The notes beneath the pieces are model-generated. The model was not told the DNA's origin, made no database searches, and was given only the letters and a program-made list of their open reading frames with translations. Shown here piece after piece: positions 1 to 64,000 of a stretch of DNA of 64,000 nt. Origin of the DNA: Planctomycetota bacterium (GTDB lineage Bacteria; Planctomycetota; MHYJ01; WSZJ01). Position 1 is the stretch's first letter. Each line of letters begins with the position of its first letter. The DNA lies in NCBI GenBank assembly GCA_009773755.1, contig WSZJ01000037.1, forward strand, positions 1-64,000. Direction: 5' to 3'. The position numbers and the translations under genes were made by a program.

Positions 1-1732
1 CGGAAGGAGCGTCGGTGCGCGAGGCGATTCCTCGACGCTCGAGGTCGAAGAGCGCGTTCGCGGCGCGATCGGGCGCGAGGCCCGCGACGATGGCGACTTC
101 TTCCTGCGTTGCCGGACGGGCGAGGACGGCGAGGGCCTCGGCTGCGATGCGCGCGTCTGTGCCGAGAAAGGCGAGCACCCGCTCGAGCCCGGGGCCGCCG
201 GTCGGCGGGGCCGACGAATGGAGGACGCCGTCGCGGATCGACAGGGCGCCTTCAGCGGCGAGAGCGCGGAGGCAGGCGCGAGCCGCGCCCGGATATCCGC
301 CCGTGGCGGCGTGAAGCGCCGAGGAGAACGCCGGCTCGACGCGGAGCGCTCCGGTCGCGTCGCGGGCAATCTCTGCGGTCGCAGCGGCGTCGAGCGGCCG
401 CAGCACGAGGCGGGGCATGCCGGTCCAGGGCGCGATCCCTTCGCTGGAGGTCGCCGCGCCGGCGAACAGAAATCGCGCGCGCGGTGAGAGGCGGAGCGTT
501 GCGACGAGCGCAGCGCTCGCTTCATCCGCCCATTCCGCCGCGTTCATGAAGAGCACGAGCGGCACGCGGCGCGCGGCGGACTCGAGGGCGAAGGCGGCGG
601 CTCGCGGGGCGCCGGGCGCTCCGGCGTCGATGGCCACGATGGCAGCGCGCAGGCGGGGCCACTCGGGAGTCACGTGCCGGGAGAGTTCCGCGAGCCACTC
701 GCGGGCCGCGGCCAGAGGCGGCGCGCCCTGGGCTCCGGTGGCCCAGGCGTGGGCGACGCGACGGGAATGGAGCTGCGCGGCGAAGGCGCGCAGGAGCGCG
801 CCCTTCCCGGATCCAGCAGGCCCTTCGACGATGATCGCCTGCGGTGAAGCGCCCGCCCCCGCTTCCCGAAGCGCCTGCTCCAGGGCACCGACCTCCCTCT
901 CCCGTCCCGCAACCGCGCCGCTTCCGCCGATCCCCTCCGGCCGCAGTTCGCGTTTCCCGCCGGCGCCTATGGCGGCGCGGAGGGCTTCGGCCGTTTCGGC
1001 GGCGGTAAAAAAGCGAGCCGAGGGATCCTTGCAAAGAAGGCGGAGGACGACGCGGCGGACGGGCTCGGGGATGAGTTCGAGGGAGCGCGCCGGGAATTCC
1101 GGGTGGCTGCGGAGGTGGGCGCGGAGGAGGGCGAATCGTGAAGCGCCGTGGAAGGGAGTATGGCGGGTGAGGGCTTCGAAGAGGACGGCGCCGAGGGCAT
1201 AGAGGTCGGCGCGGCGATCGCGAGGACGGCCCTGGATGACTTCGGGCGCGAGGTAATCGAGGGAGCCGCGCACGCCGCGCGGGCCGGGGCGTTCGGCGAG
1301 TCCGAAGTCCATGAGCTTGACCGCGCCGTTTCTCACCTGGAGATTCCCGGGCTTGACGTCGCCGTGAATCAGGTCGTGGGAATGGACGTGCTCGAGGGCC
1401 TCGCAGACCTGCTCGGCGAGCCGCACGATTTCAATCGCGTCGAGGCCGCCGGTTGCGGCCGTGAAATCGAGACCGGGGACGAATTCCATCGTGTACCCGT
1501 GGCGACCGCTCGGGTAGACGAAATAATCGTACGCCTCGACAAGGTTCGGGTGGCGCAGCCGCGCCAGAGAGGCGAATTCCGAGCGGAAGCGGCTGAGGGA
1601 ATCGCCGTCGAGGAGTCCCGGGTGAAGCTGTTTGACCGCGACGGTTCCGCGCGCGTCGTCCTCTGCAAGCCAGACTTCCCCCATTCCGCCCTCACCGAGC
1701 TTGCGGATCAGACGAGGCAGGTTCGTTGGCAT
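1..1732 (-). CDS. Ser/Thr protein kinase with C-terminal AAA/STAND-type ATPase, truncated by window edge
   Basis: The reading frame is open from an ATG at 1732 to the left edge, about 577 codons with no stop seen. The N-terminus reads KLGEGGMGEV (Gly-rich loop), then VAVK, then HGDVKPGN and DFG, then YLAPE, so it is a Hanks-type kinase of about 260 residues. The catalytic-loop Arg is Gly (HGD rather than HRD), a non-RD form. Near residue 300 a Walker A motif (GPAGSGKG) starts an ATPase region with Ala/Arg-rich helices, a layout like PknK-type kinase-ATPase regulators. No membrane segment is visible. It probably phosphorylates proteins in response to a signal sensed by its missing C-terminus. 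The next gene upstream on the same strand is a diguanylate cyclase, separated by a long palindrome. Confidence 0.85.
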   Translation of the reverse strand, partial: MPTNLPRLIRKLGEGGMGEVWLAEDDARGTVAVKQLHPGLLDGDSLSRFRSEFASLARLRHPNLVEAYDYFVYPSGRHGYTMEFVPGLDFTAATGGLDAIEIVRLAEQVCEALEHVHSHDLIHGDVKPGNLQVRNGAVKLMDFGLAERPGPRGVRGSLDYLAPEVIQGRPRDRRADLYALGAVLFEALTRHTPFHGASRFALLRAHLRSHPEFPARSLELIPEPVRRVVLRLLCKDPSARFFTAAETAEALRAAIGAGGKRELRPEGIGGSGAVAGREREVGALEQALREAGAGASPQAIIVEGPAGSGKGALLRAFAAQLHSRRVAHAWATGAQGAPPLAAAREWLAELSRHVTPEWPRLRAAIVAIDAGAPGAPRAAAFALESAARRVPLVLFMNAAEWADEASAALVATLRLSPRARFLFAGAATSSEGIAPWTGMPRLVLRPLDAAATAEIARDATGALRVEPAFSSALHAATGGYPGAARACLRALAAEGALSIRDGVLHSSAPPTGGPGLERVLAFLGTDARIAAEALAVLARPATQEEVAIVAGLAPDRAANALFDLERRGIASRTDAPS

Positions 1733-1769
1733 CTGGCCAATCAAGTTCCCCTCCGCCCTGAGGTTTCGT

Positions 1770-1914
1770 CGTCTCCGGCACGCGGCGATATTGAATTCGT
1801 GGGCAGGGGTCGGTCGGAGGCCCGGCCAGTTCGATTATGAGCTCCGCACTGGAATCGGCCGGGACGTAGATCGACCCCTGTTCACGAATTCAGTATCGCC
1901 GCGTGTCGGAGACG
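1770..1914. repeat. 145-bp imperfect palindrome between kinase and diguanylate cyclase
   Basis: The arms 1770-1801 and 1883-1914 (32 nt each) are inverted copies with two mismatches. Inner arms 1804-1815 and 1869-1880 pair with one mismatch. The right arm runs into the last codons of the diguanylate cyclase gene (stop at 1890). A transcript would fold into one long hairpin. It could terminate the cyclase message, but there is no T-run. Confidence 0.8.
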
Positions 1915-2993
1915 CTGCGGTTCCGGCCTCCGCGCTTCGCCTCGTAGAGCGCGCGGTCGGCTCTTTCCAGCAGTTCGAAAGACGTCGCCGGCGTCTCCGG
2001 CTTGAGCGTCGTCAGGCCGATCGAAAGCGACATCTTCTGCGTAAGGCCCAGCGGAGCAAATTCCTCGTTGGCCACGGCCTTGCGCAGACGTTCTGCGACC
2101 ACGCCGGCGCTTCCGGTCGCCTCGCCGTCCGTCTCGGGAAGGATCAGAGCGAATTCGTCGCCGCCGTAACGCGCCGGGACGTCGGCGGCCCGGATGGCGG
2201 CGCGCATGAGCTGGGCGACCCGGATCAGGACCCGGTCGCCGACCTGGTGGCCGAAGGTGTCGTTGATCTGCTTGAAGTGGTCGACGTCGACAAGCAGCAG
2301 CGAAAGGCGGCGCGCATAACGGCGTGCCCGGTCGAGCTCCTCGTCGAGGCGGCGCTGGAAATAGGAGCGGTTGTAGAGCGTCGTGAGCGGATCCGTCACC
2401 GCGCGCGTGTACAGCTCGGCATTTTCAAGCGCGATCGCGGCCTGGTCGGCCAGCGAGCGGAAGACTTCGAAGTCCTCCTGCGTCGATGCGTCGCCGGGCG
2501 CGTGGCTGTCGACATAAACGACGCCTTTCACGTGGTCGCGGAAGCGAAGCGGCGCGCACATGGCGCTGCGAATGCCGAGTTCCACCACGCTGGATTGGCG
2601 GGAAATCGACTCGTCGGTGGAAACATTGGGGAGGTAGAGCGGCTCGTGCGTGGAGAGAACCCGCTCGACGATCGAGTTAGACACGCGAAACTCCTCGGGC
2701 GGAAGATTTTCCCGGTGCATCCGGCGCGCCGTCACCACCTGCAGGTGCCCGTTCGCATCCTTTAGCATCAGGAACCCGCGCTCCGCCTGCGACACTTCCA
2801 GCATCGCATCCATCACCCTCTCTAGCAGCACGTCCTGCGACAGCGTGGAGATGATCGCCTTCGAGACGTCGAGGATTCGCCGGAGGTGCTCCAGGTGCCG
2901 CGTCCCCGCCTGCACCGGCGCGGGCGAGGAAAGGGCGTCCTCGAGTCCATGGAAGAACGCCGATTCGGGTGGCTTGGGCGGCTGGTCGGGCAT
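1890..2993 (-). CDS. GAF-GGDEF diguanylate cyclase
   Basis: The 367-residue protein makes cyclic di-GMP from two GTP. A GAF sensor domain spans about residues 45-190 and a GGDEF domain about 197-360. The active-site motif GGDEF is intact at 277-281. RAAD at 268-271, five residues before it, matches the inhibitory I-site, so product feedback is expected. There is no signal peptide or membrane segment, so it is cytoplasmic. The GAF domain resembles that of the FHA-GAF-HD-GYP protein at 26649-28223, which would degrade the same messenger. The last codons lie inside a long palindrome. The promoter region is shared with the divergent threonine dehydrogenase gene. Confidence 0.92.
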   Translation of the reverse strand: MPDQPPKPPESAFFHGLEDALSSPAPVQAGTRHLEHLRRILDVSKAIISTLSQDVLLERVMDAMLEVSQAERGFLMLKDANGHLQVVTARRMHRENLPPEEFRVSNSIVERVLSTHEPLYLPNVSTDESISRQSSVVELGIRSAMCAPLRFRDHVKGVVYVDSHAPGDASTQEDFEVFRSLADQAAIALENAELYTRAVTDPLTTLYNRSYFQRRLDEELDRARRYARRLSLLLVDVDHFKQINDTFGHQVGDRVLIRVAQLMRAAIRAADVPARYGGDEFALILPETDGEATGSAGVVAERLRKAVANEEFAPLGLTQKMSLSIGLTTLKPETPATSFELLERADRALYEAKRGGRNRSVSDTRRY

Positions 2994-3054
2994 CGGGATG
3001 ATTCAAACACGGAAGCGGAGCAAGATACAAGGGCGGCCCGCCGCATCCCCTTCC

Positions 3055-3084
3055 TTGTCGCTTCTTTCCCCGGGCACTTAGAAT
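3055..3084 (+). promoter_or_regulatory. Predicted sigma70-type promoter of tdh
   Basis: TTGTCG at 3055-3060 and TAGAAT at 3079-3084 are 18 nt apart, about 47 nt upstream of the tdh start. The call is by pattern only. Confidence 0.4.
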
Positions 3085-3130
3085 CGCGCTTCGACACGCT
3101 TCGCCTGACACACACCCGGAGTTACGCGTC

Positions 3131-4180
3131 ATGAAGGGCACGATGAAAGCGATCGGCAAGTGGAAAGCCGCCCCCGGTGTGCAGCTGGTGGAGGTCCCGA
3201 TCCCTCAGATCGGGAATGGCGAGTTGCTGGTGAAGGTGGCGGGCGCTTCAATCTGCGGCACGGACGTTCACATTTACGAGTGGGACGAGTGGGCGCAGGG
3301 AAGGATCAAGCCGCCGCTCGTCACCGGGCACGAATGCTGCGGGCACGTCGTCGAGGTTGGACCGGGGGTGACCGGATTTGCCGCGGGCGACCTCGTGTCG
3401 CTCGAGAGCCACATCCCGTGCGGACTGTGCGCGGTCTGCCGCACGGGGCTGCAGCACATCTGCACGAACCTCAAGATCCTCGGAGTCGACACGGCCGGCG
3501 TCTACGCGGACTACGTGAAGATCCCGGCGATCTGCGCCTGGAAAAATGACCCGTCGATGCCGATCGAAATCGCGACCGTCATGGAGCCGATGGGAAACGC
3601 CGTCTACGCCAGCCTCTGCGAACCCGTCGCCGGCGCCTCCATCCTCATCACCGGCTGCGGCCCCGTCGGACTCTTCTCCATCATCGTCTGCCGCGCCGCG
3701 GGCGCTTCCCGCATCTTCGCCGTCGACGTCAACCCCAACCGTCTCGAAATGGCGAAGGCTCTCGGCGCGCACGAGACGCTCGACGCTCGCGATCCTGACG
3801 CGGTCGTGAAGCGCGTCCTCGAGTCCACCGGCGGCGACGGCGCCGATGTCGTTCTCGAAATGTCCGGAGCACCCTCGGCGATCAGGACCGGCTTCAAGGC
3901 GCTCCGCAAAGGCGGCCGCTTCACCGCGTTCGGCCTCCCCTCCAAGCCCGTCGAAATCGACTTCAACAACGACATCATCTTCAAGGGCGCCCGCGTCATC
4001 GGGATCAACGGGCGCGAGATGTTCCAGACGTGGTACAAGATGGCCGGGCTGGTGCGAAGCGGCGCGCTCGACCCGCGGCCCGTCATCACGCACAAGTTTC
4101 CGCTCGCGGAATTCGACAAGGCGATGGCGACGATGCGTTCGAAGGAGGGCAAAGTGGGGAAGGTGATGCTGATCCCGTAA
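3131..4180 (+). CDS. tdh: L-threonine 3-dehydrogenase
   Basis: This zinc-dependent medium-chain dehydrogenase oxidises L-threonine to 2-amino-3-ketobutyrate with NAD+, the first step of threonine breakdown to glycine. In the 349-residue product the catalytic zinc ligands are C42 and H67-E68, the structural zinc ligands are C97, C100, C103 and C111, and the Rossmann motif GCGPVG is at 175-180. Length matches the family. ATG 3131 has a GGAG about 10 nt upstream; a second ATG at 3143 is also possible. No kbl gene (2-amino-3-ketobutyrate ligase) lies next to it. Sorbitol-dehydrogenase relatives share this fold, but the N-terminus and the GTDVHIYEWDEW segment are Tdh-like. Confidence 0.92.
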   Translation: MKGTMKAIGKWKAAPGVQLVEVPIPQIGNGELLVKVAGASICGTDVHIYEWDEWAQGRIKPPLVTGHECCGHVVEVGPGVTGFAAGDLVSLESHIPCGLCAVCRTGLQHICTNLKILGVDTAGVYADYVKIPAICAWKNDPSMPIEIATVMEPMGNAVYASLCEPVAGASILITGCGPVGLFSIIVCRAAGASRIFAVDVNPNRLEMAKALGAHETLDARDPDAVVKRVLESTGGDGADVVLEMSGAPSAIRTGFKALRKGGRFTAFGLPSKPVEIDFNNDIIFKGARVIGINGREMFQTWYKMAGLVRSGALDPRPVITHKFPLAEFDKAMATMRSKEGKVGKVMLIP

Positions 4181-4205
4181 GGGGTCCGCAGCCTCCCGCG
4201 CGAGC

Positions 4206-4691
4206 TTGCCGCTCTTCGAACAACAGAAGATCGACGATCCCGCGAAGTGGCGTGCGCACTACGCGTTCGGGGGGGCTCTCCTGCTGGGGTTTGCGATGGA
4301 AGCGCCGGGCCGGCTGTCGATCGTGATGACGGCGACGAAGAGCGGCGCGCACCCCGCGCTTGTGGGGCTTGGAGACGTCGCGAAAAGTGTGCTGCCCAAG
4401 GAGGCGTTCGTGGCGACCGTGCGCGTTTCGTGCTCGGGTGTCCGGGGGCTCGACTGGATCGGCCGGCCCGGGTCTCTTTCGGACCTGAAAGAATCGACGG
4501 GCGCTTACGGCAGGGTTGAGACCTTCGAAGTTGCGAAGCTCGCGATCCCGGAAAAGGACCTCTGGCCCGGCGTCCCGCAGCCATTCGTGGCCGCAGACAA
4601 ACCGCTCGACCTCTGGCACGGGCGACTCGCAAGCCGCGATTTCGCAATTCAATGGTTCTGCGAAGCGGCCAGCCTGCGAGAAGGGGCGTAG
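4206..4691 (+). CDS. Conserved hypothetical protein, coupled to next gene
   Basis: An unrecognised protein of 161 residues. The start is a TTG at 4206 without a clear ribosome binding site, so the 5' end is uncertain. A short hydrophobic stretch (GGALLLGFAM) lies near residues 21-31, but there is no convincing signal peptide. The rest is soluble mixed alpha/beta with several Trp. The stop lies two bases before the next ATG, so the two genes are probably co-translated and may act together. Confidence 0.6.
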   Translation: MPLFEQQKIDDPAKWRAHYAFGGALLLGFAMEAPGRLSIVMTATKSGAHPALVGLGDVAKSVLPKEAFVATVRVSCSGVRGLDWIGRPGSLSDLKESTGAYGRVETFEVAKLAIPEKDLWPGVPQPFVAADKPLDLWHGRLASRDFAIQWFCEAASLREGA

Positions 4692-4693
4692 CG

Positions 4694-5236
4694 ATGCAAA
4701 GCGCGGTGCACCCGACACAGGATCGCCTCGTCGAAGTCTTCAACATCATCGAGCGCCATATCGAGGATCGTTACGGCATCCCCGTCATGATCTCCGACGT
4801 CCTCGACCCCAACACCGGCGATTTCGACGGCGTCCAGATCAAGATCGACTACGCCAATGACATCGAAATCGCCGTCTTCGTCCTCATCCACCTCTTCGGC
4901 CATACCGTCCAGTGGAACACCCATCCACGATTCCGCGAGATCGGGCAGGACACGAACCTCAGGAAATCCGAGGAAGAGCTGAAGGAAATCGCCGTCTATG
5001 AAAAGGAGGCGACGCAGCTGTCGATGGCGCTTCTGCACGAAGCCGGCGTCAGGGATCTCGACCAGTGGGTTTCCGACTGGTGGCGCGCGGATTTCGCGTG
5101 GCTGACCAACTTTTACCGCACCGGCGAGCGCGCTGATTTCCGGAAGTACATGCGCGCAGGCGCGGAACCGCCGTTGGGGCCTGTCCCGATTCCAGCCTTC
5201 AAGCCTGTGAAGTGGGTTTCCCGCTGGAGCTTCTGA
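4694..5236 (+). CDS. Hypothetical protein with HxxxH motif, possible degenerate zincin
   Basis: The 180-residue product has no recognised family. The segment VLIHLFGHTVQW near residue 62 has the spacing of a zinc-protease helix (HExxH) but with Leu in place of the catalytic Glu. A downstream YEKEATQ helix could supply a third ligand, as in ImmA/IrrE-type peptidases. It may bind metal without peptidase activity, or the resemblance may be accidental. ATG 4694 has an AAGGGG 7-12 nt upstream. It follows the previous gene by two bases. Confidence 0.65.
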   Translation: MQSAVHPTQDRLVEVFNIIERHIEDRYGIPVMISDVLDPNTGDFDGVQIKIDYANDIEIAVFVLIHLFGHTVQWNTHPRFREIGQDTNLRKSEEELKEIAVYEKEATQLSMALLHEAGVRDLDQWVSDWWRADFAWLTNFYRTGERADFRKYMRAGAEPPLGPVPIPAFKPVKWVSRWSF

Positions 5237-5283
5237 AGCGCCGCCCTTCGGCGACGCACACCCGAAATTGGAGAACGTCGATC

Positions 5284-5847
5284 ATGAAGCGATTTCTCGT
5301 GCCGGCGCTGGCGCTTGCCATCATCGCAGGATGCGGAAAGGACGATTCGAGCTCTTCCTCAAGCGGAGGATCGTCGGGTGGCTCAACGTCTTCCGGCGCT
5401 TCACAGAAGACTCCCGAGGAAGCTTTCAAGGATATGCAGGCCCGGGTGCTCGCGAAGGACGGCAAGGGGTTGTGGAACTGCATCTGCGAGAAGTCCCGCA
5501 AGAAAATGACGGAGAGCGATGAGGCCAGAAAACAGATGGATCAGCTCAAGGGGATGCCGGACGAGCAGCTCGGGGTGATAGTGAAGGACATGGGCGTCAC
5601 GCCCGCAGAATTCAAGAAGCTGTCGAACGAGGAAATCATGCTTCTCCAGATGAACCAGGTCGTCAAGGAGGAGAGCGAACAGAAGAAGGCGAGAGAAACA
5701 AAGTGGAAGGAAGCGAAGATCGACGGCGACAAGGCCATTGCGACGACGATCGAGGCCGACGGCAAGGAGGAGAAGGCCGCCCTGGTGAAAGAGGGCGGTA
5801 CCTGGAAAATCGACATCGAAGAAACCGACAAGCTGAAGGAAAAGTAA
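5284..5847 (+). CDS. Exported lipoprotein, paralog 1 of 3
   Basis: The 187-residue protein has a lipoprotein signal (MKRFLVPALALAIIAGC, lipid Cys at 17), a Ser/Gly-rich linker and a helical domain containing AKDGKGLWNCICEKSRKK. The C-terminus (KEEKAALVKEGGTWKIDIEE) has the strand pattern of NTF2-like small-domain lipoproteins, in which a short protein ends by comparing observed activity with 'V.e.G.WKid'. The next two genes have the same plan and clearly arose by tandem duplication. ATG 5284 was chosen because it begins the signal peptide. Function is unknown. Confidence 0.8.
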   Translation: MKRFLVPALALAIIAGCGKDDSSSSSSGGSSGGSTSSGASQKTPEEAFKDMQARVLAKDGKGLWNCICEKSRKKMTESDEARKQMDQLKGMPDEQLGVIVKDMGVTPAEFKKLSNEEIMLLQMNQVVKEESEQKKARETKWKEAKIDGDKAIATTIEADGKEEKAALVKEGGTWKIDIEETDKLKEK

Positions 5848-5873
5848 CGGTGGCCAATGTCAGGAGCGGAACC

Positions 5874-6443
5874 ATGTCGTGGTTGAGGCCAGGTGTTTCG
5901 GCCGTGCTGGTTGCGGTCCTCGCGGCCTGCGATTCTCGTGATGGTGACGCTGACAAGTCCGCTTCCGTCGATCCTTCTTCGGCCTCCGCGGGCAATTCCT
6001 CCGCGGAGGCTGAGGCCTTCTGGAACACATGGCGTGCTGCCGTTGCGAAGGGCGACGGCCGCGCTCTCTGGTCGATGACCTGCGCGTCGAACCGGCGCGT
6101 GCTCATCGAAAAGACCGGTAAGTCGATGGGCGTCATGCCGGACGCGGAATGGAAACTGCTTGAGACGATGACCGGGCAAGCCGAATCAAAGCTCCGCGCC
6201 ATGCCCGCCGAAATGCTCGCCGAAGAAACGACGGTCGCGATGCTCAACCGGCTCCGCGACCAGCCTGGCGAGCTGGAGAAGGTGGAAAAGAGCGAGTTTC
6301 TCGGAGCGGACGCCGACGGCGACCGCGCCGTCATCCGCTTCCGCCTCCGCGACGGACGCGAACTCACGCTTGCGATCGTCAAGGACGATGGCGAATGGAA
6401 GGCGGACCTGCAGGAGACGGCCCGTTCGAGCGGGAAGAAATGA
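5874..6443 (+). CDS. Exported lipoprotein, paralog 2 of 3
   Basis: A 189-residue lipoprotein with a lipobox VLAAC near residue 19. The domain after the linker (FWNTWRAAVAKGDGRALWSM) matches the same segment of the preceding gene, and the C-terminus ends in a similar LAIVKDDGEWKADLQE. ATG 5874 lies 26 nt after the previous stop with AGGAGCGG upstream. It overlaps the third paralog by ATGA. The three proteins may form one envelope complex or be divergent copies with different partners. Confidence 0.8.
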   Translation: MSWLRPGVSAVLVAVLAACDSRDGDADKSASVDPSSASAGNSSAEAEAFWNTWRAAVAKGDGRALWSMTCASNRRVLIEKTGKSMGVMPDAEWKLLETMTGQAESKLRAMPAEMLAEETTVAMLNRLRDQPGELEKVEKSEFLGADADGDRAVIRFRLRDGRELTLAIVKDDGEWKADLQETARSSGKK

Positions 6444-6964
6444 AAAGGGGCCTGGCCATTCTCCTCGTGGTGGCTGCCGCCGCCTGCGATCGGAAGGCGG
6501 GGAATGGCTCGCCGCCTGCGCCGGCGCCGCCGCCCAGCGACGCGCAAGCGGCGATCGAGGCGTGGAAAACCTGGGTGGCGTGCGCGGCGGCGGGCGACGG
6601 CGCGCGTGCCTGGGCGTGCCTTTCGAAGCGGACGCGCGCCGAAAGGGCGTCGTTGTATCGAGCCGACGCGGCGAGGATCCGGCGGCTCTCGGGTTCTTCG
6701 CTTGACGCTGAAGCGCGGAGCTGGGGCGTCGCGGCCGACAAGCTGGCGGCGGCAGGACCGGAAGACCTGGCCATCCTGGCGTTGACACGGGAATTTCGCC
6801 GGCCCGGAGGCGCGAGCGTCTCCAGGATTGTGGAAACTTCGGTCTCCCTCGAAGGAGACGTTGCGCGTGTCACGTCGGAAGGCCGGCCACAACCCATTGC
6901 TCTCGTCAGGGAAGACGGCGGGTGGAAACTCGACGACACGGCAAGCCGCGCGCAGGGGCGCTGA
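6440..6964 (+). CDS. Exported lipoprotein, paralog 3 of 3
   Basis: A 174-residue lipoprotein. Its ATG overlaps the previous stop (ATGA), so translation is coupled. The lipobox is VAAAAC, followed by a Pro/Ala linker and the shared helical segment (AIEAWKTWVACAAAGDGARAWACLS). It keeps the C-terminal IALVREDGGWKLDD strand. This copy is the most Ala- and Arg-rich and the most diverged of the three. Function is unknown. Confidence 0.8.
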   Translation: MKRGLAILLVVAAAACDRKAGNGSPPAPAPPPSDAQAAIEAWKTWVACAAAGDGARAWACLSKRTRAERASLYRADAARIRRLSGSSLDAEARSWGVAADKLAAAGPEDLAILALTREFRRPGGASVSRIVETSVSLEGDVARVTSEGRPQPIALVREDGGWKLDDTASRAQGR

Positions 6965-6975
6965 CCGCATCCCCC

Positions 6976-7005
6976 TTGCCCGGCCTTCCACCTTCGCGCT
7001 ATCCT
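6976..7005 (+). promoter_or_regulatory. Predicted sigma70-type promoter
   Basis: TTGCCC at 6976-6981 and TATCCT at 7000-7005 are 18 nt apart, 47 nt before the ATG of the secreted-protein gene. The call is by pattern only. Confidence 0.4.
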
Positions 7006-7051
7006 TCCTCCTGTGCCCCAGGGGGCCGCAACCATTCCTACAGGAGCTTCC

Positions 7052-7852
7052 ATGCGTATTCTCACCGCCACCGCACTTTTGTTCCTCGCGGCCCTCGCCA
7101 CCGCCGACGTCACGTTCACCGAGAAGGCCAAGGTCACGACGAGCTCCATTCTGAGAGCCAACGACAGCCGCGCTACCACCACCAACGCCGCTTCGATCAA
7201 GGGACGCAAGATGAAGCTCGCGGCCACGGATGACGCCGCCAAACCCACCAGGGTGTTCATCTTCGACGGCGAAAAGACTCTTCAGCGGGACACTTTCCCG
7301 CGCAAGGAAACTTACGGCGAAGTCACGGCCGAGGGCTTCACAAACCGGGTCGATGCCGCGAAGAAGCGCGTCGAGGACTTTGAGACCAAGGTCGAATCGC
7401 TCACGGGCGACAAGCAGGCGCGCATGAGCAACTACATCTGGCATACGAAGAAAGTGCTCGGGCTTCTGACACAGACGCCGAGTGTGGAGCTGAAGCGTAC
7501 GGGCGAGAAGCAGAAGATCGGGGAATGGGACTGCGAACGGATCGTCATCACGGAAGAAAACGCGAAGGGCGAGATGGAAACCGTTTTTGACTGCTGGATG
7601 ACGGAGCAGCTCGAGGGATGGAACGCGTATCTCGATTTCTATGCCGCCTACCGGGCGTTCAGCCCTGCGGTGCTGGAGAAAATGAGGGAGCTCAAGGGAT
7701 TCCACGTGAAGGGGACCTTTATTCCCTACTATTTCGACGGCGACGCCTTCCTCGAGACCAACGAAGTCGACAACAGCGACGTGAAGAAGGTGGACCTGGC
7801 GGCTGCGGAATTCGAAGTGCCCGCGAACTACAAGAACACGACGAAGAAGTAA
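7052..7852 (+). CDS. Secreted protein, DUF4412-like
   Basis: The 266-residue product starts with a Sec signal peptide (MRILTATALLFLAALATA, cleavage before DV). The mature part alternates beta strands and Lys-rich turns and contains the phrase GEKQKIGEWDCERIVI, typical of secreted DUF4412-type proteins with a lipoprotein-carrier-like half-barrel. That family link is tentative. ATG 7052 has CAGGAG 6-11 nt upstream and begins the signal peptide; an upstream in-frame start would bury it. The next gene follows after 10 nt. No catalytic motif is visible. Confidence 0.75.
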   Translation: MRILTATALLFLAALATADVTFTEKAKVTTSSILRANDSRATTTNAASIKGRKMKLAATDDAAKPTRVFIFDGEKTLQRDTFPRKETYGEVTAEGFTNRVDAAKKRVEDFETKVESLTGDKQARMSNYIWHTKKVLGLLTQTPSVELKRTGEKQKIGEWDCERIVITEENAKGEMETVFDCWMTEQLEGWNAYLDFYAAYRAFSPAVLEKMRELKGFHVKGTFIPYYFDGDAFLETNEVDNSDVKKVDLAAAEFEVPANYKNTTKK

Positions 7853-7862
7853 GCGGGAACGT

Positions 7863-9101
7863 GTGACGCGCACGCGCGAATATGAATTCCGCGGGACGAC
7901 CGGCGACATCGGCTTCCCCGCGGCGCTGGAAGAGCTGAAGCGCCTGGGGGCGGATTGGGAGCTCGTCGAGTCCCGCATGGGCCGCCGGCGGCAGGACCCC
8001 GCCGAAGCCGTGGTGCGGCTGCTCGGCCCCTCGACCGCGGCTCTGGCGGCGCCCGAGCGGGCGATTCTCGCCGCCGGAGGAAAGCCGTTGCACGGCAAGA
8101 ACGCCCGCCTTGCCGGCGTCTCTCGCGGCGGAGCGTGCCCCGCAGGATTCCACTCGACCTCCAATCACCCGACCGAGGTGCGCGTGAAAGGCCGCTGGAT
8201 AGGCGTTTCGCGGCAGAAAATGGACGCGGTCATCGTCGTCCGGGAACGCCGGGGCGCTGCCGAATGCCGGACGATCGGAGATGTCAGACGTGGAGAAAAA
8301 GTGGTCGTCGGAGACGAGGGCGTCCGGATTCTCGCACCGCACACCGCTGCCCCCGAACGCGCTTCCTTCGGCTTCATGTCGAGCGAAATCTCCAGTGAGA
8401 AGCCCACCCGGTCTCTCATCGAGCGGATCGCCGCCGAGATCCGCGCGGCCCGGGCCGCCGGACTGAAAGTCTGCGTCGTCGCCGGCCCCGCAGTCGTTCA
8501 CACCGGGGCCTCCGAAGCCCTCGCTTCCCTCATCCGCCGCGGTGTTGTCGACGTCCTCTTCGCCGGCAATGCGCTGGCGGCCCACGACCTGGAGCGGCAG
8601 CTTTACGGGACGAGCCTTGGCTGCGACCTGGACGGCGTGTCCAGGCCGGGCGGCCACCGCAATCACCTGTACGCGATCAACGAAGCGCGCGCCGCGGGGT
8701 CGATGGCCGCGCTGGTGAAGAAGAAGAGATTGCGGGCGGGAATGATGTACGAAGCGATCCGCGCCCGGATTCCTGTCCTGCTCGCAGGCTCAATCCGCGA
8801 CGACGGGCCGCTCCCGGAAGTCGTTACGGATGCGATCGAGGCCCAGAAGCGGATGCGGGCGGCGCTGGAAGGGGTTGGCGTTGTCCTCATGTTCGCGACG
8901 CTGCTGCATTCGGTTGCTGTCGGAAATCTTCTGGGCAGTCACGTCACCACGGTCTGCGTCGACATCAATCCCGCGACCGTCACGAAACTCGCCGACCGCG
9001 GGACGGCGCACGCGATCGGAGTGGTCACCGACGTGGGCACCTTTCTTCCGCAACTCGAGGCGGCGCTCGGCGCGATCCCGGGCCGCAGGGCGCGTCGATG
9101 A
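7863..9101 (+). CDS. TIGR00300 family (LOR/SDH-type) protein, probable archaeal-type ornithine cyclodeaminase
   Basis: The 412-residue protein matches the TIGR00300 pattern. The N-terminal domain ends with the block TSNHPTEVRVKGRWIGVSRQ, and the C-terminal half is Rossmann-like (LKVCVVAGPAVVHTG, ending VCVDINPATVTKLADRG). In archaea and in the C-terminal half of cyanobacterial AgrE/ArgZ this family converts ornithine to proline and ammonia with NAD. That activity is inferred from the family. GTG 7863 is the start. It overlaps the next small gene by ATGA and does not sit beside other arginine genes. Confidence 0.82.
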   Translation: MTRTREYEFRGTTGDIGFPAALEELKRLGADWELVESRMGRRRQDPAEAVVRLLGPSTAALAAPERAILAAGGKPLHGKNARLAGVSRGGACPAGFHSTSNHPTEVRVKGRWIGVSRQKMDAVIVVRERRGAAECRTIGDVRRGEKVVVGDEGVRILAPHTAAPERASFGFMSSEISSEKPTRSLIERIAAEIRAARAAGLKVCVVAGPAVVHTGASEALASLIRRGVVDVLFAGNALAAHDLERQLYGTSLGCDLDGVSRPGGHRNHLYAINEARAAGSMAALVKKKRLRAGMMYEAIRARIPVLLAGSIRDDGPLPEVVTDAIEAQKRMRAALEGVGVVLMFATLLHSVAVGNLLGSHVTTVCVDINPATVTKLADRGTAHAIGVVTDVGTFLPQLEAALGAIPGRRARR

Positions 9102-9286
9102 GCCCGAAAGCCTTCTGGCTGTCGCTGGCCGTCTACGGCCTCTTCGGCGCCGGATTTGCCGCGGTGGCGGTTCTCAAGGCGATGGATCGCCAGCCGGGCC
9201 CCGCGGCGGCCTCCGCGGCGGGCGCGCTCTATTCTCTCTTCCGCGCGGCGATGGTTCTCCGGCAGGGCCGCCGTTCAACTCCCTGA
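9098..9286 (+). CDS. Small membrane protein
   Basis: A 62-residue protein with one clear transmembrane helix (residues 6-27, FWLSLAVYGLFGAGFAAVAVL) and a possible second hydrophobic segment. The ATG overlaps the stop of the preceding gene (ATGA), which argues that it is translated. No family is recognised. Confidence 0.55.
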   Translation: MSPKAFWLSLAVYGLFGAGFAAVAVLKAMDRQPGPAAASAAGALYSLFRAAMVLRQGRRSTP

Positions 9287-9298
9287 GACTCTTGCCAG

Positions 9299-9350
9299 CG
9301 CACTTTTCGTTTTTTGTTTTTCGTTTTTCGTTTTTCCTTTCGTCGCCTTT
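9299..9350 (+). repeat. T-rich degenerate tandem repeat upstream of pgsA
   Basis: Units of the form CGTTTTT repeat about five times with small variations. A closely similar tract lies after the terminator at 26580-26625. In this orientation it could act as a terminator tail without a stem for the preceding gene, or as part of the intergenic repeat class seen elsewhere in the window. Confidence 0.6.
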
Positions 9351-9371
9351 CCACTTACCGTCGTTCACCGG

Positions 9372-9971
9372 ATGAACCTCCCCAACCAGCTCACCACTCT
9401 CCGCATCCTCCTCACCCCCGTCTTCGCCTACGTCTTTTTCCTCCCGTCGCTCTCCGCGAAACTCGCCGCCCTCGGCCTTTCGCTCCTCTGCGAACTCACC
9501 GATCTCCTCGACGGCATCATCGCCCGCCGCAAGAACCTCATCACCGACTTCGGCAAACTCGTAGATCCGCTCGCCGACTCCATCTCGCGCTTCACGTTCA
9601 CCCTGTGCCTCATCCTCGCCGGCTGGGGCCAGCTCTGGATGCTCCTCGTCCTTTTCTATCGCGACTCGTTCGTCGCAACTCTTCGCATGTTCTCGGCCGC
9701 CAATAACATCGTGATGGCTGCCAGGACCAGCGGGAAGCTGAAGGCGATCTGCCAGTTCATCGTGATCAACCTCCTCCTCATCTTCGTCGTCCTCGACGCG
9801 TGGATCGCGAAGCGGGGCGCGGCGCTCGAGGTCGGCGGATTCGCCGTGACGCCGGAACTCCTGCACCGGACCGGCTGGTGGGCGATGGCGATCATGGCGG
9901 CGGTCACGGCGCTCAGCGGCGTGGATTACATGTTCGGCGCGAAGGAAACACTTCGGAAACTGAAGCTGTAA
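9372..9971 (+). CDS. pgsA: CDP-alcohol phosphatidyltransferase (phosphatidylglycerophosphate synthase-like)
   Basis: This integral membrane enzyme of 199 residues transfers a phosphatidyl group from CDP-diacylglycerol to an alcohol, probably glycerol-3-phosphate. The full family motif D-x2-DG-x2-AR-x8-G-x3-D-x3-D is present with D44, D47, G61, D65 and D69. About six hydrophobic helices are visible. ATG 9372 gives the usual MNLPNQLTTLR start of PgsA. The exact alcohol acceptor cannot be read from the motif, so the symbol is a best guess. Confidence 0.85.
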   Translation: MNLPNQLTTLRILLTPVFAYVFFLPSLSAKLAALGLSLLCELTDLLDGIIARRKNLITDFGKLVDPLADSISRFTFTLCLILAGWGQLWMLLVLFYRDSFVATLRMFSAANNIVMAARTSGKLKAICQFIVINLLLIFVVLDAWIAKRGAALEVGGFAVTPELLHRTGWWAMAIMAAVTALSGVDYMFGAKETLRKLKL

Positions 9972-9980
9972 ATCCGGGTT

Positions 9981-10874
9981 CTACTTCAGAACCGCCGCGA
10001 TGCTGACCTTCCCCTTCAGTCCGAACTCGCCGCTGACGTAGTCGCATTTCGTGCGCAAGAGCGACACCACGCGGCCGGGGATTTCGTCCTTGTGCTCGCT
10101 CAGCACGTAATAATTTGCCTGGCCTTTGCCGATGACGACGTCGGCCGAGGCGATCGCTTCGCGCAGATCCCGGCTCATTTCCCTCCAGGAGATTCCGAGC
10201 GTGTCGGGCCCGGCAACGATGACCCGGTCGGCGACCTCGGGGATGCCGCAGGTGTCGCCGTCGGCGACGACGGCGTCGCTGGTGATCGGCCCGCCGCGGA
10301 GCGGGACCGTGACGCGAGCGCCGAACGCGCGGATTTCCTTCACGAGAACCCGGTCGAAGGCAAGTTCGCCGACATTGTCCGGAATGTAGAGCAGGTCCTT
10401 CGCGCCCCGACAGATCGCGTGGATCGCCTCTACCTGGTCCACCGCGAGCGGCTTCGCGACGCTGTCCGACAGCCGCGCGTGAATGTCCGCTTCCGTCATG
10501 TCGTACCCCGCGCCTACCGTCCTGAAATCGAGTTCGTTGCCGGCGATCGCCCAGCGCAGGCGCAGCCGGAATCGTTCCGCCTCTGAAAGTTTCTGCGTGT
10601 CGGTCTCGACGCGATTTGAAAGCGAGATGCCGATTTCATTGCACTTGTCGCGAAGCGCCTTGAAGGGCATTTCTCGCCCGAGGATCTGCTTGAGGATTCT
10701 GTGGACACCGGTGATGAACTCGCTGGGTTCGCGTTCCAGGTCGAACCTGCCGTTGAGATAATCGAGAACGGCGGAGCGCACGTGGTCGCGGACTTCCGGC
10801 GAATCCGCTTCGAGCCTGGCGGCGCCGATGACGTCGTCGAGGACGCATTCGAAACAGCCAGTGCGCGCGCGCAT
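9981..10874 (-). CDS. DUF89 family metal-dependent phosphatase/damage-control protein
   Basis: The 297-residue product begins with the CFECVLDD type of cysteine motif and carries the DUF89 signature blocks PDNVGELAFDRVL, VVADGDTCGI and ADVVIGKGQANYYVLSE. DUF89 proteins are metal-dependent phosphatases thought to remove damaged phosphometabolites. That role is known for relatives, not shown here. ATG 10874 is preferred over the longer frame because the upstream extension is repeat sequence. The gene is divergent from the FGE-like gene, with a 360-bp region between them. Confidence 0.82.
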   Translation of the reverse strand: MRARTGCFECVLDDVIGAARLEADSPEVRDHVRSAVLDYLNGRFDLEREPSEFITGVHRILKQILGREMPFKALRDKCNEIGISLSNRVETDTQKLSEAERFRLRLRWAIAGNELDFRTVGAGYDMTEADIHARLSDSVAKPLAVDQVEAIHAICRGAKDLLYIPDNVGELAFDRVLVKEIRAFGARVTVPLRGGPITSDAVVADGDTCGIPEVADRVIVAGPDTLGISWREMSRDLREAIASADVVIGKGQANYYVLSEHKDEIPGRVVSLLRTKCDYVSGEFGLKGKVSIAAVLK

Positions 10875-11234
10875 GGGGGCGATGGTACGTGCGCTTGGAG
10901 AGGAGGAGAAGGATGGCGGAGGCTGCGGAGGCTGGCGGAGGCTGGCGAAAGCTAAGGACCATGCTCTTTCGGGAGGCAATTCGTTGAACCGTCGTCAATG
11001 AGGGCCCTCCATAGAGCAGAATGCCGAGGCAAATGCCGTTAGCCTCCGCCAGCCTTCGCCAGCCTTCGCCAGCCTCCGCCTTCCTGCCTCACCCTGCGGC
11101 TGGAATTTTCCAATGAACCCGCTGCACTGGACGTCCTATATACAGTCAGGTTTGACGCGGCGCTTGCGGGGCTGCTATTCTCCCCGTCTCGCCGCACGTC
11201 GTTCAGCGCCAACCATTTAAGTCGCGGAGCACCC
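10875..11234. other. 360-bp intergenic region between divergent genes, with inverted tandem repeats
   Basis: No gene is visible. Two inverted arms rich in GGAGGCTGGC units lie at about 10913-10950 and 11037-11085, about 90 nt apart. A good sigma70-like promoter for the plus-strand gene is at 11152-11181. The left part must hold the promoter of the DUF89 gene. Confidence 0.7.
11152..11181 (+). promoter_or_regulatory. Predicted sigma70-type promoter of the FGE-sigma-kinase cluster
   Basis: TTGACG at 11152-11157 and TATTCT at 11176-11181 are 18 nt apart, about 50 nt before the ATG at 11235. This is the best consensus match in the window. Confidence 0.5.
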
Positions 11235-12776
11235 ATGGCGGCCCGGGGGAAACCCTTCAGCATCCTCGCCCCCCTCCTTTTCGTCGGCCTCGCCGCCGGC
11301 TTCGTCGGCCTCTACTTTGTTCGCCACTCGCAACCTCCCGCGCCGGCGACGCCCCCGGACCCCCGCGCCGGCCAGATCGCCGCTTCCCTCGAGGCCGCCG
11401 ATAATGCGGAGAAAGCCGGACAGTGGGAGCTGGCCCGCAAGGCGCTCGAGCGCGCGGTCGCGCTGGATACGGGGAATGCCGTCCTGAAAGGAAGGCTCGA
11501 GGAAGCGGTCGAGGAGGAGAAGCGCGCCATGTTGATCGCGGAAGCCGCTGAAGCGAGGAAGGCGGGCGACCCGACGGCAGAGGCGGCGAAGCTGGAGGAA
11601 GCCCGGCGGATCCGGGAGGCGAGCGATCTGCGCGGCCGGCAGGCTGCGGCGGAATTGACGGCCGCGGTGCAGCGCGCGCAGGCGGCGGAGAAGGACGGCT
11701 GCGTGCCCCTGGCGATCGAATCCTGGCGACAGGTTTCCACGGCCGCGGAGAATCGCGATGCGAAGGAGTATTTCGCCGCGCATCCTTCGGAAGCCGTGCA
11801 GGACGCGGCAGCGGACGCCGTCGCGAAGCGGCTCGCGGCGCTTCAGGCGCGGCTTGACGACGGAGAAAAGTCGGATCTGGCGAAGCGGGCCGAGGGGCTG
11901 GCGCGGGAGGGGGTGACCGCGAAGTCTGAGGGCCGCATGACGACGGCGATCGCGAAGCTGAAGGAGGCGATCGGGCTGGAGGCGAGGGAGGAGTGGAAGA
12001 AAGCGCTGGAAGAAACGCAGGCGTACGTGACGGACAGCGAGAAGTTTCTCGACGAGGCCTTGAAGCTGTACGAGAAAAAGGAGTGGCGGGAGACCCGCGA
12101 AAAGCTCGAGTTGGCGCTCTCGTTGAACAAGGAATGCGCCGCCGCGGCGAAGCTGCTCCCCGAGGTGAAGGCGGCGGCGGTGCGCAGGGGGATGCTGGCG
12201 GTCCCTGCGGCGACGGTCGTCGCCGCCGGCACGGAGTCGAAAGTGAAGGCGTTCTATATCGACCCGACCGAAGTCTCGGAGGCCCAGTACTGCACGTACC
12301 TTCGCGCGGAAGGCCAGCCGGTGCCGATGCGCTGGCGCAACACCGGCAAGCCCGAGGGCGATGGCTCGCTTCCCATAATGGGGATCAGCGCGAAGGAAGC
12401 GGCGTCGTACGCGGCGTGGGCGGGAAAGCGGCTTCCGACGGAATCGGAGTGGCTGGCCGCAGCCGGTGCCGGCGACGGCCGGGCCTATCCGTGGGGAGCG
12501 GATTGGGACGCCGCGAAGGCGAACGCGAAGTCGCCCGCGCCGTGGGCGTGCGGCTCGAATGCCGCAGGCGCGAGCCCCTGCGGCGCGCGGGACATGGCGG
12601 GAAACGTCGCCGAATGGACCTCCACCACTGATAACGGCAAACGCGTCGCGAAAGGCGGCAGTTTCCTCTTCCCCGAATCTTCCTGCGCCCTCACGTGGCG
12701 CTGGCTTGAAGACGACGATCTCGGATTTCCCGGGATCGGGTTTCGATGCGCGGCGGACGGCGATGAAGAAAAGTGA
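11235..12776 (+). CDS. Membrane-anchored coiled-coil protein with C-terminal FGE/SUMF1-type domain
   Basis: The 513-residue protein has one N-terminal membrane helix (residues 9-27). A long Ala/Glu/Lys-rich helical region with TPR-like spacing follows to about residue 310. A formylglycine-generating-enzyme-like C-type lectin domain then spans about 315-505 (FYIDPTEVSEAQYCTYL, GKRLPTESEWLAAAG, ARDMAGNVAEW, GGSFLF). In many bacteria such domains act as binding modules rather than sulfatase activators. It overlaps the sigma factor gene by 14 nt, so it may sense or scaffold an envelope signal for that system. Confidence 0.85.
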   Translation: MAARGKPFSILAPLLFVGLAAGFVGLYFVRHSQPPAPATPPDPRAGQIAASLEAADNAEKAGQWELARKALERAVALDTGNAVLKGRLEEAVEEEKRAMLIAEAAEARKAGDPTAEAAKLEEARRIREASDLRGRQAAAELTAAVQRAQAAEKDGCVPLAIESWRQVSTAAENRDAKEYFAAHPSEAVQDAAADAVAKRLAALQARLDDGEKSDLAKRAEGLAREGVTAKSEGRMTTAIAKLKEAIGLEAREEWKKALEETQAYVTDSEKFLDEALKLYEKKEWRETREKLELALSLNKECAAAAKLLPEVKAAAVRRGMLAVPAATVVAAGTESKVKAFYIDPTEVSEAQYCTYLRAEGQPVPMRWRNTGKPEGDGSLPIMGISAKEAASYAAWAGKRLPTESEWLAAAGAGDGRAYPWGADWDAAKANAKSPAPWACGSNAAGASPCGARDMAGNVAEWTSTTDNGKRVAKGGSFLFPESSCALTWRWLEDDDLGFPGIGFRCAADGDEEK

Positions 12777-13386
12777 GCTTCCGGTAGCGACGCCGCCGCC
12801 GGCCGCGGAAGCGGGCGGGGATGCGGACCTGATCCGTCGCGCGCAGCGCGGGGACGGCGACGCGTACGGGCAACTCGTCGTGAAGTACCAGGACCTCGTC
12901 TACAACGCGGTCTTCCGGATGGTGAACCGGGAGGACCAGGCGGCGGACATCGCGCAGGAGGCGTTCGTGAAAGGGTGGCGCGCGCTGGGGAGCTTCGAGG
13001 GGCGCGCGCAATTCGGGACCTGGATTTACCGGATCGCCATCAACGCGTGCATCAGCGACCGGCGCGGGCTGAAGCGGCGAAAGGCAACGAGCCTGAACAG
13101 CGCGATGAGCGGAGGCGAGGACGGCGAAGGCGGGATGGATGTCGCGGACGACGCGCCGGAGCCTGTGGAGCAGCTGGTGGACAACGAAAAGGTGAGGCTG
13201 GTGCAGGAAGCGATCGGCGAGTTGGAGCACGAGTTCAGGACGATGATCGTGCTGAGGGACATGGAGGGGCGGCCGTACGAGGAGATCGCGGAGGTGCTGG
13301 AAGTGCCTGTCGGGACGGTGAGAAGCCGACTGCACAGGGCGAGGCAGGCTCTGAAGGACAAGTTGAAAACCAAGCTGGAGAAGTAG
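12763..13386 (+). CDS. ECF-type RNA polymerase sigma factor
   Basis: This 207-residue sigma70-family factor has region 2 at about residues 20-90 (DLIRRAQRGDGDAYGQLV, then IAQEAFVKGWRAL) and region 4 at about 135-200 (YEEIAEVLEVPVGTVRSRLHRARQAL). The linker is acidic. It directs RNA polymerase to stress promoters. ATG 12763 lies inside the end of the FGE-like gene. A kinase and a zinc-finger anti-sigma factor follow, matching known layouts in which ECF factors are linked to Ser/Thr kinases. Confidence 0.93.
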   Translation: MKKSELPVATPPPAAEAGGDADLIRRAQRGDGDAYGQLVVKYQDLVYNAVFRMVNREDQAADIAQEAFVKGWRALGSFEGRAQFGTWIYRIAINACISDRRGLKRRKATSLNSAMSGGEDGEGGMDVADDAPEPVEQLVDNEKVRLVQEAIGELEHEFRTMIVLRDMEGRPYEEIAEVLEVPVGTVRSRLHRARQALKDKLKTKLEK

Positions 13387-13472
13387 GTAGGAGGTAGTGG
13401 GTAGGAGGTAGGAACGGCCGGTCGCCGCTGGGCCGTTGGTCTTTTCTACTCACTACCCCGTACCTCCTGTCC
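13384..13472. repeat. Imperfect palindrome with GTAGGAGGTAGTGGG-type arms
   Basis: The left arm (about 13384-13411) is made of degenerate GGTAGGA/GGTAGTG units. The right arm (about 13445-13472) is its approximate inverse. An inner perfect AACGGCC/GGCCGTT pair closes the hairpin. The same 19-nt word recurs at 22846-22870. It sits between the sigma factor and the kinase gene. Confidence 0.7.
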
Positions 13473-13542
13473 CGGTGGTTCATTCAAAACCAAGAAAAAA
13501 CAAAAATCGGAACTTTCCACGAACTCCTGTAGTCAAAGAACC

Positions 13543-15678
13543 ATGAGCACCCAGGACCCCGTCAGCAGCAAGGAAACACTCGTCCTCCCGGACGCGATGA
13601 TCGGCCGCAAAGTCGGCGGTTACGAGATTCGCGGGATCCTGGGAAAAGGCGGGATGGGGGTCGTGTATCGGGCCCATGACGCGGCCCTTGACCGCGAAGT
13701 CGCGCTGAAACTGCTCCCGCCCGCGCTCAGCGCCGATGCTGAATACTCGGAGCGCTTCATCCGTGAAGCCCGAATGGCCGGCAAGCTCGACCATGCGCGA
13801 ATCGTGCCGGTCTACGCCGCCGGGTCGAGCGACCAGGGCGCCTGGATTGCGATGCAGCTCGTGCGCGGCCGGACGCTGGCTGAGGAGCTGCACGACGGAA
13901 TGCGGCCGACATTTTCGAGCGTTCTGCGGATCGCGAAGCAGACCGCGGAGGCGCTCGGCGCCGCGCACAAGGCGGGGCTGATCCACCGCGACATCAAGCC
14001 CGGAAACCTGATCATCGACGCCGACGGGAACGTCAAGGTGCTGGACTTCGGCCTCGCGCGCCCGACGATTCCCTCCGGCCACACGCAGGACGGGACGTAC
14101 CTCGGGACCCCCGAGTACTCCAGCCCGGAACAGTGCCAGACCAACGACATCGACGGCCGCGCGGACCTCTACTCGCTCGGCGTCGTGATGTACGAGATGC
14201 TCGGCGGGCGCATTCCGCACGTCGCCGAAACGCCCCTCGCGCTCTTCACCAAAATCGTCAACGACGAGCCGCTCGCCCTTCGCGACCTGAACCCGAAGGT
14301 TCCGCCCTCGCTCGCCGCGATCGTGGCGAAACTGATCGCAAAGAGCCGCGACTCGCGGTACGCGGACGCCGCGGCGCTTGTCGCCGACCTGGAGAAAGTC
14401 GTCGGCAAGGACGGCCCCGCGCGGCCGCACGAAACCGTCGTCGTGGGTCCCGCCGACCGCGCCCGCGTCGCCGCCTGGACCATGGCGGGCGTCCTGGCGA
14501 CCCTTCTCGTCGCCGCCGTCATTCACTCCAGCCCCTGGAGCGGCGCGGCGATCGGCGCAGGGAACAACTCCGGCGCGGTCGCAACCAACGGAAGCGGCTC
14601 CGGCGTCCAGCCGGTTCCGCAAACGCCCACCGAGGCCGACGGCCGTATCGTTCTCCTCGACTTCAAAAACATCACCGGAAGCTCGGACCTCCGCTGGCTC
14701 GAATCCGCGCTTCCTGAGCTCATCGCTTCCAGCCTTGCCACACGCGAGGGTCTCAATCCGCTGGATCGGGATGAAGTCACCGCGGCGATGAAGAAGGAAT
14801 TCAACGCGCGCCTGACTTCGGGCGGCGGCGACAACGTGGAGCAGGCCCAGGCGCAGGGCGTCAAGGTGCTCGAGGCTCTGAAGGCCGGCGTGCTCGTGCG
14901 CGGGTCGTTCGTCACTCAGGGAAAGAAGCTCCGGGTGCTGACGACCGTGCTCGTGCGGCGCGGCGAAATGCTGGAAGTGGCGGGCCGGTCGCAGATCGAC
15001 GAAGCGACCGAGAACATCCTCGAGATCGCCGACCGGATTGCGGGCGACATTGCGGGCGCGCTCGCGGCGCGGCGCGGGGACCGCGGTGAGCTCGAGAAGC
15101 GGCTCCAGGACAAGACCCAGGTAGGGCGTCTGAAGGCGGCCGATGCCTCGACAAGCGATAAACTCCTGGCACTGACAAAGGCGGGAAGTTCCCTCCGGCG
15201 CCGTGTCGAGAATTTCGAAAAGCAGCGGGGCGGCCGGAAGGAAGACAAGAAGAAGCACGGGGATTCCCCCGCCGAACGTCCCTCGGACGACGCGCGCGAA
15301 CCCGCCGGGGCGGCCGGCGTTCCCGACGCGGCTCCGGCGGAAGGAGCGGGGTGGACTGGCGGCGCTCGCAAGGAACTGACGGACGAGGAGAAGCCCGAGA
15401 AGGGCCACGCGGACGGTGGCGAAGTGGCCGGCGACAAACCGAAGCCCGCGACACCGCCTCCTGCCGGGAAGGACGACTCAAAGGCGGAGCCGGAACGGCA
15501 AGCGCCGCAGGAGCCTGAGATCGGCCAGAATCAGGAAGAACACTTGCGCGAGGACCATTTCGGCGGCGCGAATGCCGAGGATTTGCTGCGCGAGCTTCGC
15601 AAATACGCCGAAGAAATCCGTGAGAGCGAAAAGGACCTTGCGGAAGTAGAGCTGGGGGCCGAAGGGACCGCCAAATGA
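13543..15678 (+). CDS. Transmembrane Ser/Thr protein kinase with periplasmic TolB/CsgG-like region
   Basis: A 711-residue Hanks-type kinase. The kinase domain spans about residues 27-280 (GKGGMGVVYRAHD, VALK, HRDIKPGN, DFG, GTPEYSSPEQ). A membrane helix lies at about 308-326. The external part (about 365-505) reads IVLLDFKNITG...LIASSLATREGLNPLDRDEV, the pattern of TolB/FlgO-like proteins. A long charged Lys/Glu/Pro tail follows. The stop overlaps the anti-sigma start (ATGA). It probably couples an envelope signal to the adjacent sigma factor by phosphorylation. Confidence 0.92.
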   Translation: MSTQDPVSSKETLVLPDAMIGRKVGGYEIRGILGKGGMGVVYRAHDAALDREVALKLLPPALSADAEYSERFIREARMAGKLDHARIVPVYAAGSSDQGAWIAMQLVRGRTLAEELHDGMRPTFSSVLRIAKQTAEALGAAHKAGLIHRDIKPGNLIIDADGNVKVLDFGLARPTIPSGHTQDGTYLGTPEYSSPEQCQTNDIDGRADLYSLGVVMYEMLGGRIPHVAETPLALFTKIVNDEPLALRDLNPKVPPSLAAIVAKLIAKSRDSRYADAAALVADLEKVVGKDGPARPHETVVVGPADRARVAAWTMAGVLATLLVAAVIHSSPWSGAAIGAGNNSGAVATNGSGSGVQPVPQTPTEADGRIVLLDFKNITGSSDLRWLESALPELIASSLATREGLNPLDRDEVTAAMKKEFNARLTSGGGDNVEQAQAQGVKVLEALKAGVLVRGSFVTQGKKLRVLTTVLVRRGEMLEVAGRSQIDEATENILEIADRIAGDIAGALAARRGDRGELEKRLQDKTQVGRLKAADASTSDKLLALTKAGSSLRRRVENFEKQRGGRKEDKKKHGDSPAERPSDDAREPAGAAGVPDAAPAEGAGWTGGARKELTDEEKPEKGHADGGEVAGDKPKPATPPPAGKDDSKAEPERQAPQEPEIGQNQEEHLREDHFGGANAEDLLRELRKYAEEIRESEKDLAEVELGAEGTAK

Positions 15679-17210
15679 ACTGCACAAACATCATCGAACG
15701 GCTGGGCGAGCACCTCGACCGGATGCTTCCGCACGCGGAAGCCGCCGAGTTCGATGCGCATCTCGCAACGTGTGGTTCGTGCCGCGCGGAGATGGACGAT
15801 CTGCGCCGCACGCTGGATGCAGTCAAGGCCCTTCCCCGCGTCCGCGCCCCGCGCGGTTTCGCGGCGGGCGTCATGGCGGAAATCCGGACCGAGCCGGCGG
15901 CGGCCACTGCGGGGCCTGCCCGGGTCACCCCGATCCGGAGCGCCACGGTCTTCATGCGCCTCGCGGCGAGCATTGCGGCGGTCTGCCTCGTGTGGGTCGG
16001 CGTTCGCGCCTTGCAGGTCGACCAGGCCATCCCACCGGCCACCGGGGTTGCGGCGAAGAACGAGCCCCTGAAGCGGACCGGCGAAGTCGACGAGATTGCT
16101 CGACTGAAGAAGGCCGGCGACGCGCGTGCTGCAGAAAACGCTTCCAAGACCCTGGACGCTTCGCTGGCCGCGGCGAAGGACGCGCCCGAAGGCCGGGGGT
16201 ACGCTCCGGTTGCCGATGGCATTTCGCCGCCCGCCCCTGCGGTACCTCAGGACGCAGGTGGCCTTCCGGACACGGCTGCGAGAAAAGGTGCGGCCGGCGA
16301 CCTCGAAAAGGCCGGCTGGGCCGCTCAGCCTGAAGAGAAAGCGCAGGGTCTCGCCGTGCAGCGCATCACCGTTTACTCGAGCGACATCGCCGTGGACACG
16401 TCGCAGCTCAAGAAACTGCTCAGCGAGTCCGGGTACACCTATTCCACGCAGAAGAAGGCGATTCTCGTGCGGGTTCCGGCAAGCGAGGCCACCCGCCTCG
16501 TCGCGTCTCTGGGATCCATGCCCGGCGGATTCCGCGCCGCGGACCGGCAGTCCCTGGACGCACTGGAGCGCCTGAAGAAGACCGACCAGAAGGCTGGAAA
16601 GTCGGACAAGAATGGCCAGCCCGGGGGCGGCGAAGGAGGTCTGACCGCGGACGCCGACGACCTCAAGGAAGCGCTGCGGCAGCACATCGACGAATCCCGC
16701 CGCGAAATCCAGAAGCAGGAAGAAGGGAAGAAGTTGAACGAGAAGAAGGCACCGGCTTCGGACCCGAAAGTGACAGCGGGAGGGGGAGGCGGCCTCAGCG
16801 GCAAAAGCAAGAACGGCGCTTCAAAGGAAAAGGACAGTGCGGGCGCCAAGGCCGTAGACCCGGCTGAGGGCGCTGACGAGCACGATCACGAAGAAGCCAT
16901 GGGCGCCTCTTCAGAGCCCGCGAAGGCTCCCGCAGGGCCGGTGATTGCGGGCGGAAACCGGCCGGAGGAAGCAGAAAAGAAGGAGCACGGCAAGGACGGC
17001 GGTCGCGGCGACGACACCTACAAGGATCCAGGCGAGCCGAAGCCCGAGGCCGGAGGCACTGACGACGTAGAAGGCCGGGTCCGGCGCGAGAAGGAACTGG
17101 GCGAAAAGCTGTCGGACGAACTGCGGAAGCTGGAATCGGAACGAAAACTGGCGGATGCCGAGGACGCGGTCGTCATCTACATCGAGTTCGAGGAGCCGGC
17201 GGCGAAGTAG
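15675..17210 (+). CDS. Zinc-finger anti-sigma factor with long extracytoplasmic tail
   Basis: The 511-residue product starts with an anti-sigma zinc-finger domain (HLATCGSC) that would bind the ECF factor encoded upstream. A membrane helix follows at about residues 95-111. The external part has a globular segment at about 225-290 (ITVYSSDIAVDTSQLKKLLSESG) and then a very long Gly/Lys/Glu-rich low-complexity tail. Most anti-sigma factors are half this length. Translation is coupled to the kinase by ATGA. Confidence 0.85.
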   Translation: MNCTNIIERLGEHLDRMLPHAEAAEFDAHLATCGSCRAEMDDLRRTLDAVKALPRVRAPRGFAAGVMAEIRTEPAAATAGPARVTPIRSATVFMRLAASIAAVCLVWVGVRALQVDQAIPPATGVAAKNEPLKRTGEVDEIARLKKAGDARAAENASKTLDASLAAAKDAPEGRGYAPVADGISPPAPAVPQDAGGLPDTAARKGAAGDLEKAGWAAQPEEKAQGLAVQRITVYSSDIAVDTSQLKKLLSESGYTYSTQKKAILVRVPASEATRLVASLGSMPGGFRAADRQSLDALERLKKTDQKAGKSDKNGQPGGGEGGLTADADDLKEALRQHIDESRREIQKQEEGKKLNEKKAPASDPKVTAGGGGGLSGKSKNGASKEKDSAGAKAVDPAEGADEHDHEEAMGASSEPAKAPAGPVIAGGNRPEEAEKKEHGKDGGRGDDTYKDPGEPKPEAGGTDDVEGRVRREKELGEKLSDELRKLESERKLADAEDAVVIYIEFEEPAAK

Positions 17211-17229
17211 AAGTCAATTCAACGAACAG

Positions 17230-17261
17230 CCGGGACGACCATCGGTCGCCCCGGTTTTTTT
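17230..17261 (+). terminator. Rho-independent terminator after the anti-sigma gene
   Basis: An 11-bp stem with one mismatch (arms 17230-17240 and 17244-17254) and a 3-nt loop is followed by seven T. It ends the sigma-kinase-anti-sigma cluster. Confidence 0.85.
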
Positions 17262-17287
17262 ACGCCTGCCCGCCAGCCGGGTACCAT
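17259..17287 (+). promoter_or_regulatory. Predicted promoter giving a leaderless mRNA
   Basis: TTTACG (17259-17264) and TACCAT (17282-17287) are 17 nt apart. The ATG at 17294 is only 7 nt beyond the -10 box, so the transcript would start at or next to the start codon. Confidence 0.35.
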
Positions 17288-17293
17288 CCACGG

Positions 17294-18040
17294 ATGCGGC
17301 GCGCATTCCCTCTCATCTTCGCGATCCTCGCCGGATGCGCTTCCGATCCGCCCCCTGAGCCGGCATGGGTTTCGGAGGCGGATCCAGGGCTGGTCGCGCT
17401 CGGCGGCACAACGCGAGTGGACATCGAGGTCGACTGGTTCGCCATGGTTCCCCCGGATGACGTGGCGCTCGAGGGCCTGGCGGTCGTCGCGAAACGCGAG
17501 TGCCCCGGAAAGGTCGTGACCATCCGGCGCGACACCGAAATCCCGGCCACCCGCTGGAAATCCTGCCGCGGGGACGCCATCGAAGTGGCGCTCGACGAGT
17601 GCCGCGGCCGGCAGGAAGCCGCCGACGGCGTCGCCTACGTCCATGTTCTCTACTGCCCCGTCAACCCCTGGGGAGAAGCGTACGCCTCAAACGGTCTCTG
17701 CCGCCGCCTGGAAAAGCCGTTCCCCCATTGGCAGATCTTCGTCTTCAAGGGAACGCTGAAGTCCCGCGCGATCCTCGGCCTGGGCGCCGACAAGATCGAT
17801 CGCTCCTGCCTCGTCCACGAGTTCGGTCACGCCCTCGGCCTGGTCGCGAATCCCGAGCACCGCTTCGAAGACGGCGGCGGTCACTGCACGGACACGGGAT
17901 GCGTCATGACCAAGCCCAAGCTCGCCGCCGTGCTGGCGAATGCCGCCATGGCCATCGCGACCGGCGAGATCCCGTGGGATTACTGCGTGAAGTGCTGCGC
18001 GGATCTCGAGCGCGCGCGGGCCATGTACGGCCGTCGCTGA
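17294..18040 (+). CDS. Archaemetzincin-like zinc metalloprotease lipoprotein
   Basis: A 248-residue lipoprotein (lipobox ILAGC, lipid Cys 15). The zinc site is HEFGHALG with H175, E176 and H179. It is followed by C198-x4-C203-x-M205 and a CxxC pair at C231/C234. This order is close to the archaemetzincin signature (HExxHxxG, CxxxxCxM, CxxC), but the spacing between the helix and the first Cys is longer and the third metal ligand is uncertain (H189 or H197). It may cleave envelope proteins. No neighbour suggests the substrate. Confidence 0.8.
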   Translation: MRRAFPLIFAILAGCASDPPPEPAWVSEADPGLVALGGTTRVDIEVDWFAMVPPDDVALEGLAVVAKRECPGKVVTIRRDTEIPATRWKSCRGDAIEVALDECRGRQEAADGVAYVHVLYCPVNPWGEAYASNGLCRRLEKPFPHWQIFVFKGTLKSRAILGLGADKIDRSCLVHEFGHALGLVANPEHRFEDGGGHCTDTGCVMTKPKLAAVLANAAMAIATGEIPWDYCVKCCADLERARAMYGRR

Positions 18041-18049
18041 AGCGATTCT

Positions 18050-18078
18050 TTGCCTGCTGAGCGTGACGTCCCTAGAAT
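18050..18078 (+). promoter_or_regulatory. Predicted sigma70-type promoter of the lipoprotein operon
   Basis: TTGCCT at 18050-18055 and TAGAAT at 18073-18078 are 17 nt apart, 63 nt before the first lipoprotein gene. Confidence 0.45.
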
Positions 18079-18141
18079 CCCGAGTCGCTCTATCGGGGCT
18101 TCCGGCTCCGGTTCACAGGGGGAATTGCCTAAGGGGTCGCC

Positions 18142-19158
18142 ATGGTCCCGCTTCGTCCACATTTTGCGGCCACTCTCATCGTGGCCGCCGCCATACTTTC
18201 CGGGTGCAAAACGCCCATGGCGACGCTTCAGGTGCGCCGCCCCCCCACCTTGGAGCTGCCGAGCGTGAAAGTGCTGGCCTTTGCCGACTTCGAGTCCGCG
18301 ACGAAAGGCGACGACGCAATCGCCCGCTACGTCCGCGATCAGTTCATCGCGGGCATTAATCGCGAAGGCGCGATTCAGGCGATGACTCTGGCGGAGGCGA
18401 ACGAAAGGTCCGCCGCTTCAGGCCTGAAAATCGAAGCGATCCTGCGCGGCCGGGTGTGGGCGGACTTCGTTCACATCCAGGGGCTGCGCGAGCCGGTAGT
18501 GACCAGCGATGTGGTCTGGGAAACGACGGACAAGGGGGTCAAGTTCATTGCCGAGGCGCACGACAAGGTCGAGACGCAGACCTATGAGGTGGTCAAGGCG
18601 TTCGTGAGCATCCAGCTCAACCTCGTGCAGGTCTCCGGGGTCGAGTCGAAGACGATCGCCGCGCTCTCGGGCGGCCGCGGGTTCCGTCAGCGGATCGGCG
18701 GCGGCTCTTCGTCGAGCTACGACCTCTGGACCGGGCGGGCGGAGGCGGCGGCAGCCAAGGGGGAGCGGAACAAGGATGCGCTGCTGCGCCTCTCCGCGGA
18801 CCGCGCCATCCGGGAGTTCGTGAAGGCGATCAGTCCGCACCAGGAGACAATCACCGCGGTGATCGCGAAGGGAGGCGACGGATCGGCCGCTTCGATGATC
18901 CGGTCCGGCCAGTACGATCAGGCGATTCAGCGGCTGGAGCCCGGTTTGAAAAGCGCGACAAAGGATCGTGCGCCGGACCTGTACAACCTGGGGTTGGCGT
19001 ATGAGGCGACGGGAGACACGGCGTTGCTGGAAGCGGCCGTGCATTTCTACCGGAAGGCACTGGAATTCGATCCTGAGAACGAGGACTACGCGGCAGGGCT
19101 GGGGCGGGTCGAACGGCTGATGCGCGGCAAGGCGAAGCTCGCGGAGGGTATCCGGTGA
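18142..19158 (+). CDS. Envelope lipoprotein with LpoB/CsgG-like N-terminus and TPR tail, operon gene 1
   Basis: A 338-residue lipoprotein (lipobox ILSGC). The N-terminal part VKVLAFADFESATKGDDAI resembles the first strand and helix of CsgG/LpoB-type outer-membrane lipoproteins; that link is tentative. The C-terminal 75 residues form a TPR pair with the phrase DRAPDLYNLGLAYEATGD, repeated almost exactly in the next gene and partly in the third. ATG 18142 has an AAGGGG upstream. It overlaps the next gene by GTGA. Confidence 0.8.
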   Translation: MVPLRPHFAATLIVAAAILSGCKTPMATLQVRRPPTLELPSVKVLAFADFESATKGDDAIARYVRDQFIAGINREGAIQAMTLAEANERSAASGLKIEAILRGRVWADFVHIQGLREPVVTSDVVWETTDKGVKFIAEAHDKVETQTYEVVKAFVSIQLNLVQVSGVESKTIAALSGGRGFRQRIGGGSSSSYDLWTGRAEAAAAKGERNKDALLRLSADRAIREFVKAISPHQETITAVIAKGGDGSAASMIRSGQYDQAIQRLEPGLKSATKDRAPDLYNLGLAYEATGDTALLEAAVHFYRKALEFDPENEDYAAGLGRVERLMRGKAKLAEGIR

Positions 19159-20327
19159 AGAAACTCACGGTCCTGATTTCGGCCGCCCTGCTCTGCGGCT
19201 GCGCCGTCGACACCGTCAAGCTGCGCGTCACCGTCCCGGCTAAGACGCGCATCGTCGGCGTGCGAGGCGTGGCCGTCGGTGGGTTCAAAGCCGAAAATCT
19301 CGACGCGTGGCAGGCGAACGCCGAGGGCGCGGGCTGGAACAGGCACCGGCTGCCGGGAAGCGACCTCCGCGCGATTTCCGACGGCGTGAAGAACGACCTG
19401 CTCGGCAAGCTCGCCGAGACGCCTTTCTACTCGGTCATGGACCTCGAGGGGCAGGAGAAGATCTTCGACATGGACGGGCTGGCCGGTCTCGTCGGCCAGC
19501 CGACGTTCAAGCCGGGGACGGTGGATGCGCTGATCTTCGGCCGCTGCTGGGTCGGGTACCTAGAGGCCGACGGCGTGAAGCACGAAAAGGTCACCCTCGA
19601 GGACTGGGACTACCGTGGCCCGGAGGCGCGCATCACGGCGTCGCGCGAAGAGCTTGTCGCCTCCGATTACAAAACCGCTTCGGCTGTCCTCGTCGTCCAG
19701 TACACCGCGGTCCGTTTCAGGCCACGGCTTGAAATCCTCTTCGTCACCACTACTGTGCAGTCGCTTCGACAGGACGAGGGCGGAGGGATGGTGATTTCGA
19801 AGACCCGTGGCGGCGCGTTTGGCATGGGGGGCGGGTTCGGCGGCGGCGGACGGGAAGGGAAGTCGGAATCGACCGGGTCGAAACCCGCCGGCGGCACCGT
19901 CCCGCTCGCGCTTGAGGTATTCAGCTACCTGTCGCACGAGGCCGCCAACGGATTCGTGGAGCAGATCAGCCCGACGACGACCGAAATCGAGATCGAGGTT
20001 GCCGACGGCGACAAGACCTCGGCCAACCTGATTCGCGCGGGGGCCTATCGCGAAGCGTCGAGGCTGCTCCGGCAGATCACGCAGAACCAGAAGCAGGGGA
20101 CCCGGGCGTACAAGAAAACCGAAGACCGCGCGCCGGACTTGTACAACCTCGGGCTGGCCTGGGAGGCGCAGGGCCCCGCGTATTACGAGGACGCCATCAT
20201 CGCGTACCGGAAGGCCGTGGAGTCCGATCCGGAGACGGTCTTCTTCGCTTCGGGCCTTGGGCGTATCGCGAGGCTTCTGGAGGGGACGAACCTGATCGAA
20301 TTGCAGAAGGGAGCTCGCAATGAATAG
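19155..20327 (+). CDS. Envelope lipoprotein with TPR tail, operon gene 2
   Basis: A 390-residue lipoprotein with GTG start 19155 (GTGA overlap) and lipobox ALLCGC. A mixed alpha/beta domain reaches about residue 210. A Gly-rich loop (about 215-235) and the TPR-like end with EDRAPDLYNLGLAWEAQGP follow. The shared tail shows common ancestry or a common binding partner with genes 1 and 3. The 3' end lies where a repeated palindromic element begins. Confidence 0.8.
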   Translation: MKKLTVLISAALLCGCAVDTVKLRVTVPAKTRIVGVRGVAVGGFKAENLDAWQANAEGAGWNRHRLPGSDLRAISDGVKNDLLGKLAETPFYSVMDLEGQEKIFDMDGLAGLVGQPTFKPGTVDALIFGRCWVGYLEADGVKHEKVTLEDWDYRGPEARITASREELVASDYKTASAVLVVQYTAVRFRPRLEILFVTTTVQSLRQDEGGGMVISKTRGGAFGMGGGFGGGGREGKSESTGSKPAGGTVPLALEVFSYLSHEAANGFVEQISPTTTEIEIEVADGDKTSANLIRAGAYREASRLLRQITQNQKQGTRAYKKTEDRAPDLYNLGLAWEAQGPAYYEDAIIAYRKAVESDPETVFFASGLGRIARLLEGTNLIELQKGARNE

Positions 20328-20420
20328 AGGCCCTTCGACTCGCTTCGCTCGCTCAGGCCGCCCTTCGCATTGCGAAGGGCGGGGGCCCGCAATGAATAGA
20401 GGCCCATCGACTCGCTCCGC
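20318..20420 (+). repeat. Duplicated start region around a REP-like palindrome
   Basis: About 30 nt including an ATG and the codons for MNRGPSTR occur twice (20318-20350 and 20390-20420) with two differences. Between the copies is a perfect hairpin, CGCCCTTCGC with its inverse around an ATT loop. It looks like a REP-type element inserted at a start codon with duplication of flanking sequence. Confidence 0.7.
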
Positions 20421-21486
20421 TCTTCGACGCGCTGGCCTTGGTCTGACGGCGGCTCTCCTGCTTGTCGCGCTCCTCTCGAGCTGCGCCGCGCAAAAGGCGA
20501 TCATGATCCCGATGCGCAAGCCGGCGAAGGTCGCCATCCCGGGCTCGATTCGCACGCTGATGTTTGAAAATGTGACCGAGAAGCGCGGCAGCGTCCCCGG
20601 CGGGTACAAGCAGGACTCCAGCGACAACGTGACGCTCGTGAAGGCCACGATGTCGGCCGAGTTCTGCGCTTCGAGCTACGCCGTTCTCAACGACGAGCTG
20701 CTCGAAATGGTGCGCAAGTCCGGGAAAATCCCGAACTACCTCTCCGGCGGTCCGACGGTCGCCGTTGACTTCATCAACCAGATGATTGGCGACCCCGGCT
20801 CGATCGGCGTCGTGGAGATTGAAATCAGCAGCGCGTTCGGCGACGACTACACGGCGAAACCCCAGGAAATCTCCCTTACTACCGTTCACTACGACCAGAA
20901 CGGCGTCGCCACTTCGCGCGTCGCGAAGCGTTCCATCTCCGTTCACCGGATCGACGTCTTCGGCGCCGTTTCAGGGGTCGTCCGGATCCGCTCGCCGTAT
21001 CCCGACGGCAGGGTCGTCTTCGAGAAGTCCTACACCGTCCCGGACTTCCGCTACGCTTCCACCGAGTCGGCGCCGCGGAGTTTGTTTCTCTTCGGCCGCA
21101 GCGACGCCGCGAAGCAGGGGAACGGCGCGCCGACGCTGACGGAGGTCAAGGCGATCCAGTTCAAGCAGCTGGCGCGGATGTTCTATGAAGACATCAGCCC
21201 GAGCACGAGCGAGGTTCCAGGCGAGCTGGACCGCCGTGGCGACAAGATGGCGTACAACCTGCTTGCGGAAGGCGCACTGCCGTGGGCGGAAATTCGCCTG
21301 CGAAAGGTCGGCAAGGAAGGGAAGCCGGCGGAGCAGGCGGCGAACCTGTACAACCTCGGCGTCTGCTGGGAAGCGCAGGGGATGGCGTCGGAGGCGGTCG
21401 TGAAATACAAGGCGGCGCTGGACATGGAGCCGGGGAACAGGCAGTTCCGGAAAGCTCACGACAGGGCGAGCGCGAAAGGAAAGTAG
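20392..21486 (+). CDS. Envelope lipoprotein with TPR tail, operon gene 3
   Basis: The lipoprotein has a hydrophobic signal (LTAALLLVALLSSC). Two in-frame ATGs with the same following codons exist, at 20320 and 20392. The second is chosen because it leaves a normal n-region, while the first would add 24 residues encoded by a palindromic repeat. The product from 20392 has 364 residues. The C-terminus keeps NLYNLGVCWEAQGMASEAVVKYKAALDMEPGN, the TPR tail shared with genes 1 and 2 (shown here only as a family likeness). Function is unknown. Confidence 0.78.
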   Translation: MNRGPSTRSALRRAGLGLTAALLLVALLSSCAAQKAIMIPMRKPAKVAIPGSIRTLMFENVTEKRGSVPGGYKQDSSDNVTLVKATMSAEFCASSYAVLNDELLEMVRKSGKIPNYLSGGPTVAVDFINQMIGDPGSIGVVEIEISSAFGDDYTAKPQEISLTTVHYDQNGVATSRVAKRSISVHRIDVFGAVSGVVRIRSPYPDGRVVFEKSYTVPDFRYASTESAPRSLFLFGRSDAAKQGNGAPTLTEVKAIQFKQLARMFYEDISPSTSEVPGELDRRGDKMAYNLLAEGALPWAEIRLRKVGKEGKPAEQAANLYNLGVCWEAQGMASEAVVKYKAALDMEPGNRQFRKAHDRASAKGK

Positions 21487-21575
21487 AAACCAACCGGCCG
21501 GGCACACGCCGGAAGCCGCTTCAGATGCGGCCTTCGAAAACCCGACCCAAACATTCAGGGGTGAAAGGAGACGAC

Positions 21576-22835
21576 ATGCGACTGAAGTTCTGGCAGGGGC
21601 TGTCCCTCGCAGCGGCAGCGATCGTGGCCGGCTGCAGCGACAAGCCTCAGGCGCCGCCGCCGGACGACCGGAGCATCGAGACGAGCGATGAGAAGTGGGA
21701 GAACAACCCGGTCCGTTCCGACGGCGACGCGTTCGACGTCTCGGTGTCGGTGCCGGTGCAGGACACGATTGCGAACGCCAAAGAGGATGCGAAGGACGAG
21801 TGCTTCCGTAAGGCCGTGGACCAGGCAACGAAGGACTACCTTCGCGACACGGACAAGTACCGGAGCAACCAGAAGGAGATCGACCGGCAGATCCTCCAGC
21901 AGCCCGCGAAGTACGTGAAATCACACAGCGAACTTCGCCATATGGTTTTCCAGAGGGGTCAGATGTACGGGCTGGAGCTGCGGGTCGTGATCGACGACCA
22001 GCGGATCAAAAACGTCCTGCAGGATCTGGGGACGATTCGCACGGAGATTGCGGAGAAGAAGGCGATCCTGGCGATCTACGGCGGCAAGAACGCCGACAAG
22101 GAGCTGGTCGGCGACCTCGGCCGGCAGTTGGCGGAGTACTACAACAAGCAGGGCTACAACGCGGTCCTGTGGGACGAGATCGCGGCGGATATCGCCGAGG
22201 AGCGCAACGTCGGCGAGAAAGCGACCGAGGCCTTCATCCAGAAGTTCGTCGAGAACCCCGAGTTCGCCGGCGACCAGGAATACCAGGGGACCCTCACGGC
22301 GCTTCGAAGCCGCGGCAGCCTCGTCATCGGTTTCAACGTCATCAAAGTCTCAGTCGTGAACGGCACCGTGAACGCCGGCGTCAAGGCGTTCGCCAAGGAC
22401 ATGGTTTCCGGCCGAGTCTTCGCCAATCACCAGGAGTACGGCAACCGCCGGATGGCCAGGGACTCCGACCGCGATCTCGCGATGTCCGAGAGCCTTTACG
22501 AAGCGGCGAAGCTCTGCAGCGCAAAGGTCGTCAAGGAAACCAACGACTGGTTTGACAAGAGCGAGCAGCTCCAGAAAGGCACGGAATACACGTTCAAGTT
22601 CTCCGGCTTCTCCGAGGACGACATCCAGCTTCTCAACAAGCAGTGGAGCGCGACTTTCTCGACGGGCGGAGACTTCCACATGGAAGGAACCGCCTACGTC
22701 CGGACCTACAAGAGCGAGATGAAGGGGAACGAGCTCGTTCAGAAGGTCGACATGATGATCAAGAAGGCGGGGCTGAAGGCGAAACCGCCGATGCCCGACA
22801 GCCGCGCCACCACCTTTGAGTTCAAGAGGCAATAG
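21576..22835 (+). CDS. Envelope lipoprotein, operon gene 4, FlgT/LPP20-like N-terminus
   Basis: A 419-residue lipoprotein (lipobox AIVAGC) with ATG 21576 preceded by AAAGGAG. The segment following the linker (AKEDAKDECFRKAVDQAT) resembles the helix of FlgT-N/LPP20-type proteins that assemble in the outer membrane; this is a weak inference. It lacks the TPR tail of the three upstream genes but follows them by 89 nt in the same direction. It probably belongs to the same envelope complex. Confidence 0.75.
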   Translation: MRLKFWQGLSLAAAAIVAGCSDKPQAPPPDDRSIETSDEKWENNPVRSDGDAFDVSVSVPVQDTIANAKEDAKDECFRKAVDQATKDYLRDTDKYRSNQKEIDRQILQQPAKYVKSHSELRHMVFQRGQMYGLELRVVIDDQRIKNVLQDLGTIRTEIAEKKAILAIYGGKNADKELVGDLGRQLAEYYNKQGYNAVLWDEIAADIAEERNVGEKATEAFIQKFVENPEFAGDQEYQGTLTALRSRGSLVIGFNVIKVSVVNGTVNAGVKAFAKDMVSGRVFANHQEYGNRRMARDSDRDLAMSESLYEAAKLCSAKVVKETNDWFDKSEQLQKGTEYTFKFSGFSEDDIQLLNKQWSATFSTGGDFHMEGTAYVRTYKSEMKGNELVQKVDMMIKKAGLKAKPPMPDSRATTFEFKRQ

Positions 22836-22837
22836 GC

Positions 22838-22875
22838 AGGTGGTAGGGGGTAGGAGGTAGTGGGTAGGAACGACC
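22838..22875. repeat. GTAGGAGGTAGTGGG tandem repeat, second copy
   Basis: Degenerate units here share a 19-nt identical word with the palindrome at 13384-13411. The inverse arm is missing; a normal GC-rich terminator stem follows instead. Confidence 0.65.
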
Positions 22876-22878
22876 TCT

Positions 22879-22913
22879 CGGGCGGGCGGCGGAAACGCTG
22901 CCCGCCCGTTTTT
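22879..22913 (+). terminator. Rho-independent terminator between convergent genes
   Basis: A GC-rich stem (CGGGCGGGC with GCCCGCCCG, plus an inner GCG/CGC) is followed by TTTTT. It ends the lipoprotein operon just before the convergent era gene. Confidence 0.85.
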
Positions 22914-22920
22914 CTGGCCA

Positions 22921-23811
22921 CTAGTCCTCGTACCCGTATTCCTTCAGCCGCGACGGATTGTTCCGCCATTTCTCGCGCACTTTCACGAACAGCTCCAGAA
23001 ACACCTTTTTGTTGAGCTGCTTCTCGATGTCCTTTCGCGCGTCCGTGCCGATCGCCTTGATCATGCTCCCGCCCGCGCCGACGAGAATTCCCTTCTGCGA
23101 ATCGCGCTCCACGACGAGGTCCGCGACGATCTTGAGCAGCGTCTCTTTCTCCTCGTACTGTTGCACGATCACAGCGACCGCGTGCGGGACCTCCTGGTGC
23201 ACCAGCGTCAGCACTTTTTCGCGGATCAGGTCCGCCACCCACAGCTTTTCGTCCAGCCCGACTTCCTCGTCAGCCTTCACTTCAAACTCCCGCTCCGGAA
23301 GCGCCTCCGCAATGGCCTGCCAGAGAAGCGGCAGACCTTTTGCGGACTGAGCGGAGATCGGCAGGATCGCCCGGAATTGGTAGAGCTTGCGCCACTTCTC
23401 GACCAGCTCGGTGATCAGCTTTCCGCGCTTCATGAGATCCATCTTGTTCAGCACGAGAATGACGGGGACTTCCTTCGCCCGGATCTTGATGGTCGTCAGC
23501 ATTCTCCGGTCGTTTTCCCGGGCTCCGGCGTCGTCGCTCACCAGCAGGACAAGGTCGACGCCCTCGACGGCGCGGACGACCATCCGCTCCATGAACTTGT
23601 CGAGCATCTTGGTGGGCTTGAACAGCCCCGGCGTGTCGGCGAACAGCGCCTGCGCGTTGTCCTTCGTGACGGCCGCGTACACGCGGTGGCGCGTCGTTCC
23701 CGGCTTCTCGCTGACGATCGAGACCTTTTTCCCCGCGAACGCGTTGAGCAGCGTCGACTTGCCGACGTTCGGCTTGCCGACGATCGAAACGTAGCCGCAT
23801 CTTGTTTGCAT
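22921..23811 (-). CDS. era: GTPase Era
   Basis: This essential GTPase binds 16S rRNA and is needed for 30S subunit maturation. The 296-residue product has the G1 motif GKPNVGKS (12-19), the G3 motif DTPG (59-62) and the G4 motif NKMD. A C-terminal KH domain contains the loop GILVGAGGSMIKAIGTDARK. ATG 23811 is chosen because it gives the usual Era start. The longer in-frame extension is encoded by a tandem repeat. Confidence 0.95.
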   Translation of the reverse strand: MQTRCGYVSIVGKPNVGKSTLLNAFAGKKVSIVSEKPGTTRHRVYAAVTKDNAQALFADTPGLFKPTKMLDKFMERMVVRAVEGVDLVLLVSDDAGARENDRRMLTTIKIRAKEVPVILVLNKMDLMKRGKLITELVEKWRKLYQFRAILPISAQSAKGLPLLWQAIAEALPEREFEVKADEEVGLDEKLWVADLIREKVLTLVHQEVPHAVAVIVQQYEEKETLLKIVADLVVERDSQKGILVGAGGSMIKAIGTDARKDIEKQLNKKVFLELFVKVREKWRNNPSRLKEYGYED

Positions 23812-23831
23812 GACGCGCGGATCATACACAT

Positions 23832-23915
23832 GAGTTGCGAGTTGCGGGTTGCGAGTTGCGAGGAAGGGCACCCTTGCCGCGGTTCACTCGCAACTCGTAA
23901 CCCGCAACTCGCAAC
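23832..23915. repeat. Palindrome with GAGTTGCG tandem arms at a divergent promoter
   Basis: The left arm 23832-23862 consists of four GAGTTGCG-like units. The right arm 23887-23915 is the inverse with one mismatch over about 24 nt. It lies between the divergent era and ABC transporter genes, so it cannot be only a terminator. Confidence 0.8.
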
Positions 23916-23938
23916 CGCGGTATATCATTCGCGCCGCA

Positions 23939-24847
23939 ATGGCCGCCATCGTCGCGCAAGCGCTCACCAAGCACTACAAGGACACCGTCGCGGTGAACGC
24001 GATTTCGTTCGAGGTTCGCGAAGGGGAGTGCTTCGGCTTTCTCGGGCCGAACGGGGCGGGGAAGACGACGACGATGAAAATGACGTACGGATTCAGTCCC
24101 GTGACCTCCGGGCGCCTCGAAGTCTTCGGACTCGATGTCCTGACCCGATCGCGGGAAGTCAGGGCGCAAACCGGCGTCTGCCCGCAGGAGGACAATCTCG
24201 ACCCGGACTTCACCGTCCGCAAGAACCTGATCGTCTACTGCAGGTACTTCGGCATCGATCCCGTTGAGGCCGCGAAGCGCGCCGACGAACTGCTCGACTT
24301 CGTGGCGCTTCGGGAAAAGGCCGGCGGACCCGTGATGGCGCTGTCGGGCGGCATGAAGCGCCGTCTCGTCCTCGCGAGGGCGCTTCTCAACAAGCCGAAG
24401 CTCCTCATCCTCGACGAGCCGACGACCGGCCTCGACCCGCAGGCCCGGCACGTGCTGTGGGACAAGATCCGCGAGCTGCGCCGTAAGGGCGTGACGATCC
24501 TGCTGACGACCCACTATATGGAAGAGGCCGCCCAGCTCTGCGACCGTCTCGTGATCATGGACAAGGCGAAAATCCTGGTGAAGGGGTCGCCGGCGGAGCT
24601 GACCGCGAAGCATGCGCGCCCGACGGTCGTCGAGGTCTGGAACCCTCCCGCCGCGGCCGAGGCGTGGATCAAGGCGCGCAACATGCCCTGCGAGCGCTTC
24701 GGCGACCGGCTCTACGTCTACCCGGACGCCGGCGAGGCGCTTCAACGCGAGCTCGTCACGAAGTTCAACGCCGACCAGGTCATCGTCCGCCGAGGCACGC
24801 TCGAGGACGTTTTTCTGCGGCTGACGGGAAGGGATCTGCGCGAATGA
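23939..24847 (+). CDS. ABC-2 type exporter, ATP-binding protein
   Basis: The 302-residue ATPase powers the membrane protein encoded next. It has Walker A (GPNGAGKT), the Q-loop at CPQEDNLD, the signature LSGGMKRR, Walker B (LLILDEP) and the switch His (TTHYMEEA). It is close to the DrrA/NodI group of exporters. A TATATCAT box 13 nt before the ATG suggests a very short leader. It overlaps the permease gene by ATGA. The substrate is unknown. Confidence 0.92.
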   Translation: MAAIVAQALTKHYKDTVAVNAISFEVREGECFGFLGPNGAGKTTTMKMTYGFSPVTSGRLEVFGLDVLTRSREVRAQTGVCPQEDNLDPDFTVRKNLIVYCRYFGIDPVEAAKRADELLDFVALREKAGGPVMALSGGMKRRLVLARALLNKPKLLILDEPTTGLDPQARHVLWDKIRELRRKGVTILLTTHYMEEAAQLCDRLVIMDKAKILVKGSPAELTAKHARPTVVEVWNPPAAAEAWIKARNMPCERFGDRLYVYPDAGEALQRELVTKFNADQVIVRRGTLEDVFLRLTGRDLRE

Positions 24848-25617
24848 ACCCCTTTCAGCGCATCCTGACCGTCTGGCGCCGGAACCTCGACGTCTACCTC
24901 GTGACGTGGAAGGTGAACTTCCTGCCGCCGCTTCTTGAGCCGATGTTCTACCTGCTGGCGTTCGGCGCGGGGTTGGGCGGTTTCGTGAAGGTGATTCCAT
25001 ACAGGGGCGGGGAAGTCGGTTACACGAGTTTCATCGCGCCCGGGATGATCGGGATTTCGGTGATGTTCTCGTCCTTCTTCGAGTGCACGTACGGCTCGTA
25101 CATCCGCATGTACTACCAGAAGACCTTCGACGCGATCATCGCGACGCCATTGAGCCTCGAAGAAGTCATCCTCGGCGAAATCCTCTGGGGCGCGACCAAG
25201 TCCTTCATCTCGGTCACGATCATGTGCGTCGTGGTCCGCGCCTTCGGGTTCATGCAGTTCCCGGACCTGATTGCGCTCCCGTTTGTGGCGTTCCTGGGCG
25301 GCCTTTTCTTCGCTTCCGTGGCGATGTGTTTCACCTCGTTCACCCCCGGAATCGACGCGTTCAACTACCCGATCTTCCTCTTCATCACGCCGATGAGCCT
25401 CTTCGGGGGGACGTATTTCCCGATCGAAGGTCTGCCGGCGTGGGCACAGCAGGTGGCTGTGTTCATGCCGCTGACGCACTTGACTTCCGTGACGCGCTCG
25501 ATCGCGTTCGGGCACTGGGACATGGGAGTCTTCGTGCGCCTGGCGGGATTCGCGGCGCTGGTAGCTCCTCTGATGATCCTCGCGGTGAGGCTGATGAAGC
25601 GACGCCTGATCGTCTAG
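24844..25617 (+). CDS. ABC-2 type exporter, permease
   Basis: A 257-residue membrane protein with about six transmembrane helices and the ABC-2 signature FGGTYFPIEGLPAWAQ. It pairs with the preceding ATPase, with which it overlaps by 4 nt. It resembles NodJ/DrrB permeases that export lipids, polysaccharides or drugs; which one cannot be told. Confidence 0.9.
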   Translation: MNPFQRILTVWRRNLDVYLVTWKVNFLPPLLEPMFYLLAFGAGLGGFVKVIPYRGGEVGYTSFIAPGMIGISVMFSSFFECTYGSYIRMYYQKTFDAIIATPLSLEEVILGEILWGATKSFISVTIMCVVVRAFGFMQFPDLIALPFVAFLGGLFFASVAMCFTSFTPGIDAFNYPIFLFITPMSLFGGTYFPIEGLPAWAQQVAVFMPLTHLTSVTRSIAFGHWDMGVFVRLAGFAALVAPLMILAVRLMKRRLIV

Positions 25618-25804
25618 AAGAGGGCATTCGTGGCCAGGCTTTCCCTCTGTAGAACGTCCGATAATGTCTCTTATGTTGCGTCCAGATGGATAGCGCCAGG
25701 CGCCGTTCTGTCCTCGATTTCCCTGGGGAAACCACGCCCCTTCCCACGAGGGCCGAGGAATCAACCATTGGAACCTGCGAGTCCGCAACCGAGAATGCCC
25801 GCCC

Positions 25805-26530
25805 ATGACATCTTTCTTCGCCGGGCTGGGTGACTTCTTCGCGGGCTTCGGCCTCGTCCTCAGGGTCGGGAGTATCCGCAAATGGGCGATCATCCCGATG
25901 ATCCTGAATGCCCTGCTGTTTGGCGTCCTTGCGGTCCTGGTGTTCCTCTACGCGGACAATGCCGTGGACTGGATGCTGGGACAGTCGAAGTCGAACTGGG
26001 GGTCGTTCTGGTACGTCGTGCTGCAGGTTCTGGTCATCGTCGCCGGCCTCATGGCGGTGATCGTCCTGACCCTGGTTCTTTCGAGCCTGATTGCGGCGCC
26101 GTTTTATACGAAGCTCGCCGAGGCCACCCTGCTTCACCTCACCGGCCGGCAGATTGCAGACATGGGGCCGCTCTGGAAGATCGCCTTCAAAACGATCTAC
26201 CAGGAGGCTGGCAAGCTGGCGATCTTCATCGGTGTCCAGGCCGTGCTGTTCGGCATCGGCCTGGTTCCGCTCGTTGGCCAGGTCATCGCGGGGGGCGTGA
26301 CGTTTCTGCTGCTCGCGTTCCAATTCGCCGACTATTCACTCGAGGCGTACGGCTACGGCCTGCTCGACCGCTACAAGTTCACGGTTGCCAACCCCGGCCG
26401 GTCGCTGGGATTCGGCTGCGGCGCGTTTCTGACCACGATCATCCCGCTCATGGGCATCTTCACGGCGCCGGCCGCCGTGGCAGGCGCCGCCCGCATGGTG
26501 GTCCGGCTCAAGGGCGAAAACGTCCGATAA
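25805..26530 (+). CDS. CysZ/EI24 family membrane protein
   Basis: A 241-residue integral membrane protein with about five helices. The segment LIAAPFYTKLAEATLLHLTG and the closing GAFLTTIIPLMGIFTAPAAVAGAARM are typical of the EI24/CysZ family. CysZ takes up sulfate in some bacteria, but many family members have no known substrate and no sulfur genes are nearby. The upstream gap of 187 nt shows no other feature. Confidence 0.8.
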   Translation: MTSFFAGLGDFFAGFGLVLRVGSIRKWAIIPMILNALLFGVLAVLVFLYADNAVDWMLGQSKSNWGSFWYVVLQVLVIVAGLMAVIVLTLVLSSLIAAPFYTKLAEATLLHLTGRQIADMGPLWKIAFKTIYQEAGKLAIFIGVQAVLFGIGLVPLVGQVIAGGVTFLLLAFQFADYSLEAYGYGLLDRYKFTVANPGRSLGFGCGAFLTTIIPLMGIFTAPAAVAGAARMVVRLKGENVR

Positions 26531-26550
26531 TATTCCCCGTCTCTTCAACA

Positions 26551-26582
26551 AAAACGGCGGCCATCGAGGCCGCCGTTTTCTT
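26551..26582 (+). terminator. Rho-independent terminator plus T-rich repeat
   Basis: The stem AAAACGGCGGC with GCCGCCGTTTT and a 7-nt loop (26551-26579) is followed by a T-rich CGTTTTT-type tract to 26625. It also precedes the convergent HD-GYP gene. Confidence 0.88.
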
Positions 26583-26648
26583 TTCGTTTTTCCTTTTTCG
26601 TTTTTCTTTTTTCGTTTCCTCGTTGCCCATATCCACTTCCACCCCGGC

Positions 26649-28223
26649 TCATTCCTCCGCCCTGAAATGCTCCATGTAGTGCGGCTGCTTCATCAGCAGC
26701 GGCCGGATCCTCCCCGACTTCAACAACGCGAGGAAAATCTCCGCCACCTTCGGGTCGAACTGCGCTCCCTTGCACCGCTCCACTTCGAACATCACCTCTT
26801 CGTGAGTCATCCCCCGCCGGTACGGCCGGTGGCTCGTCATCGCGTCGTACGAATCCGCCATCTGGATCACCCGCGCCATCGCGGGAATCTGCTCCGCCCT
26901 CAGCCCGTCCGGATACCCCATCCCGTCCCACCGCTCGTGGTGGTGCCGGATCCCGCCGATGATCGCCGCCGCGTTCTTCAGGTGCTTGATGATCTCCGCC
27001 CCGATCACCGGATGCTGCTTCATCACCTCGTACTCCTCCGCCGTCAGCTTGCCGGGCTTCAGCAGCACGCGCTCGGGAATGCCGATCTTGCCGACGTCGT
27101 GCAGAAGCGCGCTCAGGTTCAGCGTCGTCAGGTCCTTCTCGTTCCAGTTCATCGCGCGCGCCAGCTCGACCGCATACGTCGTCACGCGCTCGGAATGCCC
27201 GCACGTGTACTTGTCCTTGGCTTCGAGCGCCGCAACGATCGTCCGGATGCTCTCGAAGAAGAGGCTCTCGAGGTCTTCGATGAGCTTGGCGCGGTCGATG
27301 GCGAGGCCGGCCTGAAGGGCGATGGCGGTCACGAGCTCGAGATCCGCCTGCTGGAACACGTCGGCGACCCCCGTCGAATCGAGGTAGATCGCTCCCAGGA
27401 TCTTCTCCTTCGCGGCGAGCGGTACGCACATCACGCTTCGGATGTGCTGGATGATCACGGACTCCCCTGCCTTGAAGCGCTCGTCCCCCATCGCGTCGTT
27501 CGAAATGATCGACTGCCCGTTTCGCACAACGCTGTCGAGAATCGTCCGGGACAGGTACGGCCGCACTTCCTGGCTCGGGTCTTCCGTCGGATCGTCGACG
27601 CCCGTGTGCACCACCACCGGCTCGTAGGTCCCGCGCTCCCGGTCGATCAGGATCAGCGTCCCGCGGTCCGCCCGGATCTGGCTCATGACCGCGTCCATCG
27701 TGCTCTTCAACACCTTCTGCAGGTCGATTTCCCCGTTGATCAGGTTGCCGACCTTGTACAGCGTCGTCAGCGCACGGTGGGCCTGGCGCATGTCCGCTTC
27801 GCTCTGGGGAAGCGCCATGATGGTCGACTTGTCCAGGTCGAGGCCGACGCTTGTTTCTTCCTTGCCGCCGCCCTCGCTCTTTCCCTCGTGCGTGAGGAAA
27901 ATCTGCGTCGTTTCCTCATTCACGTCGTCCTGCACGCGGAACTCGAAGAGGCTGGAGCCGGCCGCGACGATGTCGCCGTGATGAAGCGGGACCGTCCCGG
28001 TGATGCGCTCGCTGTTGACGTAGGTGCCGTTGGTGGACTTGGCGTCGATGAGTACGTACCCGCCGTTGTCCTGCGAGACGCCGAAATGTCGGCGCGAAAG
28101 GCCCGGGTCGAACATGGGGATGCTGGAATCGTCGCCGCGTCCGATCGAGATCGCCGCCTTAGGCGTCACCTCGATGAATGCGCCGGCGTTCTTGCCCTTG
28201 ATGACCAAGAGGCGCGCCTGCAT
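26649..28223 (-). CDS. FHA-GAF-HD-GYP protein, probable cyclic di-GMP phosphodiesterase
   Basis: The 524-residue cytoplasmic protein has an N-terminal FHA domain (GRGDDS, SRRHFG, STNGTYVN; about residues 5-95) that would bind phosphothreonine. A GAF domain (about 150-300) and an HD-GYP domain (about 315-470) follow, with HDVGKIGIP, HPVIGAEII, RHHHERWDGMGYPDGL and RVIQMADSYDAM all intact. It should hydrolyse cyclic di-GMP. The FHA domain suggests that one of the window's Ser/Thr kinases could control it. ATG 28223 was chosen over the longer frame because the FHA fold starts there. Confidence 0.92.
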   Translation of the reverse strand: MQARLLVIKGKNAGAFIEVTPKAAISIGRGDDSSIPMFDPGLSRRHFGVSQDNGGYVLIDAKSTNGTYVNSERITGTVPLHHGDIVAAGSSLFEFRVQDDVNEETTQIFLTHEGKSEGGGKEETSVGLDLDKSTIMALPQSEADMRQAHRALTTLYKVGNLINGEIDLQKVLKSTMDAVMSQIRADRGTLILIDRERGTYEPVVVHTGVDDPTEDPSQEVRPYLSRTILDSVVRNGQSIISNDAMGDERFKAGESVIIQHIRSVMCVPLAAKEKILGAIYLDSTGVADVFQQADLELVTAIALQAGLAIDRAKLIEDLESLFFESIRTIVAALEAKDKYTCGHSERVTTYAVELARAMNWNEKDLTTLNLSALLHDVGKIGIPERVLLKPGKLTAEEYEVMKQHPVIGAEIIKHLKNAAAIIGGIRHHHERWDGMGYPDGLRAEQIPAMARVIQMADSYDAMTSHRPYRRGMTHEEVMFEVERCKGAQFDPKVAEIFLALLKSGRIRPLLMKQPHYMEHFRAEE

Positions 28224-28306
28224 CTTGTTGATTCCCCGGGAGTTTGGGCGGACCTGACGGCAGAACTTCCACGCTGATTCTAGGTCCGGAGCACGTCCTT
28301 GATCAA

Positions 28307-28348
28307 GCGCGAAGAGTGGGCCAATCGCATGTCTCCCACTCTTCGCGC
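28307..28348. repeat. 14-bp perfect hairpin downstream of the cyclase gene
   Basis: The arms 28307-28320 and 28335-28348 are perfect inverses around a 14-nt loop. It lies 35 nt after the cyclase-ATPase stop and before the HD-GYP start, with no T-run. It is a probable transcription attenuator or RNA-end stabiliser. Confidence 0.7.
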
Positions 28349-28382
28349 ATGACAGCGTTCCCATCGAGGACAATGGGCGGAG

Positions 28383-31300
28383 TCAGGGCCGGCCGCGGAG
28401 TAGCGCGCGGCACCTGACCAGCGCCGGGTGACTCTCCAGAAGCTCGCGTTTCCCGGCTGGAAGCAGGGCCGCTAGCCTCATGGCCTCGCGTTCGGCCGCC
28501 TCGGCGTCCGACCGCGAACCCGAAATTGAGGCCAGGTCGGCTCGCACGCGCCAGGCGATACCCAGGAGGCCGAGAGACTCGACCTCGGCGGCGAAACGGC
28601 GGAGGGTCGGCTCCGTCTGGTGAGCCCGGGCGGCGACGGCAGTTGCGGTCCAGAGGACGCCATCCTGGGTGGGCAATGGCGCGATGGCGAGGATTTCGGC
28701 GGCGGCGGCGGGGTCTCCGGCGCTCGCGCGGATCTGGAGCGCCAGCGCCGGGGGCATGTCGGCCGCAATTGCGAGCGCCTCCTCGCGCTTCCCCGCTTCA
28801 AGGAGGTCGAGCGCAAGCATGAAGCGGCAATCTGTCGAGCGCGTTGGATCGACGGCGGAGGATTCACGATGGTCGCGCTCGGCGGCTTCAAAGTCTCCGG
28901 ACAGGCGGGAAAGATTGCCTCTCGCGTCGAGGGCGGCCGCGAGCACCCGTTGCTGCCGGGTCGCGCGTGCGAGGGCAATGGCGGCGTCCAGTGCCGTCGA
29001 AGCTCCGGCGAGGTCGCCGAGCAGGTGGCGCACGATCGCCGCATTGCCGAGCGTCGTCGCGACGCCGGATCGGTCGCCCATTTCGCGCCGGAGCGAAAGC
29101 GCCTGGTTGTAGGTCTCGAGCGCTTCCCGGTAACGGCAGCGGCGCGCGTGGATGTTCGCGAGATTGTTGAGGCAGATGCCGAGGCCGTAGACGAGGCCTA
29201 TTTCGCGGGCGAGACGGATCGCCTCCTGGTAGGTCGCGACCGCCGTGTCTTCCGCCTGGAGGCGCGCCTGGACTTCAGCGAGGTTGGTGAGGCTCCCGAT
29301 GACGCCCGGGCGATTCCCGACCTCTTTTTCGAGGGTCATCGAATCCTCGAAAAGTTTCCGGGCTTCCTCGAACGCGTTCCGGCGCATCGCCAGCAGCCCT
29401 AGATTGTTCAGCGCCGCGGCAGCGGTGCGCCGGTCCCCCGCCGCCCGGGCCGCCGCCTCGCAACGCTTCCAGGCGTCTTCCGCTTCCCCGTCGCGCCTCT
29501 GCCGCGCCATCACGACGCCGAGCGTGTTGAGCGCCGCGGACTCCGCGACGCCGTCCCCGTCCTTCGCGGCCTCGGCGGCGATCCTGCGGGCCTCGGATTC
29601 GGCGCCGTCGAAGCGTTCCATGTAGGCGAGCGTGTGGGCGATGCCGTTTTCGGCGAGACGCCGGTTGACGACGTCGCCGTCGAGCGCATGCTTCTCCCGG
29701 AGACGTCGGTGGTCGGCGAGGGCCTCGGCCTGGCGTCCCATGTGGATCAGGACTTCCGCGCGGCCGCGAAGGGCCTCGGGGCGCTCGTCCATCGCGAGGA
29801 CCCGGGCGTAGCAGGAGAGCGCTTCCTGGTTCGCATAGATCTGCCTCGCGCGGCCGGCGGCCTCGAGGAAGAGGGAGACTGCGCGATCGCGAACGTCGGC
29901 CTGCTCGAAATGATTGGCGGCTGAGGCGAGGAGGTCGAGGGGCCGCCGGGGGCCGAGGCGTTCTTCGAGGGCTTCGGCGATGCCGCGGTGGAGTGCTTTC
30001 CGGTTGCGCCTCAGGATCTCCCGGTAGGCGACCTCGGGGATGAGGGCGTGGGCGAAAGCGAAGTCGCGGTCGCCGGCGTTTGACGCAGGGCGTTCGTGAA
30101 TGAGCTCCCGGCGGAGCAGCTCGGCAAGCGCTTCATCCACGCCGCGCTCAAGAACGCGCTCGAGAATCGACCGCGAAAAAGTGCGGCCCGCGACGGCTGC
30201 GGCCTTGAGCACCTTGCGGGCGTCTTCCGGAAGAGCGTCGATGCGCGAGGTCACGACGCCCTGGACCGTGTGCGGAAGCCTGACTTCCTCGATCGGCCGC
30301 GCGAGGCGGAGAGTCCGGCTGGGCTTCAGGGCCAGTCCTTCGCCGTCGAGCTCGACGTCGGTGTCCTCGGCGAGCGCGCCCTCCTCGACGAGGCTGCGGA
30401 GCATTTCCTCGATGAAGAAGGCATTCCCTTCCGACCGGCGGTGGATGAGCTCCGCGAGTTCGCGCGGGAGGTCGCGTCCGCCGAGGAGGGCGCGGATCAG
30501 TTCGTCGGTCTCGCCCGGCGAGAGCGCGGCCAGCTCGACCCTTTCGATCTCCGCGAGCGAGGGCCGCTCCCGGAATGCTTCGGAACGGGCGACCGCGACG
30601 AGCGCGACGGGGGCGGGAAGCGGGGACTTCAGCAGGTTTTCGATGAAGTCGGTCGTGCCGGAGTCCGCCCACTGGAGTTCGTTGAGGAGCAGGACGACGG
30701 GCCCGCGGTGCGAGAGGCCGATAAGGAGGTTGCGAAGGGCGGCGAAGGCGGCGACGCGGACGTCGCGCGGATCCAGGTGACGGACGCGCGTGCCGGACTC
30801 GATGCCGAAGAGCCGGCCGATGAAGCCTGCCGAGAGGTCGGGGTTGCGGTCGCCGCCGGTGGCGAGGTCCTCGGCGAGCGACCGCATGAGCTCGTCCGCC
30901 TCCGTTTCCTCGCCGTAACGCCCCAGCACCGCGGCGCGCACGGCGCGGGACGGCTCGCCGCCGTATGGAACGGAGTCGCCCGAGAGGAAGACCGCCTCGG
31001 GCCAGCATTTCTCAACCCGCCGGCGCCATTCCGAGACAAGTCGAGCTTTGCCGACACCCGGCGACCCGGCGATTCCGATCGAGACCATCGAATTCGAAGC
31101 ACGTGACTTTTCGAGCAGCGCGTCCAGGCGGGCGAGCTCGGAAGATCTTCCGACGAACGGCGTGGCAATCCCGGCCGCCGACTCGATCCTCGGCGCGGGG
31201 CCCGCGACCTCGAAAACGCTCAGCGCTCCGCTCTTCCCCTTGACCAGGAGAGGTTCCAGCAGCCGCACCGCGAACTTCCCTTCCACGAGCTTTTGCGTCG

Positions 31301-31913
31301 CCGCGCTCACGACAGTCCGCCCCGGCTGAGTGTGCGTGTGGAGCCGGCTGGCCGTGTTCACCGTGTCGCCCATCGCGGTGTAGTCCTTCTCCCCGCGGTC
31401 GGATACCGAACCGACGATCACCTCGCCCGTATGCACGCCGATCCGCAGCCGCAGCCGGTCGTCCCGCAGAGCATGGTGAAGCGCGAGGGAACATCGCACC
31501 GCGCGCTCGGGGTCGTCTTCGTGCGCGGTCGGCGCGCCGAACAACACCATGACCGCGTCGCCGATGTACTTGTCGACGTACCCGCCGTGCCTCTCGATCA
31601 CCGGCGTCAGGCGCGCCCAGCACGCCCGGATCCGCTCCTCCACATCCTCGGGATCGAGCCGTTCCGCCAGCGAAGTGAAGCCGCTGACGTCCGCGAACAG
31701 CACCGTCACCACCCGCCGCTCTTTCCCCTCGTCCTGGAATGCCGAGGTGCCAAGCCGCGATCCGCACTGGTTGCAGAAGCGGCAGCCGGGCGGATTCGGC
31801 GCGCGGCACCGCGGGCAGGCGGCGGTGGGTCCCGCCGCCGCGAGGGACAGTCCGCAACCGCCGCAAAATCGCGAGGTCGTCAGGTTGTCATGCCCGCAAC
31901 TCTGGCACTTCAC
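28383..31913 (-). CDS. Class III adenylate/guanylate cyclase fused to AAA ATPase and TPR repeats
   Basis: The 1176-residue protein begins with two zinc-ribbon motifs (CxxC pairs within residues 1-55). A class III nucleotide cyclase domain follows (VLFADVSGFTS, GDAVMVLFG; about 65-250), then an ATPase with Walker A GSPGVGKA (near 300) and many TPR-like helices to the end. It may make cyclic nucleotide under control of the ATPase. GTG 31913 has GGGGAGG 10 nt upstream. The gene starts 25 nt after the stop of the next gene upstream. Confidence 0.9.
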   Translation of the reverse strand: MKCQSCGHDNLTTSRFCGGCGLSLAAAGPTAACPRCRAPNPPGCRFCNQCGSRLGTSAFQDEGKERRVVTVLFADVSGFTSLAERLDPEDVEERIRACWARLTPVIERHGGYVDKYIGDAVMVLFGAPTAHEDDPERAVRCSLALHHALRDDRLRLRIGVHTGEVIVGSVSDRGEKDYTAMGDTVNTASRLHTHTQPGRTVVSAATQKLVEGKFAVRLLEPLLVKGKSGALSVFEVAGPAPRIESAAGIATPFVGRSSELARLDALLEKSRASNSMVSIGIAGSPGVGKARLVSEWRRRVEKCWPEAVFLSGDSVPYGGEPSRAVRAAVLGRYGEETEADELMRSLAEDLATGGDRNPDLSAGFIGRLFGIESGTRVRHLDPRDVRVAAFAALRNLLIGLSHRGPVVLLLNELQWADSGTTDFIENLLKSPLPAPVALVAVARSEAFRERPSLAEIERVELAALSPGETDELIRALLGGRDLPRELAELIHRRSEGNAFFIEEMLRSLVEEGALAEDTDVELDGEGLALKPSRTLRLARPIEEVRLPHTVQGVVTSRIDALPEDARKVLKAAAVAGRTFSRSILERVLERGVDEALAELLRRELIHERPASNAGDRDFAFAHALIPEVAYREILRRNRKALHRGIAEALEERLGPRRPLDLLASAANHFEQADVRDRAVSLFLEAAGRARQIYANQEALSCYARVLAMDERPEALRGRAEVLIHMGRQAEALADHRRLREKHALDGDVVNRRLAENGIAHTLAYMERFDGAESEARRIAAEAAKDGDGVAESAALNTLGVVMARQRRDGEAEDAWKRCEAAARAAGDRRTAAAALNNLGLLAMRRNAFEEARKLFEDSMTLEKEVGNRPGVIGSLTNLAEVQARLQAEDTAVATYQEAIRLAREIGLVYGLGICLNNLANIHARRCRYREALETYNQALSLRREMGDRSGVATTLGNAAIVRHLLGDLAGASTALDAAIALARATRQQRVLAAALDARGNLSRLSGDFEAAERDHRESSAVDPTRSTDCRFMLALDLLEAGKREEALAIAADMPPALALQIRASAGDPAAAAEILAIAPLPTQDGVLWTATAVAARAHQTEPTLRRFAAEVESLGLLGIAWRVRADLASISGSRSDAEAAEREAMRLAALLPAGKRELLESHPALVRCRALLRGRP

Positions 31914-31938
31914 GCTGGCCGTGCCTCCCCCCGCGGCG

Positions 31939-33303
31939 CTACTTGTAGGAGACCACCCGGTCCAGCCCCGTCCCCAGGCACCGGAGGCAGAGCGAAGAGC
32001 TGCCGACCAGGCCTTTCCCCGCACATTTGTTGCAGTTCACGTGTTCCACCGGCTTGATCATCATGGTTTTCTCGGCCGCGTACGCAGTGAGCCAGTTGAT
32101 CCTTGCCGTCGTATTCTGTTTGGCCCACCACTCGTTGACGAGCTTCCGCTGGTCGCCTGCCTGCTTCTTGAGGCTGGCGATCAGCGCTTCCTTCTCGCGT
32201 TTCTTCGCAATGTCGTCCTGGCTCGTCCCCTTTTCGATCGCGAGGTCCGCCGGATCCATCAGCCAGGACCCCTCGCCGTAGGAAGCCGTCTTCCATTCGT
32301 CCAGCTCCCGCGCCTTCCAGTCCATTTCGAGCTGCTTACGATCGACCTTGAGCTTGGTCGCCAGGTTGTCCAGGATCTCGATCGCCAGTCCCTTCTCCGC
32401 GTATCCCTTGATGTCGTCGAACGTCAGGTCTTTCTTCGCGATCACCTTGCCGATCAGCGATTTCATTTCGTCGTAGTACGACTTCGCCGTCTTCTTGTCC
32501 GCGTCCTTCTTCTGCTCACCCTTCAGCGCCGTTACGTCCCCCTCGCCCTTGTTGGCCAGGTCCGCAGCCTTCACCGCCGCCGCAGTCCCCGGATACTTCT
32601 CGATGATTTCCTTGAACTTCGCGACCGCCTCCTCCAGCTTGTCGTCCGTCACGAGCTTCTCCGCCTCTTTCAGCATCACGGCCGCCTCGGCTTCCTTGAT
32701 TCCGGAATCGGCTTTCGCCAGCTTCGGGTCCACGCGGCCTTTCCAGGTGGGGTCGAGCTCGAGGGCTTTCGTGAAGTGTTCCTTCGCCTTCACGAAGAGG
32801 CCGATCGCGAGGCAAAGCTCGGCGAGATCGAAATTGCCCGCGGGAGTCTCAAGCTTGTAAAGCGCCGCTTTCGCCGCGTACATCTCGTCCGGCGTGTACA
32901 CGGAGAGCATGTTGATCTGGGTCTTCTCTCGCTTCATGATCCCTGACTTCGCGACGTCCTTCGTTCCCCTCGCCGTCCGCAGTTTCACCTTGTCCGGGGT
33001 CTCGTCCAGGACGATTCCCTCCAGCGTGTCGCTGCGCGTGTAGATGACTTCCCCGTCGATCTTGAAGCGAGACGCCTTCTCCGTCGCCTGGCGCGTCCGC
33101 AGCCTCTGAGCCTCCCCGGAAGCCAGCTGGTCCCACTTCAGCTCAAGTTCCAGCCCGTTTTCTGCAAACTTGATGCGCACGACGTCGTCGTCGGCCGACA
33201 CGACTTCTCCGGAGTGGTACGAGCCGTCGCGCATCCGGATCGTCTCCGCGGCGGCGGGCGAGAAGAGCGCCATGGCCAGGACGGCAACGAGCAGCTTCGT
33301 CAT
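31939..33303 (-). CDS. Secreted protein with SH3-like start, TPR and CxxCxGxG zinc motif
   Basis: The 454-residue product has a Sec signal peptide (MTKLLVAVLAMALFSPAAA). A small beta domain follows (IRMRDGSYHSGEVVSADDDVVRIKF), then a TPR-like stretch (KAKEHFTKALELDPTWKG). The C-terminus carries CNKCAGKG and CLRCLGTG, the DnaJ-type zinc finger arrangement. Zinc clusters of that kind are unusual in a secreted protein. ATG 33303 begins the signal peptide. Function is unknown. Confidence 0.78.
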   Translation of the reverse strand: MTKLLVAVLAMALFSPAAAETIRMRDGSYHSGEVVSADDDVVRIKFAENGLELELKWDQLASGEAQRLRTRQATEKASRFKIDGEVIYTRSDTLEGIVLDETPDKVKLRTARGTKDVAKSGIMKREKTQINMLSVYTPDEMYAAKAALYKLETPAGNFDLAELCLAIGLFVKAKEHFTKALELDPTWKGRVDPKLAKADSGIKEAEAAVMLKEAEKLVTDDKLEEAVAKFKEIIEKYPGTAAAVKAADLANKGEGDVTALKGEQKKDADKKTAKSYYDEMKSLIGKVIAKKDLTFDDIKGYAEKGLAIEILDNLATKLKVDRKQLEMDWKARELDEWKTASYGEGSWLMDPADLAIEKGTSQDDIAKKREKEALIASLKKQAGDQRKLVNEWWAKQNTTARINWLTAYAAEKTMMIKPVEHVNCNKCAGKGLVGSSSLCLRCLGTGLDRVVSYK

Positions 33304-33368
33304 GAGCGGGCTCCTGTCTGGAACTGAAGAAAGGGCAGTCCTTCCCCCTTGATTGCAACCCCCGTAGT

Positions 33369-35111
33369 CTAAAAGAGTTCCGGGATGATTCGCCTGGTTT
33401 TCTCCGTGAGGTACTCGACGACCTGGTGCGCGTCGGGAAGCGCCAGCGCGTCCTGCGCTATCTGCCTGGCTTCGGGGATCGAGACCGACCGGAGCACCTT
33501 CTTGACTTCGGGAAGGGCGCTCGGGACGGCGCTGAAGCTGCGAAGGCCGAAGCCCAGGAGCAGGGCGGTGAAGAGCGGGTCGCCGGACATCTCGCCGCAC
33601 ATGGAAACAGGGCGCTCGGCGCGGGCGCCAGCGTCGATGACGCTTCGGATCAGGCGCAATACCGCAGGGTGGGCGGGCTGGTACAGCGGCGCGATCTTCT
33701 CGTTCACGCGGTCCACGGCCATGACGTACTGGACGAGGTCGTTCGTGCCGATCGACAGGAACTCCGCTTCGGTACAGAGAATATCCGCCGCGATTGCGGC
33801 GCTGGGGACCTCGATCATGATCCCGACAGGCATTTCCGGGTCGAACGACACGCCCTCGGCGTCCAGTTCTTCACGAACGTCCGCGACAATCGCCTTGGCT
33901 TGCTTGATCTCGTCGAGCGTCGACACCATCGGGAACATGAGCCGGACTTTGCCGAACGCACTGGCCCGCAGGATCGCGCGAAGCTGAGTGCGGAAGAGGT
34001 CCATGCGCTCGAAGAGCAGGCGGATGCCCCGGCATCCGAGGAACGGGTTGCGTTCCTGCGCCGTGATTCCGGAGACTTCCTTGTCCGCGCCGATGTCGAG
34101 CGCGCGGATCGTGACGGGGCGACCGTCCATGGACTTCAGGACCTGCCGGTACTTTTCGAACTGCTCTTTTTCGGTGGGAAGATTGCGCGGGTCGAAATAC
34201 AGAAACTCGGTGCGGAACAGACCGATCCCGCCGGCGCCATAATCCCTCGCCGTCGCCGCTTCCTCGGGCCGCTCGATGTTCGCCAGAAGTGCGATCGCGA
34301 TCCCGTCGCGCGTTTCGGACGGCTGCGAACGCATCTCGTCCGCGGTCCGCCGCTCGAAGCTGATGAAGTTCTTCTCGAGCGCGCGGTACTTCTTCAACGT
34401 CTCCCCGTCAGGCTCGACGATCACGATCCCCTTCGTTCCGTCCACGATCACCGTGTCGCCGCCGCTCACGTCCCGCGTCACGTCCGCGATGCCGACCACG
34501 GCCGGAATCCCGTGCGCACGGGCCAGAATCGCCGTATGGCTCGTCCGTCCGCCAAATTCGGTCACGAACCCGAGGATTTTCGTCCGGTCGAGCCCGATTG
34601 TTTGCGAGGGCGTCAGGTCCTTTGCGAACACGACGGACTTGCCGTTCGCGCCGCCCTTGAGCCCACCGCGCTCCCCGAACAGCGCGCGAAGCAACCGCTT
34701 CTCAACGTCGTTGAAATCGACCACGAAGCGTGCCGCGAGGCCGCTCGGGTCGTCCCTCGAAGTCAGCTGTTTGACGATCGTCCGGACTCGTTTCGAGACG
34801 GCGTGCTCCGGCGTGAAACGGTACTTCCGGATCGAATCGACCACGGAGGGCACGAGGTCATTCACGATCGCCGCGTGCCCTTCAAAAATCTTGTGAAGGT
34901 CGTCCTCCGGCATCGCCGCTTTCAGCCGCCTGACGTCTTCCGTGATTTCGCCGACCACCGCGTCGACCGCGGTCTGGAAGCGGGCTACTTCCTGCTCGAT
35001 CTGCTCCGGCTCGACGGCACGCCGGGGCATGCGGTACTCCTCGAGATCGAGGAGGAAAGCCTCCCCGATCACGATTCCGGGGCTGACGGGGGTTCCTTTC
35101 AGGATCTGCAT
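33369..35111 (-). CDS. ptsI: PTS enzyme I (phosphoenolpyruvate-protein phosphotransferase)
   Basis: Enzyme I takes phosphate from phosphoenolpyruvate and passes it to HPr. The 580-residue product has the active-site His192 in GGRTSHTAILAR, a barrel domain with FRTEFLYFDPRNLPTE, and the catalytic Cys in SMCGEMSGD near residue 505. Length fits the family. ptsH and ptsN lie directly upstream on the same strand. No sugar-specific membrane component is in the window, so this looks like a regulatory PTS. Confidence 0.95.
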   Translation of the reverse strand: MQILKGTPVSPGIVIGEAFLLDLEEYRMPRRAVEPEQIEQEVARFQTAVDAVVGEITEDVRRLKAAMPEDDLHKIFEGHAAIVNDLVPSVVDSIRKYRFTPEHAVSKRVRTIVKQLTSRDDPSGLAARFVVDFNDVEKRLLRALFGERGGLKGGANGKSVVFAKDLTPSQTIGLDRTKILGFVTEFGGRTSHTAILARAHGIPAVVGIADVTRDVSGGDTVIVDGTKGIVIVEPDGETLKKYRALEKNFISFERRTADEMRSQPSETRDGIAIALLANIERPEEAATARDYGAGGIGLFRTEFLYFDPRNLPTEKEQFEKYRQVLKSMDGRPVTIRALDIGADKEVSGITAQERNPFLGCRGIRLLFERMDLFRTQLRAILRASAFGKVRLMFPMVSTLDEIKQAKAIVADVREELDAEGVSFDPEMPVGIMIEVPSAAIAADILCTEAEFLSIGTNDLVQYVMAVDRVNEKIAPLYQPAHPAVLRLIRSVIDAGARAERPVSMCGEMSGDPLFTALLLGFGLRSFSAVPSALPEVKKVLRSVSIPEARQIAQDALALPDAHQVVEYLTEKTRRIIPELF

Positions 35112-35176
35112 TGCCCTGTCCCGCTTCGGTCGTCGCTCACGCCAGTTTCATCGCCCGGCTGCCCGCGCGGTTCGCT

Positions 35177-35443
35177 TCAATCGAGGCCGAACCGTGCGTT
35201 CACCAGCTTCTCAATCGCATCGACCGCCTCCGCTGCGTCGGGGCCCTCGGCACGGATCTTCAGCTGCGTCCCCTGCGCGGCGGCCAACGTCAGCAGCTCG
35301 ATGATGCTTCGTGCCGCCACGTCCTGCCCGTCCTTGTGAATCGTCACCTGGCTTTTGAATTTCCCGGCAAGGTCGGCCAGTTTCGTCGCCGGCCGAACGT
35401 GCAGGCCGTGCGCGTTCTGGATCGTCACCGTTTTTTCGACCAC
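35177..35443 (-). CDS. ptsH: HPr phosphocarrier protein
   Basis: The 88-residue protein carries phosphate from enzyme I to EIIA. Taking GTG 35443 as start puts the catalytic His at exactly position 15 (NAHGLHVRP) and the regulatory Ser at 46 (ARSIIEL), as in Gram-positive HPr. Both residues being present suggests control by HPr kinase/phosphatase. The start lies 5 nt after the ptsN stop. Confidence 0.93.
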   Translation of the reverse strand: MVEKTVTIQNAHGLHVRPATKLADLAGKFKSQVTIHKDGQDVAARSIIELLTLAAAQGTQLKIRAEGPDAAEAVDAIEKLVNARFGLD

Positions 35444-35448
35444 CGCGT

Positions 35449-35922
35449 TCAGGCCCCCACCGTCTCGTCCATCTCGCGAAGCAGATCCCAGATCTCCTTC
35501 GCTCCCTTCGCGGCCCTGAGGAACTTCAGCATGTTCGGCAGTCGGATCCCCGCCGAAAGTCGCTTCAACGCCGCAAGGTGCGCGTTCGCCTCCGACGGCG
35601 GCGAGAGGATCATGAACATCACGTGGACTCTCTCGCCGTCCACGGCGCCGTATTCCACCCCTGCTTTGGATCGCCCGAACGCGCCGTAGAGTCCCGACAA
35701 TCCTTCGACTTTGGCGTGGGGAAGCGCAACTCCGCCTCCCATGCCGGTGGTGCCCATTTTTTCGCGCTTGAGCAGCGCCTCGAGCACGTCCGCGGCCTTG
35801 AAGGCCGTCGGTTTGCGCGCGGCGCGGAGAGCTTCCGCGACTTCGCGCAGCGCGCCCTTCTTGTCCGTGGACTGGATGTCCTCGACGACGGACTCCCTGG
35901 TCACCAGCTCCGTCAGCTTCAT
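35449..35922 (-). CDS. ptsN: PTS EIIA (PtsN/nitrogen-regulatory type)
   Basis: The 157-residue EIIA domain belongs to the fructose/PtsN type and takes phosphate from HPr on His69 (GGGVALPHAKVEGL). No membrane EIIB/EIIC is linked to it, so it probably regulates partner proteins. It precedes ptsH by 5 nt and follows hpf by 63 nt. The hpf-ptsN-ptsH order resembles the rpoN-linked cluster of proteobacteria, here without rpoN. Confidence 0.9.
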   Translation of the reverse strand: MKLTELVTRESVVEDIQSTDKKGALREVAEALRAARKPTAFKAADVLEALLKREKMGTTGMGGGVALPHAKVEGLSGLYGAFGRSKAGVEYGAVDGERVHVMFMILSPPSEANAHLAALKRLSAGIRLPNMLKFLRAAKGAKEIWDLLREMDETVGA

Positions 35923-35985
35923 GGTTCCGTGTGCCTCTCACCGAAGTCGGCGGAATCGCGGCCGCCGTTCCGTCCTCCTACCTGT

Positions 35986-36312
35986 TCAACTCAGCTCCGC
36001 CGACTTGGGCGCCTTCTTGACGTGGTGCCCGCGCACTTTTTCCTTCAGCTTGGTCAACTGCCGTTCCATCTTGTCCGTCACCAGGTCCATCGCCGCGAAG
36101 ACGTCCTTGTGTTTCTCCTGCGCGACGAGTTGTATTCCGCGTGCGCCGCCGCAGATCATTTCAGCCGTGTAGGAATTCGCGTCGCGGTTGAGGATGACCT
36201 GCATCGAGTTGATCCGGTTGAAATAGTGCTCCAGTTTCGCCGCCCGCTCTTCCGCGTAGTCTTTCATTTCCTCCGTGATGTCCATGTGCTTCACGGCAAT
36301 CTGGACACGCAT
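35986..36312 (-). CDS. hpf: Ribosome hibernation-promoting factor, short form
   Basis: The 108-residue protein (MRVQIAVKHMDITEEMKDYAEERAAKLEHYF) matches HPF/YfiA proteins that bind the ribosome decoding centre in stationary phase. It lacks the long-form C-terminal dimerisation domain. ATG 36312 gives the conserved start. It heads the ptsN-ptsH-ptsI run. Confidence 0.92.
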   Translation of the reverse strand: MRVQIAVKHMDITEEMKDYAEERAAKLEHYFNRINSMQVILNRDANSYTAEMICGGARGIQLVAQEKHKDVFAAMDLVTDKMERQLTKLKEKVRGHHVKKAPKSAELS

Positions 36313-36344
36313 GCAGGTCCCCCTCTCGAGTGTGGCGCGGGCCC

Positions 36345-37127
36345 TCAACGTCCGAGCCCGAGCCTGTCCCCCATCCGCGGATCGATCGCCGAAATCCCGC
36401 GGATTTTGTCCGCGGTCTTTTTCCAGTCGTATTCGACCCGATGATACTTGAGCTGGTCCCCTTCGATCGTCACGTAGCAGGAGCGCGGGTCGCCGTCGCG
36501 AGGTTGCCCGATGCTGCCGACGTTGATGAGCGCCTTCTTGCCCTGCTCGAATTTGTACTCCATGTTCAACTCCGCGGGCGTGTGGAATTTGCCGTCATCC
36601 GTGATCACGCCGGGGTCGTGAGTATGGCCATTGAAGCAGATCCACGACTGCTCCATCTTCTCGAAACACTCGCGGATTTTGTCAGGGATTCCGCCCATCA
36701 GGTCCTCGCAGTCGGAGCGCAGTACGTACTCCATCGTAGGGTCGCGGGGGGATCCGTGGACGTACATGAACTCGCCTTCCTTCTTCAGGCGCGGAAGCCC
36801 CCGCAGCCAGTCCCAGCGGTCCTTCCTCTGCCGGTTTGAAAGCCAGCCGGGCTTCAACTCCTTGCGATGCCAGTCGATGACGCCGCGCGCCAGCGGGTTG
36901 AATCCTATTCCGCCGACGACCTCGTCGACCACCGCTTCATCATGATTCCCCAGCAGGCACCACTCGACGCTCGAACGTGCGATGTCCGTGCACTCGACGG
37001 GATTGGGCCCGTATCCGACGACATCTCCAAGGCACTGGATCTGAGTGATCCCCTGGTCTTTGATGTGCTTCAGGATCCCCTCGAGAGCCTCAAGGTTTGC
37101 ATGAATGTCGGAAATGATGGCTCTCAA
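36345..37127 (-). CDS. Metallophosphoesterase, YfcE/MJ0936-like
   Basis: A 260-residue calcineurin-type phosphoesterase. Motifs: SDIHANLEAL (D7, H9), GDVVGYGPNP, LLGNHDEAV, VHGS and NGHTHDP, all metal ligands intact. The start is a TTG at 37127, chosen because it gives MRAIISDIHANLEAL. Substrates of the family include cyclic nucleotides and diadenosine polyphosphates. It starts 33 nt upstream of hpf. Confidence 0.87.
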   Translation of the reverse strand: MRAIISDIHANLEALEGILKHIKDQGITQIQCLGDVVGYGPNPVECTDIARSSVEWCLLGNHDEAVVDEVVGGIGFNPLARGVIDWHRKELKPGWLSNRQRKDRWDWLRGLPRLKKEGEFMYVHGSPRDPTMEYVLRSDCEDLMGGIPDKIRECFEKMEQSWICFNGHTHDPGVITDDGKFHTPAELNMEYKFEQGKKALINVGSIGQPRDGDPRSCYVTIEGDQLKYHRVEYDWKKTADKIRGISAIDPRMGDRLGLGR

Positions 37128-37172
37128 GGTCAGACGCTCCGGGCCCCGGGGGTGGCCTCGAATTGTAGCAGC

Positions 37173-37295
37173 CGCGCGGAGGGTGACAACCATGAGGCGG
37201 GTCGGGCGCAGTCGGCCGGGCGGCGGGAATTCGAGAAGTGCTCCGCAGGCGGGCCGACTCCGCCGACCCGCCTCATGGTTGTCACCCTCCGCGCG
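37173..37295. repeat. 123-bp palindrome with 33-nt perfect arms
   Basis: The arms 37173-37205 and 37263-37295 are perfect inverses. Inner arms 37211-37217 and 37252-37258 add to the stem. It lies between the glycosyltransferase stop and the phosphoesterase start on the same strand. There is no T-run. Confidence 0.9.
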
Positions 37296-37306
37296 GGCCT
37301 GATCAA

Positions 37307-38470
37307 CTACAGCGTTCCGGCCTCGCGTTTGCCGTAAAGGTTCACGAGCGACTCAACCATGGCGTCTGCTGAGAAGCGCTCCCGACAGAGGTCTCTGCCC
37401 CGCACGCCCCACTTTTGCGCCGCAGGCAGGTCTGAAGCAACCCGATTCAGTGCATCGGCCAGGCCGCCGACATCCTCGGGACTCAGCAGAAGTCCCGTAA
37501 CTCCATGCTCGATCACCTCGCGCGCGCCGTCGATGTCGAACGAAATCACGGGGAGACCTGCCAGGAGAGCCTGCGGCAGCACGCGCGCGAGCCCTTCGCG
37601 CAATGAGGCGTGCACCAGGAAATCGGAAGCGTGCAGGTAGTCCGGAACGTCCTGCGGCGGCACCAGGCCCGCGTAGTGAATTCTTCCTTTCAGGCCCAGG
37701 TCTTCGGCTTTGCGCGTCAGTCGTTCGCGCCAGAGGCCATCGCCGACGAACAGGAAGTGGATCCGCGGGTCGGCCCTGGCTGCAGCCTCCAGGACGAAGT
37801 CGTGGCCTTTCAGCTCGAAGAGGCGCGCGACCTTGCAGCCGAGGAGCGCGTCCTGCGGGATTCCGAGCGCCGCGCGGACGTCCGCTCGCCCGCGGTTCGG
37901 TTTCAGGAATGGCTCGACCTCCATCCCGCTCCACACGCGCACGAATTGTTCTTCGCGCCCCACGCGGGCCGCGAGCGCTTTCTGTTTCATGGCATCCGCC
38001 ACGACGACGATCTTCCCGGTCAGCGCGGCGGCCGCGCGTTCCGACCAGATGAACGCAAGATTCGCCGCGGGGGCCGCATAGGGATGAAACGGCAGCCCGT
38101 GAATGGTGTGGATCACTCGCGGCACGCCCGCGGCTGCCGCGGCGAAGCGGCCGAGGATGCCGGCCTTGGACGAGTGCGTGTGAACGATATCGGGGCGTTC
38201 GCGCCGGAAGAGCGAAGCGAGCGCGTGGAACGCGCGCATGTCGGAAACCGGCCTGACCGCCCGCCGCAGCGTCGGGATCTCCACGACCGGAAATCCTCCG
38301 CGCCTCGCCCGCGTCAGCAACTCCCCTTCCGGCCCCTCCGCGGGTCCTGTAACCAGCCAGGCGTCCCAACCGCGCCGGTGCAACCCCTCGACCGTCAGCA
38401 GGGTGTTCTCCTGCGCGCCGCCGAGGATCATCCGCGTGATGACATGAAATACGCGGACCGGCCGGCTCAC
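37307..38470 (-). CDS. Family 4 glycosyltransferase
   Basis: The 387-residue GT-B enzyme has a GGAQENTLLTVEGL N-terminal loop, the nucleotide-binding segment VARLFELKGHDFVLEAA and the C-terminal EGLARVLPQALLAGLPVISFD motif (E-x7-E type). It transfers a sugar from a nucleotide donor with retention; acceptor unknown. GTG 38470 overlaps the cvpA-like stop (GTGA). No polysaccharide cluster surrounds it. Confidence 0.9.
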   Translation of the reverse strand: MSRPVRVFHVITRMILGGAQENTLLTVEGLHRRGWDAWLVTGPAEGPEGELLTRARRGGFPVVEIPTLRRAVRPVSDMRAFHALASLFRRERPDIVHTHSSKAGILGRFAAAAAGVPRVIHTIHGLPFHPYAAPAANLAFIWSERAAAALTGKIVVVADAMKQKALAARVGREEQFVRVWSGMEVEPFLKPNRGRADVRAALGIPQDALLGCKVARLFELKGHDFVLEAAARADPRIHFLFVGDGLWRERLTRKAEDLGLKGRIHYAGLVPPQDVPDYLHASDFLVHASLREGLARVLPQALLAGLPVISFDIDGAREVIEHGVTGLLLSPEDVGGLADALNRVASDLPAAQKWGVRGRDLCRERFSADAMVESLVNLYGKREAGTL

Positions 38471-38974
38471 CTCTGCCCCTCAGGCGCGAGAGCGGAAGCG
38501 AGCGCTCGAGGGGCCTCGGTGGCGTCGCCGTAGAACGGCTCGATGCGGCGCTGAGCCTCGTCGAGCATCCAGCGAACGCGGGACTTTGCCTCAACGGGGA
38601 GGGCGGCTTCCGCACCGCGCAGCAAGAGGGGTGCCAGGACTGAGGAGTGCATGTCATCGGAGAATTCGCGCGTCGGGTACATCGACAATCCTGCGAGCGC
38701 GACGAGAACGGCCGCCGTCGCCTTCGCGGCGCCGAGCCGCGTAGGCCGCGAGGTAAAGAAACAGGAAAACGAGGAAGTATGCGAAGACTGAAGCGACGGC
38801 GGGACTGAACCGGTTTTCGAGGACTCCCGAGGCCCAGGATCCCCAGCGGAGTGCGCCCAGGGCGCCGAGCACGGCCATAGAGACGCGGGCAATCTGCCAG
38901 AACGCGCCCGTCAGGGCACCAAAGGTGGCCCCGAGGACGAGCACTGAGACAATGGAGGCGTCCAGCCAGGTCAT
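38467..38974 (-). pseudogene. cvpA: CvpA family membrane protein, frameshifted with internal deletion
   Basis: The first frame (ATG 38974, GGAAGGAG upstream) gives the CvpA start: MTWLDASIVSVLVLGATFGALTG and membrane helices, until AYLAAYAARR-like sequence near 38740. The rest of the family pattern (LGAAKATAAVLVALAG, then SMYPTREFSDDMHSS) continues in the other frame to 38467. About 20 residues normally present between the halves are missing, so a deletion with frame change has occurred or the assembly has an error here. The broken gene still couples to the glycosyltransferase by GTGA. Confidence 0.7.
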
Positions 38975-38994
38975 GGCGCTCCTTCCGGTCGAGC

Positions 38995-39104
38995 GGCGGG
39001 CAAGCGGGCAGGCGGGCAGGCGGGCAGGCCTTCATGTGCGTGCGGCAGTCGCCCGCCTCGGCAGGATGAGCCTGCCCGCTCGCCCGCTCGCCCGCTTGCC
39101 CGCC
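38995..39104. repeat. Palindrome with GCGGGCA tandem arms
   Basis: The left arm 38995-39029 (units GCGGGCAG/GCGGGCAA) and the right arm 39070-39104 are inverses with four mismatches in 35. It lies between truA and cvpA on the same strand. Confidence 0.85.
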
Positions 39105-39155
39105 CCGACGTTATTCGCATCCGCCGCTCCACGATCCCCACCTTTCTTCCTGCCG

Positions 39156-39905
39156 TCAGTATTTCACTTCCACCAACGTCAGTCCCTTCGCCGGCGCGAC
39201 AGGACCCGCCGTCTTTCTGTCCTTGGACTTCAGGATCTCGTCGATCTTCGAGGACGGCCAGGCGCCGCCGCCGATTTTCAGCATCGTTCCCGCGAACGTC
39301 CGCACCATGTTGTAGAGGAAACCGTCGCCTTCGACGTCGAGGAGCATCGACGGGCCTTCCTTCGTCCAGGAAACCCGTTTCATCGTGCGAACCGAGTTCT
39401 TGTCTGCATCGATCTGCGTCGCAAATGCCCGGAAGTCGTGCTCCCCCTCCAGCCGCTTCCCTGAATCCTGCATCGCTCTCAGGTCCAGGCCGTTTCTCAC
39501 GAGATGCGCGAACGCCCGGTCAAGCGCGGAACGATAACGGTCGTTGCGGACTCGATACTGGTACCACTTCCCCTTCGCCATGAACTGCGCATGGAAGTCC
39601 TCCGCTGCGTCCACCGCCTCCGTCACCGCCACGTCCTCCGGCAGGTGCGCGTTCAGCGCGTGCGCGATCTTCCACGCCGTCATCCCGCTCGCCGTCCGGA
39701 AATTCGCGACCTGCCCCCGCGCATGCACACCGGCGTCCGTCCTGGAAGCGCCGTACACCGTGACGCGTTCGCGCAGAGCCTTCTCGATCGCCATCATGAC
39801 CACGGCCTGCACCGTCGGCTGGTCGTCCTGAAGCTGCCACCCGGCGTAGTTCGTCCCTTCGTACTCGATCGTCAACCGGATGTTCCGCTTCGACTCCCCC
39901 ATCAT
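39156..39905 (-). CDS. truA: tRNA pseudouridine synthase A
   Basis: The 249-residue enzyme converts uridines 38-40 of tRNA anticodon arms to pseudouridine. The catalytic Asp57 lies in YGASRTDAGVHARGQ, and the C-terminal half has the usual GFLYNMVRTFAGTML and GLTLVEVKY. The start overlaps the DUF1232 gene stop by 4 nt. Confidence 0.95.
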   Translation of the reverse strand: MMGESKRNIRLTIEYEGTNYAGWQLQDDQPTVQAVVMMAIEKALRERVTVYGASRTDAGVHARGQVANFRTASGMTAWKIAHALNAHLPEDVAVTEAVDAAEDFHAQFMAKGKWYQYRVRNDRYRSALDRAFAHLVRNGLDLRAMQDSGKRLEGEHDFRAFATQIDADKNSVRTMKRVSWTKEGPSMLLDVEGDGFLYNMVRTFAGTMLKIGGGAWPSSKIDEILKSKDRKTAGPVAPAKGLTLVEVKY

Positions 39906-40129
39906 TCGCCCGGCCCCTTCTGGAAGAATTTCGCGACGTCGAGTCCGAAGTACCGAAGGCCGCTGATCAGGATCACGGTTGCGACGACTTCATCGATGTT
40001 CCCGTAGAACGGCGCGCGGTCCGGCAGCAGTTCGAGTTCTCCCGCAGTCGGGTTCATGAGGTACACAGCCAGCGCGATGCAGACCGACCACACGAGGAAC
40101 GACCGCGACAGCTTTCCGACGTCGGTCAC
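39902..40129 (-). CDS. Small DUF1232/YkvA-like membrane protein
   Basis: A 75-residue protein with one or two membrane segments. The phrase ALAVYLMNPTAGELELLPDRAPFYGNIDEV follows the DUF1232 pattern (tyrosine-rich helix, LIPD, then G.hDD). GTG 40129 overlaps the stop of the TPR gene upstream (GTGA). It is coupled to truA by a 4-nt overlap as well. Confidence 0.72.
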   Translation of the reverse strand: MTDVGKLSRSFLVWSVCIALAVYLMNPTAGELELLPDRAPFYGNIDEVVATVILISGLRYFGLDVAKFFQKGPGE

Positions 40130-41184
40130 TTGGCCTCCTCCAGGACCTGCTCGAGTTCGGGAAGCGTCGCGAGCGATTTGAAAGCGCGGAATTCGCCGTT
40201 CTCCGCCACTTCGCCCCATGCGAACGCTTCACCGTCCCGACGCAACTCCATGATCTTTATCGGTTTGCCGCCCGGCCGGGCTTTATCGAACAGCTCGATG
40301 CGGAAACGCCAACGGACGGTGTCTAGCAGGGCCTCGCGGGTGATGGAAGCGCCTCCCGGGCGAGGAAGGACCGCGACTTTGAGCTGGTCTCCGAGCTTTG
40401 GGAACTGGCTCGCGCGGGCCCTCATCAGCTCGCGTTCGCGTCTTACTTCGGCCATTTTGTTCTGGCCGACCAATGCCTGAATCGCTGCCTCGCGGGCGCG
40501 CCAGTGAATCAGGTCGAATTCGAGTGCGTTTGTCAGTGCCCTTTCAGCGGATTCGTACAGCCCGCGGCCGAGCCACACGACTCCGACCCCATACCAGGCT
40601 TCGGAGCAGCCGGGATCCTCCGCCAGGGCCGCGCCCCATTGGTCCAACGCCAGGTCGATTTCCCTCTGGTAATAGGCGGCGAATGCGAAACGGTGCCTTG
40701 TTTCCGCGTCGCGTCCGTCTTCTGCGACGAGCTCTTCGAACTTCCGCCGAGCCTCGGCCCACTTGCCGTCGTCAGCGTCCATGGTTGCCAGCGCACGGCG
40801 CGTAGGCCGGTGCTTCGGGTGTTCCGCGAGGACTGCTTCAAACGCCTGGCGAGTCGGCGTGGATCGCGCCCGGAGGTACGCCAGGTCGGCCGGTGGCAGC
40901 CCGAAGCACTCCACGACGCTCTTCGATCCGTCGGGCGGAAGCTGTGCTTCCAGATTCTGCAGGTCGATCGCATCTTCGAACCCGATACCGAATCTGGAAC
41001 CGAACTTCATCACCTCTTTCATGCTCTTCAGCGCCTTTCGAATCGTCTCCAGATTCCCCCTGACCATGTCTTTTCGCCAGGCCAGATGCCTGGGAACGGG
41101 TTTCGGTGAGGGATCCTGTCCGCTGGCGAGGCACGCGAAGGCCAGTCCCAGGACGAGTCCCGCTTTGGAGATTCCGCTCTTCAT
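40126..41184 (-). CDS. Exported TPR protein, tandem paralog A
   Basis: A 352-residue secreted protein with signal peptide MKSGISKAGLVLGLAFACLASG and four to five TPR-like helix pairs (residues 105-250), then a short beta-rich end (ELRRDGEAFAWGEVAENGEFRAFKSLATLPELEQV). The following gene has the same design and the same end. The Cys in FACLASG could be a lipid site. Function is unknown. Confidence 0.8.
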   Translation of the reverse strand: MKSGISKAGLVLGLAFACLASGQDPSPKPVPRHLAWRKDMVRGNLETIRKALKSMKEVMKFGSRFGIGFEDAIDLQNLEAQLPPDGSKSVVECFGLPPADLAYLRARSTPTRQAFEAVLAEHPKHRPTRRALATMDADDGKWAEARRKFEELVAEDGRDAETRHRFAFAAYYQREIDLALDQWGAALAEDPGCSEAWYGVGVVWLGRGLYESAERALTNALEFDLIHWRAREAAIQALVGQNKMAEVRRERELMRARASQFPKLGDQLKVAVLPRPGGASITREALLDTVRWRFRIELFDKARPGGKPIKIMELRRDGEAFAWGEVAENGEFRAFKSLATLPELEQVLEEAK

Positions 41185-41248
41185 CCTGGCAGGTTACCCC
41201 GCGGCCGTGTCCCACGGGGAGGGCAATCCTGCCGGTACCGGCCGCCGG

Positions 41249-42292
41249 TCACCTGGCTCTCGCCACAACCTGCTCCAGATCCGGAAGCGCGGCAAGACTC
41301 TTCGCCGCCCGGAATTCGCCGTTCTCCGAAACATCGCCCCAGGCAAATGCTTCCCCGTCCCGGCGCAATTCCTCGACCCTGGCGAATCCGCGCCCTGGCC
41401 CGGTCTTATCGATTACCTCGATGCGGAAGATCCAGGGGACGGCGTCCAGCAGGGCTTCCCGGACTTTCGCGGCGCCGCCCGCTCGCGGCAGGACGGCGAC
41501 GAGGATTTGGTCGCCGATCCGCGGGAGTTTCGGCGCCAACTCACGCAATTTGTCGCGAAGGATTTTTGCGTCCGCGAATCTCCCCTGCCCGACCAGCGCC
41601 TGGATCAGCGATTCGCGCGCGCCCCAGTGAAGCGGGTCGAATGCCACGGCGTTGATCAGCGCCTTTTCTGCCGACTCGAACTGTCCGCGGTTGAGCCAGA
41701 AAGCGCCGCAGCCGTACCACGAGGCCGCGTGTTTCGGGTTCTCCTCCAGCGCGCGAGCCCACTGATCCAGCGCGGCGTCCAGCTCATTAGCTCCGCAGAG
41801 CGCGAAGGCGTACCGGTGCCGGGTGTCGGCGTTCGCCGCGTCTTCCGCGAGCAGGTCTTCGAACGCCGCGCGGGCTGCCGGCCAATTCCCGCCCTCCGCA
41901 TCCATCGTCGCGATTGCGCGCCTCGCCGCGTGATGTTTCGCATCGAGGGCGAGCACCTTCTCGAAGGCCGCCCGGGTCGGCACGCCGCGAGCCTTGATGT
42001 ACTCCTCGTCCGCTTCCCGCTCGAGCATCATCCGGACCAGGGTCACTCCGGACGTCTCGCCGATCTGAAGGTAAAGGTCCTGGATGTCCACGACGGCCGC
42101 GAGCGTCGGCGGCTGTCCCGTGATGCGGAGCCGGTTCGCCTCTGCTGCGAGGTTCCTTGAGGCGCCTTTCACGTCTCCGCGCGCGATCGCCTCACGGATT
42201 TTCCCCCGTGGATCCGCGTCAACCGGAGACCCGCAAATAAAAAGGGCGAGGCCCGTGACGAGCCCCGCCCTGGCGATTCCGTTCTTCATCAT
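41249..42292 (-). CDS. Exported TPR protein, tandem paralog B
   Basis: The 347-residue product has signal peptide MMKNGIARAGLVTGLALFICG. It aligns end-to-end with paralog A: both share the TPR block with HWxAREAxIQALVGQ and the C-terminal RRDGEAFAWGxVxENGEFRAxKSLAxLPxLEQV, a clear tandem duplication. The paralogs are 64 nt apart. Function is unknown. Confidence 0.8.
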   Translation of the reverse strand: MMKNGIARAGLVTGLALFICGSPVDADPRGKIREAIARGDVKGASRNLAAEANRLRITGQPPTLAAVVDIQDLYLQIGETSGVTLVRMMLEREADEEYIKARGVPTRAAFEKVLALDAKHHAARRAIATMDAEGGNWPAARAAFEDLLAEDAANADTRHRYAFALCGANELDAALDQWARALEENPKHAASWYGCGAFWLNRGQFESAEKALINAVAFDPLHWGARESLIQALVGQGRFADAKILRDKLRELAPKLPRIGDQILVAVLPRAGGAAKVREALLDAVPWIFRIEVIDKTGPGRGFARVEELRRDGEAFAWGDVSENGEFRAAKSLAALPDLEQVVARAR

Positions 42293-42324
42293 TTCACATT
42301 ACCGCACCGACGTCGTCCCGGGAC

Positions 42325-42385
42325 GTCATTCCTGCTCACTGCTCCCTGTTCACTTCTCACTACTCACGACTCATTACTCCCTGCT
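42325..42385. repeat. Single-arm degenerate repeat of CTCACTAC-like units
   Basis: About seven units of the form CTCACT/CTCCCTG with variations. No inverse arm is seen. It lies between asd and the TPR paralog B. Confidence 0.55.
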
Positions 42386-42394
42386 GTCCCACGC

Positions 42395-43402
42395 TCAGAG
42401 CATCTCAGCAATCTGTACCGCATTCAGCGCCGCGCCCTTCCGGATATTGTCCGACACGATCCACAGGTGCAGCCCGTTGTCCACCGTCGGATCCCTCCGG
42501 ATCCGCCCGACATAGCACTCGTCGTGCCCCGCCACATCCGTCGCGAGCGGATACGCCATCCTCGACGGATCGTCCACGACCCTCACCCCCGAAGAGGAAC
42601 CCAGGATCTCCCGTGCCCTTTCCGGCGTCAGCGGCTTCGCCGTCTCGATGTTCACGCTCTCACTGTGCCCGCGCAGCACCGGCACACGCACGCACGTCGG
42701 CGCCACCGCGATCGTGTCGTCCTCCATGATCTTCTTCGTCTCGTGGATCATCTTCGTCTCTTCGTCCGTGTACCCGTCCTTCCCGAACGTCTCCTTCTTC
42801 TGCCCGATCTGCGGGATGCAGTTGAACGCGATCTGGTGCGGGAAAATCGCCCGCTTGTACTCCTTCCCCGCCAGCACCGCCCTCGTCTCCTCGATGCACT
42901 CTTCCACCGCCTTAGCCCCCGCGCCGCTAACGCTCTGGAACGTCGTCACCACCACGCGGCGGATGCGGGCCTTGTCGTGAAGCGGCTTCAGCACGACGAC
43001 CATCCCGATCGTCGAGCAGTTCGGGTTCGCGATTACGCCCTCGTGCCGCGCGATCGCCTTCGGGTTGACCTCAGGCACCACCAGCGGCACGCGCGGGTCC
43101 ATCCTCCACGCGCTCGTGTTGTCCACGACGATGCACCCGGCCTTCGCCGCGATCCACGCGAATTCCTTCGAGACGCCGCTGCCCGCGCTGAAGAGCCCGA
43201 TCTCCTGACCCTTGAACGACTCCGCCTTCAGCTCTTCCACCCTGAGCGTCTCCCCCCGGAACTTCATCGTCTTCCCCTTCGACTTCGCGCTCGCGCAAAG
43301 CTTCAGGTTTTTCACCGGAAACTCGCGCTGCTCGAGGACTTTGAGGAATTCCTGGCCGACCGCACCGGTCGCGCCGACGATGACGACGTTACGGGGAGGC
43401 AT
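42395..43402 (-). CDS. asd: Aspartate-semialdehyde dehydrogenase
   Basis: The enzyme reduces aspartyl phosphate to aspartate semialdehyde with NADPH, a branch point to lysine, threonine, methionine and diaminopimelate. The 335-residue product has GATGAVGQ (10-17), catalytic Cys129 (ANPNCSTIG) and the conserved VPVLRGHSE. ATG 43402 gives the standard start; the extension in the same frame is repeat-like. It is divergent from the halogenase-like gene. Confidence 0.95.
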   Translation of the reverse strand: MPPRNVVIVGATGAVGQEFLKVLEQREFPVKNLKLCASAKSKGKTMKFRGETLRVEELKAESFKGQEIGLFSAGSGVSKEFAWIAAKAGCIVVDNTSAWRMDPRVPLVVPEVNPKAIARHEGVIANPNCSTIGMVVVLKPLHDKARIRRVVVTTFQSVSGAGAKAVEECIEETRAVLAGKEYKRAIFPHQIAFNCIPQIGQKKETFGKDGYTDEETKMIHETKKIMEDDTIAVAPTCVRVPVLRGHSESVNIETAKPLTPERAREILGSSSGVRVVDDPSRMAYPLATDVAGHDECYVGRIRRDPTVDNGLHLWIVSDNIRKGAALNAVQIAEML

Positions 43403-43645
43403 GGGGCCGGATCCTTTCGTGGAATGAAGTTGCGAGGGCGGAGGTCTGCCCGGGGGCGCGAGACTATACGCTGCCGGGAGATCCGGAAACGGCAAACTGC
43501 AAAGGGCAAGAGGCAAGGAAACGGCAACAATCAAAAGGCGACATCGTTCGCGCGGTGCCCTGAACGACCGGTTGGGCTTGTGAGTTTTGAAACTTCGGAC
43601 GCTACACTGTCGGCCCTCGGGGACTTCCCTTCTCAGGACACCAGC

Positions 43646-44992
43646 TTGCTCGACTGCATCGTGATCGGCGCCGGCCCGGCCGGCTCGGCCTCCTCAACCG
43701 TTCTTGCGCAGGCCCGGCGCTCCGTCCTCTGCCTCGAGGCCGAGGAATTCCCCCGATTCCATATCGGGGAGTCCATGCTTCCGGCGGCGGTGAGGATCTG
43801 GAAGCGGCTCGGGCTGTGGGAGAAGCTGCAGCCGCTGGGATTTCCGTACAAGGGCGGCGCGGACTTCGTCACGGCGGACAACAAGGACATCGCGCACTTC
43901 TGGTTCGGCGACTGGCTGGAGGAGGACCTGAAGGACGCGATCCAGGTCGACCGCGCGAAGTTCGACAAGGCGGCGGTTGACCACGCCCGGTCGTGCGGGG
44001 CCGACGTGCGCTATGGCTGCCGAGTCACGGATGTGAAACTGATGAATCCGGGAGTCGAGGTGACCTGGCGCGACCCGGCGGGGGCGAGTCACACCGGGTG
44101 TGCGCACGCGCTTCTCGATTGTTCCGGAATCAAGTCTTTCATGGGGAAGCGGCTCGGGCTGCGCCGCACGATCGACTCACTGACGAAGTTCGCGGTCTTC
44201 GCGCATTACGACGACGTGAAACTCCCCGAGGGGATCCGCGAAGGAATCATCACGGTCGTCTGCGCCGCCGACGCGTGGTACTGGGTGATCCCGCTGGAGA
44301 TCCACGGCAGGCACAACCGGACGAGCGTCGGCTGCGTGATCGACCGCAAGGTACGCGACCACTGGCGCGGAGAGCCGGCCGACCTGCTCGACCACCTCAT
44401 CGAGGCGTCCGTGCATCTGCGCGAGCGCATGACGCGAGCGAAGCGCGTCTCTCCCGTTCGCGTGGAGGCCGACTACTCGAACCGCTGCGACCCCTCCCAC
44501 GGCGAAAGCTGGTCCCTCGTCGGCGATGCCGCCGCGTTCCTCGACCCGATCTTTTCCACCGGCTTCTGCCTGTCGCAGCGCCACGCGATCATCAGCGCAG
44601 AGGCGATCGACGGGGCGATCCGGAAGCGCGGTTGCGTTCGTGCCGCGGATTTCGCCGGTCCTTCGAGAGAGTTTTTCCAGTCCGTGGACACCTACACCCG
44701 CTTTGTCCGCGGCTTCTACGAACGTCCCGCCTGGCTCGACTGCTTCATGAGCCCCCCGGTCAATCAATTCAACGTCCGCCGCGCGGTCGTCCGCGTCCTC
44801 GCGGGGGACGTCCACCGCGTGTCGTTCTGGCTGGCGGTGTTCTTCCTGTTCGTGCGGCTGCAGCGGTGGTTCCCGCTCGTGCCTCGCGTGTCGAGGCCGC
44901 GGGTAACGGATGGGTTGGTGAGTGGGGGTGAAGGCGGAAGGGGTGTTTCAGGAAAAGCGAAGGCTGGCTTCGCCGACGCTGGAACGCGCTGA
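43646..44992 (+). CDS. Flavin-dependent halogenase-like oxidoreductase
   Basis: The FAD-binding protein has GAGPAGSASS at its start, then GESMLP, DAWYWVIP (the WxWxIP motif that prevents monooxygenation in halogenases) and FLDPIFSTGF (the FxxPxxSxG motif). These motifs define the flavin-dependent halogenase family, though some members are oxidoreductases. The start is uncertain: TTG 43646 has AGGA 7 nt upstream and gives MLDCIVIGAG, while GTG 43580 has no ribosome binding site. The product from TTG has 448 residues. The last 25 residues read into a palindromic region. No flavin reductase or biosynthetic cluster is near. Confidence 0.85.
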   Translation: MLDCIVIGAGPAGSASSTVLAQARRSVLCLEAEEFPRFHIGESMLPAAVRIWKRLGLWEKLQPLGFPYKGGADFVTADNKDIAHFWFGDWLEEDLKDAIQVDRAKFDKAAVDHARSCGADVRYGCRVTDVKLMNPGVEVTWRDPAGASHTGCAHALLDCSGIKSFMGKRLGLRRTIDSLTKFAVFAHYDDVKLPEGIREGIITVVCAADAWYWVIPLEIHGRHNRTSVGCVIDRKVRDHWRGEPADLLDHLIEASVHLRERMTRAKRVSPVRVEADYSNRCDPSHGESWSLVGDAAAFLDPIFSTGFCLSQRHAIISAEAIDGAIRKRGCVRAADFAGPSREFFQSVDTYTRFVRGFYERPAWLDCFMSPPVNQFNVRRAVVRVLAGDVHRVSFWLAVFFLFVRLQRWFPLVPRVSRPRVTDGLVSGGEGGRGVSGKAKAGFADAGTR

Positions 44993-45062
44993 AACGACCG
45001 CTGAACGGCGCAGATCGGTGGTCGTTTTGCAGCGCTTTTCCTGCTTTTCAGCGCGTTTCCGT
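44944..45062. repeat. Nested inverted repeats between convergent genes
   Basis: Several inverted pairs interlock, for example AACGCGCTGAAA near 44980 with TTTCAGCGCGTT near 45050, and GAAACGACC near 44987 with GGTCGTTTTGC near 45020. They overlap the end of the halogenase-like gene and precede the convergent purL stop. Confidence 0.6.
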
Positions 45063-45188
45063 GTCCGCGAAGCGGAATGACTTACCTGGAGTTACCACGT
45101 GTTGCCGCAATCACTGATTGAAGCGTCGGAAATCGTCGCTGCGCAGCGTGAGGTGCGCTGGAATCGATCGTCCGGCGGGTGGCGGCAC

Positions 45189-48044
45189 CTACCAGTCCAT
45201 CGTCCCCTTCCAGGCCCGTTCCGCCTCTTCAACAGGCACCACGCACACCGCCTTCGCGCTCTTCGTGAACCAGATGCCGCTTCGACCGGTGACTTCGCCG
45301 ACTCTTCGCGCGGGGAACTTCTCGAACAGCTTTGCGAACGCCGCCTCGCTGGTCTTTTCGACTTCGACGAGGAAGCGGGTGCAGGTCTCGCTGAACAGCA
45401 GCGCGTCGATGGTGAGCGGCACGGGCGTTGGCAGGGAATCGAGAGCGACTTCGCATCCGATGCCGCCAGCGAGCGCCATTTCAGCGGCGGCGACGGCGAG
45501 GCCGCCGTCGGAGAGGTCGTGGCACGACCGTACGAGACCTTGCGAAATGGCGGCGTGCATCGCTGCGAGGACATTCGGCGCTTCACGGATATCCGGCGTC
45601 GGGGACAGCATGCCGAGCCATCCGTGGAGTCTGTACCACTCGCCGCCGCCCATTTCCTCGCGGGTTTCGCCGACGATCCAGAGGGCGTTGCCGGCTTTCT
45701 TGAGGTCCATGGTCACGGCTCGGCGCACGTCGGGGACGATGGCGAGGGCGCTGATGAGAAGGCTCGGCGGTACGGCGATCGTCTCGCCGCCATGGGAGAA
45801 TTCGTTGTTGAGGGAGTCCTTGCCGCTGATGAACGGCGTGCGGTACGCCATCGCGCCGTCGCGGCAGCCCTGCGCGGCACGGACCAGCGATCCCAACCGG
45901 TCGGGCTTGGCGCAGTTGCCCCACGAGAAATTGTCGAGGATCGCGCACTGCTTCGGATCGCCTCCGACGGCAACGACATTCCGCAGAGCCTCGTCGATTG
46001 CCGCCAGCGCCATGCCGTGCGGGTCGATGTCGCCGTAGCGAGGGCACATTCCGCAGCCGATCGCGGCGCCGCGGTTCGAGCCGAAGACCGGACGGATCAC
46101 CGCGGCGTCCCCGGGGCCGGACTTCGGCCCCACGAAGGGCTTCACGACGAGCCGCCCCTGCACCTCGTGGTCGTACAACCTGACGATCCATTCCTTCGAC
46201 GCCACGTTCCACGACCCGAGCAGCTTCAGGACTTCCTTCCCCCAGTCCAGCTCTTTCGGCCGCGACGGCTCCGACAGCCGAGGCATCTTCCACTCGGCCT
46301 TGCGCGTCCACTGGGGGACTCCTTTGTGGAGGAAGTGCATCTCGAGATTGGCGACTTCGGTTTCATTGAAGAGCAGCCTGAGCCGTCCGGTGTCGGTGAA
46401 CTTGCCGATCGGCGTCGCTTCGACGTCCTCGCTCGCGAAAAGTCGCAGCATGTCGTCGAGTTTCTCCGGCGGGACCGCAAAGACCATGCGTTCCTGCGCT
46501 TCGCTGATCCAGATCTCGGTGTAAGTGAGGCCGTCGTACTTGAGCGGCACCTTCTCCAGGTGAACTTCCGCGCCGCACCTTTCCCCCATCTCGCCGACCG
46601 CGCTCGACAGCCCGCCGGCGCCGCAGTCCGTGACGCCCCGGTACATCCCTCTGTCGCGCGCCTGCAGCATCACGTCGAGCAGCCGCTTCTCCGTGATCGC
46701 GTTACCGATCTGGACAGCGCCGCCGCTCAGCGACTCGCTTTCGTGGGTCAGTTCGGCGCTCGAGAACGTCGCGCCGTGGATCCCGTCGCGTCCGGTGCGC
46801 CCGCCCGCGACGACGACGATGTCGCCGGGAAGCGATTCCTTTTCGACCATCGTGCGCGGGAGGAGGCCGACGTTGCCGGCGTAGACGAGCGGATTGCCGA
46901 GGTAGCGGTCGTCGAAGAGGACCGCGCCGTTGACCGTCGGGATTCCCATGCGGTTGCCGTAGTCCTTCACGCCCTGCACGACGCCCTTCAGGACTTTCTT
47001 CGGGTGCAGGACGCCCGGCGGAATCGACTCCGGGTTCGTGTCCGGCGGCGCGACGCAGAAGACGTCCGTGCTTGCGATCGGCTTCGCGCCGAGTCCGACC
47101 CCCATCGTGTCGCGCAGCACGCCGCCGATGCCGGTGCCGGCGCCGCCGTACGGTTCCAGCGCGCTCGGGTGGTTGTGCGTCTCGACCTTGAAGGTCAGCG
47201 CCCACTCGTCGTCGAACGCGATGACCCCCGCGTTGTCCTTGAAGACGCTGAGGCACCATGGCGCGTTGATGAACTCCGTCGCTTTGACGATGGTGCTCTT
47301 GAGCAGGTTGTCGATCTTCTCACTTCCGAATTCGATCACGCCCGTCAAGGTCTTGTGCTTGCAGTGCTCGCTCCAGGTCTGCGCGATCGTCTCCAGCTCG
47401 GCGTCGGTCGGGTCGCGTTTCTCGGACCGGAAGTGGTCGCGGATTGCCTGCATCTCGCGAAGCGTCAGCGACAACTGGCCGTCCTTGCTGATCTTCTCGA
47501 GGGCGGCGTCGTCGGCGTCGAGAAGTGGCACGACGATTTTCCTGAAGGGCGGGACGCGCGAGGCCGGGATTTCCTGAATCGTCCGGTCCTCGAACGCGAT
47601 TTCGTCGACGACGGCGTTCGCGAGCGCTTTGCCCGCCCATTGTTCCAGGCCGGGCGAAGCGTCGCCGGCGTAGAGGACCTTGCGTCCGGTGCGGACGGAT
47701 TTTGGGTGGAGGCCGAGGTCGCGAAGCGCTTTGAGGGAAGACTCCTCGACGGGGTCCATGACGCCGGGTTTGCGCGTAATGGTGATGGCGTTCCAGGCGC
47801 CCTCGAGTTTTTTGGAGACGGGTTCGCCGATGGTCCAGAAGTCGGTGACGGGATCTGCGAAGAGGTCGCGGGCCACGCGCTCGGCGGAAGCGCGGTCGAA
47901 TTCAGCCTGGATAAAGAAGACCCGAACAACACGAACATCCGTAAGTGATGAAAACCCGGCCTCTCGCGCATCGGCGAGGATCGACTTCCCCGCTGGATCG
48001 GCAAGCCCAGGCTTGATCGCCGTCTCAATCTGCCAGATATTCAT
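45189..48044 (-). CDS. purL: Phosphoribosylformylglycinamidine synthase, PurS-PurS-PurL fusion
   Basis: This purine enzyme makes FGAM from FGAR, glutamine and ATP. The 951-residue protein begins with two PurS-like halves (TAIKPGLADPAGKSILADA, about 1-90, and TRKPGVMDPVEESSLKALRDL, about 90-190). Two PurM-like halves then carry the catalytic His in TWSEHCKHKT, GGxGTG-type loops and GRDGIHGATFSS. There is no C-terminal glutaminase domain, so it needs a separate PurQ. The length is between small PurL (about 750) and the large proteobacterial PurL (about 1300). Confidence 0.94.
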   Translation of the reverse strand: MNIWQIETAIKPGLADPAGKSILADAREAGFSSLTDVRVVRVFFIQAEFDRASAERVARDLFADPVTDFWTIGEPVSKKLEGAWNAITITRKPGVMDPVEESSLKALRDLGLHPKSVRTGRKVLYAGDASPGLEQWAGKALANAVVDEIAFEDRTIQEIPASRVPPFRKIVVPLLDADDAALEKISKDGQLSLTLREMQAIRDHFRSEKRDPTDAELETIAQTWSEHCKHKTLTGVIEFGSEKIDNLLKSTIVKATEFINAPWCLSVFKDNAGVIAFDDEWALTFKVETHNHPSALEPYGGAGTGIGGVLRDTMGVGLGAKPIASTDVFCVAPPDTNPESIPPGVLHPKKVLKGVVQGVKDYGNRMGIPTVNGAVLFDDRYLGNPLVYAGNVGLLPRTMVEKESLPGDIVVVAGGRTGRDGIHGATFSSAELTHESESLSGGAVQIGNAITEKRLLDVMLQARDRGMYRGVTDCGAGGLSSAVGEMGERCGAEVHLEKVPLKYDGLTYTEIWISEAQERMVFAVPPEKLDDMLRLFASEDVEATPIGKFTDTGRLRLLFNETEVANLEMHFLHKGVPQWTRKAEWKMPRLSEPSRPKELDWGKEVLKLLGSWNVASKEWIVRLYDHEVQGRLVVKPFVGPKSGPGDAAVIRPVFGSNRGAAIGCGMCPRYGDIDPHGMALAAIDEALRNVVAVGGDPKQCAILDNFSWGNCAKPDRLGSLVRAAQGCRDGAMAYRTPFISGKDSLNNEFSHGGETIAVPPSLLISALAIVPDVRRAVTMDLKKAGNALWIVGETREEMGGGEWYRLHGWLGMLSPTPDIREAPNVLAAMHAAISQGLVRSCHDLSDGGLAVAAAEMALAGGIGCEVALDSLPTPVPLTIDALLFSETCTRFLVEVEKTSEAAFAKLFEKFPARRVGEVTGRSGIWFTKSAKAVCVVPVEEAERAWKGTMDW

Positions 48045-48226
48045 GGTGAGACCTTCTCTAAATCGTTATGTATTAACGTCTTACGACTGCGCACTTTCAA
48101 CCGCCCGCTGCCCCCGCCATCGTATCCCCTCCTCCCTACCCTACCACCTTTTTCTTTCTCTTGACCCCCCCGTACCCCGCCGCGATACCATCAACCTCTT
48201 CGCCCCCACCAAGAGGGACACCCCGG

Positions 48227-48403
48227 TTGGACGCCACGAGAGAGTTCGACAAAACTCTCAAGCAGATCGAAAAACGGATCGAGGAGCTCGAAGCCCTTTC
48301 GCGCTCCTGCCAGCTCGACGTCGCTTCAACGATCCAGGCCCTGCGCGTTCAGGTCGATGCCGTCCGCAAATCAGCGCACTCCCGACCCGGCATAGGAGAT
48401 TGA
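48227..48403 (+). CDS. Small coiled-coil protein similar to the N-terminus of AccA
   Basis: The 58-residue ORF, with TTG 48227 the likeliest start, reads MDATREFDKTLKQIEKRIEE and continues as a coiled coil. It aligns without gaps to the first 48 residues of AccA encoded directly after it, sharing about 16 of 45 positions including IEEL. It ends one base before the AccA start. It probably arose by duplication of that segment and may bind the carboxyltransferase subunits. Whether it is translated is not certain. Confidence 0.55.
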   Translation: MDATREFDKTLKQIEKRIEELEALSRSCQLDVASTIQALRVQVDAVRKSAHSRPGIGD

Positions 48404-48404
48404 C

Positions 48405-49502
48405 GTGGAAGATTTCCTCGAATTCGAGCAGCCGATCAAGGACGTCGAGAAGAAGATAGAGGAGCTGAAGAAATTCTCGGAGCAGATGGACGTCGATCTC
48501 TCGGGGTCGATTGAGGAGCTCCGGAAGCAGCTCGATCTGCTGAAGCGGGAGATCTACAACAAGCTGACGCCGTGGCAGCGCGTGCAGCTTGCGCGCAATC
48601 CGGGGCGGCCGGACACGATGGACATCATCGCGACCTTCGTGGAGAAGTTCCAGGAGCTCCACGGCGACCGGTTTTTCGGCGACGACCCGGCGATCGTCTG
48701 CGGCACCGGGATCATCGGCGGCCACAAGGTGATGTTCATCGGGCAGCGCAAAGGCAAGAACACGAAGGAGCGGCTGCGCTGCAATTTCGGCTCGCCGCAC
48801 CCCGAGGGGTATCGCAAGGCGCTTCGCAAGATGAAGCTCGCCGAAAAATTCCACCTCCCGGTCGTCTGCCTCATCAACACTCCGGGCGCCTACCCCGGCA
48901 TCGGCGCCGAGGAGCGCGGCCAGGCTCACGCGATTGCCGAGAACATCTTCGAGATGAGCCGCCTGCGCACCCCGATTCTCTGCCTCGTGATCGGCGAGGG
49001 CGGAAGCGGCGGAGCGCTCGGCATCGGCGTCGGCGACCGGCTGGCGATCATGGAAAACGCATACTTCAGCGTCATCTCGCCCGAAGGATGCGCGGCGATT
49101 CTCTGGAAGGACTCGGAGAAGGCGAATCGCGCGGCGGAGGTGCTGAAGCTCACGCCGAAAGATCTGAAGGGCCTCGGCATCTTCGACGACATCGTCCCCG
49201 AACCGCTAGGGGGCGCGCACACCAACCCGGCGGCCGCGATGGAAACGATCAAGGCGTATCTCACCAAGACACTGACCGAGCTGAAGGCGATCCCGATCGA
49301 CAAGCTCGTCGAAACGCGCTACCAGAAGTACCGCCACATCGGGATCTTCCTTGAGGACCAGCAGGCGAAAGTCGTGATGCTTCCCGGAAAGGGCGTCGTC
49401 GAGTCGGCGCTTCCGACGCCCGGCGAGATCGCGGCGGCGGAAATGGGCGAAGCACAGGCGGTCGAGGAAGAGGAAGACGTGAAGCCGGGGAAGGAAGATT
49501 AA
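48405..49502 (+). CDS. accA: Acetyl-CoA carboxylase carboxyltransferase subunit alpha
   Basis: With AccD it transfers carboxyl from biotin to acetyl-CoA to give malonyl-CoA. The 365-residue product has the N-terminal coiled coil, LARNPGRPDTMDII, GDRFFGDDPAIVCG, the INTPGAYPGIGAEERGQA loop and GEGGSGGALGIGVGD. GTG 48405 has ATAGGAG upstream. The last 35 residues are Glu-rich and extend beyond the E. coli protein. Confidence 0.95.
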   Translation: MEDFLEFEQPIKDVEKKIEELKKFSEQMDVDLSGSIEELRKQLDLLKREIYNKLTPWQRVQLARNPGRPDTMDIIATFVEKFQELHGDRFFGDDPAIVCGTGIIGGHKVMFIGQRKGKNTKERLRCNFGSPHPEGYRKALRKMKLAEKFHLPVVCLINTPGAYPGIGAEERGQAHAIAENIFEMSRLRTPILCLVIGEGGSGGALGIGVGDRLAIMENAYFSVISPEGCAAILWKDSEKANRAAEVLKLTPKDLKGLGIFDDIVPEPLGGAHTNPAAAMETIKAYLTKTLTELKAIPIDKLVETRYQKYRHIGIFLEDQQAKVVMLPGKGVVESALPTPGEIAAAEMGEAQAVEEEEDVKPGKED

Positions 49503-49590
49503 CGGCAGTCGGGAGTCGGGAGTCGGGAGTTGCGACCGGGCGCCTTGATCTCCGAACTCCCGTCTCCTGTCTCCCGACTTCCGAGTCCGT
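49503..49590. repeat. Palindrome with AGTCGGG tandem arms between convergent genes
   Basis: The left arm (49504-49533, GTCGGGA units) and the right arm (49554-49588) are approximate inverses. A related single arm lies at 54600-54622. It ends accA and the convergent HEAT-cyclophilin gene. Confidence 0.7.
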
Positions 49591-49598
49591 GACGACGG

Positions 49599-51611
49599 CT
49601 ATCGCTCAACGGACGCCTTCGCGATGCGGTCCCCGACCTCGATCGCGCGCACCACGTCCATGCCGCTCTCCAGCCGCGCGAATACCGTGTACCTGCCGTC
49701 GAGATGCGGCGCAGGCGCGCTCATGATGAACAACTGGCAACTGCCGGTGTCCTTGCCGGAGGTCGCCATCCCGACCGCGCCCGCGTCGAACGGCTCGCGC
49801 GACCACTCGTCTCGCACCGTGAATCCCGCGTCGCCCGTGCCGTCTCCCTTCGGGTCGCCGCCCTGGATGACGAAGTTCGGCACTACCCGGTGCCACGTTT
49901 TCCCGTCGTAGAAGCCGCTCCTCACGAGACGGACGAACGACGACGCCATCGCGGGCGCAGCGCCCGGCAGCATCCGGATCCGGATCACGCCGCGCGTCGT
50001 CTCCAGCTTCACGATCATCGAGAAGCCGATCTCCTCCAGCCTGGTCGGTTCAATCGCCGCGGGAGGCGGCGCCGGCGCCGCTTCCGCGGATTCGTTGCTC
50101 GCCTTCAGAGTTTTCACGGCCTGGGCTCTCACCGCCGGCACGTCGTCCTTCGTCGCCTCGAAGGCCAGCGACCGTCCGCGCTTCGCCTTCTCGAACCACA
50201 TCAGCACCGCCATCCGCGGGTCCACCATGTCCTTCCCGCCGCTGGCGCGGTACGCCTTCTCGAGCGCGGCGTCCCACGAGGCGTCCTCCTCCCTCCCCGC
50301 AAGCGCCCCCACGGCCGCTTCACGCACCCCCGCATCCGGGACGTCCAGCGCCGACTTCACGTAGCCGTCCCAGTCCGCGTGCAGCTGCGGGTGCCGCTTG
50401 TGGTGGTCCGCGATCTCGGCCATCAGCTGCACCTGGAGCGCCCTCTCGTTTCCGAGCATCACGCGTTCGAGTTCGCCGTGCGCCTTCGAGGTGCCGATCG
50501 CCACGAGCGCCCTAACGGCCGCCCGGCGCGACATCGCGTCCCCGGATTTCAGCGCGGTCATTGACTCGTCGAAAGCCTCCATCCCGTGCCTGAATGCCTT
50601 CGCCCACAGCGCCACCCCGCGTACCGTCACGCTCGGGTGCCGCAGCGCCGCCTTGATCGTGCCGGGCGTCGCTTCGCCGCGCATCCCGAGAATCTCGAGC
50701 GCCCGGGCGATCGTCACGGACTCGCCGCCCGACGCCGCCTTGTTCAACGCTTCGCTCACTTCCCCGCTCACGCACTTTTCCAGCGCATTCACGCCCTCCC
50801 AGGCCACCCGTGGATCCGAGTCTCCCGCCGAACGGATCAGCGTCTTTTCCGCGGCCCGGGTCTTCTTTTCCTGCTCGGGATCCACGATCCGGCCCAGCGC
50901 CCGCGTCGCGAACGCCCGCACCAGCGCCTCCTGGTCGACCGTCGCTGCTTCGATCTCCGCCCGGAGCGGCGAAGCGTCAACTCTCGAGAGTCCGCACGCT
51001 GTCCGCCAGCGGGCTGCGTCATCGGGGTCGTGGAGAAGCGGCTTGAGCGCGAGCACGGCGTCCTTCAGCTTCGATTTGTCCTCATCGCTTTCCGCCCTCG
51101 CCGCCATGCGTGCGACGGCCATCCCGAGCTCACCCCGGACGCGCGCACTCGCGTCCCGCGCCATGCCCGCCGCCAGCCCGAGGTCCCCGGGTCGGCCAAG
51201 GCGACTCAGCGCCTGGATCGCCAGCGCGCGCACCTCCGGCTCGGGGCTCTTCAGCGCCGGTCGAAGAGGCTCCGCAATCGCCGGGTCGCCGATCAGCCCG
51301 AGCGCGAAGGCCGCGTCCTCGACCACTTTTGTTTCGGGGTCGCGGAGAAGCGCCGCGACGGCACTGACGGATTTCGGGTCGCCGATGCGGCCGAGCGCGA
51401 GGAGCGCGCGGCGGCGGACGGTTTCGTTTTCGTGTGAAAGGAAGGGTTCGACAAGTGCGCCCGGCGCGCGTGTGTCCTCGAGGCGCTGGATGTCGGCGAT
51501 GTCCTGGGCGATGGTGCGCTCCGGTGGGTTTTCGTCGACGGGCTTTTCGGAAGAGCCGCAGCCGGCGGTGAGGATGGCGAGCGAGGCGAGGAGGGCGCGG
51601 GTTCGGTTCAT
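49599..51611 (-). CDS. HEAT-repeat lipoprotein with C-terminal cyclophilin-type peptidyl-prolyl isomerase
   Basis: A 670-residue lipoprotein (lipobox ILTAGC). HEAT repeats cover residues about 50-480. A cyclophilin domain follows at about 510-665 (TTRGVIRIRMLPGAAPAMASSFVRL, WHRVVPNFVIQGGDPKGDGTG). The catalytic pattern HRVVPxFxIQGGD is intact; the active-site Arg is present. Prolyl isomerases fused to HEAT arms probably fold or inspect envelope proteins. ATG 51611 is preferred to a start 36 nt upstream. Confidence 0.9.
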   Translation of the reverse strand: MNRTRALLASLAILTAGCGSSEKPVDENPPERTIAQDIADIQRLEDTRAPGALVEPFLSHENETVRRRALLALGRIGDPKSVSAVAALLRDPETKVVEDAAFALGLIGDPAIAEPLRPALKSPEPEVRALAIQALSRLGRPGDLGLAAGMARDASARVRGELGMAVARMAARAESDEDKSKLKDAVLALKPLLHDPDDAARWRTACGLSRVDASPLRAEIEAATVDQEALVRAFATRALGRIVDPEQEKKTRAAEKTLIRSAGDSDPRVAWEGVNALEKCVSGEVSEALNKAASGGESVTIARALEILGMRGEATPGTIKAALRHPSVTVRGVALWAKAFRHGMEAFDESMTALKSGDAMSRRAAVRALVAIGTSKAHGELERVMLGNERALQVQLMAEIADHHKRHPQLHADWDGYVKSALDVPDAGVREAAVGALAGREEDASWDAALEKAYRASGGKDMVDPRMAVLMWFEKAKRGRSLAFEATKDDVPAVRAQAVKTLKASNESAEAAPAPPPAAIEPTRLEEIGFSMIVKLETTRGVIRIRMLPGAAPAMASSFVRLVRSGFYDGKTWHRVVPNFVIQGGDPKGDGTGDAGFTVRDEWSREPFDAGAVGMATSGKDTGSCQLFIMSAPAPHLDGRYTVFARLESGMDVVRAIEVGDRIAKASVER

Positions 51612-51673
51612 GTCCGGAGAGTACAAAAGCGTGCGCCCGCCGGGCACGGATTAGGAACCGCCGGAAGTGCTTG

Positions 51674-51781
51674 TACGCAGATGAAAGTGGATCTTGCAGA
51701 AACGTCGGCAGATACGGCGACCTTCACCGAACGGCCGGCCGTATCTGCCGACGTTTCTGCAGAATCCGCCTTATCTGCGTA
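51674..51781. repeat. 108-bp palindrome with 24-nt perfect core arms
   Basis: The perfect inverse arms 51695-51718 and 51738-51761 enclose a 19-nt loop. Outer arms 51674-51682 and 51773-51781 also match, with imperfect pairing between. It lies between the HEAT-cyclophilin and nrdJ genes on the same strand. Confidence 0.92.
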
Positions 51782-51793
51782 CGCCGTTTTTCT

Positions 51794-53512
51794 TCAGGCG
51801 ACGCACGCCGGACCGGAGCAATCGCCCTTCGCCATCGCCTGCCCCGCGCGGCAACCGTCGCGGTAGACGGTGATTCCCTTGCAGCCGGCCTCCCAGGCCG
51901 CGCGGAATGCCTCCGCCACCTGCGGCCGCGTCGCCTCTTTCGGGAAATTCACCGTCTTCGAAACGGCGCTGTCGACATGCCGCTGGAACGCCGCCTGCAT
52001 GCGGACGTGCCAGGACGGCGCGATGTCCGCGGCCGTTGCGAACGCGCGCCGGATCCGCTCGGGGACCGCTTCGCAGCCGCGCACGCCGCCCGTCTTCTTC
52101 ACGTGCGCCCACACCTCCGGCCGGTCGAACCCGCCTTCGCGCGCCAGCCGCGCGAACTCCGGGTGCGCTTCCGGCAGGACTTCCCCGTCCAGCACGTGCC
52201 GGTTGAAGGCGAGGGCGAAGAGCGGCTCGATGCCGCCGCTGGTGCCGGCGAGGATCGAGAGCGTGCCGGTCGGGGCCACGGTCGAGACGGTCGCGTTGCG
52301 GATCGGATAGCCGGAACCGCGCGCGTGGATCGACTCGGGGTAGTTCGGGAACGGGCCGCGCTCGCGGGCGAGCTGCTGAGAAGCCGCGCGCGCCGCGCGG
52401 GAAAAAGCGGCCATCGTGCGGTCGGCGAGCGCGATCGCCTCTTCCGAGTCGTACGGCACGCCCAGCAGGACAAGCGCGTCCGCCCAGCCCATGATGCCGA
52501 GGCCGATTTTGCGGTTGGCGCGCGTCAGCCGCTCAATCGCCGGCAACGGATACCGGTTGCGCTCGAGGACGTCGTCGAGGAAGCGGACCGAATCGGCGAC
52601 GACCTGTTCGAGGCGGGCGAGATCGAAGCCGGAGGGTTTGACGAAGCGCGCGAGGTTGATGGAGCCGAGCGTGCAGGCCTCGTTCGGAAGAAGCGGCTGC
52701 TCCCCACACGGATTAGTCGCCTCGATCGCGCCGAGGCCGGGAGTCGGGTTGTCGCGCTCGATGCGGTCGCGGAAGAGGATGCCGGGCTCGCCGGAGTCGT
52801 GGGCTTCCTCGACGAGCGCTTCGAAGAGCTTGTCGGCGCGAATGTGTTTCGCGACAAGGCGGGTGCGCGGGCTGACGAGCGCCCACGGCTCGCCGGCCGC
52901 GGCCTTGCGCATGAAGTCGTCTGTGACGAGAACGGAGACGTTGAAGTTCGACAGCTCGCCGCGGTCGCGCTTGGCGCGCACGAATTCCTCGACGTCCGGA
53001 TGGTCGGCCGCCAGCACCGCCATGTTCGCGCCGCGCCGGAACCCGCCCTGGTTGATCGCGTTCGTCGCCGCGTTGAACACGCGGATGAACGACACCGGCC
53101 CGCTCGCCGCGCCCTGCGACGTCGCGACGCGGTCGCCTTTCGGCCGCAGCCGCGAAAACGAAAACCCGGTCCCGCCGCCGGACTTGTGGATGAGCGCGGA
53201 CGCCCGCAGCGTGCCGAAAATCGAATCGATCGAATCTTCGACCGGCAGAACAAAGCACGCCGCGAGCTGCTGCAACTCGCGCCCCGCGTTCATCAGCGTC
53301 GGCGAATTCGGCAGGAAATCCCCTTCCATCATCAACTCGTGGAAGCGGCGCACCCACGGACGCGGCGAGTTGCCGAACGCCGCTTCCGCAGAAGCAATGT
53401 CGGTCGCGACGCGCAGGAAGAGCGCCTCGGGGGATTCGGCGGCGCGGCCGTTGGAATCCTTGAGGAGGTAGCGTTTTTCGAGAACGGCGCGGGCGTTGGC
53501 GGTCAGGGGCAT
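51794..53512 (-). CDS. nrdJ: Adenosylcobalamin-dependent (class II) ribonucleotide reductase
   Basis: The enzyme makes deoxyribonucleotides for DNA using coenzyme B12. In the 572-residue product C86 and the NPCGEQ block (N267, C269, E271) with C280 form the catalytic and redox set. ACFVLPVEDS and GGGTGFSFSRLRP are class II signatures. The C-terminal redox pair is present as CSGPAC. Start ATG 53512 has GGAGAAA upstream. No cobalamin riboswitch was recognised in the 138 nt before it. Confidence 0.93.
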   Translation of the reverse strand: MPLTANARAVLEKRYLLKDSNGRAAESPEALFLRVATDIASAEAAFGNSPRPWVRRFHELMMEGDFLPNSPTLMNAGRELQQLAACFVLPVEDSIDSIFGTLRASALIHKSGGGTGFSFSRLRPKGDRVATSQGAASGPVSFIRVFNAATNAINQGGFRRGANMAVLAADHPDVEEFVRAKRDRGELSNFNVSVLVTDDFMRKAAAGEPWALVSPRTRLVAKHIRADKLFEALVEEAHDSGEPGILFRDRIERDNPTPGLGAIEATNPCGEQPLLPNEACTLGSINLARFVKPSGFDLARLEQVVADSVRFLDDVLERNRYPLPAIERLTRANRKIGLGIMGWADALVLLGVPYDSEEAIALADRTMAAFSRAARAASQQLARERGPFPNYPESIHARGSGYPIRNATVSTVAPTGTLSILAGTSGGIEPLFALAFNRHVLDGEVLPEAHPEFARLAREGGFDRPEVWAHVKKTGGVRGCEAVPERIRRAFATAADIAPSWHVRMQAAFQRHVDSAVSKTVNFPKEATRPQVAEAFRAAWEAGCKGITVYRDGCRAGQAMAKGDCSGPACVA

Positions 53513-53573
53513 GTGGTTTCTCCGAAGGCGAACATAATACTAACATGGAATTCGGCTCCGTCAATCCCCTTCC

Positions 53574-53595
53574 GGAAATTACTGCCGGTAATTCC
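53574..53595. promoter_or_regulatory. Bulged palindrome in the nrdJ/selenoprotein promoter region
   Basis: GGAA-ATTAC and GTAATTCC form an 8-bp bulged inverted repeat around 5 nt. It sits between the divergent nrdJ and the first selenoprotein gene and may be a regulator site. Confidence 0.3.
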
Positions 53596-53650
53596 CGAAC
53601 TTCGCGCCAGAATCGCGCGTCTTACCGGTACGCCCACTACGGAGCCCCGC

Positions 53651-54565
53651 ATGCGCTTCCCCGCGATCGTCCTCGCCTTCGTCGTCGCCGCTCTCCCCGT
53701 CCTCGCCGACCCACCCACCGAGCAGGACGTCCGCGGCTGGATCGCGCAGCTTTCCGACGACGATTCCGTGAAGCGCGACGAGGCGCAGCGGCGCATCGAG
53801 TCGCTCGACATCGCGTGGAAGAAAACGCTTCAGGATTCTCTCGCGGCGTCGACCGACGCCGAGGCGCGCGCGCGGCTCACCGAAATCCTGGCGAAAATAG
53901 GCCGCATCCAGTGGATAACAGACGTCACCGCCGCGGTCGCGAAGGCGCGCGCGGAAAAGAAGCCACTTCTCGTCATGGCCACCCCTGGCGCTCCCGACAG
54001 CTTCTCGTGACTCGGCGGCCACCTCATGCGAACCGTGACGTTCGCGGATGCCGACCTGTGCGCGTGGATGAACCGGACGTTCGTCCTCGCGTGGTACGAC
54101 ATCAAGCCGGAAGCCACCGCCGCGGGCCTCGGCGCGCTTCAGCCCACCTACTCCAGGGAAGAAATCGCCGCCTACCCCGAGGGCGGCGGCGGCACGAACG
54201 TCCGCGCGGTCTTCTGCTCCCCTGAGGGAATCGTCCGCCACGCGACCCAGGGCTGGTGGCCCGCCGGCCGCTTCCGGGAGGAATGCGAGCGCGGCCTGGC
54301 GTGCGCCGGGGCGAAGTCGCTCGACGCGGCGAAGGATCTGCGGGCGAGGGGCGCGGACGAGCTGATCAAGGCGGCAAACGAGCTGGCCGCTGCGAATCCT
54401 GAAGAAATGAGGCGGCCCGTGCGCGAGTCCGCCGTCGCCCGGCGCGTCGCGGCGCTTCGGTTGCGCGCGACGACCTACGCTCAGATGGAAGGAGCGATCG
54501 GGCAGGAAGCGGTGATCGTGCTGGGAGACTGGGAGGAGGAGGCCGAGGGGCGGATCATGAAGTGA
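53651..54565 (+). CDS. Predicted exported selenoprotein, thioredoxin-fold-like, paralog 1 (UGA = Sec at residue 120)
   Basis: The ATG at 53651 has GGAG upstream and begins a Sec signal peptide (MRFPAIVLAFVVAALPVLA). The frame meets TGA at 54008-54010 and then stays open for 184 more codons to 54565, giving 304 residues with selenocysteine at 120. The UGA follows KPLLVMATPGAPDSFS and precedes LGGHLMRTVTF. The same layout occurs in the next gene. Further on, GGGTNVRAVFCSPEGIV resembles the second half of a thioredoxin fold. Sec would be the redox residue, but no CxxC partner is seen. If Sec is not inserted, a 119-residue fragment results. Selenocysteine machinery is not in this window. Confidence 0.85.
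54008..54010 (+). other. In-frame UGA, predicted selenocysteine codon 1
   Basis: The codon is followed by CTCG, exactly as in the second gene (54798-54800). It aligns with that UGA without gaps. Confidence 0.85.
54028..54045 (+). promoter_or_regulatory. Predicted bacterial SECIS hairpin 1
   Basis: The stem GCGAAC/GTTCGC closes loop CGTGAC, starting 18 nt after the UGA. The loop has G as its second base and lies 24 nt from the UGA, within the range described for bacterial SECIS elements. The second gene has the same loop at the same distance with a different, still paired, stem. Confidence 0.82.
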
Positions 54566-54599
54566 GGGTAGTGAGGCGAACCCGGTCAGGGTTCAACGG

Positions 54600-54622
54600 A
54601 AAGTTCGGAGACGGGAGTCGGG
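54600..54622. repeat. GGAGACGGGAGTCGGGAG repeat, single arm
   Basis: This tract resembles the arms of the palindrome at 49503-49590 and lies just before the second selenoprotein gene. No inverse arm is seen. Confidence 0.5.
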
Positions 54623-54635
54623 AGACAATCCGGGA

Positions 54636-55193
54636 ATGCGGTGTTCCTTTGTGTTGCTGGCGTTGTCCGCCTGCGGGTGCGCTTCGGCGCCGCCGGCTGC
54701 GTTTTCTCTGAGCAACGACGCCGCTCGCGAACTCGCGAAGAAAGAGCGCAAACCGCTCCTCGTGCTCTCCGTCGTCGGCGACCTCGATGGCAGGTTGTGA
54801 CTCGCAGCGCACGTCCTGAGAGCCGTGACGCTCTCGGATCCAGGAGTGAAGCGCTTGATCGAAGAGAACTGGGTTTCCACCTGGCACAACCAGTGCCCGG
54901 GTCTCTACTGCAACAACACGGCCGACACGCGAAAGCCGATTCCCTACCCATCGGAGCAGTTTGACACCGTGTATGAAGGCGTCGGCGGCGGGAACATCCG
55001 GCTGTTTTTCTGCGACAAAGATGGACGCATCATTTACGCCGTCACGGGGTACCTTTCGATCTCCTCGATGATGGACGCAGAGAGGTTCGCGCAATACCTC
55101 CTGCCCCTGGGCGAGCGCCACAGGAAGATCGCATGCGAGATGGAAGCCACGTCTGGCAGGTCCTCCGTGAAATCGAGGACAACATCTATCTGA
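54636..55193 (+). CDS. Predicted selenoprotein lipoprotein, paralog 2 (UGA = Sec at residue 55)
   Basis: The frame from ATG 54636 starts with a lipoprotein signal (MRCSFVLLALSACGCASA). TGA at 54798-54800 interrupts it. Sequence continues in frame to 55193, giving 185 residues with selenocysteine at 55. KPLLVLSVVGDLDGRL precedes and LAAHVLRAVTLSDPGV follows the UGA, matching paralog 1 at the same spacing; later, GGGNIRLFFCDKDGRII matches too. A 1-nt frame change near 55135 would end the protein in a second open reading frame (VWQVLREIEDNIYLKGAIG) closing at 55210, so the last 25 residues are uncertain. The gene lies 70 nt after paralog 1. Confidence 0.83.
54798..54800 (+). other. In-frame UGA, predicted selenocysteine codon 2
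   Basis: It is at the same alignment column as the first UGA (17th codon after the KPLLV Lys) and shares the following CTCG. Confidence 0.85.
54818..54835 (+). promoter_or_regulatory. Predicted bacterial SECIS hairpin 2
   Basis: The stem GAGAGC/GCTCTC closes loop CGTGAC, again starting 18 nt after the UGA. Compared with hairpin 1, four of six stem positions change on both sides and still pair, which is covariation. Confidence 0.82.
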
Positions 55194-55244
55194 AGGGCGC
55201 GATCGGCTGAGACAGCGAATGAGCGGCGGTGCGCCGCATTCAGC

Positions 55245-55273
55245 GCGACAGCCCCAGACAGCCCTGCTATAAC
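55245..55273 (+). promoter_or_regulatory. Weak promoter with leaderless start for the DUF309 gene
   Basis: TATAAC at 55268-55273 has GCGACA 17 nt upstream. The ATG at 55281 is 7 nt beyond the -10 box. Confidence 0.3.
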
Positions 55274-55280
55274 CGCATCC

Positions 55281-55910
55281 ATGACGCGCGCGGTCGATAA
55301 GTCCGGCGACTGGAAGAATCGCCTCTATAACCTCGGGTTCGAACTCTTCAATTCAGGCAAGCGCTTTGAGGCGCACGAGGAGTGGGAAGCGATCTGGCTG
55401 GACGAGCCTAAGGGGCACCCGAACCGGCTGTTTCTGCAGGGACTGATCCAGGTCGCGGCGGCGTTTCACCGGGTGGACACGAATTTTCTGCGCGCGGCTT
55501 ACCGGCTGTTTCGATCTTCGCGGCGAAAGCTGATCCCTTACTCGCCCGGGTACAAGGGCGTCAACGTCGCTTCGCTCATTCCGCTTCTCGAAACCTGGAT
55601 CGATCGCCTGGGCTCGCTGAATCGCGGCGACGCGCCTTCGCACGCCGACTATTTCCCGATGGCGCTCGGCGGGCGCGGCTGGAACGAGGCGACGCGCGAG
55701 CCGGACGCTTCGCCTGAGGGACTGTCGACGTTCAAGGCGTTCGAGGAGTATTCGAGCGACCGGGAGGTGCGGTCCGTCTGCCCGAAATGCGGCGACGCGC
55801 TGGCCGTGAACGGCCGGCGGCGGGCGCCTGCCGAAGACGTCGAGAGCGTCTGGCGGGTCGCCTGCCCTCGCGGCTGCGTCGAGCGCGCGTTCGCGGGAGC
55901 CGGCGCGTGA
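55281..55910 (+). CDS. DUF309 family protein with C-terminal zinc ribbon
   Basis: The 209-residue product has the DUF309 signature (FELFNSGKRFEAHEEWEAIW, LFLQGLIQVAAAFH) in the first 85 residues and a zinc ribbon-like end (CPKCG, CPRGC, about 165-200). The function of DUF309 is unknown. GTGA links it to the thioesterase gene. Confidence 0.85.
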   Translation: MTRAVDKSGDWKNRLYNLGFELFNSGKRFEAHEEWEAIWLDEPKGHPNRLFLQGLIQVAAAFHRVDTNFLRAAYRLFRSSRRKLIPYSPGYKGVNVASLIPLLETWIDRLGSLNRGDAPSHADYFPMALGGRGWNEATREPDASPEGLSTFKAFEEYSSDREVRSVCPKCGDALAVNGRRRAPAEDVESVWRVACPRGCVERAFAGAGA

Positions 55911-56293
55911 GCGCGTTCGTGCACCGCGTGAAGCCCGTCTGGCGCGACATGGACGCGCTTCGGCACGTGAACAACGCGGTGTACCTGACGTATCTTGAGA
56001 ACGCGCGGGAAGCGTGGTGGAAGGACGTCGCGGGGACTTACGACATTTTTCCATTCACGCTGGTGAGGGTGGAGATCGACTACCGGTCGAGCGTGACGTG
56101 GCGGGACGAAATCGACATCAGCGTAACGGTCGCGAAGATCGGCAATTCTTCCTTCGAGCTTGCCTACCTCCTTGCGGCCGGCAAGCGCGTGGTGGCCGAG
56201 GCGCGGACAGTGCTCGTGATGATGGACGAGAAGCAGGTGAAGCCGGTGCGGATACCGGAAGAGGCACGGCAGAAGATGAAGCGCTACGAATAG
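55907..56293 (+). CDS. Acyl-CoA thioesterase, 4-hydroxybenzoyl-CoA thioesterase family
   Basis: A 128-residue hotdog-fold thioesterase. Catalytic Asp16 lies in RDMDALRHVNNAVYLTYLE. It cleaves acyl-CoA esters; the natural acyl group is unknown. GTG 55907 overlaps the DUF309 stop. The next gene follows after 2 nt. Confidence 0.88.
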   Translation: MSAFVHRVKPVWRDMDALRHVNNAVYLTYLENAREAWWKDVAGTYDIFPFTLVRVEIDYRSSVTWRDEIDISVTVAKIGNSSFELAYLLAAGKRVVAEARTVLVMMDEKQVKPVRIPEEARQKMKRYE

Positions 56294-56295
56294 CC

Positions 56296-57513
56296 ATGCC
56301 CACGCTCGATGTTCTCCTGAAAGCTGCGCTGGCCGCGGGTCCGAAGTCGTCCGCGGCGCTTGCGCGCGAGGCGCTGGGGCTCTCGGGGCCTGAGGCGATC
56401 GTCGCGAAGGTCGCGGAAGCGGCACTGGCGAAGGCGTCCTGGGCGGAGCGTGACGGATCCCTCTGGCGACTGAAGGCGGAGGCACCGCTTGACGAGGAGT
56501 CCGTGTTGCTGGTCGCTACGGAAGCGGACCGTGCGGTGTGGGCGGACTGGTCCGGCAACCGCCTCGGTGAAATCAAGATCTCGGTCATCGCGGCGCTTCC
56601 GAAGGGCCGCGCCGCCATCGCCTTCGAAGCCCTCCCCGGCGCCCTTCCCCTGCGCGCACTCTGCCGTGCGCTCGACCCCGGCCGCGCGTTTACCACGGCC
56701 GCCCGCGCCGCCGAAGAATGGCGCCTCCCGCACGGCGCCGGCGACGATGCGGCGGGAGCCCTTCACACCTTGTCCGCTCTCTGGGAACGCGCCCGCGACC
56801 TCGCCGCCGAGCGCGACGTCCACGGATTCGAGGCGCTGCGTGAGTTCGCCGAGCGCCCGCGGCCGCGCCTCGACCTGGCGCCCTACCGCTTCGACGCGGA
56901 GTTCCTCTCGACGCTCCCGGAGACGCCCGGGACGTACCGGTTTCTCGACGGCGGCGGCTCGGTCTTCTACGTCGGCAAGGCGCGGAACCTGCGCAATCGC
57001 GTCGCCTCGTACTTCCTCGTGCCGCGGCAGCCGGACGCAAAGTGGCTGACCATTACAAAGCGGCTGCGCGAGATCGAGATCTCGATCGCCGGAAGCGAGC
57101 TCGAGGCGCTTCTCCATGAGCATCGCCTCATCCGGGAGCTGCGCGAAGGACTGATCAATGTCCAGTCGGCCGCGCACCCGCGCCCTTCGAGGCGGCTGCC
57201 GGAGCGCTCGATATTCATCCTCCCCTCGGCCGACGACGCGTGCGCGGCGGTGTGGCTCCACCGGCGCGGGGCGGCGCTGAAGCGGCTGGACGTGCGCCTT
57301 TCGCCGCGCGGAGTGAAAGGAGCTTCGGACGCGGCGCGGGCGTTTTTTGACGCCGTGCGTCAAACAGACGCAGAGGAACTCGCGATCGGCGAGGCCTGGC
57401 TCGGCGAGAACATCGCGGCGATCGCGCGGCTGGATCCCGACAGTCCGGATCTCGATGCCTCGCTCGCCGGAATCCTGAAAGGGGACGCCTTTTCACCCGG
57501 GGAGCGCCGATGA
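56296..57513 (+). CDS. GIY-YIG nuclease-domain protein (UvrC-N/DnaQ-like)
   Basis: The 405-residue protein has a UvrC-type GIY-YIG domain at about 205-290 (PGTYRFLDGGGSVFYVGKARNLRNRVASYF). The region before it (about 60-185) resembles the later half of a DnaQ exonuclease (HGAGDDAAGALHTL) but lacks clear DEDD acidic residues. Related fusions of exonuclease and UvrC-N exist in many bacteria, and this one looks degenerate in the first domain. The first 50 residues are helical. It may act on damaged DNA. Confidence 0.82.
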   Translation: MPTLDVLLKAALAAGPKSSAALAREALGLSGPEAIVAKVAEAALAKASWAERDGSLWRLKAEAPLDEESVLLVATEADRAVWADWSGNRLGEIKISVIAALPKGRAAIAFEALPGALPLRALCRALDPGRAFTTAARAAEEWRLPHGAGDDAAGALHTLSALWERARDLAAERDVHGFEALREFAERPRPRLDLAPYRFDAEFLSTLPETPGTYRFLDGGGSVFYVGKARNLRNRVASYFLVPRQPDAKWLTITKRLREIEISIAGSELEALLHEHRLIRELREGLINVQSAAHPRPSRRLPERSIFILPSADDACAAVWLHRRGAALKRLDVRLSPRGVKGASDAARAFFDAVRQTDAEELAIGEAWLGENIAAIARLDPDSPDLDASLAGILKGDAFSPGERR

Positions 57514-57575
57514 GGACTCGAGATTTCGAATTCAGGCCGAACCTCAAGGTCCGCCGCAACGTCTAATCCAGCATC

Positions 57576-58094
57576 ATGACGCTCTCGACGCCGCGAATCC
57601 TGATTCTCCTGACCTGCGGCCTCCTCATGGTCGGCGTGCTGGCGGCCGCGGTGGGTGGATTGCAGGCAATGTCGAAATCGCCGGTCGTCATCGTTGATTC
57701 GGCCCCGGGAGGTCCGAGAAAAAACGCTTCTCCGGTGACGCCTGCCCCTCCTCCGGAAGTGCGGGTGGACCTGCCTGACGGACTCCAGGCCGGAAGCGCG
57801 GTTCGTCTCGAGACGACGATTCGCGATGACAGCAACACGCCGGTCAAGGGCGGAACGCTCAGGTTCACCTGGTTTTCCCCGGTCGGGTCGCTGGAAGGAT
57901 CATCGCGCGACGTCACGATCGCCCACCACGGACTCTATTACCTCAATTTCCGCGTTCCGGTCGACGGCCGCGTCGAGATCCGTGTACTCGATGGCAAGGG
58001 CGCGGCTTCCACCTCGTTTCGGGTCACGGACAATTCCAGACTGTCCCGCCAGCTGATCCAGCTCTCGCATCACTTTGACGTGGCGCCGCGCTGA
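57576..58094 (+). CDS. Membrane-anchored beta-rich protein
   Basis: The 172-residue product has one N-terminal helix (residues 8-30), a Pro/Ala linker and an Ig-like beta domain (VDLPDGLQAGSAVRLETTIRD, then LRFTWFSPVGS). No family is recognised. Its last 25 nt overlap the convergent phosphoesterase gene. Confidence 0.75.
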   Translation: MTLSTPRILILLTCGLLMVGVLAAAVGGLQAMSKSPVVIVDSAPGGPRKNASPVTPAPPPEVRVDLPDGLQAGSAVRLETTIRDDSNTPVKGGTLRFTWFSPVGSLEGSSRDVTIAHHGLYYLNFRVPVDGRVEIRVLDGKGAASTSFRVTDNSRLSRQLIQLSHHFDVAPR

Positions 58095-59158
58095 TCCGAG
58101 GCGGGGACCACGTCGATGATGACGACGTGCGGGGGGCACCAGAAACGCAGGCGCGGCGCGCTTCCCCGCTCCATTCCAATCCCGCGGGAGACCACGAGGG
58201 TCCGACCGCCGCCGAGATCGTGAGCGCCGCCCGCGGCCCAGTCGCGCGGCACGAGGGAGAGCGTGATCGGCGGCCCAAAAATCGGGATCTGCACCTGTCC
58301 GCCGTGGGTGTGCCCCGCGACGAGGAGGTCTGCCGGCGGATTGGAGAGCGCGAAATCCGGGGCGTGACCAAAGACGATCAGAAAACTGGAAACAGGCGCG
58401 ACGACGAGGTTGGTGCGGCGGGAGTCGCGAAGGGACAGTCCTATGAGGGACACCGCTCCGGCCTGGGCATCAAAAGTCACCTTTGATGTTCGAACAGGAA
58501 GTCCCGTGAAGATGTCAAGCCAGTCCCCCCAGTCGTTATCCCCTTCCACGGCAAAAACGCCTAGCGGGGCGGCGAGGGACTCTTCCAGGAAGATCCGGCG
58601 AAGGCTTTCATGCTGGGTTCGCCTTCGAGCGTCGTCCTCTTCCTCGATGTAGTCCCCGCAGAGGAGCACGAGGTCGGGCTTCTCCTGCATGGCGGCACGA
58701 ACGGCGCGACGCTCGTGCGCACCGACGTCGTCCGTCTGGATGTCGGCGAGGATGGCGATACGGATCGGAGACTTCAACTTGGCGGAAGTGAGCCGGATGT
58801 GCTCGACCTCGAGGCGCTTCGGTTCAATAAGGAATGCGTCCGTCGCGACGGCCAGTACCACGGCAGCCGCTGAAGCGAATGCGACGCGTGCCCGACCTTT
58901 CGCCAGCACAGCTAGCGCGAGAAAGAGAAAGGGGCCGTGCGCGAAAACTCCCCAGGCCCAGAGTCGCATCACCGCGAATCCCTCCTGAGCCACCGGGAGG
59001 GAGAGGGCCAGGGCGACGAGCAGAGGAAGGGCGAGGCGGGTTGCGGCCCGTCCCGTCGTCGCGCCGGTGGCGCGGAGGCGGAGGAAGAGGCCGATCTCTG
59101 CGGCGGCGAGGAGGACGTTCCAGCCGATTTCGATGGCGGGACTCACGTCCTGATTCAA
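58070..59158 (-). CDS. Membrane-bound metallophosphoesterase, YaeI-like
   Basis: The 362-residue product has four N-terminal membrane helices. A phosphoesterase domain follows: LADIQTDD, LLCGDYIEEE, EGDNDWGDW and AGHTHGGQVQIP. The usual DxH is DIQ and GNHD is GDND, so some metal ligands differ from those of YaeI. It may hydrolyse lipid phosphates or UDP-diacylglucosamine relatives; that is a family inference. Confidence 0.85.
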   Translation of the reverse strand: MNQDVSPAIEIGWNVLLAAAEIGLFLRLRATGATTGRAATRLALPLLVALALSLPVAQEGFAVMRLWAWGVFAHGPFLFLALAVLAKGRARVAFASAAAVVLAVATDAFLIEPKRLEVEHIRLTSAKLKSPIRIAILADIQTDDVGAHERRAVRAAMQEKPDLVLLCGDYIEEEDDARRRTQHESLRRIFLEESLAAPLGVFAVEGDNDWGDWLDIFTGLPVRTSKVTFDAQAGAVSLIGLSLRDSRRTNLVVAPVSSFLIVFGHAPDFALSNPPADLLVAGHTHGGQVQIPIFGPPITLSLVPRDWAAGGAHDLGGGRTLVVSRGIGMERGSAPRLRFWCPPHVVIIDVVPASDQRGATSK

Positions 59159-59216
59159 CGACTCGCGTCTGAATTAGACCAGCCGGAACGACCTGCGGGA
59201 TATCGTGTCGGGCTCG

Positions 59217-59696
59217 ATGACATCCAATCCCCTCGAAATTCTGCGCGCGGAAGCCGGTGACCTCGAGCCGCTTCTCAGCCTCACGCACCGCGCCTACGCG
59301 GCCAACAAGGCTCTCGGGTTCAATTTCTATGGCACGCGCGAGACGATGGACGACATGCGCGAAGTGTTCCGCGCGAAGGCGTTGTGGAAGCTGGTCGAGA
59401 ACGGGCGGCTGATCGGGACGATCCGGCTGCAGGAATACCCGGACCAGCCGGGAGTGCTTTACGTGAATCGAATGTGCGTGGAGCCGGAGGAGCAGAAGCG
59501 CGGCCTGGGGAAGCGGCTCATGGCCTTCGCGGAAGTTGAGGCCGTTCGGCGCGGGTTGCATGCGGTGCGGTTGGACACGGCGAAGCCCTTCCAGCGACTG
59601 GTCGGGTGGTACCTGAAGCTGGGCTACGTCGTGATTTCGGAGACGCAGTGGGATGTGACCAATTACCGGTCGGTCATTATGGAGAAGCGGCTGTAG
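59217..59696 (+). CDS. GNAT family acetyltransferase
   Basis: A 159-residue acetyltransferase with motif A at VEPEEQKRGLGKRLMAF and a C-terminal VGWYLKLGYVVISE. The acceptor is unknown. ATG 59217 is preferred because TATCGT lies 11 nt upstream as a likely -10 box; GTG 59205 is an alternative. It shares the divergent region with the phosphoesterase gene. Confidence 0.88.
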   Translation: MTSNPLEILRAEAGDLEPLLSLTHRAYAANKALGFNFYGTRETMDDMREVFRAKALWKLVENGRLIGTIRLQEYPDQPGVLYVNRMCVEPEEQKRGLGKRLMAFAEVEAVRRGLHAVRLDTAKPFQRLVGWYLKLGYVVISETQWDVTNYRSVIMEKRL

Positions 59697-59913
59697 CCGG
59701 CGGATTCCCGAATTCGGCGAGTCATTCGTAGGTTTTTCATACGCAACGATTTCGCTGCAAAGTCCGGCGGTAAAACAGGTTGAGCGAATATCGCTGTCCG
59801 AACAACATTCCTCCGCAACCGGGGTTTTATTCCTGCCATTGACGCGCCTGCCCTTCGCAGGCTCAAATCCGCGCCCAACCATCAAGACCCGCAGGGGAGA
59901 AAAGGGAGAGAAC

Positions 59914-61305
59914 ATGAAGAACTTTGCCTTCGGCCTTGCCGCCGTCGCCCTCCTCGCCGCCGCCGCTTCCACAGCGCGCGCCGACGACTGGGACAAGCTT
60001 GGGACGCGCATCGTCGCGTTCGGAGCGGAGAAAGACACGATCGACTGCACGGGAGACGGGAGATTCTCGGCGATCAAGATCGACGTGGATGAGGGAAATC
60101 TGGAGATGTACGACCTGAAGATCACGTTCGGAAACGGCGATCCGTTTTCGCCCGGAACGCGCTACGAGTTCAACGAAGGAACGCGCAGCCGCACGATCTA
60201 CCTGCCGGGCGACGCGCGCAACATCAAGAAGATCGAGTTCTGGTACCGGTCGAAGTTCAAGAAGGGGCGCGCGACCGTGACGGTGTTCGGGAAGCGCGCG
60301 GGCGGCGGAGGCGGCGGGACGGAAGAGCCTCGCCCGCCGGTGAAGGATCCGCCGGCCGACAACGACAAGGGCTGGGAACTGCTCGGCTTGCGCATCGTCG
60401 ACTTCGGAGCCGACAAGGACACGATCGATGTGACGGCCAGCGAGGGGAAATTCAAGCAGATCAAGATCGACGTCGAGCAGGGCAGCGTCGACATGTGGAA
60501 CATCAAGGTCACCTTCGGGAACGACGAGCATTTCTCACCCGAGACGCGCATCGAATTCCGGCAGGGGTCGATGAGCCGGACGATCGATCTCCCGGGCGAA
60601 GCGCGCGTGATCCGCAAGATCGAGTTCTGGTACAAGTCTGAAATCAAGAACGGCAAGGCGCGCGTCCGCCTCTACGGCAAGCAGGCCGGCGGCGGCGGCG
60701 ACGCGAACGAGGCAAAGGAAAAGTGGGAGGACATGTGGAACATCCGCGTGACCTTCGGAGACGGGACCAACCACTCGCCGGACACGCGCCTCGAATTCCG
60801 CCAGGGATCGATGAGCCGCACGATCGATCTCCCCGGCGAAGCTCGTGTCATCCGCAAGATCGAGTTCTTGTACAAATCCGAATTCAAGAAGGGCAAGGCG
60901 ACGCTGCACGTCTTCGGCCGCCACGCGGCAGGCGGCGGCGGCGAGGTAAAGCCCCCGGTCAAGGAGCCGAAGGACCGCTTCCCCGGCTGGGAGCACCTCG
61001 GGTCGCGCGTCGTTAATTTCGGCGGCGACCACGACACGCTCGATTGTCGCGGCGAGGGAAAATTCAGCTCTTTCCAGATCGAGGTGGAAAACGGCGATCT
61101 CGAGATTTTCGACGTCGTTGTCACCTTCGGCAACGGAGAAACCCAGTCGCCGAAAACCCGGCTTTACTTCGACGACAACAACCGCACGCGCCTCATCGAC
61201 CTGCCCGGCAAGGACCGCTTCGTCAAGAAAATCGAGTTCTACTACAAGTCGGTGAAGGCGACCAAAGACGGCAGGGCGACGATCAACGTCTACGGAAAGC
61301 GCTAG
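59914..61305 (+). CDS. Secreted protein with four DUF2541-like beta repeats
   Basis: The 463-residue product has a signal peptide (MKNFAFGLAAVALLAAAAST) and four copies of a beta domain of about 100 residues: G.R.V.FG..KDTID, a VTFG.....SP.TR.EF strand and IDLPG.ARVIKKIEFWYKS. Copies 1, 2 and 4 are complete. Copy 3 (about 265-335) lacks the first third. Copies 2 and 3 are nearly identical at DNA level (60555-60640 and 60800-60880), so the duplication is recent. Gly- and Pro-rich linkers join the copies. Start ATG 59914 has GGGAGAG upstream. Function is unknown. Confidence 0.85.
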   Translation: MKNFAFGLAAVALLAAAASTARADDWDKLGTRIVAFGAEKDTIDCTGDGRFSAIKIDVDEGNLEMYDLKITFGNGDPFSPGTRYEFNEGTRSRTIYLPGDARNIKKIEFWYRSKFKKGRATVTVFGKRAGGGGGGTEEPRPPVKDPPADNDKGWELLGLRIVDFGADKDTIDVTASEGKFKQIKIDVEQGSVDMWNIKVTFGNDEHFSPETRIEFRQGSMSRTIDLPGEARVIRKIEFWYKSEIKNGKARVRLYGKQAGGGGDANEAKEKWEDMWNIRVTFGDGTNHSPDTRLEFRQGSMSRTIDLPGEARVIRKIEFLYKSEFKKGKATLHVFGRHAAGGGGEVKPPVKEPKDRFPGWEHLGSRVVNFGGDHDTLDCRGEGKFSSFQIEVENGDLEIFDVVVTFGNGETQSPKTRLYFDDNNRTRLIDLPGKDRFVKKIEFYYKSVKATKDGRATINVYGKR

Positions 61306-61330
61306 CCGACCGACCGAAGACGCATCAACC

Positions 61331-61364
61331 GCGGGCCGGGGCGAAAGCTCCGGCCCGCTTTCTT
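61331..61364 (+). terminator. Rho-independent terminator after the repeat-protein gene
   Basis: A 12-bp GC-rich stem (with one G-T pair) and a GAAA loop are followed by TTTCTT. Confidence 0.9.
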
Positions 61365-61378
61365 GAAACGGAGCCTGC

Positions 61379-62179
61379 GTGCACCCTCGAGTGTCCGAGG
61401 TCCTCGCCGGATTTGCGGCGCCGCTCGGCCTGATCGCGGAAGCGTCCGCCGGTGACCTCGCGCGGCTGGAGGCTCTGGTCGGTCCGATCCCGGAACCCTG
61501 GGCGGAGTTCCTTCGCGGCGCAGGCGCTTCAACCGGCAACCTGCGTCTTCGAGGTCAGCACACGGATCTCGGTCTTTCGCTCGCCGAAGACGTGTTGCCG
61601 GTGCTGGAGAAAAAGCGAAAGAAGGAAGCGGCGAAGGGGCTGAAGCTGGCGCCGGTCGCAGCCTCCCGATTCATGATTGCGATGCCGCGCGGCACCTGCC
61701 AGGACTGCGGACCGGTCTGGCTTGAACTGGAAGGCGGGTTGCTTCCGGCCGCGATCCGCAAGGGGCTGGAAGAAGCGGGATCGCACGAAGCCGCCGTGGT
61801 GCAGGTCGACGAAGGCGGGCCGCGCGGAAAACGGTCTCCGGCGCCTGCCTTCGTGCTCGGCGAATCGCTCGCGGCATGGCTCTTCGATGCCGCGTTTCGC
61901 CAGTTCCGGCTCGCCGCCGCCGGGCCTCCGCAACGCCGTTCCGTCCGCCCCGAACACGCCGCGGCGCCGCGTTCGCTTCTCGAATCCCTCGGCCGTGCCG
62001 CCATCGCCGAGGGTTTCCGTAGGCACGAACTGTCCCGCTTTGTCCTGACGTCTCACTTCACGCGCAACGACGCCGCCGCAGTCTTCGCGTGGAACGGCAA
62101 CGCCGTCGAAGTCGTTTTCGCCGCCCGCACCCCTGCTCTTGCATCGCGTCTGGGCGTCGCGCTGGCGCGTCCCCACTGA
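61379..62179 (+). CDS. Hypothetical cytoplasmic protein
   Basis: An unrecognised 266-residue protein, GTG 61379. The first half (VGPIPEPWAEFLRGAGASTG, then LAEDVLPVLEKK) vaguely resembles SUKH/SMI1-type domains, but this is weak. Arg and Ala are frequent toward the end. It is the last chromosomal gene before the tRNA-associated boundary. Confidence 0.6.
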   Translation: MHPRVSEVLAGFAAPLGLIAEASAGDLARLEALVGPIPEPWAEFLRGAGASTGNLRLRGQHTDLGLSLAEDVLPVLEKKRKKEAAKGLKLAPVAASRFMIAMPRGTCQDCGPVWLELEGGLLPAAIRKGLEEAGSHEAAVVQVDEGGPRGKRSPAPAFVLGESLAAWLFDAAFRQFRLAAAGPPQRRSVRPEHAAAPRSLLESLGRAAIAEGFRRHELSRFVLTSHFTRNDAAAVFAWNGNAVEVVFAARTPALASRLGVALARPH

Positions 62180-62201
62180 CCACGCCCGACATGATTCCCG
62201 A

Positions 62202-62243
62202 TACCCCCAGCAGGATTTGAACCTGCGACCATCGGTTTAGAAA
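62202..62243 (-). tRNA. 3' half of tRNA-Arg(TCT), attachment site remnant
   Basis: On the minus strand the T-arm (GCAGG-TTCAAAT-CCTGC) at 62210-62226 is followed by the acceptor strand TGGGGGT and discriminator A ending at 62202. Upstream are the variable loop and the anticodon stem 3' side ACCGA with loop TTTCTAA (anticodon TCT). The 5' anticodon-stem strand is absent: the bases before the loop do not pair. So this is only the 3' half, cut at the anticodon loop, where tyrosine recombinases often cross over. The intact tRNA should lie beyond the right edge. Confidence 0.82.
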
Positions 62244-62483
62244 TGGATTTCCCCTCGGGGCGAAAGGCCCCCGTCCCGAGGGAAGGGCGCAAGTCGGCGC
62301 AAGTCGTCCGAGCCACTTGCAGGCACGCGAAGGCCCCCGTAGAGGCCCCCGAAGTCTCGCCTGTGGAATCGCACCGCTCGACGTAGAATTCTCAACGGCG
62401 TGGCTGATCCCCGCGCCAGTCCCGGACGTGCGGCGAGCCCGTCTCCACCGGGCCGCCGCCGTCCGCTTTCGGGAGTGGAGCCC
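62244..62483. other. Left end of the integrated element, non-coding
   Basis: About 240 nt without a convincing gene. The word AGGCCCCCG recurs (near 62266, 62332 and 62343) and may be recombinase-arm binding sequence. TAGAAT near 62384 could be a -10 box for the next gene. Confidence 0.5.
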
Positions 62484-63527
62484 GTGAAGAAAAAGAAACT
62501 GTCCGCGAGCGAGCGGCGATTCCGTCTCGGCGTGATGCTCCCGCAGGCCCGACGCGAGAAATACACAAGTTATTCCCTCATGGCAGATGTCTACAATCTG
62601 CACCGTCGCGCCCGAGAGAAGAGGCCGCTGACGCGACCTGCGGAGGGGCTCGCCGCGCATCCTCTCGCCCGTGAGGCCGCGTTTTGTCTCGACGCGATGA
62701 AGGGCTTGCCGCACGCCGACCCCGAACGCATCGGCCTACATCAGAAAAGCATGCTCCCTTGGGCTTCGTCTTGTGATCTGCTCGGCCATTGGGCAAAACA
62801 GGGCTTCGGGTTGACCGGGAACCACGGGAACAGACACTTCCTACTCCGCGACTTGCTACAGCTTGTCTCGCGATCCATCGCCCCGTTGCGCGTGCGCACC
62901 CTTGCCGCCGCCGCCGGGCTCGCCGTCGTGAGCGAGTGGCCGGACCGGCTGACGATGACCTCATTCCCGGACTTCGTGGAAAGCGTGAAGGCGCTTGGCC
63001 ACGCTGACCTGGCCCGTATCGCCGAGGGACTCTATGACGGCAGTTTCGATCCGGCTTCGGGACCGGATCGGGAATCGGCGCTCGCGGCGATTCGAGCGGT
63101 TCGCGTTCCTGATCGCGGTTTCTCTCAACCTTCGCGTGGTATCTCGGAAGGCCCTGACTTGCATTCTGGGAAGGCCATAATCAAGGCTCTCGGACTTTCG
63201 GGAAAGGTGACGTGGAAAGAGTTTCGCATCCGACACGAGAACGACTCCGCGTGTCCCGTTTCATGGGCGAAAGGACCCGGGAAGAAGCCGCTCGCCAATG
63301 CCGAAGCGGTAAGAAGGTGGCATGTGGGATTGCTCAGGGCGGCGGGAGTCTCCTCTGATCCATGGGCCGCGTCGCCGGAAGACGACCGCGCCTTGAACAA
63401 CCCCATACCTTGGGGGAAAGGGGAAGTGATACCGGACGGCAAGCGACTCGATTCGCTTTCAATTCGTTCTCATCCGGTGAAGAACGTAACCAAGCAGGCA
63501 CGACCGGCGAACTTGGACGAAAAATGA
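62484..63527 (+). CDS. Hypothetical protein of an integrated element
   Basis: The 347-residue protein (from GTG 62484, GGAG 8 nt upstream; a GTG at 62400 would add 28 low-complexity residues) has no recognised domain. It is Arg/Lys-rich at the start (VKKKKLSASERRFRLG). Its position next to the attachment site and the HTH genes suggests a replication or recombination role, but no integrase motif (R..HxxR..Y) was found. Confidence 0.6.
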   Translation: MKKKKLSASERRFRLGVMLPQARREKYTSYSLMADVYNLHRRAREKRPLTRPAEGLAAHPLAREAAFCLDAMKGLPHADPERIGLHQKSMLPWASSCDLLGHWAKQGFGLTGNHGNRHFLLRDLLQLVSRSIAPLRVRTLAAAAGLAVVSEWPDRLTMTSFPDFVESVKALGHADLARIAEGLYDGSFDPASGPDRESALAAIRAVRVPDRGFSQPSRGISEGPDLHSGKAIIKALGLSGKVTWKEFRIRHENDSACPVSWAKGPGKKPLANAEAVRRWHVGLLRAAGVSSDPWAASPEDDRALNNPIPWGKGEVIPDGKRLDSLSIRSHPVKNVTKQARPANLDEK

Positions 63528-63613
63528 CGACTTAGACGAACTTGGCCCGGCGACGCGGAACTCCATGGATTTAGGGGGAGCGCCCGCAACCACCGCTCCT
63601 CACTGGAGGCGCG

Positions 63614-63826
63614 ATGGATGTCACAAGGCCGGGACTTACCCTTCCCCAAGTCTGCCGATGCGTCGGCATCACGCGGGCTCGGGCCGAAAGACTTCTCTTC
63701 GTCTACCGGGACCGGCTTCCGGTCCCCGTGCGCGTTGGCATCACGCGCCTATGGCCGCCTGAAGTCGCCGATCAAGTCCGCATGATCGTGGCGGAAGAAG
63801 ACCGGCTTCGGGAGGCGGCCCGATGA
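63614..63826 (+). CDS. Small helix-turn-helix protein
   Basis: A 70-residue protein with a helix-turn-helix at LTLPQVCRCVGITRARAERLLFVYRDRLP, resembling MerR-type or excisionase DNA-binding domains. It overlaps the next gene by ATGA. It probably binds element DNA. Confidence 0.65.
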   Translation: MDVTRPGLTLPQVCRCVGITRARAERLLFVYRDRLPVPVRVGITRLWPPEVADQVRMIVAEEDRLREAAR

Positions 63827-64000
63827 ATTACCTCACTCCCGCCGAAGTTGCCGACCGGCTCCGGCTCCACGTCGTTTCCGTCCGCGCGATGCTGGCCGCC
63901 GGAAGGCTCGGGGCCGCCGTCAAGATTGGGCGAGTGTGGAGGCTCCCGGAAGACGAGTTGCAACGTGCGGTAGAACGGATGCGCGTCACGCCTCCCTGCT
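63823..64000 (+). CDS. Excisionase-family DNA-binding protein, cut by window edge
   Basis: The frame from ATG 63823 is open to the edge (59 codons). MNYLTPAEVADRLRLHVVSV, followed by GRVWRLPEDEL, is the helix-turn-helix of excisionase (HTH_17) proteins. It starts by ATGA overlap. Confidence 0.75.
   Translation, partial: MNYLTPAEVADRLRLHVVSVRAMLAAGRLGAAVKIGRVWRLPEDELQRAVERMRVTPPC

Follow-up and report, generated by a model that had tools for sequence, protein, structure and literature searches.

A small gene between purL and accA in a Planctomycetota genus encodes a free-standing paralogue of the N-terminal hairpin of AccA, a candidate subunit mimic of acetyl-CoA carboxylase

Organization of the accA locus

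The window analysed here is the whole 64,000-nucleotide stretch; it belongs to the 5.78-Mb genome (302 contigs) of an uncultured member of the Planctomycetota, whose nearest named relatives are the MAGs SJ466 and NC_groundwater_670. As listed in Table 1, a small ORF lies between purL and accA, and the product of the latter is the acetyl-CoA carboxylase carboxyltransferase alpha subunit (PRK05724/TIGR00513, above the NCBIfam cut-off). The original prediction had described a 58-residue ORF before accA that matches AccA without gaps and shares about 16 of 45 positions with it, and both the coordinates and the alignment were confirmed.

Table 1. Features at and around accA in the window.
Feature	Position	Strand	Remarks
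purL	45189-48044	minus	left neighbour of the small ORF and accA
promoter-like block TTTTCTTTCTCTTGACC	48150-48166	plus	17 bases; −35-like TTGACC; identical in four aligned genomes
putative Shine-Dalgarno of the small ORF	48212-48218	plus	AGAGGGA; read from the sequence
small gene	48227-48403	plus	58 aa; TTG start 48227, TGA stop 48401-48403; paralogue of the AccA N-terminal hairpin
putative Shine-Dalgarno of accA	48394-48398	plus	AGGAG; within the final codons of the small ORF
accA	48405-49502	plus	GTG 48405 to TAA 49502; 365 aa; Pfam ACCA E 7.4e-141
C-terminal extension of AccA	49357-49502		residues ~318-365
large inverted repeat	49504-49589		gggagtcgggagtc... / ...ctcctgtctcccgact
HEAT-like/cyclophilin-type gene	49599-51647	minus	682 aa
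ribonucleotide reductase gene	51794-53512	minus	572 aa

The small ORF is found in three of five genomes of one genus, namely that of the window (G000), G001 and G004, the AccA proteins of the latter two being 89% and 77% identical to that of the window. G003 has the locus and no small ORF, accA starting directly behind the conserved block, and G002 lacks the whole locus, with neither accA nor purL. In G001 and G004 the frame of the small ORF differs from that of accA; the leader and the start signals are similar. Counterparts of the Shine-Dalgarno sequence of the small ORF occur at the same place before CCCGG-TTG/GTG (CAGGGA in G001, CGGGAG in G004), and AGGAGG precedes accA in G001. A longer version of the ORF starting at 48161 (80 aa) was discarded, since in G001 an in-frame stop ahead of the TTG removes the extension; there the same TTG is the sole usable start between this stop and the conserved core. 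The TTTTCTTTCTCTTGACC block lies upstream in all four genus members that have the locus, including G003. A sigma-70 consensus scan of the small ORF/accA leader gave zero sites, so that this block can be called only a putative promoter.

The proximity of the two genes raises the question of whether the small ORF is a translational leader, in which its translation is what matters, ribosomes ending at 48403 re-initiating at 48405, and the peptide is secondary. The single nucleotide between its stop and the GTG of accA in the window, the accA Shine-Dalgarno sequence within it and its weak TTG start would all fit this idea, as would the regulation of accA translation in E. coli by AccD binding to the accA mRNA (PMC3896788). 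However, the distance between the two genes is 1 nt in the window, 16 nt in G001 and 37 nt in G004, with no fixed short spacing or overlap, and an Rfam search of the accA leader returned no element. Because the spacing varies in this way and the amino-acid sequence is under selection (see below), a pure coupling leader is disfavoured and we consider it improbable. The different frames of the neighbouring copies could also reflect a sequencing or assembly error that splits a longer AccA in which the N-terminus is doubled; this is refuted by three independent assemblies in which the two ORFs have separate frames, their own stop and start, and different spacings.

Relationship of the small protein to the AccA N-terminal hairpin

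Aligned without gaps with AccA residues 5-52, the small protein has 16 identities and 33 positives, the best 45-residue window containing 16 identities. With 300 shuffles of the small ORF, the best such window had a mean of 9.2 and a maximum of 13 identities. Among 24,736 Pfam models ACCA (PF03255) was the top match (E 4.7e-4, below the gathering score), and the accA models of NCBIfam came first as well, with E 9e-4 for the ORF of the window and 1.3e-3 for its nearest orthologue; these Pfam and NCBIfam matches lie below the curated whole-protein cut-offs. Since helical, charged sequences look alike, we used an AccA N-terminal profile built from 104 AccA N-termini, with the whole genus left out, together with controls that keep the hydrophobic/charge pattern (3,000 within-residue-class permutations and 3,000 class-preserving resamplings). 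The proteins of the window and of G001 match this profile significantly (34.2 and 35.6 bits, respectively), compared with maxima of 28.7 and 29.0 for the permutations and of 28.3 and 26.8 for the resamplings. The G004 protein is marginally AccA-like (16.2 bits); 5-7 of 3,000 pattern-preserving controls reach that score, and its assignment therefore depends mainly on its orthology to the other two. Twelve columns are invariant among the three small proteins, which form a clade of their own on a long branch (98% support).

A profile of the three small proteins, searched in all six frames of 23 class genomes, recovered at E <= 0.01 nothing other than the small genes themselves and the N-termini of AccA. 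A chance similarity between coiled coils is ruled out by the pattern-preserving controls and by this search. Taken together, the alignment, the profile controls, the six-frame search and the Pfam/NCBIfam ranking make homology to the AccA N-terminal hairpin, and not to any coiled coil, well supported. The catalytic crotonase-fold domain of AccA (residues ~57-313) is absent from the small ORF, which stops after the hairpin; the small protein is a homologue of one AccA domain and not an AccA.

For the small protein, AlphaFold2 predicted two helices (2-27 and 32-50, counted from residue 2, mean pLDDT 83.5) that form the hairpin also seen in the AccA model (H6-28/H33-52), where it occupies residues 5-52. 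The model of the small protein is not independent evidence, as its alignment holds AccA rows. The structure models fit an antiparallel helical hairpin better than the "coiled coil" originally predicted. The top PDB match in Foldseek was AccA in the AccD-AccA model 9a4k_B (TM 0.72, rmsd 1.1), with an E of 1.3 that is not significant, such hairpins being common. Like the AccA hairpin (PF03255; PRK05724/TIGR00513), the small protein has two helices with the core residues F7, E15, I18, L21 and L39. In contrast to AccA, it stands alone, with 56-58 residues and without the carboxyltransferase fold. None of the three small proteins retains P10, which is almost invariant in AccA, or the Y-x-x-LTPWQ motif at the exit of helix 2, so the interface may have changed. 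Their conserved motif, REFDKxLKQIEKRIEEL, contains residues that they have in common and that do not occur in AccA. The NCBIfam model NF041504 begins at AccA residue 57 and some AccA families are free of the hairpin, which makes the latter a separable module. Predicted tryptic peptides of the small protein include IEELEALSR, SCQLDVASTIQALR and VQVDAVR.

Selection on the small gene and its distribution

Between G000 and G001, whose synonymous divergence is about 0.8, dN/dS was 0.29 in the frame of the small ORF, compared with 1.05 and 1.86 in the other two frames. The 42 nucleotide differences change 20 amino acids, whereas random placement would change 27.3±2.2; only 1 of 2,000 simulated placements was as low, and 842 of them gained a stop. 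Helix 1 is nearly fixed (residues 5-22, pN 0.02, pS 0.39), whereas the constraint on helix 2 is loose (pN 0.30, pS 0.58). If the small ORF were a decaying, functionless partial duplicate, one could understand that its dN/dS is about 4-fold higher than that of the AccA N-terminus (0.07), that one congener lacks it and that the G004 copy is very divergent. Yet no stop or frameshift has appeared in three genomes, even at the synonymous divergence separating G000 from G001, and the selected substitution pattern and the near fixation of helix 1 also speak against decay, which we regard as quite improbable. The small ORF is, on this codon-level evidence, a real gene preserved by selection. A lack of conservation or a dN/dS near one had been named as what would count against the original prediction; instead, the ORF occurs at the same place in two congeners and its ratio is well below one. 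Its homology, position and selective constraint all support a "stand-alone duplicate" of the N-terminal part of AccA.

Outside the genus, the six-frame search with the small-protein profile found no small ORF in the 18 other genomes of the class. None was seen upstream of about 110 other accA loci, some of which were duplicated or had a short upstream region, nor was a further one present among the matches listed for 246 genomes of the phylum. A second match, in G243, was discarded as a truncated ordinary AccA cut by the contig end.

In a tree of PurL and AccA, G003 is the first lineage to split off (90% support); one alternative placement is not rejected. The simplest history is a single gain after the split from G003, and loss of the small gene in G003 is possible. 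The start TTGGAC belongs to accA in G003 and to the small gene in G000 and G001, at the same place behind TTTTCTTTCTCTTGACC; from this shared site, the small gene seems to have taken over the start and leader that originally served accA. A tree in which the small proteins group with AccA of their own genus was only 0.6 lnL units worse over 47 columns, and with a signal limited to these columns the phylogeny does not set the date of the duplication. A partial paralogue of accA, arising by in-place duplication of its 5' end or from an older copy, would have become a separate gene between promoter and accA.

Putative action on acetyl-CoA carboxylase

Acetyl-CoA carboxylase, a drug target, catalyses the committed step of fatty-acid synthesis, which is under tight control; the assembly of the bacterial four-part enzyme is still under study. 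The genome of the window encodes all four subunits, with accD on one contig and accB and accC together on another, and its AccB has the thumb segment. A published AlphaFold2 model of the E. coli enzyme has the BCCP thumb in contact with the N-terminus of AccA (PMC10863985). A hairpin on its own could thus act on that contact or on the one between AccA and AccD, either by competing for it or by bracing it. We infer that the small protein, a helical hairpin of 56-58 residues copying the AccA N-terminal domain without the catalytic fold, would be made with AccA from one mRNA and would act as a subunit mimic filling the contact site of the AccA hairpin, either on AccD/AccA or where the BCCP thumb docks. 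In this way it would tune acetyl-CoA carboxylase at the level of assembly or turnover, serving either as a brake or to assist assembly. Action on carboxyltransferase assembly, as originally predicted, is plausible, and from the published model interference with BCCP docking appears at least as likely. To the explanation as a whole, a partial accA paralogue tuning acetyl-CoA carboxylase as a subunit mimic, we give an even chance. A more specific version, in which an AccA-hairpin microprotein carried on the accA transcript controls carboxyltransferase assembly or BCCP-thumb docking, and hence malonyl-CoA in proportion to AccA synthesis, is put forward tentatively. The G003 lineage lives without the small gene, which counts against this explanation.

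The hairpin might instead have been exapted, the copy of the AccA N-terminus now serving another complex and standing at accA only by birth. Such a different partner is a serious rival because the most conserved stretch, REFDKxLKQIEKRIEEL, is distinct in character from AccA and the parental P10 is lost; the relaxation of helix 2 and the separate, long-branched clade of the small proteins point the same way. However, the gene stays beside accA, behind the apparent accA promoter, in congeners whose AccA is 77-89% identical, and we hold exaptation to be unlikely.

MicroProteins are small proteins that originate from a single interaction domain of a larger subunit and act on the parent complex; they are best documented in plants and animals, mostly for transcription factors. 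The small protein differs in being bacterial and encoded beside its parent gene, and any dominant action would be putative. It shares with the plant BADC proteins, which are 25-30% identical to their parent, the state of a non-catalytic subunit paralogue of acetyl-CoA carboxylase (PMC11926652), here partial and under selection. BADC was described first as an inhibitor and later as an assembly glue (PMC11926652). Unlike the small protein, BADC copies BCCP and not AccA, is a larger plastid protein and has been studied experimentally. By analogy the small protein would work like a BADC or a microprotein, yet it is not a BADC in the strict sense of a BCCP-type biotinyl domain without the biotinylation motif, being derived from AccA. 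The plant proteins CTI1-3 contain coiled coils; they attenuate the enzyme and bind a coiled-coil region of alpha-CT that has no catalytic role (PMC7712654). They differ in being membrane proteins and not paralogues of alpha-CT, and their binding site is the C-terminal extension of the plant subunit. For YqhY of Bacillus subtilis (Asp23 family), a role in controlling and inhibiting acetyl-CoA carboxylase has been proposed (PMC5437119); this protein belongs to an unrelated family and is no subunit mimic. In the open-access papers searched we found no description of a stand-alone copy of the AccA hairpin. If the proposed role is true, the small protein would be, to our knowledge, the first bacterial subunit-mimic regulator of acetyl-CoA carboxylase, paralleling plant BADC with another subunit. 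A natural stand-alone AccA hairpin would also serve as a ready probe of the role of the hairpin module.

In this genus AccA itself ends in an acidic C-terminal extension that is predicted to be disordered (pLDDT below 50). Matches reach residues 362-364 in G001, G003 and G004, and mostly end near residues 320-330 in order- and class-level relatives. The large inverted repeat that follows separates accA from a convergent gene and is perhaps a bidirectional terminator; in Rfam it gave only sub-threshold microRNA look-alikes. The product of the convergent gene has HEAT-like repeats and a C-terminal cyclophilin-type peptidylprolyl isomerase domain, and the next gene encodes a short B12-dependent ribonucleotide reductase of the NrdJ type, above the TIGR02504 cut-off.
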